Part shown: one piece after another, positions 1-35,337 of the stretch | Position numbering within the stretch: position 1 is the stretch's first letter | Layout: each line of letters begins with the position of its first letter | From: Paludibacteraceae bacterium | GTDB taxonomy: Bacteria > Bacteroidota > Bacteroidia > Bacteroidales > Paludibacteraceae | DNA length: 35,337 nucleotides | Direction of reading: 5' to 3' | Assembly: GCA_017457295.1 (NCBI GenBank) | Contig: JAFTHS010000018.1 | Location: forward strand, 1 to 35,337 | The notes under the pieces: model-generated | What the model was told of the DNA's origin: nothing | What the model saw: only the letters and a program-made list of their open reading frames with translations | Database searches by the model: none | Made by a program: the position numbers and the translations under genes

Positions 1-227
1 AGGTCGTTGTGCTTACCGCTCACGCGCAGGCACTTCTGCGAGTCCGCTACGCGAGGATATTGTATAGGGTCATTACCGAGGATGATACCCTTCCATGGGT
101 TCATACCTGCGTTGGTAAACATCAGTGTAGGGTCATCTTTGATGACCATGGGTGCTGAAGGTACAATTTTGTGTCCTTTCTTCTCAAAATAATCCAAAAA
201 GGATTGTCTAATCTCTTTGCTTGTCAT
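1..227 (-). CDS. alaS: Alanine--tRNA ligase, N-terminal fragment
   Basis: Class II aminoacyl-tRNA synthetase that charges tRNA-Ala in the cytoplasm. Only the first 75 codons are present; the gene runs off the left edge. Reading the minus strand from the ATG at 225-227 gives a protein beginning [14 protein letters not shown]. It contains the family's conserved N-terminal blocks, [15 protein letters not shown] at about 32-46 (class II motif 1 region) and a [10 protein letters not shown] stretch at the truncation point. The start is only 1 nt beyond the stop codon of pdxA, so the two are very probably translated from one message. Identification is firm although only about a tenth of the gene is visible. 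Confidence 0.95.
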
Positions 228-228
228 A

Positions 229-1314
229 TTAATCTTGTGGTATAAATTTCTCTACTTTGTACTCTTTCTTCACTTCTTTGACTTCCACTACGAGTTGGTT
301 GGCGAGCAGTTTCTCGTTCTCCTCACGCTGGCGCAGAACGTCTATGGCAGCATAGATAGCGTGCAAAATGCTGGTTGCATCGGCTTCGTTCTTACCTGCC
401 AAACTATAAGCTGTACCATGGTCGGGCGAGGTACGCACTACGGGCAGTCCTGCGGTGAAATTCACGCCACTCATATCCAATGCCTTGAATGGTGCCAACC
501 CTTGATCGTGGTACATAGCTAACACGGCATCGAAGTGATTGTATTGTCCTGCACCAAAGAAACCATCAGCCGAATAAGGACCAAAAGCCCAAATACCTTG
601 CTCTTGCGCCTTTGCAATAGCAGGGCGGATGATATTGGTCTCTTCCTCGCCAATGAGTCCGTTGTCGCCTGCGTGTGGGTTGAGCGCCAACACGGCGATA
701 CGTGGCTTGCGGCAAGTAAAGTCCATCTTCAGGGTGTCGTTAAGCACTGCCAGTTTGCTGAGGATACGCTCCTCTGTGATGGTCTCTGCCACTTTGGCGA
801 TAGGTGTATGGTTGCATACCAATGCCACACGCATGCGGTCGCTAATCATCATCATCAGGCTATCTTTTCCTTCGCCAAATAGCTGTGTCAGATACTCGGT
901 GTGTCCTGAATAGCGGAACTCATCCGATTGGATATTATCCTTGTTGATAGGCGCGGTTACGATGGCGTGTACCAGTCCGTTTTTCAGGTCTTGGCATGCG
1001 CGTTGCAGGCTCTTGAGCGATGCTTTTCCTGCTTCGGGTGTGGATACACCTAATTGCACAGGTGTGTCATCGGGGTAACAAGTGATAAGATTCAGTCGCC
1101 CATCTTTCGCCTGTTTGGGGTCTTGGATAATATTCCATTGGATATTACGATACTCCTCATCGAGGGTTTGCATATGTTGGCGTGCCACCTTGGCGTTACC
1201 ATACACGATAGGACGACAGATCTCGCAGATATGTGGATTCACCAACGATTTGAGGATAATCTCATACCCTACTCCATTGATATCGCCTGCTGTGATTGCT
1301 ATTATTGGTTTCAT
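229..1314 (-). CDS. pdxA: 4-hydroxythreonine-4-phosphate dehydrogenase PdxA
   Basis: Oxidises 4-phosphohydroxy-L-threonine with NAD(P) in the DXP-dependent route to pyridoxal phosphate. The 361 residues begin [16 protein letters not shown], the typical PdxA N-terminus. The three metal-binding histidines of the family are visible at H169 (in CNHTPIA), H214 (in LNPHAGDNG) and H269 (in [11 protein letters not shown]), with the substrate-loop GHTEYL at 137-142. The C-terminus carries about 30 extra charged residues beyond the usual end. It lies 25 nt downstream of the nitroreductase gene and 1 nt upstream of alaS, inside a seven-gene same-strand chain. No separate promoter is evident. Confidence 0.95.
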
Positions 1315-1339
1315 ATACCTTGCCTTTAAACTCTAAACT

Positions 1340-1849
1340 TTAATCTATTTGCGTAACTTTGTCATACGATAATTTCTCGAAGTCAAACGGTTTGCGCTCT
1401 TCGTTCTTGTAGCCGAGCGACATCACGCATAATACAGTGAAGTTCTCTGGCAGATTGGTGAGTTTACGCACGAGGTCTTCTGCGCCTTCACGCTGATAGA
1501 CGTGGCACCAACATGCACCCAGTCCTTGGTCCGCAGCAGCGAGCCAAATATTCTGCGCAGCGATAGCTGCATCGCATTGCCATGTATCAATCACGCTGGT
1601 ATCCGCAGCCACCACGATGCCAGCCATAGCGGTATCAAACATACCACTGCCGTAGGTGCGACAACCTGCTAACTGACGAAGAATCTCTTCGTTTTTGATT
1701 ACCACGAAGTGCCATGGGTTCATTCTCTTACCCGCAGGCGACATGAGCGCACAACGAATAATGTAATCCAACTTCTCTTGCTCTACTGGTTGGTTGGTAT
1801 ATTTTCTATACGAGCGCCGTATTTGGCACAAACTCTGAAAATCACGCAT
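1340..1849 (-). CDS. Nitroreductase family flavoprotein
   Basis: FMN-dependent NAD(P)H oxidoreductase of the nitroreductase fold, 169 residues, the short form common in anaerobes. The N-terminal FMN-phosphate signature RRSYRKY lies at 11-17, followed by SPAGKRMNPWHFVV at 37-50, a characteristic flavin and dimer contact region. The later AAIAAQNIWLAAADQGLGACW segment is the usual helix packing against the flavin. The physiological substrate cannot be told from sequence; members reduce nitroaromatics, quinones or activated alkenes. It sits 49 nt downstream of rmuC and 25 nt upstream of pdxA and is probably cotranscribed with both. Confidence 0.88.
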   Translation of the reverse strand: MRDFQSLCQIRRSYRKYTNQPVEQEKLDYIIRCALMSPAGKRMNPWHFVVIKNEEILRQLAGCRTYGSGMFDTAMAGIVVAADTSVIDTWQCDAAIAAQNIWLAAADQGLGACWCHVYQREGAEDLVRKLTNLPENFTVLCVMSLGYKNEERKPFDFEKLSYDKVTQID

Positions 1850-1898
1850 AGTTTTTCATTTTATAATTATCTGTCAATATATAATACAAATTGTGAGG

Positions 1899-3185
1899 TT
1901 ATTCCGCATTTTCGGTAGGAATAGAGCGGTTCGTTTTTCGTTGTATGCGTTTGGCACTTGGCACACCCAATTCGATTAGGCGCTCTACACGACCAACAAT
2001 ATTGCCCGAACCATCATTGAGCTGAGTAAGAACTTTCTTATATGTAGTATTCACAGTAGTCAGTTGATTACCAAGCGTTTCGCAAGTAGAATACAAGCCA
2101 ACAAACTTGTCATACAATCCACCTGCTACTTCGATAATCTTGCGACAATTGTCTTCCTGCTGAGTATTACGCCACGTCTGCAATACAAGAAATAGCGCCA
2201 TCATCAGATTGGTGGGATTGAGCAAAATAACCCCTTGTTTGAAGGCCTTATGTCCTAAAGCAGGGTCGTAGTTCATAGCCAAGATATAACTGCCCTCGTT
2301 GGGAATGAACATGAGCGAATATGGAATGGAATGCTCAACATATTTGGGATAGTTCTTATCGGCCAACTCCTTGATATGCTTTAGGATAGACTGGTGATTT
2401 TGCTTGATAGCATCTTGGCGCTCAATCTCAGTTTCAGCACCTACATAATTGGTATATGCCGTGAGCGACACCTTGGAATCGATAATGATGCGTGCGCCAT
2501 CGGCACAATTGACCACCACGTCGGGGCGCAGTTCCCTACCCCCTTCGCCCTTATATGAAGCTTGCGATACGTACTCGTACCCCTCGCGCATACCACTGTC
2601 CTGCAATATATTCTCTAGCACCTGCTCCCCCCAATCACCATGCACCTTCCCGCGATTCTTGAGCGCGTCCGCCAAGTTGGTAGCATCCTTACCAAGTTGC
2701 TGCGACTGGCGCACCATAGTGGCCAATGCTCCTTCAAGAGATGAAATACTCTTGTCGCTGTCGGTCTTGGTGTCCGTGATGAGTTTGCGCATCTTCTCTA
2801 ATTCGTCGTGGAGCGGATTAACCAATCCCCCTACGCTATCAGTATTGGCTTTTTGCAGTTCTTCAGCACGTTGCTTGAGCAGTCGTTGCGAAGATGTCTC
2901 AAACTGCTCTCGAAGCAATTGCATCTGCTGAACAGCATATGCCTCTCGTTCGGCCTTGGCTTGCAATTCACGTTGGGCACGTTCGGCTTGTGCTTGTTGC
3001 TCACGCTGTTCGCGCTCGGCTTGCGCTTGCTGCTCGTGCTGACGATGGAGTTCTAAAGCATTCTGTGCCGTAGATAATTGTGTACGGAGATCAGCCTTCT
3101 CGTCTTGCAAACGACGAAAAAGCAGCAAAGCCACCACCGAAGCAATGGCTATACCCAAGAGAAATGCAAAAATAATGTTAATCAT
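1899..3185 (-). CDS. rmuC: DNA recombination protein RmuC
   Basis: RmuC-family protein, associated with limiting recombination at inverted repeats and carrying a PD-(D/E)XK nuclease-like core. The 428 residues show an N-terminal membrane anchor (3-23) and a Gln/Ala/Glu/Arg-rich coiled coil (about 25-115) with imperfect internal repeats such as QAQAEREQREQ. The conserved core follows, with GDWGEQVLENIL at 183-194, RPDVVV at 220-225 and the IIIDSKVS strand at 233-240 (acidic D222, D236, K238). The start ATG is 20 nt downstream of the SDR gene stop, so it is likely in the same transcript. The low-complexity coiled coil is encoded by a visibly repetitive stretch near 2940-3040. Confidence 0.93.
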   Translation of the reverse strand: MINIIFAFLLGIAIASVVALLLFRRLQDEKADLRTQLSTAQNALELHRQHEQQAQAEREQREQQAQAERAQRELQAKAEREAYAVQQMQLLREQFETSSQRLLKQRAEELQKANTDSVGGLVNPLHDELEKMRKLITDTKTDSDKSISSLEGALATMVRQSQQLGKDATNLADALKNRGKVHGDWGEQVLENILQDSGMREGYEYVSQASYKGEGGRELRPDVVVNCADGARIIIDSKVSLTAYTNYVGAETEIERQDAIKQNHQSILKHIKELADKNYPKYVEHSIPYSLMFIPNEGSYILAMNYDPALGHKAFKQGVILLNPTNLMMALFLVLQTWRNTQQEDNCRKIIEVAGGLYDKFVGLYSTCETLGNQLTTVNTTYKKVLTQLNDGSGNIVGRVERLIELGVPSAKRIQRKTNRSIPTENAE

Positions 3186-3205
3186 GATTCTCCTTTAACC
3201 TTCGA

Positions 3206-4033
3206 TTACTTCTGATACTTGCCAATAAATCGCATCACTAGGAAAACTAGCCAATCGGGCGTATGCTTGAGTAACGGCGTAGCCAAATAGTTGAGCACAC
3301 CTGGCATGTCGGCCTTCTTACCACGGAACATCTTTTTTAATGCACGCTTTACCAGTTTATCCGGTGGAATAGATACCGTGAGATTAACCGCCAAACGGCG
3401 CAGATTAGGTGCTAATCCGAAAAGAGCCGTATCTACCGCACCTGGAGTCATTACCGTGATATTCACACCCTTAGGTTTGAGTTCATACCATAGAGACTTG
3501 GAAAAATTGTAGATAAAAGCCTTGGTGGCATTATACGACTGAATACCTGGCATTGCCATCCATGCAGACATAGAAGACATGTTGAGAATATAGCCCTTTT
3601 TGCGTGGTTTGCCGCAGAACTTTTGCGATTGTTCTTCTGTCGTGAGCTGACGATTGATCATATCCTCACCAAACAAACGGCAGAGTTTGGCCACCGTAAT
3701 CATATGCAGGTTGAGGATAAGCTCGATACGCTTCATCGATGTTTCGCAATAGGGATTGAAGAAGAATACACCAGCATTGTTGATGAGGATGTCTACAACA
3801 AGGTGATTGTCCTTGCAGTACTGATGAAGTTGTTCTGCAGCGTCTTGCTGAGACAAGTCAGCATAAAGCGGAATAGTCTTCACACCATACTGAGCAGCCA
3901 ATTCTGCTGCTACCTGCTTCTGCTCCTCCTCTTGATTGCTTACCAATAGCAAATCGGTATGATAATCACGCGCGAGTTGGGTAGCATACTGCAATCCAAT
4001 ACCCGACGATGCACCTGTAACTAATGCTAACAT
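3206..4033 (-). CDS. Short-chain dehydrogenase/reductase, candidate 3-hydroxysteroid dehydrogenase
   Basis: Classical SDR of 275 residues. Cofactor loop TGASSGIG is at 6-13, NNAG at 85-88, the catalytic Asn at 109, Ser 153/154 (in LNMSSM) and the catalytic YNATK pair Y167/K171, so it should be active. The C-terminal ~60 residues are basic and hydrophobic, ending in VFLVMRFIGKYQK, like microsomal-type SDRs. Substrate is not readable from sequence. The inference of a hydroxysteroid or bile-acid 3-dehydrogenase rests on the adjacent flavin-dependent reductase and steroid 5-alpha-reductase homologue, a trio reported for Bacteroidales that make 5-alpha/3-beta bile acids. The 109-nt gap to the upstream gene holds an 11-bp tandem repeat; rmuC follows after 20 nt. 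Confidence 0.85.
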   Translation of the reverse strand: MLALVTGASSGIGLQYATQLARDYHTDLLLVSNQEEEQKQVAAELAAQYGVKTIPLYADLSQQDAAEQLHQYCKDNHLVVDILINNAGVFFFNPYCETSMKRIELILNLHMITVAKLCRLFGEDMINRQLTTEEQSQKFCGKPRKKGYILNMSSMSAWMAMPGIQSYNATKAFIYNFSKSLWYELKPKGVNITVMTPGAVDTALFGLAPNLRRLAVNLTVSIPPDKLVKRALKKMFRGKKADMPGVLNYLATPLLKHTPDWLVFLVMRFIGKYQK

Positions 4034-4075
4034 TATTTCGTTGTTGTCTTAGTAATTCCTTGATTAAACTTTCTG

Positions 4076-4108
4076 TCGTTGCCGTCTCGTTGCCGTGTCG
4101 TTGCCGTG
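4076..4108 (-). repeat. Three tandem 11-bp repeats
   Basis: Three head-to-tail copies of an 11-mer, TCGTTGCCGTS on the plus strand (CACGGCAACGA on the transcribed strand), at 4076-4086, 4087-4097 and 4098-4108. They differ only in the last base. They occupy the 109-nt space between the flavin reductase stop (4143) and the SDR start (4033). The unit length is not a multiple of three and no coding sequence crosses it. Confidence 0.9.
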
Positions 4109-4142
4109 TTTGTCAGGTAAGCGGCAGGAAACGAACAAGTAA

Positions 4143-5384
4143 CTATTTAGAATTAGGATACCACATTTGTTCGTACTTGAGAGCCTCTTTCTTGAGGTAT
4201 GCAGGGATATCCTTATCGCACTCGTGGCACTTCATATCTAGTGTATACATGCGCGCAACGCAATAGTTAGAACGCTTGCACTCTGAATGATACTGCTCTT
4301 CACGCATCTTATTCACGAAATCCGTATCACGCACCAAAGCATGGCCAATCTGCACGAAATCAAAACCCTCAGCCAATGCCGTTTCTGCGTTCTCGCGTCC
4401 CATGATGCCACCTACATAAATTAGCGGCATCTTCAGTGCCTTGCGGAATTGCTTAGCAGTATCAAGGAAAAAGAGTTCTTTGAATGGTACTGTAGGAATC
4501 ATCAAGTGACCTACGAAGCGCAATGCCAAACGCAACCACCAAAAGCTCCATGGGTTCATATAGTGCGCTAAAGTTTTGATAGGCATGGCACCACCCATCA
4601 CTGTGAAAGGCGCCTTGCTGACAAAACCCGCAGTCAGTACTAAAGCATGTACGCCATGCTTCTCTATTTCTTGAGCCACCTTGATACACTCCTCTACTTG
4701 CAGACCCGACTTGAAACCATCGTACATATTGGTCTTCACAACAACTGCCATATCATCACCAGCATGTGCCATCACCTCGTCAAGCACCTCGCGCATGAAA
4801 CGCATACGATTGTCTAGACTACCTCCGTACTCATCACGACGACGATTGGTATAAGGCGACAAGAATTGCGAAATCAGATAGCCATGACCCGCGTGAATTT
4901 CTACACAGTCAAAACCACACTCACGGCAAAAATCTACTGCATGACCAAATGCCTTGACAATCTCCTGAATCTCGTGCTTCTTCAATCCACGATGCAAAGT
5001 AGGCGAATAGAGATTAAAACCCGAACTAGCACCTACAGGCATACAATCGCAGGTATAGAAGTGAGTCATATTACCACAGTGGCCCAATTGAATACTAGCT
5101 TTGGCACCTTCAGCATGAATACCATCAGTAAGACGCTTTAGATCATCCTTAATCTCATCATGAATGTAAAGCTGACCATCGAACGACACACCCGAACGAG
5201 TAACCGAACAATATGCCACAGTAGTCATAGCTGCACCACCACGGGCTACGGCCGTATGATAATTGTAAAGGTCTTCACTAGGTTTGTTGCCATATGCCAT
5301 ATTCTCAAAAGCGGCACTGCGAATTGCGCGATTGCGCAAAGTAATAGGACCGAGTTTATGCTCAGTGAAAAGTAGATTGTTCAT
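4143..5384 (-). CDS. NADH:flavin oxidoreductase (Old Yellow Enzyme family), candidate steroid/bile acid 5-beta-reductase
   Basis: 413-residue TIM-barrel flavoprotein of the OYE family, which reduces C=C bonds conjugated to carbonyls. The hallmark segment runs from CVEIHAGHGYLISQFLSP (160-177) through NRRRDEYGGSLDNR (180-193). Phosphate-binding residues YVGGIMGREN lie at 323-332 and the C-terminal GHALVRDTDFVNK at 347-359. Relatives such as BaiCD/BaiH reduce 3-oxo-delta4 bile acids. The longer relatives carry a four-cysteine Fe-S motif followed by FAD and NADH domains. Here the protein ends after an altered cysteine cluster (C369, C375, C386, C389) and lacks those domains. It is flanked by a 5-alpha-reductase homologue (39 nt upstream) and an SDR, so a 3-ketosteroid substrate is a contextual inference. 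Confidence 0.85.
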   Translation of the reverse strand: MNNLLFTEHKLGPITLRNRAIRSAAFENMAYGNKPSEDLYNYHTAVARGGAAMTTVAYCSVTRSGVSFDGQLYIHDEIKDDLKRLTDGIHAEGAKASIQLGHCGNMTHFYTCDCMPVGASSGFNLYSPTLHRGLKKHEIQEIVKAFGHAVDFCRECGFDCVEIHAGHGYLISQFLSPYTNRRRDEYGGSLDNRMRFMREVLDEVMAHAGDDMAVVVKTNMYDGFKSGLQVEECIKVAQEIEKHGVHALVLTAGFVSKAPFTVMGGAMPIKTLAHYMNPWSFWWLRLALRFVGHLMIPTVPFKELFFLDTAKQFRKALKMPLIYVGGIMGRENAETALAEGFDFVQIGHALVRDTDFVNKMREEQYHSECKRSNYCVARMYTLDMKCHECDKDIPAYLKKEALKYEQMWYPNSK

Positions 5385-5423
5385 CTAATTTTGAATTATA
5401 AATTACGTATTTTAATTTCAATT

Positions 5424-6203
5424 TTAGTAGATAAATGGAATGATGCGTTTGAGTTTCTTCTCATCAAACTCATCTGCAAACTCCTCTTTATAACGATGGT
5501 AGATAGAGTTGGCACGAGGTACAAGATTGCAGCAAGAGAACCAGAAGAAACTAAGTCCTGCCCATGACCATGTAAGAATAGCAAAGCCTAACCACTCAGT
5601 AATCTCACCTAAATAGTTAGCACTAGTAACATACTTATACATACCCTGCTTGGGCAGATAGTGATTGGTATCACCAGGCTTGCGAAGATGACGAATCACA
5701 TTATCAGAATGCATATTGATAAACCACCCCGTAGCAAAAATCAATACACCAATAATGAAGCGCGGATCACAAAACCACTCTACCGAATATGGCGCAAATA
5801 CAGGAGCTAGATGGAAGAGCCAATAGCCCTGAATATAGCCATTCAGCAAATTCCAAATAACCGACAAACCCATGATAGCTAAAGGCATGCGTCCGTTACC
5901 TTTCAGCAAGAAAGGAAAAATAAACGAACGCTGGAAATAGTGGAATTGGAATATAAGGAAGAATACCAAATATGGCAACTCAAACTTCACATCCGACAAA
6001 GCCCAAAGGTACAGCATCACAAAAAAGACAGGCATCTCCATCAGACACCACCCCACTTTATTATTGATAGCAGGGCCCCACTTCTCAGTACGCATTTTGC
6101 CATAACCAGCATCTACAAAATACAATGCAATAAATACAACCAAGCCAATCAAGGCAAGAACAAATAGAAAATTATAAAAATTCTCCAGAGTAGATATTTC
6201 CAT
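5424..6203 (-). CDS. Steroid 5-alpha-reductase family membrane protein (SRD5A-like)
   Basis: Multi-pass membrane protein of the 3-oxo-5-alpha-steroid 4-dehydrogenase family. From the ATG at 6203 it has 259 residues, the same size as human SRD5A1. Catalytic residues correspond: E56 (in LMEMPVF) and Y89 (in FHYFQRSF) match the Glu and Tyr of human type 2 enzyme. NADPH-site motifs are strong: FINMHSDNVIRHLRKPGDT at 161-179, YVTSANYLGEITEWLG at 191-206, and the terminal RIIPFIY. An in-frame TTG further upstream (6236) would add an unlikely hydrophilic N-terminus. The gene lies directly behind a good promoter and heads the module with the OYE and SDR genes. Such enzymes reduce the delta4 double bond of 3-oxo steroids to the 5-alpha product; the natural substrate here is inferred. 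Confidence 0.92.
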   Translation of the reverse strand: MEISTLENFYNFLFVLALIGLVVFIALYFVDAGYGKMRTEKWGPAINNKVGWCLMEMPVFFVMLYLWALSDVKFELPYLVFFLIFQFHYFQRSFIFPFLLKGNGRMPLAIMGLSVIWNLLNGYIQGYWLFHLAPVFAPYSVEWFCDPRFIIGVLIFATGWFINMHSDNVIRHLRKPGDTNHYLPKQGMYKYVTSANYLGEITEWLGFAILTWSWAGLSFFWFSCCNLVPRANSIYHRYKEEFADEFDEKKLKRIIPFIY

Positions 6204-6276
6204 ACGCAATAAAAATTTATCCTGCGCGCATGCCAAGTCCGACGCGAAATCGTACGCACGTGCACAAATTAGGCTG

Positions 6277-6307
6277 CAAAGTTACGAAAAATAAATGATA
6301 CCACAAA
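6277..6307 (-). promoter_or_regulatory. Bacteroidota promoter of the steroid-reductase operon
   Basis: On the minus strand a -33 TTTG (6304-6307) is followed by a 19-nt spacer and a -7 TAACTTTG (6277-6284), matching the Bacteroidota sigma-ABfr consensus. Transcription should begin near 6273, leaving about 70 nt of leader before the ATG at 6203. Confidence 0.85.
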
Positions 6308-6327
6308 ATAAATATTAATAATTGCTA

Positions 6328-7260
6328 CTATTTTTCGCGTTTTTGACTAATGAAGAGGCCAAAAATGATAATCACAATCCCCACCATTTTCCACATTGGT
6401 AACACCTCACCAAACATAATCCACATCAAAGCAGCAGTAAAAACAGGACGAATATTATTGAACACATTAGCACGCGTAACACCAATCTGGCGCACTGTGT
6501 AGCAAAACAACACAAACGCTGCCACCGAAGAGAAAACGGCCAAATATGCCACCGCCCAACAACTACTTGGTAATTGGTCTAATATCAGGCCATCTCCACG
6601 CAAGAAAAGAACTAACTGATCCATAAATTCTCCTCCCTCCAAAAAGCCCCACAACGGGTAGAAAAGAAGAAGCGAAAACGACTGCACATAAAACACCACA
6701 CTCAATGACGAATAGCGAGTAGGTATGCGGCGAAGAACAACTGAGTAACTAACCGACATACTGACAGTTATGACAGCCAATAAAATACCTAATGGATTGC
6801 CTAAAGAGAAATCGTTTGTACCCACCAAAAGCAGTATCAGCATACCCACAGTAGAGACCAAAATACCCACAATATTATTGCGCGTTATTCGCTCGCGAAG
6901 CAGTACAAAAGCGAAGATAGGAGCCAATACTGGTTGGGTACTCAACATAGCCTCAGCAATGGTGGGAGAAGCAAAGCTTTGGTAGGTGTAAGTCTCAAAA
7001 ATAAAATAAAGAAACGGTTGGAACAAACCACCCAACATAAAGAGAGGAATATCATGCCTATCCACCCGCTGAAGACCAAGTATATCACTCCGGCGAAACA
7101 TAAGTCCAATAGCGAACATAAGCAACACCGCCAATGTAAAACGCAAGACAATCAATGACAGAGGAGTAAATACCACTAAGGCATGCTTAACTGCAATACC
7201 CGAACCTGCCCAAATCAGCATGGCCGTGATGACGGCTATATAAGGGAACAGTCGTTTCAT
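6328..7260 (-). CDS. EamA/DMT superfamily permease
   Basis: 310-residue inner-membrane transporter of the drug/metabolite transporter superfamily, with about ten hydrophobic segments arranged as two EamA repeats. The first repeat opens with MKRLFPYIAVITAMLIWAGS and the second is centred on ILLAVITVSMSVSYSVVLRR. Each half ends in the usual pattern of SPTIAEAMLSTQPVLAPIFAF and TRANVFNNIRPVFTAALMW. Substrate unknown; family members export amino acids, metabolites or drugs. It begins almost exactly at its predicted transcription start, so its mRNA may be leaderless. It is divergent from cdd and followed, after the 5-alpha-reductase promoter, by that operon. Confidence 0.9.
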   Translation of the reverse strand: MKRLFPYIAVITAMLIWAGSGIAVKHALVVFTPLSLIVLRFTLAVLLMFAIGLMFRRSDILGLQRVDRHDIPLFMLGGLFQPFLYFIFETYTYQSFASPTIAEAMLSTQPVLAPIFAFVLLRERITRNNIVGILVSTVGMLILLLVGTNDFSLGNPLGILLAVITVSMSVSYSVVLRRIPTRYSSLSVVFYVQSFSLLLFYPLWGFLEGGEFMDQLVLFLRGDGLILDQLPSSCWAVAYLAVFSSVAAFVLFCYTVRQIGVTRANVFNNIRPVFTAALMWIMFGEVLPMWKMVGIVIIIFGLFISQKREK

Positions 7261-7264
7261 GGTG

Positions 7265-7295
7265 CAAAATTAGTACAAATTTTCGATATATACAA
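7265..7295 (-). promoter_or_regulatory. Promoter of the EamA permease gene
   Basis: Minus strand: -33 TTG at 7293-7295, 20-nt spacer, -7 TAATTTTG at 7265-7272. The ATG (7258-7260) begins 4 nt after the -7 box, which would place the transcription start at or next to the start codon. Confidence 0.75.
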
Positions 7296-7302
7296 GTTTT
7301 TA

Positions 7303-7334
7303 TTTGCATATGTGCATTTTTTTTCTTACCTTTG
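7303..7334 (+). promoter_or_regulatory. Promoter of the cdd operon
   Basis: Plus strand: -33 TTTG at 7303-7306, 20-nt spacer, -7 TACCTTTG at 7327-7334. Expected start about 7338, giving an ~80-nt leader before cdd. Its -33 lies only 7 bp from that of the divergent permease promoter. Confidence 0.85.
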
Positions 7335-7353
7335 CACGCTATTTGTGTGGTTG

Positions 7354-7371
7354 TTGTGCAGGTATGCACAA
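7354..7371 (+). promoter_or_regulatory. Hairpin in the cdd leader
   Basis: Perfect 7-bp inverted repeat TTGTGCA / TGCACAA (7354-7360, 7365-7371) around a GGTA loop, located in the 5' untranslated leader about 50 nt before the cdd ATG. No poly-U follows, so it is not an obvious terminator; it may stabilise the mRNA or bind a regulator. Confidence 0.6.
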
Positions 7372-7420
7372 TATTACAATGCCCAATATAACAAGTACGT
7401 AACCGTAAAGCAAGATTCGT

Positions 7421-7903
7421 ATGAAACAACTGACATTACAAACCAATGTGACCGTTTGTCAACTAGAGGAATTGTCTCCCGTACTGCGCGAATTGGTGGA
7501 AACAGCCAAAGCCAAGACGCAAGATGCATATTGCCCCTATTCGCACTATCATGTAGGTGCAGCGGCATTATTAAGCGACGGCCAAGTAATCACTGGCAGC
7601 AACCAAGAGAATGCAGCTTATCCAAGTGGACTATGCGCCGAACGCACCACCCTATTTGCTGCTAATGCCAATAATCCACATACACCCGTGGAAGCATTAG
7701 CCATTGCCTGCTACACCAACGGACACTTTACCAAAGATGCCGCCAGTCCATGCGGTGCATGCCGACAAGTGATGTTAGAGACCGAGCACCGCTTTGGAAA
7801 AGATATGAAAGTGATTTTGTACGGAGAAGACAACTGTTATGTATTCGAACGTGCAGCGGATCTGCTTCCTCTAAATTTCGTAGCAGAAAACTTACAAGGA
7901 TAA
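7421..7903 (+). CDS. cdd: Cytidine deaminase
   Basis: Zinc-dependent hydrolase converting cytidine and deoxycytidine to the uridine forms in pyrimidine salvage. The 160 residues contain the zinc site: C72-A-E74 (SGLCAERTTLF) and PCGACRQ with C111 and C114; E74 is the proton shuttle. The YCPYSHYHVGAA block (37-48) and NAAYPSGLCAER are typical of the homotetrameric class, slightly longer than the usual ~130 residues. It is the first gene of the plus-strand chain cdd-lptF/G-ribBA-secreted protein-HAD, behind the promoter at 7303-7334. A leader hairpin lies at 7354-7371. Confidence 0.96.
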   Translation: MKQLTLQTNVTVCQLEELSPVLRELVETAKAKTQDAYCPYSHYHVGAAALLSDGQVITGSNQENAAYPSGLCAERTTLFAANANNPHTPVEALAIACYTNGHFTKDAASPCGACRQVMLETEHRFGKDMKVILYGEDNCYVFERAADLLPLNFVAENLQG

Positions 7904-7938
7904 GCAATAAGCAACTATAAAATGGCAACTGATAGCAA

Positions 7939-9516
7939 GTGCTGAGAATAAAAAAAATAGATGCGTATTTGCTCAAGACTTTTCTTGGGCTATTGGTGAT
8001 GACCTTTATGGTCTGTATCTTTATTCTGCTGATGCAGTTTGTATGGATGCACGTAAAAGATCTAGTTGGCAAGGGTGTAGAGGTACATATTTTGGCTGAA
8101 TTTTTCATCTATGCCGTAGCATCGGTGGTACCATTGGCGCTACCATTAGCTATTCTGCTGGCTTCGCTGATGACCTTCGGAAATCTAGGAGAAAAAAGCG
8201 AACTGACTGCTATGAAAGCAGCAGGAGTTAGTCTATTCCGCATCATGCGTCCGCTGACTATTTCGCTATTCTTCATTTGTGGTGGTGCATTTCTATTCTC
8301 CAATTATGTATTGCCTATTTCTCAAGTGAAGTTATGGGCATTGATATTTTCACTGCGCCAAAAATCACCCGAGCTAGAGATTCCACAAGGAGAGTTCTAC
8401 GATGGCATTGATGGCTACAATATCTACGTTCGCCACAAAGACCCGAGTAGAGGAATGCTCTACGACATGATGATTTATGACTATTCCGAAGGTTTCCAGA
8501 ACGCTACAGTAATGGTAGCAGACTCAGGACAAATATACTTTACCGACGACAAGAAATTTCTACTATTACGGCTATACAATGGTGAATCATTTGAGAACTT
8601 AGACCGCAATCAAAAGCGAGCTACCAACTCTGAGAAGAATATACCATATCGCCGTGAATCCTTCACTATGAAGCAACTGCTGATTGACTTCGATATGGAA
8701 TTTAATCGCTACGACGAAAGTGTACTGAAAGATCAACACGTATCAAAAGATGTGGTGGAACTAGTGGAATCAATTGATTCGGTGCAAGTACTTGCTCACG
8801 AGCGAAGTGCCGAACAAAGTGCTACGCTGGTAGATAGCCGATATTTTGGTCGCGAACGTCAATCTGGCAGGACATTAGAAGATGAAGCCATAGGTGCACC
8901 TGCAGACAAAGTATATGATGTAGACACATTGTTGGCTAGCCTATCAGCCGATGAACGATACAGAGCCGCATCTGCCGCACTAGAGAAAGCAAAATCGCAA
9001 CGCGACCAAATAGATTACAACGCACTGATGCTGGATGACTACCAACGCTATATCCGCCGCCACGAGATAGAGTTACACCGCAAATTCACACTCGCTTTTG
9101 CATGCTTAGTATTCTTCTTTATCGGCGCACCATTGGGAGCAATTACCCGAAAAGGCGGATTAGGTATGCCTGTAGTGATATCAGTAGTAATGTTTATCGT
9201 GTACTACATTATTGATAATACAGGGTACAAGATGGCCCGCGAAGCACTATGGCCATGTTGGGCAGGTATGTGGCTGAGTTCAATGGTATTGTTGCCCATA
9301 GGTATATTCCTCACCTACAAAGCCGCTACCGATTCATCACTCTTCAACCCCGATGCTTGGCTGAAAGTAATTAGTAAAATAAAACGATTTATATACAGAC
9401 TATGGATACAATTGAACAAGCGATTCGCGATATCCGCGAAGGTAAATTCGTTATTGTTGTGGATGATGAAGATCGCGAGAACGAAGGCGACTTCATTATC
9501 GCAGCCGAAAAAATAA
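7939..9516 (+). CDS. LptF/LptG family permease (YjgP/YjgQ)
   Basis: Inner-membrane permease of the lipopolysaccharide transport system, which works with the LptB ATPase to lift LPS towards the outer membrane. The 525 residues show three N-terminal membrane segments (about 12-125), a large periplasmic region (about 135-385) with a hydrophilic insertion rich in Asp/Glu/Ser, and three C-terminal segments (about 388-460) including the [18 protein letters not shown] signature. The GTG start gives [16 protein letters not shown], the pattern typical of Bacteroidota homologues; the nearest upstream ATG (7922) is out of frame and stops at once. The last 38 codons overlap the start of ribBA in another frame, an odd feature. 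Confidence 0.9.
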
Positions 9517-10634
9517 CTCCTGAAAAAGTGAATTTCATGCTGCAACATGGACGGGGTGTATTGTGCGTTCCGATGCCAGAGACACGATGCGCTGAATTGG
9601 ACTTGGTGCATCAAGTATCCAACAACACCTCTATGCTAGGCACCCCCTTTACGGTGACCGTAGATAAACTGGAAGGATGTACCACAGGCGTGAGTGCCGA
9701 GGATCGTGCAGCTACTATTCGTGCTTTGGCAGACCCCAACTCAAAGCCACAAGACTTTGGTCGTCCAGGACATATCAACCCACTCTACGCTCAAGAGCGC
9801 GGCGTATTAAAACGTGCAGGACACACCGAAGCTGCCGTAGATTTGGCACGCTTGGCAGGATTGCAGCCAGTAGCAGCACTCATTGAGATAATGAACGAAG
9901 ATGGCACTATGGCCCGCATGCCCCAACTGGAGAAAGTGGCAGAAGAATATGGACTGAGCTTGATATCAATCAAAGACCTAATTGCCTATCGTATGCAGCA
10001 GGGAGCGACAGCTACCGAGCAAGAACAGCAAAATGCACACGTGATGGTGGAAAAAGGAGAAACCGTATCACTACCTACGGAATATGGCGACTTTCTACTC
10101 ACTCCATTCCGTCAACTCAACAACGGATTAGAGCATATTGTATTGCAAAAAGGCGAATGGAAGGATGATGAACCCATCTTATGCCGAGTACACTCATCAT
10201 GTATGACTGGCGATATCTTTGGCTCAAAACGCTGCGAATGTGGTGAACAACTTCACCGCTCGATGCAAATGGTAGAAAAAGAAGGAAAAGGGCTCATCGT
10301 ATATATGAATCAAGAGGGACGAGGTATTGGTCTGATGAATAAAATTCGTGCATACAAACTGCAAGAGCAAGGCGAAGATACCGTGGAAGCAAACGTACAT
10401 CTTGGTTTCCGTCCCGATGAGCGCGACTATGGTGTGGGAGCGCAAATATTACAAATGATGGAAGCAAAAAAACTACGATTAATGACAAATAATCCAATAA
10501 AACGCATCGGATTGGAGAGTTATGGCATAGAAATTGTAGAGAACATACCAATAGAAGTTGCTCCTAACCCGTACAACTTGCGCTACATGCAAACAAAAAA
10601 GGAGAAAATGTGTCACAATTTAAATTTAGTATGA
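9402..10634 (+). CDS. ribBA: Bifunctional 3,4-dihydroxy-2-butanone-4-phosphate synthase / GTP cyclohydrolase II
   Basis: Makes both starting materials of riboflavin: 3,4-dihydroxy-2-butanone 4-phosphate from ribulose 5-phosphate (RibB half, about 1-200) and the pyrimidine product from GTP (RibA half, about 207-400). RibB shows the acidic [10 protein letters not shown] loop at 21-30, [10 protein letters not shown] at 49-58 and [16 protein letters not shown] at 138-153. RibA shows zinc cysteines C267, C278 and C280 ([20 protein letters not shown]), NQEGRGIGL at 303-311 and [15 protein letters not shown] at 362-376. The N-terminus [15 protein letters not shown] is the family start, so the gene begins inside the upstream permease frame by 115 nt. 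Its stop overlaps the next gene's ATG (ATGA). Confidence 0.96.
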
Positions 10635-11944
10635 GTATGAAAACGAGAATGTTAATGTTGACCATGTGCCTATCGCTATTCTCTTTTATGGCACATGCTG
10701 ACCAGACTGTAACCGTAACGGCTACAAATGCAGACATTTCAGAAGATTTGGATTTGAAAACCGTAGCCACCCTATTCGGACAAGCAAAAGATTTGGAAGA
10801 ATTTGAGCAGATGCTCAATAACCCCGATTCTGCCTTCTCGAATCTAGATCTCAACGGAGATGGCAACGTGGATTATCTACGCGTAATCGAAACAGCAGAT
10901 AAAGAACGCCACTTGGTGGTAATACAAGCCGTACTGGCAAAAGATATCTACCAAGATGTTGCTTCCATCTACGTGGAGAAAGATCCAGAGACACAATCAG
11001 TAACTGTACAAGTGATTGGCGATGAATACATATATGGAAAAGAGTATATTATCGAGCCAGTATATATTTATCGTCCAATTATTTACGATTGGTTTTGGGG
11101 ACCATCGTGGGTATGCTGGCACTCACCATTCTACTGGGATTATTGGCCAGTATGGTGGCATCCATACCACTGCATAGCCCATCACCTATATTGGGATCGC
11201 TGCTATTGGCATCACCATCATCACCCCATCTGCTCGTATCGCACAGGACATCACTATCACCCACACTACGCTCCAATGCGTGCACACATAAGCCGTTCGG
11301 ACTACGCTCGTCGTCACCCTGAACGTTCATTCTCTACACGCAATGCATCGCATCGCTATGCTAATGCACGTGATATCGACCGCAATCGCCAAATGGCAAC
11401 CCGTATGGCAACTCGCGGAGGAGCAGACCATAGTTCCGCAACCCGAGTATCAACTCGCACCAATGCGTCACGCACCTTTAATAGTACAAATGTGCGCACA
11501 AATGACCGCATCACAGCTATGGGTACACGTACCAATAGTTCACGCGACAATGCCAGTACGACCACCCGTGGTGCATCCGCCTCACGTGCACAAAGCGTCA
11601 CTACCCGCACACAGAGCGCTCCGACACGTAACAGTGCTGTAGGCACACGTGACAATAACGCTACACGCACCACAACGACTGTAAATCGCAATGCATCGGT
11701 AAACACCAACCGCAGCAATTCAACTACTGTGACGCACCCAAGTGCTACACGTTCCAGTAGCAGTCCTGCTGTGCGCTCAAGTAGCAGTTCGAGCGTTCGT
11801 TCCAGCGGAAGTTCTACTATGCGTTCCAGTGGAACCTCTGTTCGATCATCAGGCGGTGGTTCAAGCATGCGTTCATCAGGCGGAGCTGTGCGCTCAAGCG
11901 GTGGTGGATCATCATCACGTGGCGGCGGTTCAACACGTAGATAA
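10631..11944 (+). CDS. Secreted His/aromatic-rich protein with Ser/Arg/Gly-rich tail, function unknown
   Basis: Not recognised as a named family. I choose the ATG at 10631, which overlaps the ribBA stop as ATGA and gives 437 residues with an N-terminal signal peptide ([19 protein letters not shown], then cleavage near AHA). Next comes a compact acidic domain of about 120 residues with an EF-hand-like loop [14 protein letters not shown] very Trp/Tyr/His-rich belt follows ([12 protein letters not shown], then a HHHHH run and many HY pairs). The last ~230 residues are low complexity, Thr/Arg/Asn-rich and finally RSSG/SSS repeats. The end is strongly basic. It could be a periplasmic or surface metal- or polyanion-binding protein; that is inference. 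It is cotranscribed with ribBA and the HAD gene. Confidence 0.8.
11745..11940 (+). repeat. Imperfect coding repeats for Arg-Ser-Ser-Gly units
   Basis: The 3' end of the preceding gene is built of degenerate 12-18 bp units such as CGTTCCAGTGGA and CGTTCATCAGGC. They encode repeated RSSSS, RSSG and RSSGGG blocks. Units are multiples of three, so copy-number change would keep the frame. Confidence 0.75.
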
Positions 11945-11961
11945 ACTATTAGTATAGCGAT

Positions 11962-12597
11962 ATGGATATTACCACATCTGTTCTAACACCCAACACACAC
12001 GTTGTAGTTCTGGATTTAGACGGTACACTCTACAACAAAAGTGGCATGATTGGCGAAATGATGCTATTAGGGATCGGCCAATGGTGGAGGTTGTTAGCAG
12101 AACGCAAAACACGAAAAGCTTTTCGCGGTCAATACCTTGGCTGCGAAGAGTTGTTTTATAGCACTTATTATCGCGCTATAGCAAATAGAACAGCTTTCTC
12201 AGAAAAATATATAAGTAATTGGTATCAAAATACTTATATGCCAATGATGGTTGAAGTAATACGCCGTTGGCATCAACCGATGGCATGGGTAGTGCCTTTC
12301 GCCAAAGCATGCCATGAGAAAGGAGTCAAACTGGTGGTGCTATCAGATTATGGGCATGCGAAAGAAAAACTACAAGCTCTCGGATTAGATCTTCAGTCAT
12401 TTGATTGGGTAGTGTCTGCTCCTGAATTAGGCGGCCTGAAACCTGCCCCTCAACTTATGCACCATATAGCAGATAGAATGGGCGTAACACCACAACAATG
12501 CCTTGTTATAGGCGACCGCGAAGATACCGATGGAGATATGGCTCGCGCCGTAAACGCAAAATTCTGCTTAGTGGGGTTATGTAACAATGTTACATAA
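11962..12597 (+). CDS. HAD-superfamily phosphatase
   Basis: Haloacid dehalogenase-type hydrolase of 211 residues, likely a small-molecule phosphatase. Motif I DLDGT has the nucleophile D18 and acid/base D20; motif II is LSD (S128), motif III K160 (GGLKPAPQL) and motif IV GDREDTDGD (D185, D190). A helical cap of roughly 90 residues lies between motifs I and II (type C1). The substrate cannot be assigned. The gene is the last of the cdd operon. Its final codons and TAA are embedded in a perfect 13-bp hairpin, so the C-terminus GLCNNVT is dictated by that hairpin. Confidence 0.88.
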   Translation: MDITTSVLTPNTHVVVLDLDGTLYNKSGMIGEMMLLGIGQWWRLLAERKTRKAFRGQYLGCEELFYSTYYRAIANRTAFSEKYISNWYQNTYMPMMVEVIRRWHQPMAWVVPFAKACHEKGVKLVVLSDYGHAKEKLQALGLDLQSFDWVVSAPELGGLKPAPQLMHHIADRMGVTPQQCLVIGDREDTDGDMARAVNAKFCLVGLCNNVT

Positions 12598-12601
12598 CCC
12601 C
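12573..12601 (+). terminator. 13-bp hairpin across the HAD gene stop
   Basis: Perfect inverted repeat GGGGTTATGTAAC (12573-12585) / GTTACATAACCCC (12589-12601) with a 3-nt AAT loop. It overlaps the last codons and TAA of the HAD gene. Only AAATATT follows rather than a U-tract, so it is a weak intrinsic terminator or a 3'-end stabiliser. Confidence 0.65.
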
Positions 12602-12770
12602 AAATATTAAGAAAATGCATTTTATGAAAATCAGCGAAGGTAGCATATCCCTTCGGTAAGGGTATTGCAAAGGTATTGCAAGGGTATACAAAAATAACGG
12701 ACAATGGAGTATTGTCCATTAACTAGAAAATCTTAAGAAAAGTACTTTTTACTAAAAAGAAAAGTGCTAC
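12602..12770. other. Intergenic region between convergent operons
   Basis: No gene seen. It holds a copy of the 11-mer TATCCCTTCGG (12646-12656), a direct repeat GGTATTGCAA (12661-12670 and 12672-12681) and the minus-strand terminator at 12691-12717. Confidence 0.7.
12691..12717 (-). terminator. Intrinsic terminator of the MBL/rsmG operon
   Basis: On the minus strand GGACAAT, a 5-nt ACTCC loop and ATTGTCC (12699-12717) are followed by GTTATTTTTGT. It lies 54 nt beyond the stop of the metallo-beta-lactamase-fold gene. Confidence 0.7.
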
Positions 12771-13307
12771 CTATAGATACGGATTATACTGCTTCTCGTG
12801 AGCAATAGTGGTTGGGTAACCATGACCTGGATATACCTGAATATCATCAGGAAGAAGAACCAACTTCTTCAAAGAACGAATTAATGTAACCATATCACCC
12901 CCCGGCAAGTCGGTACGACCTATAGACTCTTGGAATAGTGTGTCGCCCGTAAAAAGCATTTTCTCCTTAGGCAAATAGTAGCAAACAGCATCCTCTTTGT
13001 GCCCAGGAGTATGTATAACCTCAATATCAAAATCAACCTGAGAGATATTAAGTTTGCCCTCAGCGGGCAGAATAATAGGAGATAACCCAAACTGCTGTTG
13101 CAAATACTCCACCCCACACACATGGTCAGGATGAGCATGCGTGATAAGCAATGCCACTGGCGTAAGTTGCTCTTGCTGGATATAATCAGCAAAACGCTGC
13201 TGCTCGCGTTGCTCGTACATACCCGCGTCGATAATTATAGCATGCTTGGCCCCATCAGCAAGCACATAGGTACACTCGCGGTAGGGATTGAAGTAGAAGG
13301 TTTTCAT
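12771..13307 (-). CDS. Metallo-beta-lactamase-fold hydrolase (glyoxalase II-like)
   Basis: Dinuclear zinc hydrolase of 178 residues. Metal ligands are visible: HAHPDH at 57-62, H103 (HTPGHKEDAV), D122 (TGDTLF) and H162 (YPGHGYP). The GRTDLPGGD segment at 130-138 is typical of the YcbL/glyoxalase II-like group, which hydrolyses thioesters such as S-lactoylglutathione analogues, but the substrate is unknown. The protein is shorter than most Bacteroidales relatives (about 210 residues) because little lies between the GLSPIILPAE strand and the HTPGH motif. Its ATG abuts the rsmG stop with no gap, and an intrinsic terminator follows. Confidence 0.88.
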   Translation of the reverse strand: MKTFYFNPYRECTYVLADGAKHAIIIDAGMYEQREQQRFADYIQQEQLTPVALLITHAHPDHVCGVEYLQQQFGLSPIILPAEGKLNISQVDFDIEVIHTPGHKEDAVCYYLPKEKMLFTGDTLFQESIGRTDLPGGDMVTLIRSLKKLVLLPDDIQVYPGHGYPTTIAHEKQYNPYL

Positions 13308-13964
13308 TTAGAGAGGGAGATAAAGGACAGATTTTTCTTTGTACCATTCACCAACGAAAAAATTGGATATATTGGTGATTTCCACATACTTACGAAATGG
13401 TTGTATCTCACCATCAAGGTTGCCCCCCTTGAGCACCATCAAGCCATTCGGCATGGCATTGCGATGATTATGGCTGATATTCTTGCGAACGAGTTTGACC
13501 AAATCACCTAAAGGCATCACTGCTCGACTGATAACAAAATCGAACTTCCCTTTCTCTTCCTCTACTCGCTCTTGAATACAAGTGACATTAGTCAAACCTA
13601 TCGCCTTCGCCACCTCAGTAGCAACGCGAATCTTTTTGCCGATACTGTCAATCAAAGTGAAATGGCAATTAGGAAACAGAATAGCCAACGGAATACCCGG
13701 AAAACCACCACCTGTCCCAACATCCAACAACTGAGTACCATCCTCAAAATGAAGAACTTTGGCAAGCGCCAACGAATGAAGGATATGATGTGGATAGAGA
13801 TTATCAATATCCTTGCGGGAAATGACATTAATCTTGGCATTCCAATCGCGATACAACTCTCCCAAAGCAGTGAACTGCTGAATTTGAAGAGCCGTCAAGG
13901 AGAAATGCTCCTTGACGGTCTCAATGCCTATAAAATCCAGACTATTGATGGAATCAATACTCAT
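13308..13964 (-). CDS. rsmG: 16S rRNA (guanine(527)-N7)-methyltransferase RsmG
   Basis: SAM-dependent methyltransferase that modifies G527 of 16S rRNA (Escherichia coli numbering); loss is known to give low-level streptomycin resistance. The 218 residues carry the SAM-binding LLDVGTGGGFPGIPLAI (about 79-95), preceded by the NVISRKDIDNLYPHHILHSLAL block and followed by VISRAVMPLGDLV and GLMVLKGG, all standard RsmG landmarks. It lies 5 nt downstream of the YebC gene and touches the metallo-hydrolase gene, so all three should be one transcript. Confidence 0.95.
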   Translation of the reverse strand: MSIDSINSLDFIGIETVKEHFSLTALQIQQFTALGELYRDWNAKINVISRKDIDNLYPHHILHSLALAKVLHFEDGTQLLDVGTGGGFPGIPLAILFPNCHFTLIDSIGKKIRVATEVAKAIGLTNVTCIQERVEEEKGKFDFVISRAVMPLGDLVKLVRKNISHNHRNAMPNGLMVLKGGNLDGEIQPFRKYVEITNISNFFVGEWYKEKSVLYLPL

Positions 13965-13969
13965 CGTAA

Positions 13970-14686
13970 TTAAGCCAAGTTGGTGAATACGTTTTGTACG
14001 TCTTCGTCTTCCTCGATACGATCAATGAGTTTTTGTACGCTCTCGAGTTCCTCGTCGGAAAGTTCCTTAGTATCGTTAGGGATACGCACAAATTCGCAAG
14101 ACTGAATCTCGAATCCATTGTCCTCAAGATACTTCTGCATTTGTGAATATTGGTTGAAGTCGCCATAGATAACAATAGTACCCTCTTCTTCATCGTGACC
14201 GAGTTCTTCAACACCAAAATCAATCAACTCAAGCTCGAGTTCGTCCAAATCAACACCCTCTTTAGCAGAAACTGTAAAACAAGCCTTACGATCGAAAAGG
14301 AACTGCAAACATCCCTGTGTGCCGAGGTTGCCACCATGCTTAGTGAAATAAGAACGGATATTAGCCACAGTACGCATGTTGTTGTCGGTAGCAGTTTCCA
14401 CAAAAATAGCTACACCATGAGGTCCATATCCTTCGTAGCATATTTCCTTATAACCCTCTGATGATTTGTCGGTAGCTTTCTTAATAGCACGCTCAATATT
14501 CTCTTTTGGCATATTCTCCTTCTTACACTGTTGCATCAGTGTACGCAAACGAGGGTTGCTATCTGGATCTGGACCACCATCACGCGCTGCCATGGTGATT
14601 TCCTTGCCCAATTTGGTAAATACTCGAGCCATGTGGCCCCAACGTTTCAGTTTGGTCGCTTTGCGATATTCAAAAGCTCTTCCCAT
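13970..14686 (-). CDS. YebC/PmpR-family regulatory protein
   Basis: Widely conserved three-domain cytoplasmic protein, 238 residues. Family members have been described as transcriptional regulators and more recently as ribosome-associated factors that relieve stalling. The N-terminus MGRAFEYRKATKLKRWGHMA is a Bacteroidota variant of the usual start. The family signatures RVFTKLGKEI, GGPDPDSNPRLR and NMPKENIERAIKK are present, with YEGYGPHGVAIFVE in the middle domain. The C-terminal 25 residues are acidic. It is 37 nt downstream of the OmpA gene and 5 nt upstream of rsmG. Confidence 0.93.
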   Translation of the reverse strand: MGRAFEYRKATKLKRWGHMARVFTKLGKEITMAARDGGPDPDSNPRLRTLMQQCKKENMPKENIERAIKKATDKSSEGYKEICYEGYGPHGVAIFVETATDNNMRTVANIRSYFTKHGGNLGTQGCLQFLFDRKACFTVSAKEGVDLDELELELIDFGVEELGHDEEEGTIVIYGDFNQYSQMQKYLEDNGFEIQSCEFVRIPNDTKELSDEELESVQKLIDRIEEDEDVQNVFTNLA

Positions 14687-14723
14687 ATTTGTGTGAAATT
14701 ATAATATTATAAATTTGTAATTA

Positions 14724-16994
14724 TTATTCTTGATAAGCGATTGTAAGTTCTACACGACGGTTCTTAGCACGTCCGCTGGCTGTACTATTGCTAGCAACTG
14801 GTTTGTTATAAGCAAAACCTTCTACAATCATAGAACTATCAGCTACACCTTTCTTGCGTAAGTAGTTGCGAACAGCATAAGCACGGCGCAATGAGAGATC
14901 TTTATTTAGTTTGTATGAACCTACGTTATCCGTATGACCATGGATATGCAAGCGGTGATTTGGATTTTGTTTCAACACCTTTGCCAATTCATCAAGAGCC
15001 TTATAAGACTGCTTCTTGATAGTAGATTTACCAGTATCGAAGTAAACACCTTCCATGGCCTCCTCAACCGCTTTGGTCAGTTCTTGCTTAATCTCAGGAC
15101 AACCCATATTCTTCCAAGAACCAGGGGTATCTGGACATTGGTCAAGGTAATCAGGAACAAAATCACCATCTCGATCAAGCAGACAACCTACAGAATCAAC
15201 GTACCCTCTTGCTTCCTCCGGCGTATCTGGACATTCATCAATATTGTCGGTTACACCATCTCCATCCGAATCGGAAGGACAACCATAGCTATTGACAAAT
15301 GGGCGCTCCTCTTCAGTGGTCTCAGGACAAAGGTCTAAGTAGTCAGGTACACCATCCATATCAGTATCCACAGGACAACCAACAGAGTCCACCATACCAT
15401 ATGCCGCAGCAGGAGTAGCTTCGCACTTATCCATATAATCAGGTACTCCATCGCCATCGGAATCCAATGGACAACCAACCATATCCACTTTGACACGTCT
15501 TGGCGTGTTAGGACAAAGGTCGAATGGATCTTTGACACCATCACGATCGGAATCGCGAAGCTTAACCTTCTTATCACGATGATTGGTACCCGCAACGATA
15601 GCCATACCAAACGAAAGATTGACACCGCTAGTCTTGTACGGAATAGGAATAACCATATCATTGGCATCCGCTTTAGCATATATCATAGGAATATAGTCCG
15701 CAGCCACAGTGAACATTATGCCATCGTAGAACGCGAAAGACATGGCTGCACCCAAATTGCCTCCGTGCCCATTAATAAACGAATAGGACGCCGCTAAATT
15801 GAACCAATTGCATGGTCGAAAAGCAGCACCAAGAGTGACTTCCTCCCTGATATGCTGGTTGTAGAAACGAGTACGAGAATAAACACCTACCCCAACACGA
15901 TTCTTCCAGAAGTTAGCATCAATACCTACATTCAAATTGGCAGTAATCATGCGCGTAAACTTATCCGAAACAAGTGGCTCTACATGCAACGCATCAGCAT
16001 AACCGACCAAGGTATTACCCGCATAAGAAAGTAAACTATCTAATTGAAAAACACCATCTTGCACATAATCACTATATGTAAAATCGCCAATACCATTAAA
16101 CGTTGTATCTATGTACATACGACCAGAAGAAGCATTCTTCCAATGAATGAAACCCAAATCAGTAACCGAGGCTGTAATTTGCAAATTCTCAATAGGTTTG
16201 TAGGTAAATCCTAAATCAAAAGCTGCACCTAACTCAGTTGGTTTGATTAACTGCAAATAGTCAGCTACTGCCATACCCGAAAAATCAGGTAGTGTAGCAC
16301 CATTGATTAATCCAGCAAAGGCTAACTCGCCTTCCCCACGAAGATAAGCTTCTTTAGGAGATGAGTGCAACTTTAGATTATCTAATCGGCCATCAGCATA
16401 TGCTTGACCAGAAAGCAATTTTACTTTTCCACCCACAGTCCACTGATCGTTGATGAAATGCGAATATCCTAACGCAAGCTCTGTATATACAGATGCCGAT
16501 ACGTTCAAAGCACTAAGGTCAACATTGGTCAAAGACTCGCCAAAAACAAGACCAAACAACTGATTAGGAACCCCCACATGTGCATCAATACGCTCTGCCA
16601 AATTGAAATGGAAATATCCCGAATCTTTGATGCGGAAACCAAATCCCAAAAGATTGACATAAGCATCGGCGTTCACCAAAGTAGTTTTAGGTAATTGCTT
16701 CCACAAATTTCCTTGTGCATTAGGGTGTAGTGCAGTGATTGTCTGATTTGTAATCGGATCATTAAACACCAAACGCCCCATATTGAACGCATTATTTCCC
16801 GCCCAAAAACTAGTATATCCAATAGCAGGCAAGGTAATATACACCTTGCTCACAGGCTGGAAAGCGGGATTGATAGTATGACGCATAGGCGCGTTCTCTA
16901 AGAAATATAAGGTATTCACCTGCTGCGCTTGTGCCCAACTAGCAAACATGAACAAACATGCGATTACGAATATCTTGTTATAGCGTTTCATCAT
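14724..16994 (-). CDS. OmpA-family outer-membrane protein with thrombospondin type 3 repeats
   Basis: 756 residues. A signal peptide (about 1-23) precedes an outer-membrane beta-domain of DUF5723 type (about 24-470), with PAFQPVSKVYITLPAIGY at its start. Five calcium-binding thrombospondin-3 repeats follow (481-632; D-D-D-G-V-D patterns such as DSDGDGVPDYMDKC). An OmpA C-terminal peptidoglycan-binding domain lies at about 648-754, with the binding Asp and Arg in HGHTDNVGSYKLNKDLSLRRA (D689, R703). It should tether the outer membrane to peptidoglycan. Two successive ATGs (16994, 16991) are possible. It lies 14 nt downstream of a lipoprotein gene, suggesting a functional pair. Confidence 0.9.
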   Translation of the reverse strand: MMKRYNKIFVIACLFMFASWAQAQQVNTLYFLENAPMRHTINPAFQPVSKVYITLPAIGYTSFWAGNNAFNMGRLVFNDPITNQTITALHPNAQGNLWKQLPKTTLVNADAYVNLLGFGFRIKDSGYFHFNLAERIDAHVGVPNQLFGLVFGESLTNVDLSALNVSASVYTELALGYSHFINDQWTVGGKVKLLSGQAYADGRLDNLKLHSSPKEAYLRGEGELAFAGLINGATLPDFSGMAVADYLQLIKPTELGAAFDLGFTYKPIENLQITASVTDLGFIHWKNASSGRMYIDTTFNGIGDFTYSDYVQDGVFQLDSLLSYAGNTLVGYADALHVEPLVSDKFTRMITANLNVGIDANFWKNRVGVGVYSRTRFYNQHIREEVTLGAAFRPCNWFNLAASYSFINGHGGNLGAAMSFAFYDGIMFTVAADYIPMIYAKADANDMVIPIPYKTSGVNLSFGMAIVAGTNHRDKKVKLRDSDRDGVKDPFDLCPNTPRRVKVDMVGCPLDSDGDGVPDYMDKCEATPAAAYGMVDSVGCPVDTDMDGVPDYLDLCPETTEEERPFVNSYGCPSDSDGDGVTDNIDECPDTPEEARGYVDSVGCLLDRDGDFVPDYLDQCPDTPGSWKNMGCPEIKQELTKAVEEAMEGVYFDTGKSTIKKQSYKALDELAKVLKQNPNHRLHIHGHTDNVGSYKLNKDLSLRRAYAVRNYLRKKGVADSSMIVEGFAYNKPVASNSTASGRAKNRRVELTIAYQE

Positions 16995-17008
16995 TTTATC
17001 ACTGCAAA

Positions 17009-18865
17009 TTACATTTCTGTTCTAACCGATTCTTCTTCTCCAAACAAAGATTGTACATCTACAATAGCAGACACATCTGCAGCAACTCCTATGTATGCGC
17101 GCAACGCAGAGTTGGTGGTCAATTTGGCAGGAACAGCATTCTTGCCAATAGAAGCAGTAAATACAATTTTGCGAATGGAAGATATGTTTTTGAAATCTCC
17201 TTTGGCAATAGCCAAGACTAATTCGTTTTCTACAGGGGTAACGACTTCTCCATCCACAATATCCGTAGGACAGTCAAGCAGTATATCGTATTGAGTACGC
17301 GTAGAATCACCGTTGAAAATAATAAGGCTATCATTCTCGTTATAGAAACGGAAAGAACCCATCACTTCAAATGGGATGTAGTTTTCAAGTGTCAAAAATA
17401 GCTGCAAATGGCAATCCTGCACATCTAAAACAGAATCTACTGCATCGTATGTGGAATCTACATTGATTTCCGTTGTAGAATCCATGCTAAGCAGCAAAGA
17501 CTTTAAAGTAAACTCTTCAATATAAATACTATCTATTGTATCAGAATACACCACATTGACTCCATCATCGAAATCCAATGGTGCTTCTATGGCAGCATCT
17601 ACATAGATATGCGTATCATCCGTCATGCGGAATTGCTTCATATCAGTAGTAGTATCCGCCTCTATATAATAGGAATAGGAAGCCCAAATGGGATGTATCT
17701 TGAACAACTCATCTAAGTTGCCCCACGCATCTGTATAGTCAAGAACAATGGTATCCACAGCACGTTTATCAAGCGGGTCAGACAAGCTTATTTGATTAGG
17801 CAAAAATATCCTAGTAGATGGCTGTCCGTTGAACGTAGCTTCCATGCGCGTAACGGAATCTTCGGCTAATACATTCAATTCCTCTAAATTCACTATCAAT
17901 GGCATAGCCAACGTATGATTGACATAAAATGTCAATTTAGGTTCACGCAGAGGCAACATCAATCCATTCAACGTAGACCACCCAGACCATGCATCTGCCA
18001 ACAGATAATCTTCTACTGCATCATACATCTTATTGGAAGCATCAAAATAGCCAAAGACCGCACTATAGTCGATAAAATCCAATTCGAAGTTATAACGAAT
18101 CTTATCTCCCTTCTCAATAGTCAACGCTTTGGTTGGCTCTATATAAAATCGCATGGTAAACGATGTAGAATCTTTCACATTGCTATTTGAAGGAGCTGCC
18201 TTTGGGTCTCTCATCAAAATCAAGTGAAAATCATCTACCAAAATAGGTATATCAGTGTTAAAGCCATAACCTTTGCTTGGCACTTCCAACACTTTTCCTT
18301 GAGAACGACGAAAATCTTCACTCAATCGGATTTCAATCTTCTTTACCTCATCCCAACTCAAATCAATACCCTCAATATCAAACTTCGAATGAAACTGTGC
18401 CCAATCCACAATGATACTATCAATACGCTGATTTTTCACATCATCGTTCATATTATTCAACTTCAATGTGATAGGAAAATCTATGTAAAAATGAGTATGG
18501 GCAGGAATAGCAGGCAAATTAGCCAATGATGGGTATTGCTCTTCCAAGCGCTTACGAATATCTAGAGTCGATTCCAAATAGGATGTATATTCCGTAATAT
18601 CTACTTCATGGTAAATCTCAGAAAATTCTATCGTATCATAAAACACATAACGACCTTGCTCATCAATGTGGATATATTGAATAGTGGTATCACCAATAAA
18701 ATCGCCAAAATGCACTTTCATAGAACCGATAGGCAAAGCAATATCCGCCTTGACAGCAGCAGTCATGTCGACATTACTCAAATCAACATCTGCTTCACAA
18801 CCAACCAAGCAGGTCATCAACAAACATGCATAACCTGCCAATAAATATGAGAATATTTGTTTCAT
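17009..18865 (-). CDS. Lipoprotein of unknown function, partner of the OmpA-like protein
   Basis: Family not recognised. From the ATG at 18865 it has 618 residues: lipoprotein signal MKQIFSYLLAGYACLLMTC, then lipobox LVGC with C23 as the acylated residue, followed by acidic EADVD. The rest is beta-rich and acidic, without cysteine clusters, and shows alternating hydrophobic strands such as DKIRYNFELDFIDYSAVFGY, resembling repeated Ig-like or lipocalin-like sheets. The longer frame start (TTG at 18895) falls inside the -7 promoter box and is excluded. It heads the minus-strand operon with the DUF5723/OmpA protein 14 nt downstream. A role in envelope assembly or adhesion is only an inference. 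Confidence 0.82.
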   Translation of the reverse strand: MKQIFSYLLAGYACLLMTCLVGCEADVDLSNVDMTAAVKADIALPIGSMKVHFGDFIGDTTIQYIHIDEQGRYVFYDTIEFSEIYHEVDITEYTSYLESTLDIRKRLEEQYPSLANLPAIPAHTHFYIDFPITLKLNNMNDDVKNQRIDSIIVDWAQFHSKFDIEGIDLSWDEVKKIEIRLSEDFRRSQGKVLEVPSKGYGFNTDIPILVDDFHLILMRDPKAAPSNSNVKDSTSFTMRFYIEPTKALTIEKGDKIRYNFELDFIDYSAVFGYFDASNKMYDAVEDYLLADAWSGWSTLNGLMLPLREPKLTFYVNHTLAMPLIVNLEELNVLAEDSVTRMEATFNGQPSTRIFLPNQISLSDPLDKRAVDTIVLDYTDAWGNLDELFKIHPIWASYSYYIEADTTTDMKQFRMTDDTHIYVDAAIEAPLDFDDGVNVVYSDTIDSIYIEEFTLKSLLLSMDSTTEINVDSTYDAVDSVLDVQDCHLQLFLTLENYIPFEVMGSFRFYNENDSLIIFNGDSTRTQYDILLDCPTDIVDGEVVTPVENELVLAIAKGDFKNISSIRKIVFTASIGKNAVPAKLTTNSALRAYIGVAADVSAIVDVQSLFGEEESVRTEM

Positions 18866-18892
18866 ATTACAAAAGACATCAAAATTAGCGTG

Positions 18893-18924
18893 CAAAGGTA
18901 CTGTTTTTTTTTGAAATAAACAAA
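18893..18924 (-). promoter_or_regulatory. Promoter of the lipoprotein-OmpA-yebC-rsmG operon
   Basis: Minus strand: -33 TTTG (18921-18924), 20-nt spacer, -7 TACCTTTG (18893-18900). Expected start near 18889, 24 nt before the ATG. The -33 lies just past the stop codon of the helicase gene. Confidence 0.88.
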
Positions 18925-18927
18925 TGT

Positions 18928-20310
18928 TTATTCATTTTTTAGCAAATATACCTGCTCTGTAGCACGAGTGATGGCCGTATATAGCCATCTATAGTAGTTT
19001 TTATCTCTATTTTCTACGGGAACATGACCTGTATCCACAAATACTCGCTTCCACTGACCACCCTGCGCTTTGTGGCAAGTAACAGCGTAAGCAAAGCGAA
19101 CTTGCAAGGCATTGAAATAAGGAGTTTCGTAAATAGTTTCTACCAATTTTCGCCTATTGTGTGCCAATTCGGGATAATCTTCTGCCATTCGTTCGAAGAG
19201 TTGCTGTTGCAACACATAATTGGCCTCTGGAGAATCAGAGGTCAAAGTGTCAAGCCACAACATAGTATCAATTTCCCAATCATAGTCAATGGCTCGAAGG
19301 GCTGCATCTACAAAATGAAAACCATACATCTCTCGCCAATTGCGCAAGCGAACAATCTCCATCATATCGCCGTTGGCCAAGAACGATAAGTTTTCGTAGG
19401 CCTTGGTCCAAAAATAGTTGTTTTTGCTTATCATTACTCTGTCCCCCACCGAGATGGACTCTTCACGCCAAAGCAACCTAGCGCGTACGCCTTGATTATA
19501 GAGATTGGTTCTTTTGTTACTACGTGTAAGAATGATGGTATCTTCCATGCCTACTTCGCTATAAGCAGTCTCTAATTTCTCCACAAAATCATTGCCATCA
19601 ATCTGCTGAAAATCAGGTAGCCATTGGTATTCAAATCGATTGGTCGTATCTTCTACGACTTGTCTCAAATATGTAGCATTGAGCAAGACACCACTATCCA
19701 TCGCTTGTCGTGCCACTTGCTTTAGCGTATAGTTTTGCACCGATAGGCCATAACCAGACAAGTAATCTATATCCAATGCAGGAGATGTATCCGACCCTAT
19801 CGGTGACAATTGAGCATCATCTCCCAATAGCAACATACTGCACCCTTCACCCGAATAAACAAACTTAACTAAATCATCAAGCAACATGCCAGAACCAAAA
19901 GTTGGGTTATCTCGCTTTCCCGAAATCATAGATGCCTCATCTACAATAAAAAGCGTGTTCTTGTGTTTATTGTCAGTCAACGAAAAAGCATCTACTCCTA
20001 ATTTGTTTTGCCTATATATATATTTGTGTATGGTGTATGCAGATTGAGTAGCATAGCGCGCCAATACTTTTGCAGCTCTACCCGTAGGAGCTAATAGTAC
20101 CACTCGCTGCTGCAATTCGCTCAACGCTTTTACTATGGCTGCCATTATTGACGTCTTACCCGTACCCGCATAGCCCTTCAGCACAAAAGCTTTGCGCTCA
20201 TCACGACACGCAAGAAAGTCACTCAAATGCTCCAACAATGCTTGTTGCCCTTCGTTTGGTACAAAAGGCAAAGCATGAATAATTTTATTTTTTATGAAAT
20301 TTTCGAGCAA
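18928..20310 (-). CDS. RecD2-like ATP-dependent helicase (SF1B)
   Basis: 460-residue superfamily 1B DNA helicase. Walker A GYAGTGKTS lies at 46-54; LAPTGRAAKVL is motif Ia, LFIVDEASM motif II and LLLGDDAQLSPIG motif III. The C-terminal UvrD_C_2-type portion is FAYAVTCHKAQGGQWKRVFVD followed by YTAITRATEQVYLL. It lacks the long N-terminal region of full RecD2, as in the short AAA/exodeoxyribonuclease V-like group typical of Bacteroidales. No ATG precedes the Walker A in frame. The best start is TTG at 20310, giving MLENFIKNKII and the family-like segment FVPNEGQQALLEHLSDFL. The gene is divergent from the SRP RNA gene. Confidence 0.88.
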   Translation of the reverse strand: MLENFIKNKIIHALPFVPNEGQQALLEHLSDFLACRDERKAFVLKGYAGTGKTSIMAAIVKALSELQQRVVLLAPTGRAAKVLARYATQSAYTIHKYIYRQNKLGVDAFSLTDNKHKNTLFIVDEASMISGKRDNPTFGSGMLLDDLVKFVYSGEGCSMLLLGDDAQLSPIGSDTSPALDIDYLSGYGLSVQNYTLKQVARQAMDSGVLLNATYLRQVVEDTTNRFEYQWLPDFQQIDGNDFVEKLETAYSEVGMEDTIILTRSNKRTNLYNQGVRARLLWREESISVGDRVMISKNNYFWTKAYENLSFLANGDMMEIVRLRNWREMYGFHFVDAALRAIDYDWEIDTMLWLDTLTSDSPEANYVLQQQLFERMAEDYPELAHNRRKLVETIYETPYFNALQVRFAYAVTCHKAQGGQWKRVFVDTGHVPVENRDKNYYRWLYTAITRATEQVYLLKNE

Positions 20311-20313
20311 AAA

Positions 20314-20345
20314 TTTGGTGATATTAAAAAAAAGCAGTACCTTTG
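20314..20345 (+). promoter_or_regulatory. Promoter of the SRP RNA gene
   Basis: Plus strand: -33 TTTG (20314-20317), 20-nt spacer, -7 TACCTTTG (20338-20345). It lies immediately next to the TTG start of the divergent helicase gene. Confidence 0.88.
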
Positions 20346-20349
20346 CAGC

Positions 20350-20457
20350 GTCTTAGGGTAAGTCCTACACGACCAGCTCCCTCCGAACTCCCCCAGGTCT
20401 TGACCGAAGCAAGGGTAAGAGGTTGTAGCGGTGCGATGTAGATTGCTTACCCTTTTT
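20350..20457 (+). ncRNA. ffs: Signal recognition particle RNA (bacterial small SRP RNA)
   Basis: RNA scaffold of the signal recognition particle, which binds Ffh and FtsY. About 105 nt lie between a strong promoter and a U-run. The outer helix AGGGTAAG (20355-20362) pairs with CTTACCCT (20446-20453), and CTACA (20364-20368) with TGTAG (20437-20441). The core flanks are the SRP signature: CCCCCAGG (20390-20397) and AGCAAGGGTAAG (20408-20419), with the conserved GATGTAG (20435-20441) in the 3' strand. The apical loop between the flanks (20398-20407) is TCTTGACCGA rather than a GGAA-capped stem. The closing helix plus T6 (20453-20458) acts as terminator. Recognition rests on remembered motif flanks. 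Confidence 0.87.
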
Positions 20458-20490
20458 TGTGCACATTTCTGTAGGAATTTCTAATATTAC

Positions 20491-20528
20491 AACAATTATC
20501 CCTTCGGACTCTCGAATGGATAATTGTT
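20491..20528 (-). terminator. Inverted repeat downstream of glyA
   Basis: Perfect 11-bp inverted repeat AACAATTATCC (20491-20501) / GGATAATTGTT (20518-20528) with a 16-nt loop, 4 nt after the glyA stop on the minus strand. It has no strong U-tract. The left arm and loop contain a copy of TATCCCTTCGG (20497-20507). Confidence 0.55.
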
Positions 20529-20531
20529 TCA

Positions 20532-21812
20532 TTACCAAGCAAATAATGGATAGTTATTCATCTCGGCATTTACGGCCTCTCTTACTTTTGCTATATTGGC
20601 ATCCGACTCTGGATTCTGCAGTACAACATCAATCAATTCCACTATCCAAGGCATTTTATCTTCCTTCAAACCACGTGTTGTGATAGCAGGCGTACCGAAA
20701 CGCAATCCACTAGTTTGAAAAGCCGAACGTGAATCAAATGGTACCATATTCTTGTTAGTGGTAATATCAGCAGCCACTAAGGCCCTCTCTGCGACTTTGC
20801 CAGTCAAGTCAGGATATTTTGTGCGGAGATCTACTAGCATTGAGTGATTGTCTGTACCACCAGATATTATTTTATACCCCTTATCCACCAAAGCTTTAGC
20901 CATAGCAGCTGCATTGGCTTTTACTTGTTGTTGGTAAGTTTTAAATTCTGGCAATAGAGCCTCTCCAAAAGCTACTGCTTTGGCTGCTATCACATGCTCC
21001 AATGGCCCTCCTTGCGTACCAGGGAATACCGCCGAATCAATCAAAGCAGACATCATTTTCACTTCGCCTTTGGGCGTTGTTTTGCCCCATGGATTCGGAA
21101 AATCTTTTCCTATCAAAATCACGCCACCTCGTGGGCCACGCAATGTCTTGTGGGTAGTGGATGTTACGATATGAGCATATTTAACAGGGTTATTCAGCAA
21201 ACCTGCAGCAATCAATCCTGCGGGGTGTGCCATATCCACCATAAATATTGCTCCGATCTCATCAGCCACCTTGCGAATACGAGCATAGTCCCAATCTCTG
21301 CTGTACGCACTCGCGCCTGCGATAATCAATTTAGGTTTGTTCTCACGTGCTATTTTTTCTAACTGATCATAATCCACCAAACCAGTATCCTCTTTCACAT
21401 TGTATTCCAATGCATTGAACATCAATCCAGAGAAGTTCACTGGCGAACCATGGCTAAGGTGTCCTCCATGACTCAAATTCAATCCCAAGAAGGTATCCCC
21501 TGCCTGCAAACATGCCATGAACACAGCCATATTCGCTTGAGCACCAGAATGCGGTTGAACATTCGCATATTCTGCGCCAAACAATTGACACAAACGTTCA
21601 CGTGCTATATTTTCACTTTCATCCACCACTTCGCAACCACCATAATAGCGTTTTGCAGGATAACCCTCTGCATATTTATTCGTCAGCACGCTACCCATAG
21701 CTTCCATGACTTGGTCACTAACAAAGTTCTCACTAGCAATCAACTCGATGCCTTTTATCTGACGCTCACGTTCGCGACGAATGATGTCAAAAATCTGTAA
21801 ATCTCTGTTCAT
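20532..21812 (-). CDS. glyA: Serine hydroxymethyltransferase
   Basis: PLP enzyme interconverting serine and glycine with transfer of a one-carbon unit to tetrahydrofolate. I set the start at the ATG at 21812 ([18 protein letters not shown]), giving 426 residues, the usual length. An open frame extends 43 codons upstream but crosses the promoter. Visible signatures are [25 protein letters not shown], the PLP-lysine segment [14 protein letters not shown] and [10 protein letters not shown] near the C-terminus. It is a single-gene transcript from the promoter at 21840-21871, divergent from the secreted amidase gene. Confidence 0.97.
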
Positions 21813-21839
21813 AATGATTATAGTATTTGATATTTTTTG

Positions 21840-21871
21840 CAAAGTTACAATAATTTTCTGGATTGTACAAA
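21840..21871 (-). promoter_or_regulatory. glyA promoter
   Basis: Minus strand: -33 TTTG (21868-21871), 20-nt spacer, -7 TAACTTTG (21840-21847); expected start near 21836, 24 nt before the ATG. Confidence 0.85.
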
Positions 21872-21907
21872 CTTTTTTGGAATATCGTAGAAAAAACTGC
21901 CTTTTGC

Positions 21908-21938
21908 TTGCGTATTTGTATTTTTTATTGTACCTTTG
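21908..21938 (+). promoter_or_regulatory. Promoter of the secreted amidase gene
   Basis: Plus strand: -33 TTG (21908-21910), 20-nt spacer, -7 TACCTTTG (21931-21938). It leaves an A/T-rich leader of about 85 nt without a Shine-Dalgarno sequence. Confidence 0.8.
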
Positions 21939-22026
21939 CATGATTTTTAGTTTTCACATTATTCGATTGGATATTTTGCTGCAAAACCATTAATCACACG
22001 ACGTAAATAATTAAATAAATACACAT

Positions 22027-24945
22027 ATGAAAAGCAAAATTTTTCTTCTTTTGATGGCATGCAGCCTCACTTATTCTGCTTTCGCTATTGACAAGCAGCA
22101 ACTTACCGATACACTCAATGCGTTCGTGAAAGCACGAGCTTATACAGAGCCGGTAAAGGTAACAAACATTCGTGTCAAGAACCAGTTCGTGTTTGTTTAC
22201 ACCAACAAGGCCTTGAGCACCATTTCTCTCAACGAAAACGATGTGCGTGACCTACGTTTGCTCGTTAGCCAACTTGTTTTAGGCAACAACCAAGGCAGGG
22301 TGACCATATATACAGATGACTACGAGATTGGTGATCTCGTTACAACCCTTTATCGCCACCGGGCAAAAAATATGCGCTATACTCTACCTGCTACTACGCA
22401 ATGGGTAACCAACACTTCACGTCCCTATTCTGCCAAACAGGGTTTGGATGGCAAGCATATCGCACTATGGGGTAGCCACGGACAATATTTCCACCAACCT
22501 ACTGAATCATGGCGTTGGCAACGTGCCAAAGTATGGACTACTGTAGAAGACCTGTACACTACCAGTTATACTATGCCATTCCTCGTACCGATGTTGGAAA
22601 ACGCAGGTGCGGTGGTAGTGCAACCACGTGAGCGTGATACACAAACACATGAGCAGATTGTGGACAATACGCAAGCCATGAGTAGTGGACAATGGGCTAT
22701 TGCAGAAGGTTGTGGTTGGGCTACTCCAGAAAAACCATTGTTGGAAGGCGAAAATCCTTTCACTTTTGGCAGCTATGCCACAGAAGCAACTGGCAATAAA
22801 GCCAAAGGCGAAATGAAATACACCCCATCGTTGCCAGAAGGTGAATATGCGGTATATGTTAGCTATCAAACACTTCCTAATAGTAGTACCAAAGCACAAT
22901 ACACCGTGGTGCATAAGGGGCAAAAGACCACTTTCTCTGTCAACCAGAAGATGGGTGGTGGCACATGGGTATATCTTGGCACTTTCGCTTTTGATGATGA
23001 CCAAGCCAACAACTACGTGAGTGTGGTTGCTGTGGCTAATGGTAAAGAAGTGGTAACTACCGACGCCGTGAAATTCGGTGGTGGTATGGGATCTGTAGCA
23101 CGCTACAAACAACCCGACAGCTTTGAGAATGTACCTTCATCCAAAGACCTGCCAGAAGGTGATGAAGTCATGATTGATACTGCTGAACTACTTGCTAATC
23201 AAGCCAATGCTATCACCAGTGGTTTGCCACGCTATATTGAAGCAGCACGCTACTGGATGCAATATTCGGGTATTCCTGATAGCATTTACAACTACACCGA
23301 CAGCAAAAACGACTATGTGGACGACTACGCATCCCGCGGCATCTGGGTGAACTACCTCGCAGGTGGTAGTGCCGCCAACCCTAATGAACCAGGATTGGGT
23401 ATTCCGCTCCATGCCAGCCTCGCTTTCCATACCGATGCAGGTATTCGTGATGAGGTAGTTGGTACACTCATTATCTACAAAGACCATGATGATGATAAGA
23501 ATAAGAACTTCCCTACAGGCAAGAGTCGTATCAATGCACGCGACTTGGCTGACTATATGCAAACACAGATTGTAGAGGATATGCGCGCTATCTACGCGCC
23601 AGAGTGGACACGTCGCCAACTCAACAATTCCTCTTATGCCGAAGCACGCCATCCTAAAGTGCCTGCTGTATTGCTGGAGTTGCTCTCTCACCAGAACCCT
23701 ACCGATATGAAGTACGGTCTTGACCCACGTGTACGTTTCACTATCTCGCGCGCTATGTACAAATCGTTCTTGCGCTTCATGCACGAGCAATACGGCACAG
23801 AATACGTGGTACAACCATTACCTGTTAACGGCATCGCAATCAAGCGTATAGGCGATAAGGCGAAAGTGACATGGGTTCCAACCAACGATCCCCTCGAAGC
23901 TACTGCTACTCCTACTTATTATATTGTCTATACCCGCCAGAACGATGGCGATTGGGATAATGGTGTGCGCGTGGCAACCAACGAATATACATTCACTCCA
24001 GAAAAAGGCACTCGCTACGATATTCGCGTGGCAGCAGGTAATGCAGGTGGTATCAGTTTCAAGAGCGAGACGCTATCTGCCTATATCGCGCCAGAGGAGA
24101 AAGGACAAGTGCTGATTATCAACGGTTTCAATCGCGTAAGTGGTCCAGACTGGTGGCAAGACAGTATCTATGGCGGTATCCGTCCGTATCACCACGCAGT
24201 ACCATATGGCAAGGGCGTAAACTACATCGGAGAGGTGTATGACTTTGATAAACGCAACGAGTGGAAGACCGATGATAACTGCGGTTGGGGTATGTGCCAT
24301 TGCGACCATATGGACCATCCAACAGTAGGTAATACGTTTGATTATCCTACCATGCACGGTCGCGCATTGGCTGAGATGGGCTATTCGTATGTCAGCACCA
24401 GCGTGGCTGCTGTAGATAGCATTGCTGATTATGACGTAGTAGATGTGATTCTTGGTAAGCAAAAGACCGTCATCATGGGCAACGACACTTCGTTCCATTG
24501 TATGCCTGCTCATTTGCAACATGCGCTTACCCACTACTTGCAACATGGTGGTCGCCTCTTGCTCTCTGGCGCACATATCGCCAGCGACATGCAAAGCAAA
24601 CAAGATGCAGCCTTCACCAAGAATCAGTTGCACTATAGTTTCCGTTGCGAGCAAGCTGCCCTGACGGGTAAGGTACGTATTGAACGCCAATTGCCACAAG
24701 GCAACTATACCTTCCGCACCGAGCCTAACGAAACTATTATCCATACCGAGAACGCCGATGGTATTCATCCAGAGGAAGGTGGTATGATTGTAGCCCGTTT
24801 CCCAGAAACTAATGTAGGTGCGGCTATTGGCTATGATGCATCTGAAGCAGGTGGTGCCAAAACGCTTTGCTGGAGTTTCATGCTCGAAAGTGCATACGAC
24901 TTCAACACTCTCTACCAACAAAGTATCAATTGGTTATTGAAATAA
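22027..24945 (+). CDS. Secreted N-acetylmuramoyl-L-alanine amidase-like protein with golvesin-type and FN3 domains ('xanthan lyase' type)
   Basis: 972-residue exported protein. A signal peptide (1-20, ending SAFA) and an N-terminal ~110-residue domain precede an Amidase_3-like fold whose zinc and catalytic residues can be traced: H151 (LWGSHGQYF), E202 (QPRERD), H468 (SLAFHTDAG) and E551 (VLLELLSHQNPTD). A golvesin/xanthan lyase-type beta domain (about 265-355) is inserted in the fold. A fibronectin III-like domain follows (about 600-700), then a C-terminal GATase-like domain from about 705 (QVLIINGFNRVSGPDWW). Databases often label such proteins xanthan lyase, but the architecture points to cell-wall peptide-amide cleavage. 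The rlmD start is 1 nt after its stop. Confidence 0.82.
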   Translation: MKSKIFLLLMACSLTYSAFAIDKQQLTDTLNAFVKARAYTEPVKVTNIRVKNQFVFVYTNKALSTISLNENDVRDLRLLVSQLVLGNNQGRVTIYTDDYEIGDLVTTLYRHRAKNMRYTLPATTQWVTNTSRPYSAKQGLDGKHIALWGSHGQYFHQPTESWRWQRAKVWTTVEDLYTTSYTMPFLVPMLENAGAVVVQPRERDTQTHEQIVDNTQAMSSGQWAIAEGCGWATPEKPLLEGENPFTFGSYATEATGNKAKGEMKYTPSLPEGEYAVYVSYQTLPNSSTKAQYTVVHKGQKTTFSVNQKMGGGTWVYLGTFAFDDDQANNYVSVVAVANGKEVVTTDAVKFGGGMGSVARYKQPDSFENVPSSKDLPEGDEVMIDTAELLANQANAITSGLPRYIEAARYWMQYSGIPDSIYNYTDSKNDYVDDYASRGIWVNYLAGGSAANPNEPGLGIPLHASLAFHTDAGIRDEVVGTLIIYKDHDDDKNKNFPTGKSRINARDLADYMQTQIVEDMRAIYAPEWTRRQLNNSSYAEARHPKVPAVLLELLSHQNPTDMKYGLDPRVRFTISRAMYKSFLRFMHEQYGTEYVVQPLPVNGIAIKRIGDKAKVTWVPTNDPLEATATPTYYIVYTRQNDGDWDNGVRVATNEYTFTPEKGTRYDIRVAAGNAGGISFKSETLSAYIAPEEKGQVLIINGFNRVSGPDWWQDSIYGGIRPYHHAVPYGKGVNYIGEVYDFDKRNEWKTDDNCGWGMCHCDHMDHPTVGNTFDYPTMHGRALAEMGYSYVSTSVAAVDSIADYDVVDVILGKQKTVIMGNDTSFHCMPAHLQHALTHYLQHGGRLLLSGAHIASDMQSKQDAAFTKNQLHYSFRCEQAALTGKVRIERQLPQGNYTFRTEPNETIIHTENADGIHPEEGGMIVARFPETNVGAAIGYDASEAGGAKTLCWSFMLESAYDFNTLYQQSINWLLK

Positions 24946-24946
24946 T

Positions 24947-26359
24947 ATGAAGAAAAAGAACTTACCATTACTGCAAAACATAGAAATCACAGGCATTGCT
25001 GCTGAAGGCAAAGCTATCACACGCATAGACGACATGGTGCTATTTGTGCCATACTGCGTGCCTGGCGATATTGTGGATATACAAGTAACCCGCAAAAAGC
25101 ACTCGTTCATGGAGGGTCGCGTGGAACGTATAGTTACCCCCTCCCCTACCCGCTGCGAGCCCGTCTGCAAGCATTATGGCGAGTGTGGCGGCTGCAAATG
25201 GCAGATTCTTCCTTACGAAGAACAACTGCGCCACAAGCAACAGCAGATTGTGGATAACCTCACCCGTATTGGTAAGATTGAGTTGCCAGAGATCTCCCCT
25301 ATCCTCGGCAGCAAGGAGATTTATGAATACCGCAATAAGTTGGAGTTTACTTTCTCCGACCGCAAATGGCTGAGTTGGGATACTATCCGCGCTGCGGGCG
25401 GACTGGAGAACGTGGACAACACCCACGGACTCGGTTTCCATATCCCCAATTGCTTTGATAAAGTGCTGGACATCACCGAATGCCACCTTATGCCTGATAT
25501 TAACAATCGCATACGCAACGGCATACGCGAGTACGCACGCTCATTAGGTATCACTTTTTATAATGAGCACGCGCACGAGGGACAACTGCGCACGCTTATC
25601 CTTCGCTCCAACCACAAGGGCGAGATTATGCTCATTGTCGTTTGGGCAGACGAACCCAATATGCGCATAATGGAGTATATTCGCGATAGTTTCCCGGAGA
25701 TTATTAGTTTGTTGTATGTAGTCAATCGCAAGTTTAATGATACGATTGGCGACCAAGAGGTGCATGTCTTCCACGGTCAAGACCATATCATGGAGCAGAT
25801 GGAGAACTTGCAGTTTAAGGTAGGTCCTAAATCCTTCTATCAGACCAATACCTTGCAGGCATACGAATTGTATAAGGTAGCGCGCGAGTTTGCAGGATTA
25901 ACGGGCAACGAATTGGTCTTTGACCTCTACACAGGCACAGGTACAATTGCCAATTTCGTAGCGCACCAAGCACGTCAAGTGATTGGTATTGAGTATGTGC
26001 CAGAGGCGATTGAGGATGCCAAAGTGAATGCGAATATTAATCACTTTGATAATACACTTTTCTTCGCGGGCGACATGAAGGACATTTTGAATGAGGACTT
26101 TATCGCGCAGTATGGTCGTCCTGATGTGATTATCACCGACCCTCCTCGTGCTGGCATGCACGAAGATGTGATTAATACGATTCTCTTTGCCGAGCCAAAG
26201 CGTATTGTGTATGTGAGTTGCAACCCTGCCACGCAGGCACGCGATTTGAATATGTTGGATAGCAAGTACCGTGTTGTAAAGGTGCAACCTGTGGACATGT
26301 TCCCCCACACGCACCATGTAGAGAATGTGGTATTGTTAGAGAAGAAAGACCCCTCATAA
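24947..26359 (+). CDS. rlmD: 23S rRNA (uracil-5-)-methyltransferase RlmD/RumA family
   Basis: SAM-dependent RNA m5U methyltransferase of 470 residues. A TRAM-type RNA-binding domain lies at about 8-65, then an iron-sulfur site C74-x5-C80-x2-C83 (CKHYGECGGCKW) completed by a later cysteine near CHLMPD. The SAM motif is VFDLYTGTGTIANFVA, and the catalytic nucleophile is in YVSCNPATQARDL. The target may be U1939 of 23S rRNA or another site; Bacteroidota often have two paralogues, so the exact position is uncertain. It is spaced 1 nt from the amidase gene upstream, indicating cotranscription, and 34 nt from the subtilase gene downstream. Confidence 0.92.
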   Translation: MKKKNLPLLQNIEITGIAAEGKAITRIDDMVLFVPYCVPGDIVDIQVTRKKHSFMEGRVERIVTPSPTRCEPVCKHYGECGGCKWQILPYEEQLRHKQQQIVDNLTRIGKIELPEISPILGSKEIYEYRNKLEFTFSDRKWLSWDTIRAAGGLENVDNTHGLGFHIPNCFDKVLDITECHLMPDINNRIRNGIREYARSLGITFYNEHAHEGQLRTLILRSNHKGEIMLIVVWADEPNMRIMEYIRDSFPEIISLLYVVNRKFNDTIGDQEVHVFHGQDHIMEQMENLQFKVGPKSFYQTNTLQAYELYKVAREFAGLTGNELVFDLYTGTGTIANFVAHQARQVIGIEYVPEAIEDAKVNANINHFDNTLFFAGDMKDILNEDFIAQYGRPDVIITDPPRAGMHEDVINTILFAEPKRIVYVSCNPATQARDLNMLDSKYRVVKVQPVDMFPHTHHVENVVLLEKKDPS

Positions 26360-26393
26360 CTTCCTCCTTGAGGAAAGGCGATAACCGATAACA

Positions 26394-27800
26394 ATGTGGA
26401 CAATATTAGCGATATTCTTTTTGCAGTTCGCCGACAAGGTGGGCGCAGAACGTGTGTGCCTTAGTGAAACAGCAATAGAGAAGCGCGAAGCAAGAGGTAT
26501 TGCTATTGATTTGTTAGATTATGAGGTGTCGCCTGTGTATTTAGACTCGGTGCGAAGCATAGGAGCAAAAGTGATACACACATCAAGATGGATAAATGGA
26601 GCAACTGTGGAAGCAAACGATGAGGCGATTCGTGCAATAGAGAAGTGTGGGTTTGTGGATACCATTTATCTCACACGAATGGAACCCACAGAGCAAGCCT
26701 TTGATATCCCTTCAATATCCCTTCGGAAAAGAATAATAGCAGAAGATACCTTACCCGATGCCCCACTGCCAGTTGCTAGCATAGAGCAATTGGATCAACT
26801 AAATCTCTTGCCCCTCCACCAAACAGGCTACAAGGGTAAAGGCATACGCATTGGAATCGCAGACGGAGGATTCTATAATGCAGATAGTCTAGCGGTACTC
26901 CCACAAAAGCAATGGCTCGGTTATGCCGATTTTACAGATGATAAAGACGATTTCTTTGGCAGTACAGGTAATCATGGTACACTATGCCTGACGGCCATCA
27001 TAGCAGAAACAGCTGATTATCAAGGTACCGCTACTGAAGCAGAATATTTTCTCTTTCGCACTGAAGAACACTCTACTGAAAGCCCAAAAGAGATTGACAA
27101 TTGGGTAGCTGCTATTGAGATGGCAGACTCATTAGGATTGGATATTGTATCTACTTCGCTAGGATATACTACTTTCGATGATGAGAGTTTTAATTTTGCA
27201 TATGCAGATATGGACGGGCGTAGTTCACGTGGCGCACAAGCAGCTATTATTGCTGCACGCAAGGGCCTGCTGCTCATAGTAGCAGCAGGCAACGATGGTA
27301 ACAAAGCATGGCATTATCTCTCCACCCCTGCCGATGCAGATAGCATCTTAACAGTAGGAGCAGTAGATATAGATAGAACAATAGCTAATTTCTCTTCCTT
27401 TGGTCCTTCGGCTGACGGAAGAATAAAACCGGAAATCTGTGCAGTAGGCAAGCAAACTATATTGCTCAATCCCAGCAATGACGAAATAATGAAAGGCAAT
27501 GGAACCAGTTTTGCGTGCCCACTGGTGGCAGGTATGGCTGCGTGTTTATGGTCAGCCTTACCCCATGCAAGCAACATGGAGATACGCGAACGCATTATTC
27601 GCTCTTCTGATCGCTACAGTACCCCACACGAACAATATGGATATGGTATCCCCGATGCTTGGCAAGCTTACACAAGCATCTATAGCGAGGCAAAAAACAT
27701 CCAAATCAATAGCGAAAGAGCATGCAAACAAATAATAGACGGACAACTACGAATTCTATACCAAGGGAAAATCTACAATATTATAGGAAAAGAACTATGA
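26394..27800 (+). CDS. Subtilisin-like serine protease (S8 family)
   Basis: 468-residue exported protease. The hydrophobic N-terminus MWTILAIFFLQF with cleavage near VGA fits a signal peptide. An inhibitor-like propeptide follows to about residue 140. The catalytic triad is complete: D157 (IGIADGGF), H194 (GNHGTLCLTAI) and S372 (GNGTSFACPLVAG), with oxyanion N300 (AAGNDG). The C-terminal 30 residues end in QLRILYQGKIYNIIGKEL, which resembles the last strand of Bacteroidota C-terminal secretion tails but is cut short. Residues 104-110 (DIPSISL) are encoded by two copies of a dispersed ATATCCCTTC repeat. A 6-bp hairpin containing GAGGAA sits just before the start. Confidence 0.92.
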   Translation: MWTILAIFFLQFADKVGAERVCLSETAIEKREARGIAIDLLDYEVSPVYLDSVRSIGAKVIHTSRWINGATVEANDEAIRAIEKCGFVDTIYLTRMEPTEQAFDIPSISLRKRIIAEDTLPDAPLPVASIEQLDQLNLLPLHQTGYKGKGIRIGIADGGFYNADSLAVLPQKQWLGYADFTDDKDDFFGSTGNHGTLCLTAIIAETADYQGTATEAEYFLFRTEEHSTESPKEIDNWVAAIEMADSLGLDIVSTSLGYTTFDDESFNFAYADMDGRSSRGAQAAIIAARKGLLLIVAAGNDGNKAWHYLSTPADADSILTVGAVDIDRTIANFSSFGPSADGRIKPEICAVGKQTILLNPSNDEIMKGNGTSFACPLVAGMAACLWSALPHASNMEIRERIIRSSDRYSTPHEQYGYGIPDAWQAYTSIYSEAKNIQINSERACKQIIDGQLRILYQGKIYNIIGKEL

Positions 27801-27848
27801 TTTTCGCATAAGGAAGTAAGTGTTTGCAGATGTTTTTTTGTGGAAATA

Positions 27849-27880
27849 CTTGCATATTCCAAAATTATGTTGTACCTTTG
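27849..27880 (+). promoter_or_regulatory. Promoter of the tRNA-Gly gene (possibly also rnpB)
   Basis: -33 TTG (27850-27852), 20-nt spacer, -7 TACCTTTG (27873-27880); the tRNA begins 10 nt after the -7 box. Confidence 0.85.
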
Positions 27881-27890
27881 CAACGTATTT

Positions 27891-27961
27891 GCGGCATTAG
27901 CACATCGGTAGTGCATCGGCTTCCCAAGCCGAGGAGGCGGGTTCGATTCCCGTATGCCGCT
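27891..27961 (+). tRNA. tRNA-Gly(CCC)
   Basis: Cloverleaf read by eye. The acceptor stem GCGGCAT pairs with ATGCCGC. The D-arm is GCAC/GTGC. The anticodon stem TCGGC/GCCGA encloses the loop TTCCCAA with anticodon CCC, reading glycine GGG. The T-arm is CGGGT TCGATTC CCGTA-like, with discriminator base T. The 3' CCA is not encoded. It sits 10 nt downstream of a consensus promoter and about 115 nt upstream of the RNase P RNA. Confidence 0.93.
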
Positions 27962-28029
27962 CTTTCGCGTTCGACAATCTCGCGCATTGACCAACGACTT
28001 GTTGTTGAAGCGCTTGATGCTTCCATCTT

Positions 28030-28054
28030 CCCCAAAAATTAGAAATTTTCGGGG
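28030..28054. repeat. Hairpin between tRNA-Gly and rnpB
   Basis: Inverted repeat CCCCAAAAATT (28030-28040) / AATTTTCGGGG (28044-28054), one mismatch, 3-nt loop. No U-tract follows on the plus strand, so it may be a processing or pausing element rather than a terminator. Confidence 0.6.
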
Positions 28055-28076
28055 ACCTCAGAGCGAAGCGAACAAA

Positions 28077-28408
28077 AATAGTGTATCGGTCTATCGCGGG
28101 ATAAGGGAAGAAAAACACTAGTTTTAATCCCCTATCACGAGGAAAGTCCGGGCAGCACAGAGCACCACAGCGGTTAACGGCCGTCAGGCAGCAATGTTTG
28201 GTCACTGGTACAGAGACGAGTCGCCTTTGGGCGGGTGAAACGACTATACTGTGGGCTGCAATTCCAAGTATACCAATGTTTGAGCGTTGCTCGCGCAAGT
28301 TGGAGGGTAGGAAGCAACAGAAGCACGTAGTAATACGCGACTCAAGATTAATGATAGACGCCCACTCGTGGGTACAGAACCCGGCTTATAGATGCACTAT
28401 TCTTTTTT
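28077..28408 (+). ncRNA. rnpB: RNase P RNA, bacterial class A
   Basis: Catalytic RNA that removes 5' leaders from tRNA precursors. The two universal conserved blocks are present: GAGGAAAGTCCGGGC (28139-28153) and ACAGAACCCGGCTTA near 28375-28389, which together form the P4 core. The P1 helix joins AATAGTGTATC (28077-28087) with GATGCACTATT (28391-28401), giving about 325 nt. A TCTTTTTT tract immediately after P1 (28401-28408) serves as terminator. The internal segments GGGTGAAACGACTATACTGTGGG and the GCAGCAATG-type turn fit class A. I find no TAnnTTTG box just upstream. Confidence 0.95.
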
Positions 28409-28443
28409 GAAAAATATTGAACCATTTTGAACAATACAGAACA

Positions 28444-30294
28444 ATGAAAAAACATTTTCTACTACTATCTATGGCACTATTGAGTGCTTTTTCTTTGCAA
28501 GCTAAACCTCGTATTGACCGCGCAGAACCACTCTGCTGGTGGACAGAGATGAACTGCCCACTCACGCTCATGCTTCACGGCGAAGACCTTGCTGATGCGC
28601 AGGTAACTATCCAAAACCTCAACAACGGTCGCGTTGTCAAAGGTGAGTGTACAGGTCTTCAAGTAAAAAGCCAACACAACGCCGAGAGTCCAAACTACCT
28701 CTTTGTGGATTTGGCAATTAATGAGCCAGGTACATATCGTATCACTCTCAAGAAGGGCAAACATACCTCTAAGGTGGATTACACAATCCATACCCGCCGC
28801 GAAGGTAGCCGCGAACGCCAAGGATTCAATTCCAGCGATGTAATCTACCTCATCATGTCCGACCGCTTTGTGGATGGCGACCCTAGCAACAACACCGTTG
28901 AGGGCATGGCTGAAGCATGTGCCAAGGACAACGTTCACGGTCGATTTGGTGGTGATATTCAAGGTATTATCAATTCGCTTGACCATATCGCATCATTGGG
29001 TGCAACGGCTATTTGGCCTACCCCACTGCTCGAGGACAACGAGGCTGCATGGTCATACCACGGCTACGCATGCTCCGACTACTATCATATTGACCCTCGC
29101 TATGGTAGCAACGAACTCTATCGCCAAATGGTGGAAAAAGCTCACGAGAAAGGCATCAAATTCATCATGGACATGGTGCCCAACCACTGCGGTGGTACGC
29201 ATTGGTGGATGAAAGACCTGCCATATCAAGATTGGATTAACCAATTCGACACTTTCACTAACACCCACAACGTCTTCTCCGCTAACTACGACATCAACGC
29301 ATCGGAGTACGACCGTCTGCTCTCCAATCGCGGTTGGTTTGACTGCCCAATGCCAGATATGAACCTCGAGAACCCAGACCTGCTGCAATACTTCAAACAA
29401 TGGGCTATCTGGTGGATTGAGTATGCCAACCTAGACGGTTTGCGCGTGGACACCTATCCATATATTGAGATGATTCCTGGTAGCGAATGGGTGAAAGCTA
29501 TCATGGACGAGTACCCTAACTTCAATATCGTAGGTGAGTGCTGGACGCGTCCCGCTTCTGCAGTGGCATATTGGCAAACAGGCGTGAGGAATTACAACGG
29601 TTTTGATAGCCACTTGCCATCAGTAATGGACTTCCCTGTAGAGGAAGCTATCCGCCAAGCTTTGGAAACAGAAGGCAAGCAATGGGGCGAAGGTTTGACT
29701 CGCGTGTATGATGCTGTGGCAATGGACTACCTCTATGGCAATGTGAATAATATCCTACTCATGCTCGGCAACCACGATATGGACCGTATTGCTGACGTAG
29801 TGAAAGACCAAGACCCACGCCGTGTGAAACTGGCATATACGTTGTTAGCCACCATGCGTGGTATTCCACAAGTGTTCTATGGCGATGAGTATGCTATGAA
29901 GTCAGCCGACCGCAAATTGGGTCACTCCACCCTGCGTATGCCATTGCCATTGGGCGAAGAAGTGACTACAGAAATGCAAGATATGTTCGACTATCAAAGC
30001 CGTCTATTCCAATGGCGCAAAGGCGAACCTGTGATTCACACAGGCAAGACCATGCACTTTATGAGTCGTGACAACACATACGGTTTCTTCCGCTACAACG
30101 ACAACGAGGCCGTATTCGTATTTGCCAATGCTAGCAGCGATAATCGCACCATCCCAACTACCAACTACGCAGAGATACTCGGCAAATACAATCCAGTAGG
30201 CGTAGATATTATCACAGGTAAAGAAATCGATCTCAGCCAAACGAATCTAGTTGTAGAGCCACTTTCTACCTTAGTAGTCAAAATCAAACGATAA
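28444..30294 (+). CDS. SusA-like alpha-amylase / neopullulanase (GH13)
   Basis: Exported glycoside hydrolase family 13 enzyme acting on maltodextrins, cyclodextrins or pullulan. I choose the ATG at 28444, giving 616 residues with a clean signal peptide (MKKHFLLLSMALLSAFSLQA). It has an N-terminal cyclomaltodextrinase-type beta domain (about 22-115), the catalytic barrel (about 120-510), and a C-terminal beta domain. Catalytic residues are D336 (GLRVDTYPY), E365 (VGECW) and D445 (GNHDMD). DMVPNHCGG is conserved region I. Size and layout match periplasmic SusA of Bacteroides, but no susR/B/C/D neighbours are present. It lies 36 nt beyond the rnpB terminator tract. Confidence 0.92.
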   Translation: MKKHFLLLSMALLSAFSLQAKPRIDRAEPLCWWTEMNCPLTLMLHGEDLADAQVTIQNLNNGRVVKGECTGLQVKSQHNAESPNYLFVDLAINEPGTYRITLKKGKHTSKVDYTIHTRREGSRERQGFNSSDVIYLIMSDRFVDGDPSNNTVEGMAEACAKDNVHGRFGGDIQGIINSLDHIASLGATAIWPTPLLEDNEAAWSYHGYACSDYYHIDPRYGSNELYRQMVEKAHEKGIKFIMDMVPNHCGGTHWWMKDLPYQDWINQFDTFTNTHNVFSANYDINASEYDRLLSNRGWFDCPMPDMNLENPDLLQYFKQWAIWWIEYANLDGLRVDTYPYIEMIPGSEWVKAIMDEYPNFNIVGECWTRPASAVAYWQTGVRNYNGFDSHLPSVMDFPVEEAIRQALETEGKQWGEGLTRVYDAVAMDYLYGNVNNILLMLGNHDMDRIADVVKDQDPRRVKLAYTLLATMRGIPQVFYGDEYAMKSADRKLGHSTLRMPLPLGEEVTTEMQDMFDYQSRLFQWRKGEPVIHTGKTMHFMSRDNTYGFFRYNDNEAVFVFANASSDNRTIPTTNYAEILGKYNPVGVDIITGKEIDLSQTNLVVEPLSTLVVKIKR

Positions 30295-30324
30295 GTTCTT
30301 TTAGCGACGTATTTCAGTAATAGA

Positions 30325-30819
30325 ATGACACGCATAGGCGTTTTGAGCGATACGCATGGTTTGTTAGATGCTCGCATATTGGAGCACTTTGCAAATGTGA
30401 ATGAGATTTGGCATGCAGGCGATATTGGCAGCACAGAAGTGTTGCAACGCTTGCGCGAGTTCAAACCAACCCGTGCAGTATATGGCAATATGGATAGCGG
30501 CGATGTCCGCTATTCACTAAGTGAGTTCTATCGCTTTCAAGTGGAAAATGTGAATGTACTGATGACGCATATTGGCGGTTATCCTGGGAAATATAACCCA
30601 TGGCTGATACCAATGTTCAAGAAAGATACACCACAGTTGTTCGTATGCGGACATAGCCACATACTGAAAATACAATACGACAATACATGGCATATGCTCA
30701 CCATGAATCCTGGTGCAGCAGGCAAGCAAGGCTGGCACACAGTGCAAACATTGCTGCGCTTTGTCATTGATGGAGATAATATCCAAGACTTAGAAGTAAT
30801 TGAGCTAGAAAGACAATAA
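30325..30819 (+). CDS. YfcE/MJ0936-type metallophosphoesterase
   Basis: Small calcineurin-like phosphodiesterase, 164 residues. All five metal-site motifs are visible: D9 and H11 (LSDTHG), HAGDIG near 40, GNMD near 55, THIGGYPGKY near 81 and CGHSHILK near 109. Relatives hydrolyse model phosphodiesters in vitro and their biological substrate is generally unknown. It begins 30 nt after the amylase stop and may share its transcript. No terminator is seen between them. Downstream lie an orphan promoter and a rho-independent terminator. Confidence 0.92.
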   Translation: MTRIGVLSDTHGLLDARILEHFANVNEIWHAGDIGSTEVLQRLREFKPTRAVYGNMDSGDVRYSLSEFYRFQVENVNVLMTHIGGYPGKYNPWLIPMFKKDTPQLFVCGHSHILKIQYDNTWHMLTMNPGAAGKQGWHTVQTLLRFVIDGDNIQDLEVIELERQ

Positions 30820-30920
30820 TTGGTATATAACACGAATTGTATTAGTCTGCAAAATGTGTTGTTAAACATATTTTGATACAAAAAAGAACTAAAAGGTGTT
30901 GCACAACATAATATTCTATC

Positions 30921-30951
30921 TTGTGGGGTAAGAAAAAAAGCAGTACCTTTG
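30921..30951 (+). promoter_or_regulatory. Orphan promoter of a candidate small RNA
   Basis: -33 TTG (30921-30923), 20-nt spacer, -7 TACCTTTG (30944-30951), pointing into a stretch with no open reading frame. The predicted start is near 30955. Confidence 0.85.
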
Positions 30952-30954
30952 CAC

Positions 30955-31046
30955 CCGAAATTAGAACACAATCTTTTTTGTACCTTAAAAAATCAAACAG
31001 ACTAATACCGTGGAAAAATAGCCGTCGCGAGACGGCTTTTTTCTTT
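30955..31046 (+). ncRNA. Candidate small RNA of about 90 nt
   Basis: A full-consensus promoter is followed after about 65 nt by a textbook intrinsic terminator, with nothing coding between: there is no ATG, and the only GTG opens a three-codon frame. The 5' part is A-rich and mostly single-stranded in appearance, with U6 at 30973-30979 that could bind Hfq-like or RNA-binding proteins. It matches no family I know; it is not SRP, 6S or tmRNA. Alternatively the promoter is real but the product is only a short leader remnant. Confidence 0.6.
31020..31046 (+). terminator. Strong intrinsic terminator
   Basis: AGCCGTC (31020-31026), GCGA loop, GACGGCT (31031-31037), then TTTTTCTTTT. The 7-bp GC-rich stem with a GNRA tetraloop ends the candidate small RNA, and could also end read-through from the phosphodiesterase gene. 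Confidence 0.9.
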
Positions 31047-31065
31047 TAGTATTACGAGCGAAGCA

Positions 31066-31096
31066 ATAAAAAAGAGGATAGACACGCTATCCTCTT
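31066..31096 (-). terminator. Rubrerythrin gene terminator
   Basis: Inverted repeat AAGAGGATAG (31072-31081) / CTATCCTCTT (31087-31096). On the minus strand it is followed by TTTTTATTGC. It lies 23 nt past the rubrerythrin stop. Confidence 0.85.
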
Positions 31097-31118
31097 CAAT
31101 TACTAGTAAACATACTAG

Positions 31119-31667
31119 TTATTTCTTGAAATAGCGATTATATAATCCTTCAAATCCTTTGCCGTGACGAGCTTCGTCTTTTGCCATCTCGTGAACGGTG
31201 TCGTGAATAGCATCCCAATCCATAGCTTTAGCACGCTTTGCAATACGGAGTTTATCGTCACAAGCGCCGGCCTCTGCCATCATACGTTTCTCCAGATTCT
31301 CTTTGGTACTCCAAACCACTTCGCCGAGCAACTCTGCAAACTTAGAGCAGTGTTCTGCCTCTTCCCAAGCATAGCGCTTGAATGCTTCTGCAATTTCAGG
31401 ATAACCCTCACGATCTGCTTGACGCGACATTGCTAAGTACATACCTACTTCGGTAGCCTCACCCATAAAGTGAGCATTGAGATCCTTTATCATCTCTTCG
31501 TCGGTATCTTTAGCCACACCGATGATGTGCTCGCATGCAAAAGCAATACCTGCACTCTCATCCACTTCTTTCCAAGTTACTATTTGTTTGCATTGTGGGC
31601 AACGCTCAGGTGCCTCTGTGCCCTCGTGTACGTAACCACAAATTGGGCAAATGAATTTTTTTGTCAT
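31119..31667 (-). CDS. Reverse rubrerythrin (rubredoxin domain N-terminal)
   Basis: Non-haem di-iron peroxidase that reduces hydrogen peroxide in anaerobes. The 182 residues carry the rubredoxin-like Fe(Cys)4 site at the N-terminus (C7, C10, C23, C26; [10 protein letters not shown] and CPQC). The ferritin-like four-helix bundle follows, with metal ligands in [17 protein letters not shown] and [10 protein letters not shown]. This order is the reverse of classical rubrerythrin, as in the oxygen-response proteins of clostridia. It is a single gene with its own terminator; no clear promoter box was found. Role: oxidative-stress defence. Confidence 0.93.
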
Positions 31668-31720
31668 AATTGTATTCGTTAATTTAATTGTTAATATTCT
31701 TAATCACATACCTACAAATT

Positions 31721-33013
31721 CTATGCCAAACTATAAAAGTTATCGCTCTTTTCTAAAAAAACTTGTTGCCCTACTTCGCAGTTGATACATCGTTCGTGTT
31801 GACAGTAATGCTGATAGAGATGAATCAATGCTTGTGTATCCGCAGCTGAGACTACCTTTTGACCTACCATTCGCCACTGACGTATAATGGTATTATCCTC
31901 TGCGGTCAACTGCTTCATCAGATCAATAGCATCTGCCATTCCTCGCTTATCACCCTTCTCCATAGCATAGGTAAAACGGTAAGGAAGCAACGTGTTGATT
32001 AGTAATATATCTATTGAGTTTTTGCCAATTGCGGGAGGCAGTTCCAAATTGGCAGATAATGTAGGTAGTGGCTGCAATTGCAACAACTGACGCATATTAG
32101 ACAATGTATTAGCATTCAGTACTTTAGAAAAAAGAAACTCGGATTGATACAATAGTTGAGCAAACTGACGCACACGCACTTCTGGTGAATTTTGCGGACG
32201 CATTCTGGCATGCTTCCACAGTTTGATATCTATAGGACGAAGCGAAAATTTCTTTTGCAGGAAGATATATTCCGACCACAACCTCTGTCGCTCGGGTGTG
32301 GTGGCATTATTTGCATGTAGCAAACCTGACTGTCCTAAAAGTATGGCCGTGATTTGGAATAGACTATTGCCATGTTTTTGCAAGCATGACAACGGAGTGT
32401 GCAATGCCAGCATCTCAAATGGCAAACTATTGGTATGAAAACCAAAATTATGCGCCAACGTAATATAAAAAGCATGCGCCCAACTATGTTGAGTAATTTC
32501 CAACAATCGATGTATCGACTCCGCCTTGCAATGCCAACGTTCTAGTAAAAGAGCATCACGCCATCCTTGCGTAAGCAATGCTGGAGTCGTTAGCAAAGAT
32601 TGAGCACACGGAATAGTCGTTAGAGCGGAATCCATCATCCTAGCCCTCAACAGCATCTGCGATAGAAAATCTTGATCTTGCGGATAACATAATTGGCATT
32701 GTACAAGTACCTCACCACGAGAATTATACACTTCTTCATCTGCTTGGCATACCACATGTAGTACCACCGAATCGTAAGCACTATCCGTATGATGGCGATG
32801 GCGACGCCAATCAGAAGCACGCACATGAATTTCCACATTGCCAACCCACTCCTGCGAACCAATGCGCAAGCGTACATCACTAAAATCAGGACCTGCATGA
32901 CGATTGTGTCGTCCTACCGACAAAATCTGAATAGGCAAGCCATGAGTAGTGAATTGGTCATAGTTGGCCCACAAACGTTGCTGCCATATGTAATGTAAAA
33001 GAATCTCTGGCAT
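31721..33013 (-). CDS. DUF2851 family protein
   Basis: 430-residue protein of a Bacteroidota-typical uncharacterised family. The conserved N-terminal part holds the signature GRHNRHAGPDFSDVRLRIG, then WVGNVEIHVRASDW, HHTDSAYDSVVLHVV and later helical segments; CERCINCEVG-like cysteines stand near the C-terminus (CQHERCINCEVG). No signal peptide, so probably cytoplasmic. The acidic D43 and the E61-x-H63 pair ahead of a beta-strand resemble the spacing in PD-(D/E)XK nuclease folds, which is only my inference. A good promoter lies at 33033-33064 with a 16-nt leader, divergent from the manA fusion. Confidence 0.85.
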   Translation of the reverse strand: MPEILLHYIWQQRLWANYDQFTTHGLPIQILSVGRHNRHAGPDFSDVRLRIGSQEWVGNVEIHVRASDWRRHRHHTDSAYDSVVLHVVCQADEEVYNSRGEVLVQCQLCYPQDQDFLSQMLLRARMMDSALTTIPCAQSLLTTPALLTQGWRDALLLERWHCKAESIHRLLEITQHSWAHAFYITLAHNFGFHTNSLPFEMLALHTPLSCLQKHGNSLFQITAILLGQSGLLHANNATTPERQRLWSEYIFLQKKFSLRPIDIKLWKHARMRPQNSPEVRVRQFAQLLYQSEFLFSKVLNANTLSNMRQLLQLQPLPTLSANLELPPAIGKNSIDILLINTLLPYRFTYAMEKGDKRGMADAIDLMKQLTAEDNTIIRQWRMVGQKVVSAADTQALIHLYQHYCQHERCINCEVGQQVFLEKSDNFYSLA

Positions 33014-33032
33014 ATATTTGCATTTATTGCTA

Positions 33033-33064
33033 CAAAGGTACGATAAATTTCACATATATACAAA
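33033..33064 (-). promoter_or_regulatory. Promoter of the DUF2851 gene
   Basis: Minus strand: -33 TTTG (33061-33064), 20-nt spacer, -7 TACCTTTG (33033-33040). Confidence 0.85.
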
Positions 33065-33100
33065 ATATTATGCTAGCATTCACACTTTTTTTATCAAAAA

Positions 33101-33132
33101 TTTGCTTCTCTGCTATTTTTTCAGTACCTTTG
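33101..33132 (+). promoter_or_regulatory. Promoter of the cupin-ManA / wecB genes
   Basis: Plus strand: -33 TTTG (33101-33104), 20-nt spacer, -7 TACCTTTG (33125-33132). The start near 33136 leaves a leader of only about 15 nt. Confidence 0.87.
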
Positions 33133-33150
33133 CAACGAAATTGGTAGGTT

Positions 33151-34527
33151 ATGCAAAGACATTTACACGATATATCTCCACTGAGTACCTCCTATGAGAT
33201 GGGACTCAAGCGTGTGCTACTCTCTGCTAATGAGAGTGGATGTAGCATCACGCAGATTGCTGTGCTCGAACTGAAAGCAGGCGAACATAGTGCGCAACAT
33301 ATCCACCCAGACTTACAAGACGCGTTTTTTATCCTCGATGGCGAGATTGATATCACCATTGATGGACAAGTGCATCATTGCAAACCCGAAGATTTTGTTT
33401 TCGTAGAGCACCTCAAGACCTACGAACTGTATGCCATCACTGATGTGCGTATGCTAGCGATAGGGTGCGTGATTGAGGCGCAGCGCACCAAGCTATACCC
33501 TATGCTCTTCGAGCCCAACCTACGCACTATGGTATGGGGTGGCAAACGCTTGACTAATTGGAAGCAGTTGCCCGAACAAGATAATATAGGCGAGAGTTGG
33601 GAGGTTTCTACATTGGATATGCTTCCTTCGGTGGTTGCTAATGGCACATGGGCAGGATATCCACTTCGCGAAGTAATCGGCAAGATGCCTGATGCTATTC
33701 TGGGTAAGGCTGTAGCCAAGAAGTATCAGAACGATATGCCTCTGCTGGTCAAACTCATTGACACAAAAGCGGACTTGAGCGTACAAGTCCATCCCGATGA
33801 TACGATGGCATTGCGCGAACACAATGCATCGGGCAAGACAGAGATGTGGTATGTGATTGATGCCGACCCTGATGCTTATATCTATGCGGGATTCAAAGAG
33901 GAACTCACTCCCGAAGAATACGCACGTCGTGTAGCAGATGGTACCATCATGGATGCACTAGCAAAACATGAGATTCATACTGGCGACGTGTTCTATATCC
34001 CTGCGGGTCGCGTGCATGCGATTGGCAAGGGCGTGCTATTAGTGGAGGTGCAGCAGTCATCGGATGTCACCTATCGTATCTACGATTATGATCGTCTGGG
34101 CTTAGACGGCAAACCGCGTGCATTGCATACCGAACTGGCAGCGCAGGCACTAGATTATCGCGTGTATAAGGAGTATAAGAATAGTTATAGGGATGATATA
34201 GATGCTGCCAATCCATGTCTAGATACCGAGCACTTCAGTGTGCGCGTAGTGTCCATTACCCATCCTATCCACCGCAATATGGTGAACTACGATTCGTTTG
34301 TAATCAGCACCTGTACGCAGGGCACATGCACCATTCGTATCCGCAGTACGCGCGATGAGGTGGAATTACGCGAGGGCTTCTCATGCCTGATTCCTGCTGC
34401 CATTGCCGATTATGACATTATTCCTACCACACCACAGACCAAACTACTGGAAGCATATATCAACAACGGTCCGCAAAAGACCCTCCGCCGTATGATATCA
34501 CAATTCTTGCACTTGAGCGGATTCTAA
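33151..34527 (+). CDS. manA: Cupin-mannose-6-phosphate isomerase fusion protein
   Basis: 458 residues. The C-terminal ~345 form a type I phosphomannose isomerase, interconverting fructose 6-phosphate and mannose 6-phosphate for GDP-sugar supply. It starts at LYPMLFEPNLRTMVWGGKRL (115-134) and has zinc ligands Q212 and H214 (VQVHPDD), E231 (GKTEMWYV) and H289 (IPAGRVHAIG). Fused in front is a ~110-residue single cupin domain with H50 and H52 (HIHPDLQDAFFILDGE), which normal ManA lacks. The frame is open throughout and the first ATG lies right behind the promoter, so the fusion looks genuine. wecB follows after 26 nt, implying a surface-sugar role. Confidence 0.9.
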   Translation: MQRHLHDISPLSTSYEMGLKRVLLSANESGCSITQIAVLELKAGEHSAQHIHPDLQDAFFILDGEIDITIDGQVHHCKPEDFVFVEHLKTYELYAITDVRMLAIGCVIEAQRTKLYPMLFEPNLRTMVWGGKRLTNWKQLPEQDNIGESWEVSTLDMLPSVVANGTWAGYPLREVIGKMPDAILGKAVAKKYQNDMPLLVKLIDTKADLSVQVHPDDTMALREHNASGKTEMWYVIDADPDAYIYAGFKEELTPEEYARRVADGTIMDALAKHEIHTGDVFYIPAGRVHAIGKGVLLVEVQQSSDVTYRIYDYDRLGLDGKPRALHTELAAQALDYRVYKEYKNSYRDDIDAANPCLDTEHFSVRVVSITHPIHRNMVNYDSFVISTCTQGTCTIRIRSTRDEVELREGFSCLIPAAIADYDIIPTTPQTKLLEAYINNGPQKTLRRMISQFLHLSGF

Positions 34528-34553
34528 TATCAACTGTCAATTATCAATATACT

Positions 34554-35337
34554 ATGCATATCACTCTCATCGCGGGCGCGCGCCCAAATTTTATGAAGAT
34601 TGCTCCGTTGATCCACGCTATCAAATCAGCAGAGGCAATAGGCAAGGACATCCATTATAGCCTCGTGCATACAGGGCAGCATTACGATAAGAATATGTCG
34701 GACACCTTTTTTGAGGAGCTGAATATACCTATGCCCGATGCCAACTTGGGGTGTGGAGGCGGCACACAAGCTGAACAGACGGCTAATATCATGGTTGCAT
34801 TTGAGAAGCATCTATTGGCGCACCCTACCGACTTAGTATTAGTAGTAGGTGATGTAACTAGTACTATGGCATGCTCTATTGTGGCTAAGAAACTCAACAC
34901 CAAGGTATGCCACGTAGAGGCAGGTATCCGTAGTTGGGACCTCACAATGCCCGAAGAGATTAATCGCATGGTCACCGACTCATTGGCAGACTATATGTTC
35001 ACCACCTCGGAGATTGCCAACAAGAATCTGCTGATGTCTGGTGCTATACTCGTTAATAGTCCATCACCAATTGCCAATTACCAATTGCCCGCACTGCAAG
35101 AGGAACAGTATGCTTTCCAACGTATCTCACAACGAGTATGGTATGTAGGTAACGTGATGATTGATACTCTATTAGCTAATCGTAACCGATTCCGCTGCCC
35201 CGCAGTATTCGATGAATTACAACTCACAGAGGGACAATATATCATGATGACCATGCACCGTCCTGCTAATGTAGATGAAGAAGTGCATCTCAAAACGCTC
35301 ATGGAGCAGATTATCACCAACGTACATGGTTTGCCTA
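34554..35337 (+). CDS. wecB: UDP-N-acetylglucosamine 2-epimerase, N-terminal part
   Basis: Non-hydrolysing epimerase converting UDP-GlcNAc to UDP-ManNAc for surface polysaccharide synthesis. About 261 codons are visible before the window ends. Signatures: MHITLIAGARPNFMKIAPLI at the start, HTGQHYDKNMSDTFFEEL, VVGDVTSTMA, CHVEAGIRSWD, MPEEINR, YVGNVMIDTLL and MHRPANVDEE (active-site region). Between NKNLLMSGA and VWYVGNVM there are about 30 residues where most relatives have ten or so. That insertion includes a segment encoded by three CCAATTR heptamers. It is 26 nt downstream of the cupin-ManA gene. Confidence 0.93.
   Translation, partial: MHITLIAGARPNFMKIAPLIHAIKSAEAIGKDIHYSLVHTGQHYDKNMSDTFFEELNIPMPDANLGCGGGTQAEQTANIMVAFEKHLLAHPTDLVLVVGDVTSTMACSIVAKKLNTKVCHVEAGIRSWDLTMPEEINRMVTDSLADYMFTTSEIANKNLLMSGAILVNSPSPIANYQLPALQEEQYAFQRISQRVWYVGNVMIDTLLANRNRFRCPAVFDELQLTEGQYIMMTMHRPANVDEEVHLKTLMEQIITNVHGLP
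35067..35087 (+). repeat. Three tandem 7-bp repeats inside wecB
   Basis: CCAATTG, CCAATTA and CCAATTG, head to tail, 21 nt in total. The heptamer is not a multiple of three but three copies keep the reading frame. Confidence 0.85.

Follow-up and report, generated by a model that had tools for sequence, protein, structure and literature searches.

Which chemistry do three adjacent genes of a Paludibacteraceae bacterium support, and does it concern the A ring of steroids? The window, by which we mean the whole stretch of 35,337 bases that was analyzed, carries on its minus strand between positions 3206 and 6203 three consecutive open reading frames, each open and complete, in agreement with the initial annotation, which had described three adjacent genes on the same strand. 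In the order of transcription, they encode a candidate SRD5A-type membrane 3-oxo-delta4-steroid 5-alpha-reductase (5AR; 5424-6203), a single-domain OYE-family flavoprotein that is a candidate 5-beta/delta-4 3-ketosteroid oxidoreductase (5BR; 4143-5384), and a classical SDR that is a candidate 3-beta-hydroxysteroid dehydrogenase (3-beta-HSDH; 3206-4033). We consider it probable, at about 0.6, that this trio is a form of the 5AR-5BR-3-beta-HSDH operon known from Bacteroidota, here carried by Paludibacteraceae, and that it flattens 3-oxo steroids. The genes are intact, their active-site residues are conserved, their order and co-occurrence recur among relatives, and they have kin in named gut genera; the substrates, the direction of the OYE reaction, the stereochemistry of the SDR and the cofactor balance of the pathway proposed below are inferred.

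The Bacteroidota cluster comprises a 5AR, an NADH:flavin oxidoreductase and a predicted 3-beta-HSDH; isoalloLCA arises from 3-oxo-delta4-LCA in strains of P. merdae, O. laneus and B. dorei, and when the 5AR of P. merdae is disrupted, alloLCA derivatives are no longer formed (PMC10382948). In the indirect pathway, the flavoenzyme takes the 5-beta compound to the delta-4 stage, whereupon 5AR and 3-beta-HSDH yield the isoallo product (PMC9645264). The window holds the same three families in the same neighborhood. The likeness to the clusters in P. merdae, O. laneus and B. dorei is one of description, while the sequences compared are pieces of Phocaeicola massiliensis, which has the arrangement SRD5A-OYE-SDR (SRD5A 56% and OYE 58% identity to the window proteins), and of Parabacteroides distasonis, which has an OYE-SDR pair (OYE 57%, SDR 40%). 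The locus differs from the Bacteroidota cluster in its carrier, most likely an uncultured member of the Paludibacteraceae, in its extra EamA neighbor, in the foregut carriers among its relatives, and in an SDR unlike that of P. massiliensis. It looks like a new carrier of a known gut-bacterial kit rather than a new kind of system; in the open-licence literature, we found no paper title that concerns a 5AR operon from Paludibacteraceae or from the rumen.

In the proposed pathway, the OYE protein would start from a bent 5-beta-3-oxo steroid (e.g., 3-oxo-DCA or 3-oxo-LCA) and dehydrogenate its C4-C5 bond, which yields the 3-oxo-delta4 compound, the membrane-embedded SRD5A would put the hydride of NADPH onto the alpha face to create a flat 5-alpha-3-oxo product, and the SDR would reduce the 3-ketone to an isoallo (3-beta, 5-alpha) product. 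The redox reactions of OYE and SRD5A could cancel, leaving a net cost of one NAD(P)H per steroid.

The order of the trio is kept well beyond chance. In 66 of 80 named loci, SRD5A, OYE and SDR follow each other on one strand with the SDR at most 400 bp from the OYE; the other 14 comprise four with a more distant SDR, seven with SRD5A-OYE only, and three with SRD5A only. The order was surveyed in 149 genomes, with strong matches for SRD5A and for OYE picked by hand from the match lists: both occur together in 19 genomes, either one alone in one genome each, and neither in 128 (Fisher p=8e-22, kinship ignored). The two genes lie on separate contigs in three of the 19 genomes (G003, G120 and G148), and the split in G148 may be an assembly break since its OYE is in two fragments. 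Eight genomes of the same genus include one without a strong SRD5A (G217) and one with an in-frame TGA in SRD5A (G248), both of which count against the flattening pathway.

The SRD5A-like protein has 259 residues from its ATG start, the length initially reported (270 from an alternative TTG start), and scores 142.6 bits (E=1.2e-41) against the Steroid_dh model PF02544, above the curated cut-off of 22.6. This family also includes enoyl-CoA and polyprenol reductases, and the initial annotation had proposed asking whether the protein groups with non-steroid reductases instead. Steroid enzymes match it far better: alignments with PbSRD5A (PDB 7c83; E=8.4e-56) and human SRD5A2 (PDB 7bw1; E=2e-42) are nearly full-length, whereas an enoyl-CoA reductase matches at E=3.9e-8 only, a difference of 34 to 48 orders of magnitude; no SRD5A3 chain is among the PDB matches, and on the non-steroid side the comparison covers the enoyl-CoA reductase. 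The catalytic pair E56 and Y89, already pointed out in the initial annotation and shared with both structures, is found in 101/101 aligned rows (window row counted). The Q-E-Y signature is nevertheless incomplete, as M55 stands at the site of human Q56 in all 101 rows. Met is also found at this site in P. massiliensis and in 29 of a set of 30 loci; in L031, the match stops short of covering the site. Judged from these alignments, the Q-E-Y rule for 5-alpha-reductases fails in the Bacteroidales relatives examined. Q56 is essential in human SRD5A2, whose Q56A/L variants are inactive (PMC7815742), and M55 thus speaks against the flattening pathway; a bacterial 5AR with Met for Gln may still be active. 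The human NADPH residues are N160, D164, R171, N193, E197, R227, H231 and Y235 (PMC7815742). About seven of these eight are kept in the window protein, while H231 is replaced by I234 according to the gapless PbSRD5A alignment, mapped by hand; the human alignment has a gap near H231 and Y235, and both positions are mapped less surely. The description of the NADPH motifs as intact would hold for about 7/8 residues.

The SDR (275 aa; adh_short PF00106, E=1.4e-35) is complete and classical, as had been proposed, with TGxxxGIG, NNAG and S-Y-K motifs, the latter being S154/Y167/K171, invariant in 22 aligned rows. Its 40% identity to the SDR adjoining the P. distasonis OYE and its distance from the P. 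massiliensis SDR (22%) count against the flattening pathway.

The OYE-like protein (413 aa, one domain) matches PF00724 at E=3.6e-57. Its membership in the OYE family, as given in the initial annotation, is thereby borne out; the closer likeness to bile-acid reductases is weakened by a score of 198.8 bits against the BaiCD model NF041087 (642 positions; cut-off 825), and an identity as BaiCD was rejected on this ground. Like BaiCD, BaiH and 5-beta-delta4-KSTD1 of Sphingobium Chol11, it combines an OYE domain with a Cys motif near the domain end; the A ring in 3-keto steroids is the site at which those enzymes act, a reaction for which the window protein is a candidate only. Purified 5-beta-delta4-KSTD1 oxidises 5-beta-3-keto steroids, and has two flavins, a mass of about 75 kDa and the motif C375-C378-C381-C393 (PMC8044976), in contrast to the 413 residues and S372 of the window protein. 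The arrangement C369-x5-C375-x10-C386-x2-C389 departs from the usual iron-sulphur ligand set C-x2-C-x2/3-C-x10-12-C, with S372 at the second-Cys site. C369, C375 and C386 occur in 93/93 OYE rows; the second-Cys column reads Ser in 83, Val in 6, Thr in 2, and Lys and Ala in one each, and the C389 column Cys in 81, His in 7 and others in 5. The full Cys set is found in five of six distant OYE homologues, with Asn at the second site in Rhodococcus RHA1.

H164, H167 and Y169 of the OYE-like protein, which we take to have functional roles, are invariant in 44 aligned rows. They favor two parallel reductions of one 3-oxo-delta4 steroid, SRD5A giving the 5-alpha and OYE the 5-beta product, with the SDR resetting the 3-hydroxyl. 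Gut clostridia possess 5-beta-reductases of the OYE family that use NADH to reduce progesterone (PMC12238238), and BaiCD also runs the reverse, reducing reaction (PMC8044976). The ci2350-type enzymes, likened here by description, are OYE-family proteins acting on 3-oxo-delta4 steroids and come from Clostridium; PMC12238238 does not use the term "bacteroid" anywhere in its main text. It would make little sense for one conserved operon to turn a single substrate into opposite products, and the flavoenzyme oxidises 5-beta to delta-4 in the published Bacteroidota scheme (PMC9645264); parallel reductions are hence unlikely, and a net ring inversion is the likelier course. The steroid module of the initial annotation is upheld in its families and neighborhood, while its claim of both 5-alpha and 5-beta products is, for the same reason, less supported. 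Highly improbable is a non-steroid enone metabolism, with a polyprenol, enoyl-CoA or other lipid reductase beside an unrelated flavoenzyme and SDR: the weak match to art-1 and the replaced Gln of the steroid signature would fit, but the far better matches to SRD5A-type steroid enzymes, the invariant E/Y pair and the kinship to a cluster in which disruption of a gene affects bile-acid formation (PMC10382948) argue against it.

A doubtful but possible alternative is that the same chemistry mainly serves plant sterol or other dietary steroid ketones (e.g., stigmast-4-en-3-one), at least in rumen lineages; it overlaps with the bile-acid pathway and differs solely in the substrate. In herbivore feces, 5-beta-stigmastanol prevails, followed by 5-alpha-stigmastanol or beta-sitosterol, horses and geese excepted (PMC5217961). 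This reading gains from the window's genome (94.8% complete), in which no bile salt hydrolase was found; no SBF-type transporter was found there either, and both absences count against the bile-acid pathway. SRD5A and OYE are present in 17 loci titled rumen, reticulum, omasum or abomasum and in 19 RUG-named loci, presumably rumen, where bile acids should be scarcer, which also counts against the bile-acid pathway. Hindgut-type and other lineages differ more in OYE (63%) than in SRD5A (75%) or SDR (79%). On the other side, yak stomach chambers contain bile acids (44/70 targets across samples; PMC11509861), and 5AR is found in 11/15 family genomes with a CBAH match of at least 168 bits versus 33/105 without (p=0.003, kinship ignored; n=120), or in 15/23 versus 29/97 of the 120 when every CBAH match is counted (p=0.003, kinship ignored). 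Moreover, loci of the window's OYE type whose titles state a site are labelled as hindgut in 12/12 cases.

Unlike SRD5A and SDR, the OYE has strongly diverged between a hindgut lineage and lineages that are mostly from the foregut, which hints that its substrate may have changed. Window-type and other-type rows are joined in the OYE tree (SH-aLRT 98); the trees were built quickly from selected rows (40 and 41) and drew long-branch warnings. A swap of OYE for a foreign copy was not upheld, as AU tests on the SRD5A data do not reject clades corresponding to OYE type (p 0.244, 0.452), and fast divergence on one branch therefore explains the OYE equally well. It is a long shot that the trio of herbivore Paludibacteraceae is split by gut compartment, the hindgut OYE staying near the bile-acid type and the mostly-rumen OYE having rapidly diverged toward plant sterol ketones; both would be single-domain flavoenzymes whose cysteine site is remodelled and which carry an amphipathic insert, two features read from the sequence (a membrane-facing insert might lie at OYE 269-301), and they would sit at the membrane beside SRD5A, steroid and electrons passing between them.

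In line with the flattening pathway, isoalloLCA is named as one of the secondary bile acids with higher levels in the dairy cow large intestine (PMC9750977). Sheep and cow feces contain the flat plant stanol 5-alpha-stigmastanol as one of their main sterols (PMC5217961). The available parts of both sources do not name the herbivore-gut bacteria that make these compounds. The module makes uncultured Paludibacteraceae candidate producers of isoalloLCA or 5-alpha-stigmastanol; M55 in the 5AR and the changed Cys motif in its partner OYE are both directly testable departures.

Ahead of the trio, where the initial annotation had placed one promoter, the sequence TTTG-N19-TAACTTTG lies at 6307-6277 (minus strand), upstream of the 5AR gene. 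It is the single exact match in the window to TTTG-N19-TANNTTTG, which we take to be the Bacteroidales promoter consensus (N19 spacing only). With 0.23 matches expected, at least one was also obtained in 22/100 shuffles, so the match is weak by itself. Downstream rmuC, nitroreductase and pdxA were discarded as module members, as flanks reaching at most 6 kb to either side of the 80 named loci gave one pdxA match, none to rmuC and none to nitroreductase; phage records compared with the locus gave no match. Upstream of the 5AR gene follows an EamA-family permease gene (6328-7260, minus strand; PF00892), likely on its own transcript. It had no match in 20 order-level regions, lies within 400 bp on the same strand in 64/80 named loci, and its product is a possible transporter.

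The three genes lie on the minus strand and encode, in order of transcription, an SRD5A-type protein of 259 residues from its ATG (6203 to 5424), an OYE-family flavoprotein of 413 residues (5384 to 4143) and a classical SDR of 275 residues (4033 to 3206). Reading the ORFs of the window bears out the initial annotation in that all three are full-length and free of internal stops; their Pfam scores are far over the cut-off, and they are separated by 39 bp (SRD5A/OYE) and 109 bp (OYE/SDR). An 11-bp repeat (TGTCGTTGCCG; 3.3 copies, 4074-4109) occupies part of the latter gap. The promoter proposed ahead of the trio fared less well: a TTTG-N19-TAACTTTG element, which we take to be a Bacteroidales promoter motif, is present upstream of the SRD5A gene as the sole exact N19 match in the window, but with 0.23 matches expected by chance and at least one in 22 of 100 shuffles, it is weak evidence when taken alone. 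An RmuC gene starts 20 bp past the SDR; since neither it nor the nitroreductase gene has a match in the flanks of 80 named relatives, we take the module to end at the SDR. On the other side lies an EamA permease gene (6328-7260); such a gene is next to the trio in 64 of the 80 named loci, whereas none of 20 regions from the wider order gave an EamA match there. A 444-residue protein with a long Ser/Thr/Arg/Gly-rich tail (10610-11944) is, judged by eye, possibly secreted.

The window trio is probably a further example of a known cluster type, with some variant features. According to a review, P. merdae has its 5AR gene in a cluster together with genes for an NADH:flavin oxidoreductase and a predicted 3-beta-HSDH, and disrupting 5AR ended the formation of alloLCA derivatives (PMC10382948); we liken the two clusters by this published description. 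A Phocaeicola massiliensis record (L133) encodes SRD5A (56%) and OYE (58%), followed by a distant SDR (22%). It is labelled a plasmid, yet encodes aconitase, isocitrate dehydrogenase and citrate synthase (by eye) and is thus probably a piece of chromosome. In a Parabacteroides distasonis record (L134) an SDR (40%) comes after the OYE (57%), and no SRD5A was found within the record; also a plasmid by label, it looks like a chromosome piece, with ribosomal protein L25 and peptidyl-tRNA hydrolase.

Of 149 confirmed loci, 80 named ones were retained; their titles read Bacteroidales or Paludibacteraceae in 78 cases and Candidatus Colicola in 2. A herbivore host appears in 40 titles, and 19 belong to RUG assemblies, which are presumably of rumen origin. 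The nearest 14 matches to the window stand at 85-92%, and the matches as a whole point to a probable Paludibacteraceae host. In 66 named loci the order SRD5A-OYE-SDR is found on a single strand, the SDR lying at most 400 bp from the OYE; in four the SDR is further away, seven have SRD5A-OYE only and three SRD5A only, one of which (L052) stops 73 bp past the gene. The locus L049 lacks OYE and SDR; the genes that come after SRD5A there (6774-9703) lie on the opposite strand and are named by eye, one groEL-like and one for a GTPase-like protein that has a His-rich stretch. A second SDR, 50-56% identical to that of the window, lies downstream of the trio in L046 (9324-10115), L053 (8934-9716) and L080 (9665-10423). 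Strong SRD5A matches (E below 1e-50, a cut set by us) occur in 44 of 120 sampled family genomes, and matches at E 0.001 in 48; within the window's genus strong matches occur in seven of eight genomes, one of them (G248) with an in-frame TGA.

At the order level, OYE adjoins SRD5A in 15 of 20 regions from 19 genomes, ten of them with a recognisable SDR as well. Among 149 order genomes, 33 have any SRD5A match (E 0.001) and 24 any OYE match (E 1e-30). The strong sets, picked by hand from the match lists (20 genomes each), coincide in 19 genomes, and 128 have neither (Fisher p=8e-22, kinship not corrected). Genome G001 has SRD5A alone, and G100 an OYE with an SRD5A of only 41%; in G003, G120 and G148 the two genes lie on separate contigs. 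G001 and G120 each hold two SRD5A copies; the three copies taken together with their flanks (L124, L125, L131) have no OYE beside them.

Among its PDB matches, the SRD5A protein sides with the steroid reductases, as the initial annotation had held: PbSRD5A (7c83; E=8.4e-56) and human SRD5A2 (7bw1; E=2e-42) lie far beyond an enoyl-CoA reductase (E=3.9e-8), the comparison being with enoyl-CoA reductases, as the polyprenol reductase SRD5A3 was not among these matches. The catalytic pair E56 and Y89 is present in 101/101 aligned rows. Where human SRD5A2 has the Gln of the Q-E-Y signature, in contrast, the window protein and its relatives have Met: in all 101 rows, in P. massiliensis and in 29 of 30 further loci, the match of the remaining locus not covering the site. 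Changing the human Gln to Ala or Leu is reported to abolish activity (PMC7815742). The NADPH motifs, initially called intact, keep seven of eight residues in a gapless alignment with PbSRD5A, but H231 is replaced (Ile 94, Leu 5, Val 2 in 101 rows), a position whose mapping is less sure because of a nearby gap in the human alignment.

The OYE is a single-domain protein and the sole PF00724 match in the window's genome. A BaiCD identity was rejected (198.8 bits against a cut-off of 825). C369, C375 and C386 are kept in 93/93 rows; the second-Cys position holds Ser (83), Val (6), Thr (2), Lys (1) or Ala (1), and the C389 column has Cys in 81 rows and His in seven. Among six homologues that are further removed but about as long, five (two Sphingobium, Nocardia, Tsukamurella, Burkholderia) carry the full C-x2-C-x2-C set, and the one from Rhodococcus RHA1 carries Asn in place of the second Cys. 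The insert at about 269-301, the most amphipathic stretch in a simple moment calculation, may have a membrane role. H348 (His in 79 rows, Arg in 14 of 93) aligns with YqjM R308, presumably an FMN-phosphate contact.

We favour a net ring inversion by the trio: the OYE would oxidise a 5-beta substrate to delta-4, the SRD5A protein would reduce delta-4 to 5-alpha, and the SDR would reduce the 3-ketone. This preference draws on an indirect pathway model (PMC9645264) and on an OYE described as working in the oxidising direction (PMC8044976). Two parallel reductions to 5-alpha and 5-beta products, as initially proposed, are chemically possible but less coherent.

As to the substrate, bile acids are favoured by the trio's likeness to the published Bacteroidota cluster, by a report of isoalloLCA from the bovine large intestine (PMC9750977), and by the distribution of 5AR in the family, with 5AR present in 11 of the 15 genomes that have a CBAH match of at least 168 bits vs 33 of the 105 that do not, or in 15 of 23 vs 29 of 97 when every CBAH match is counted (both p=0.003; kinship not corrected). 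Against them count the lack of any CBAH or SBF transporter match in the window's genome (2.19 Mb, 145 contigs, 94.8% complete) and the many foregut carriers of trio genes, an objection tempered by the detection of bile acids in yak stomach chambers (PMC11509861). Plant sterols are a candidate alternative, as 5-beta-stigmastanol is given as the largest compound in herbivore faeces, geese excepted, followed by 5-alpha-stigmastanol or beta-sitosterol, horses excepted (PMC5217961).

OYE type may be linked to gut site. An OYE is present in 77 named loci. Fifteen are of the window type (over 80% identity), with a hindgut title in 12 and no site stated in three; the other 62 comprise 17 foregut titles, 19 RUG assemblies, four hindgut titles, two Candidatus Colicola and 20 unstated. 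As the OYE split is one branch, this link is a lead and not a test. In a comparison of rows picked to represent the two groups (9 window-type, 16 other), the groups share 63% identity in OYE, 75% in SRD5A and 79% in SDR, although it is the OYE that varies least inside each group.
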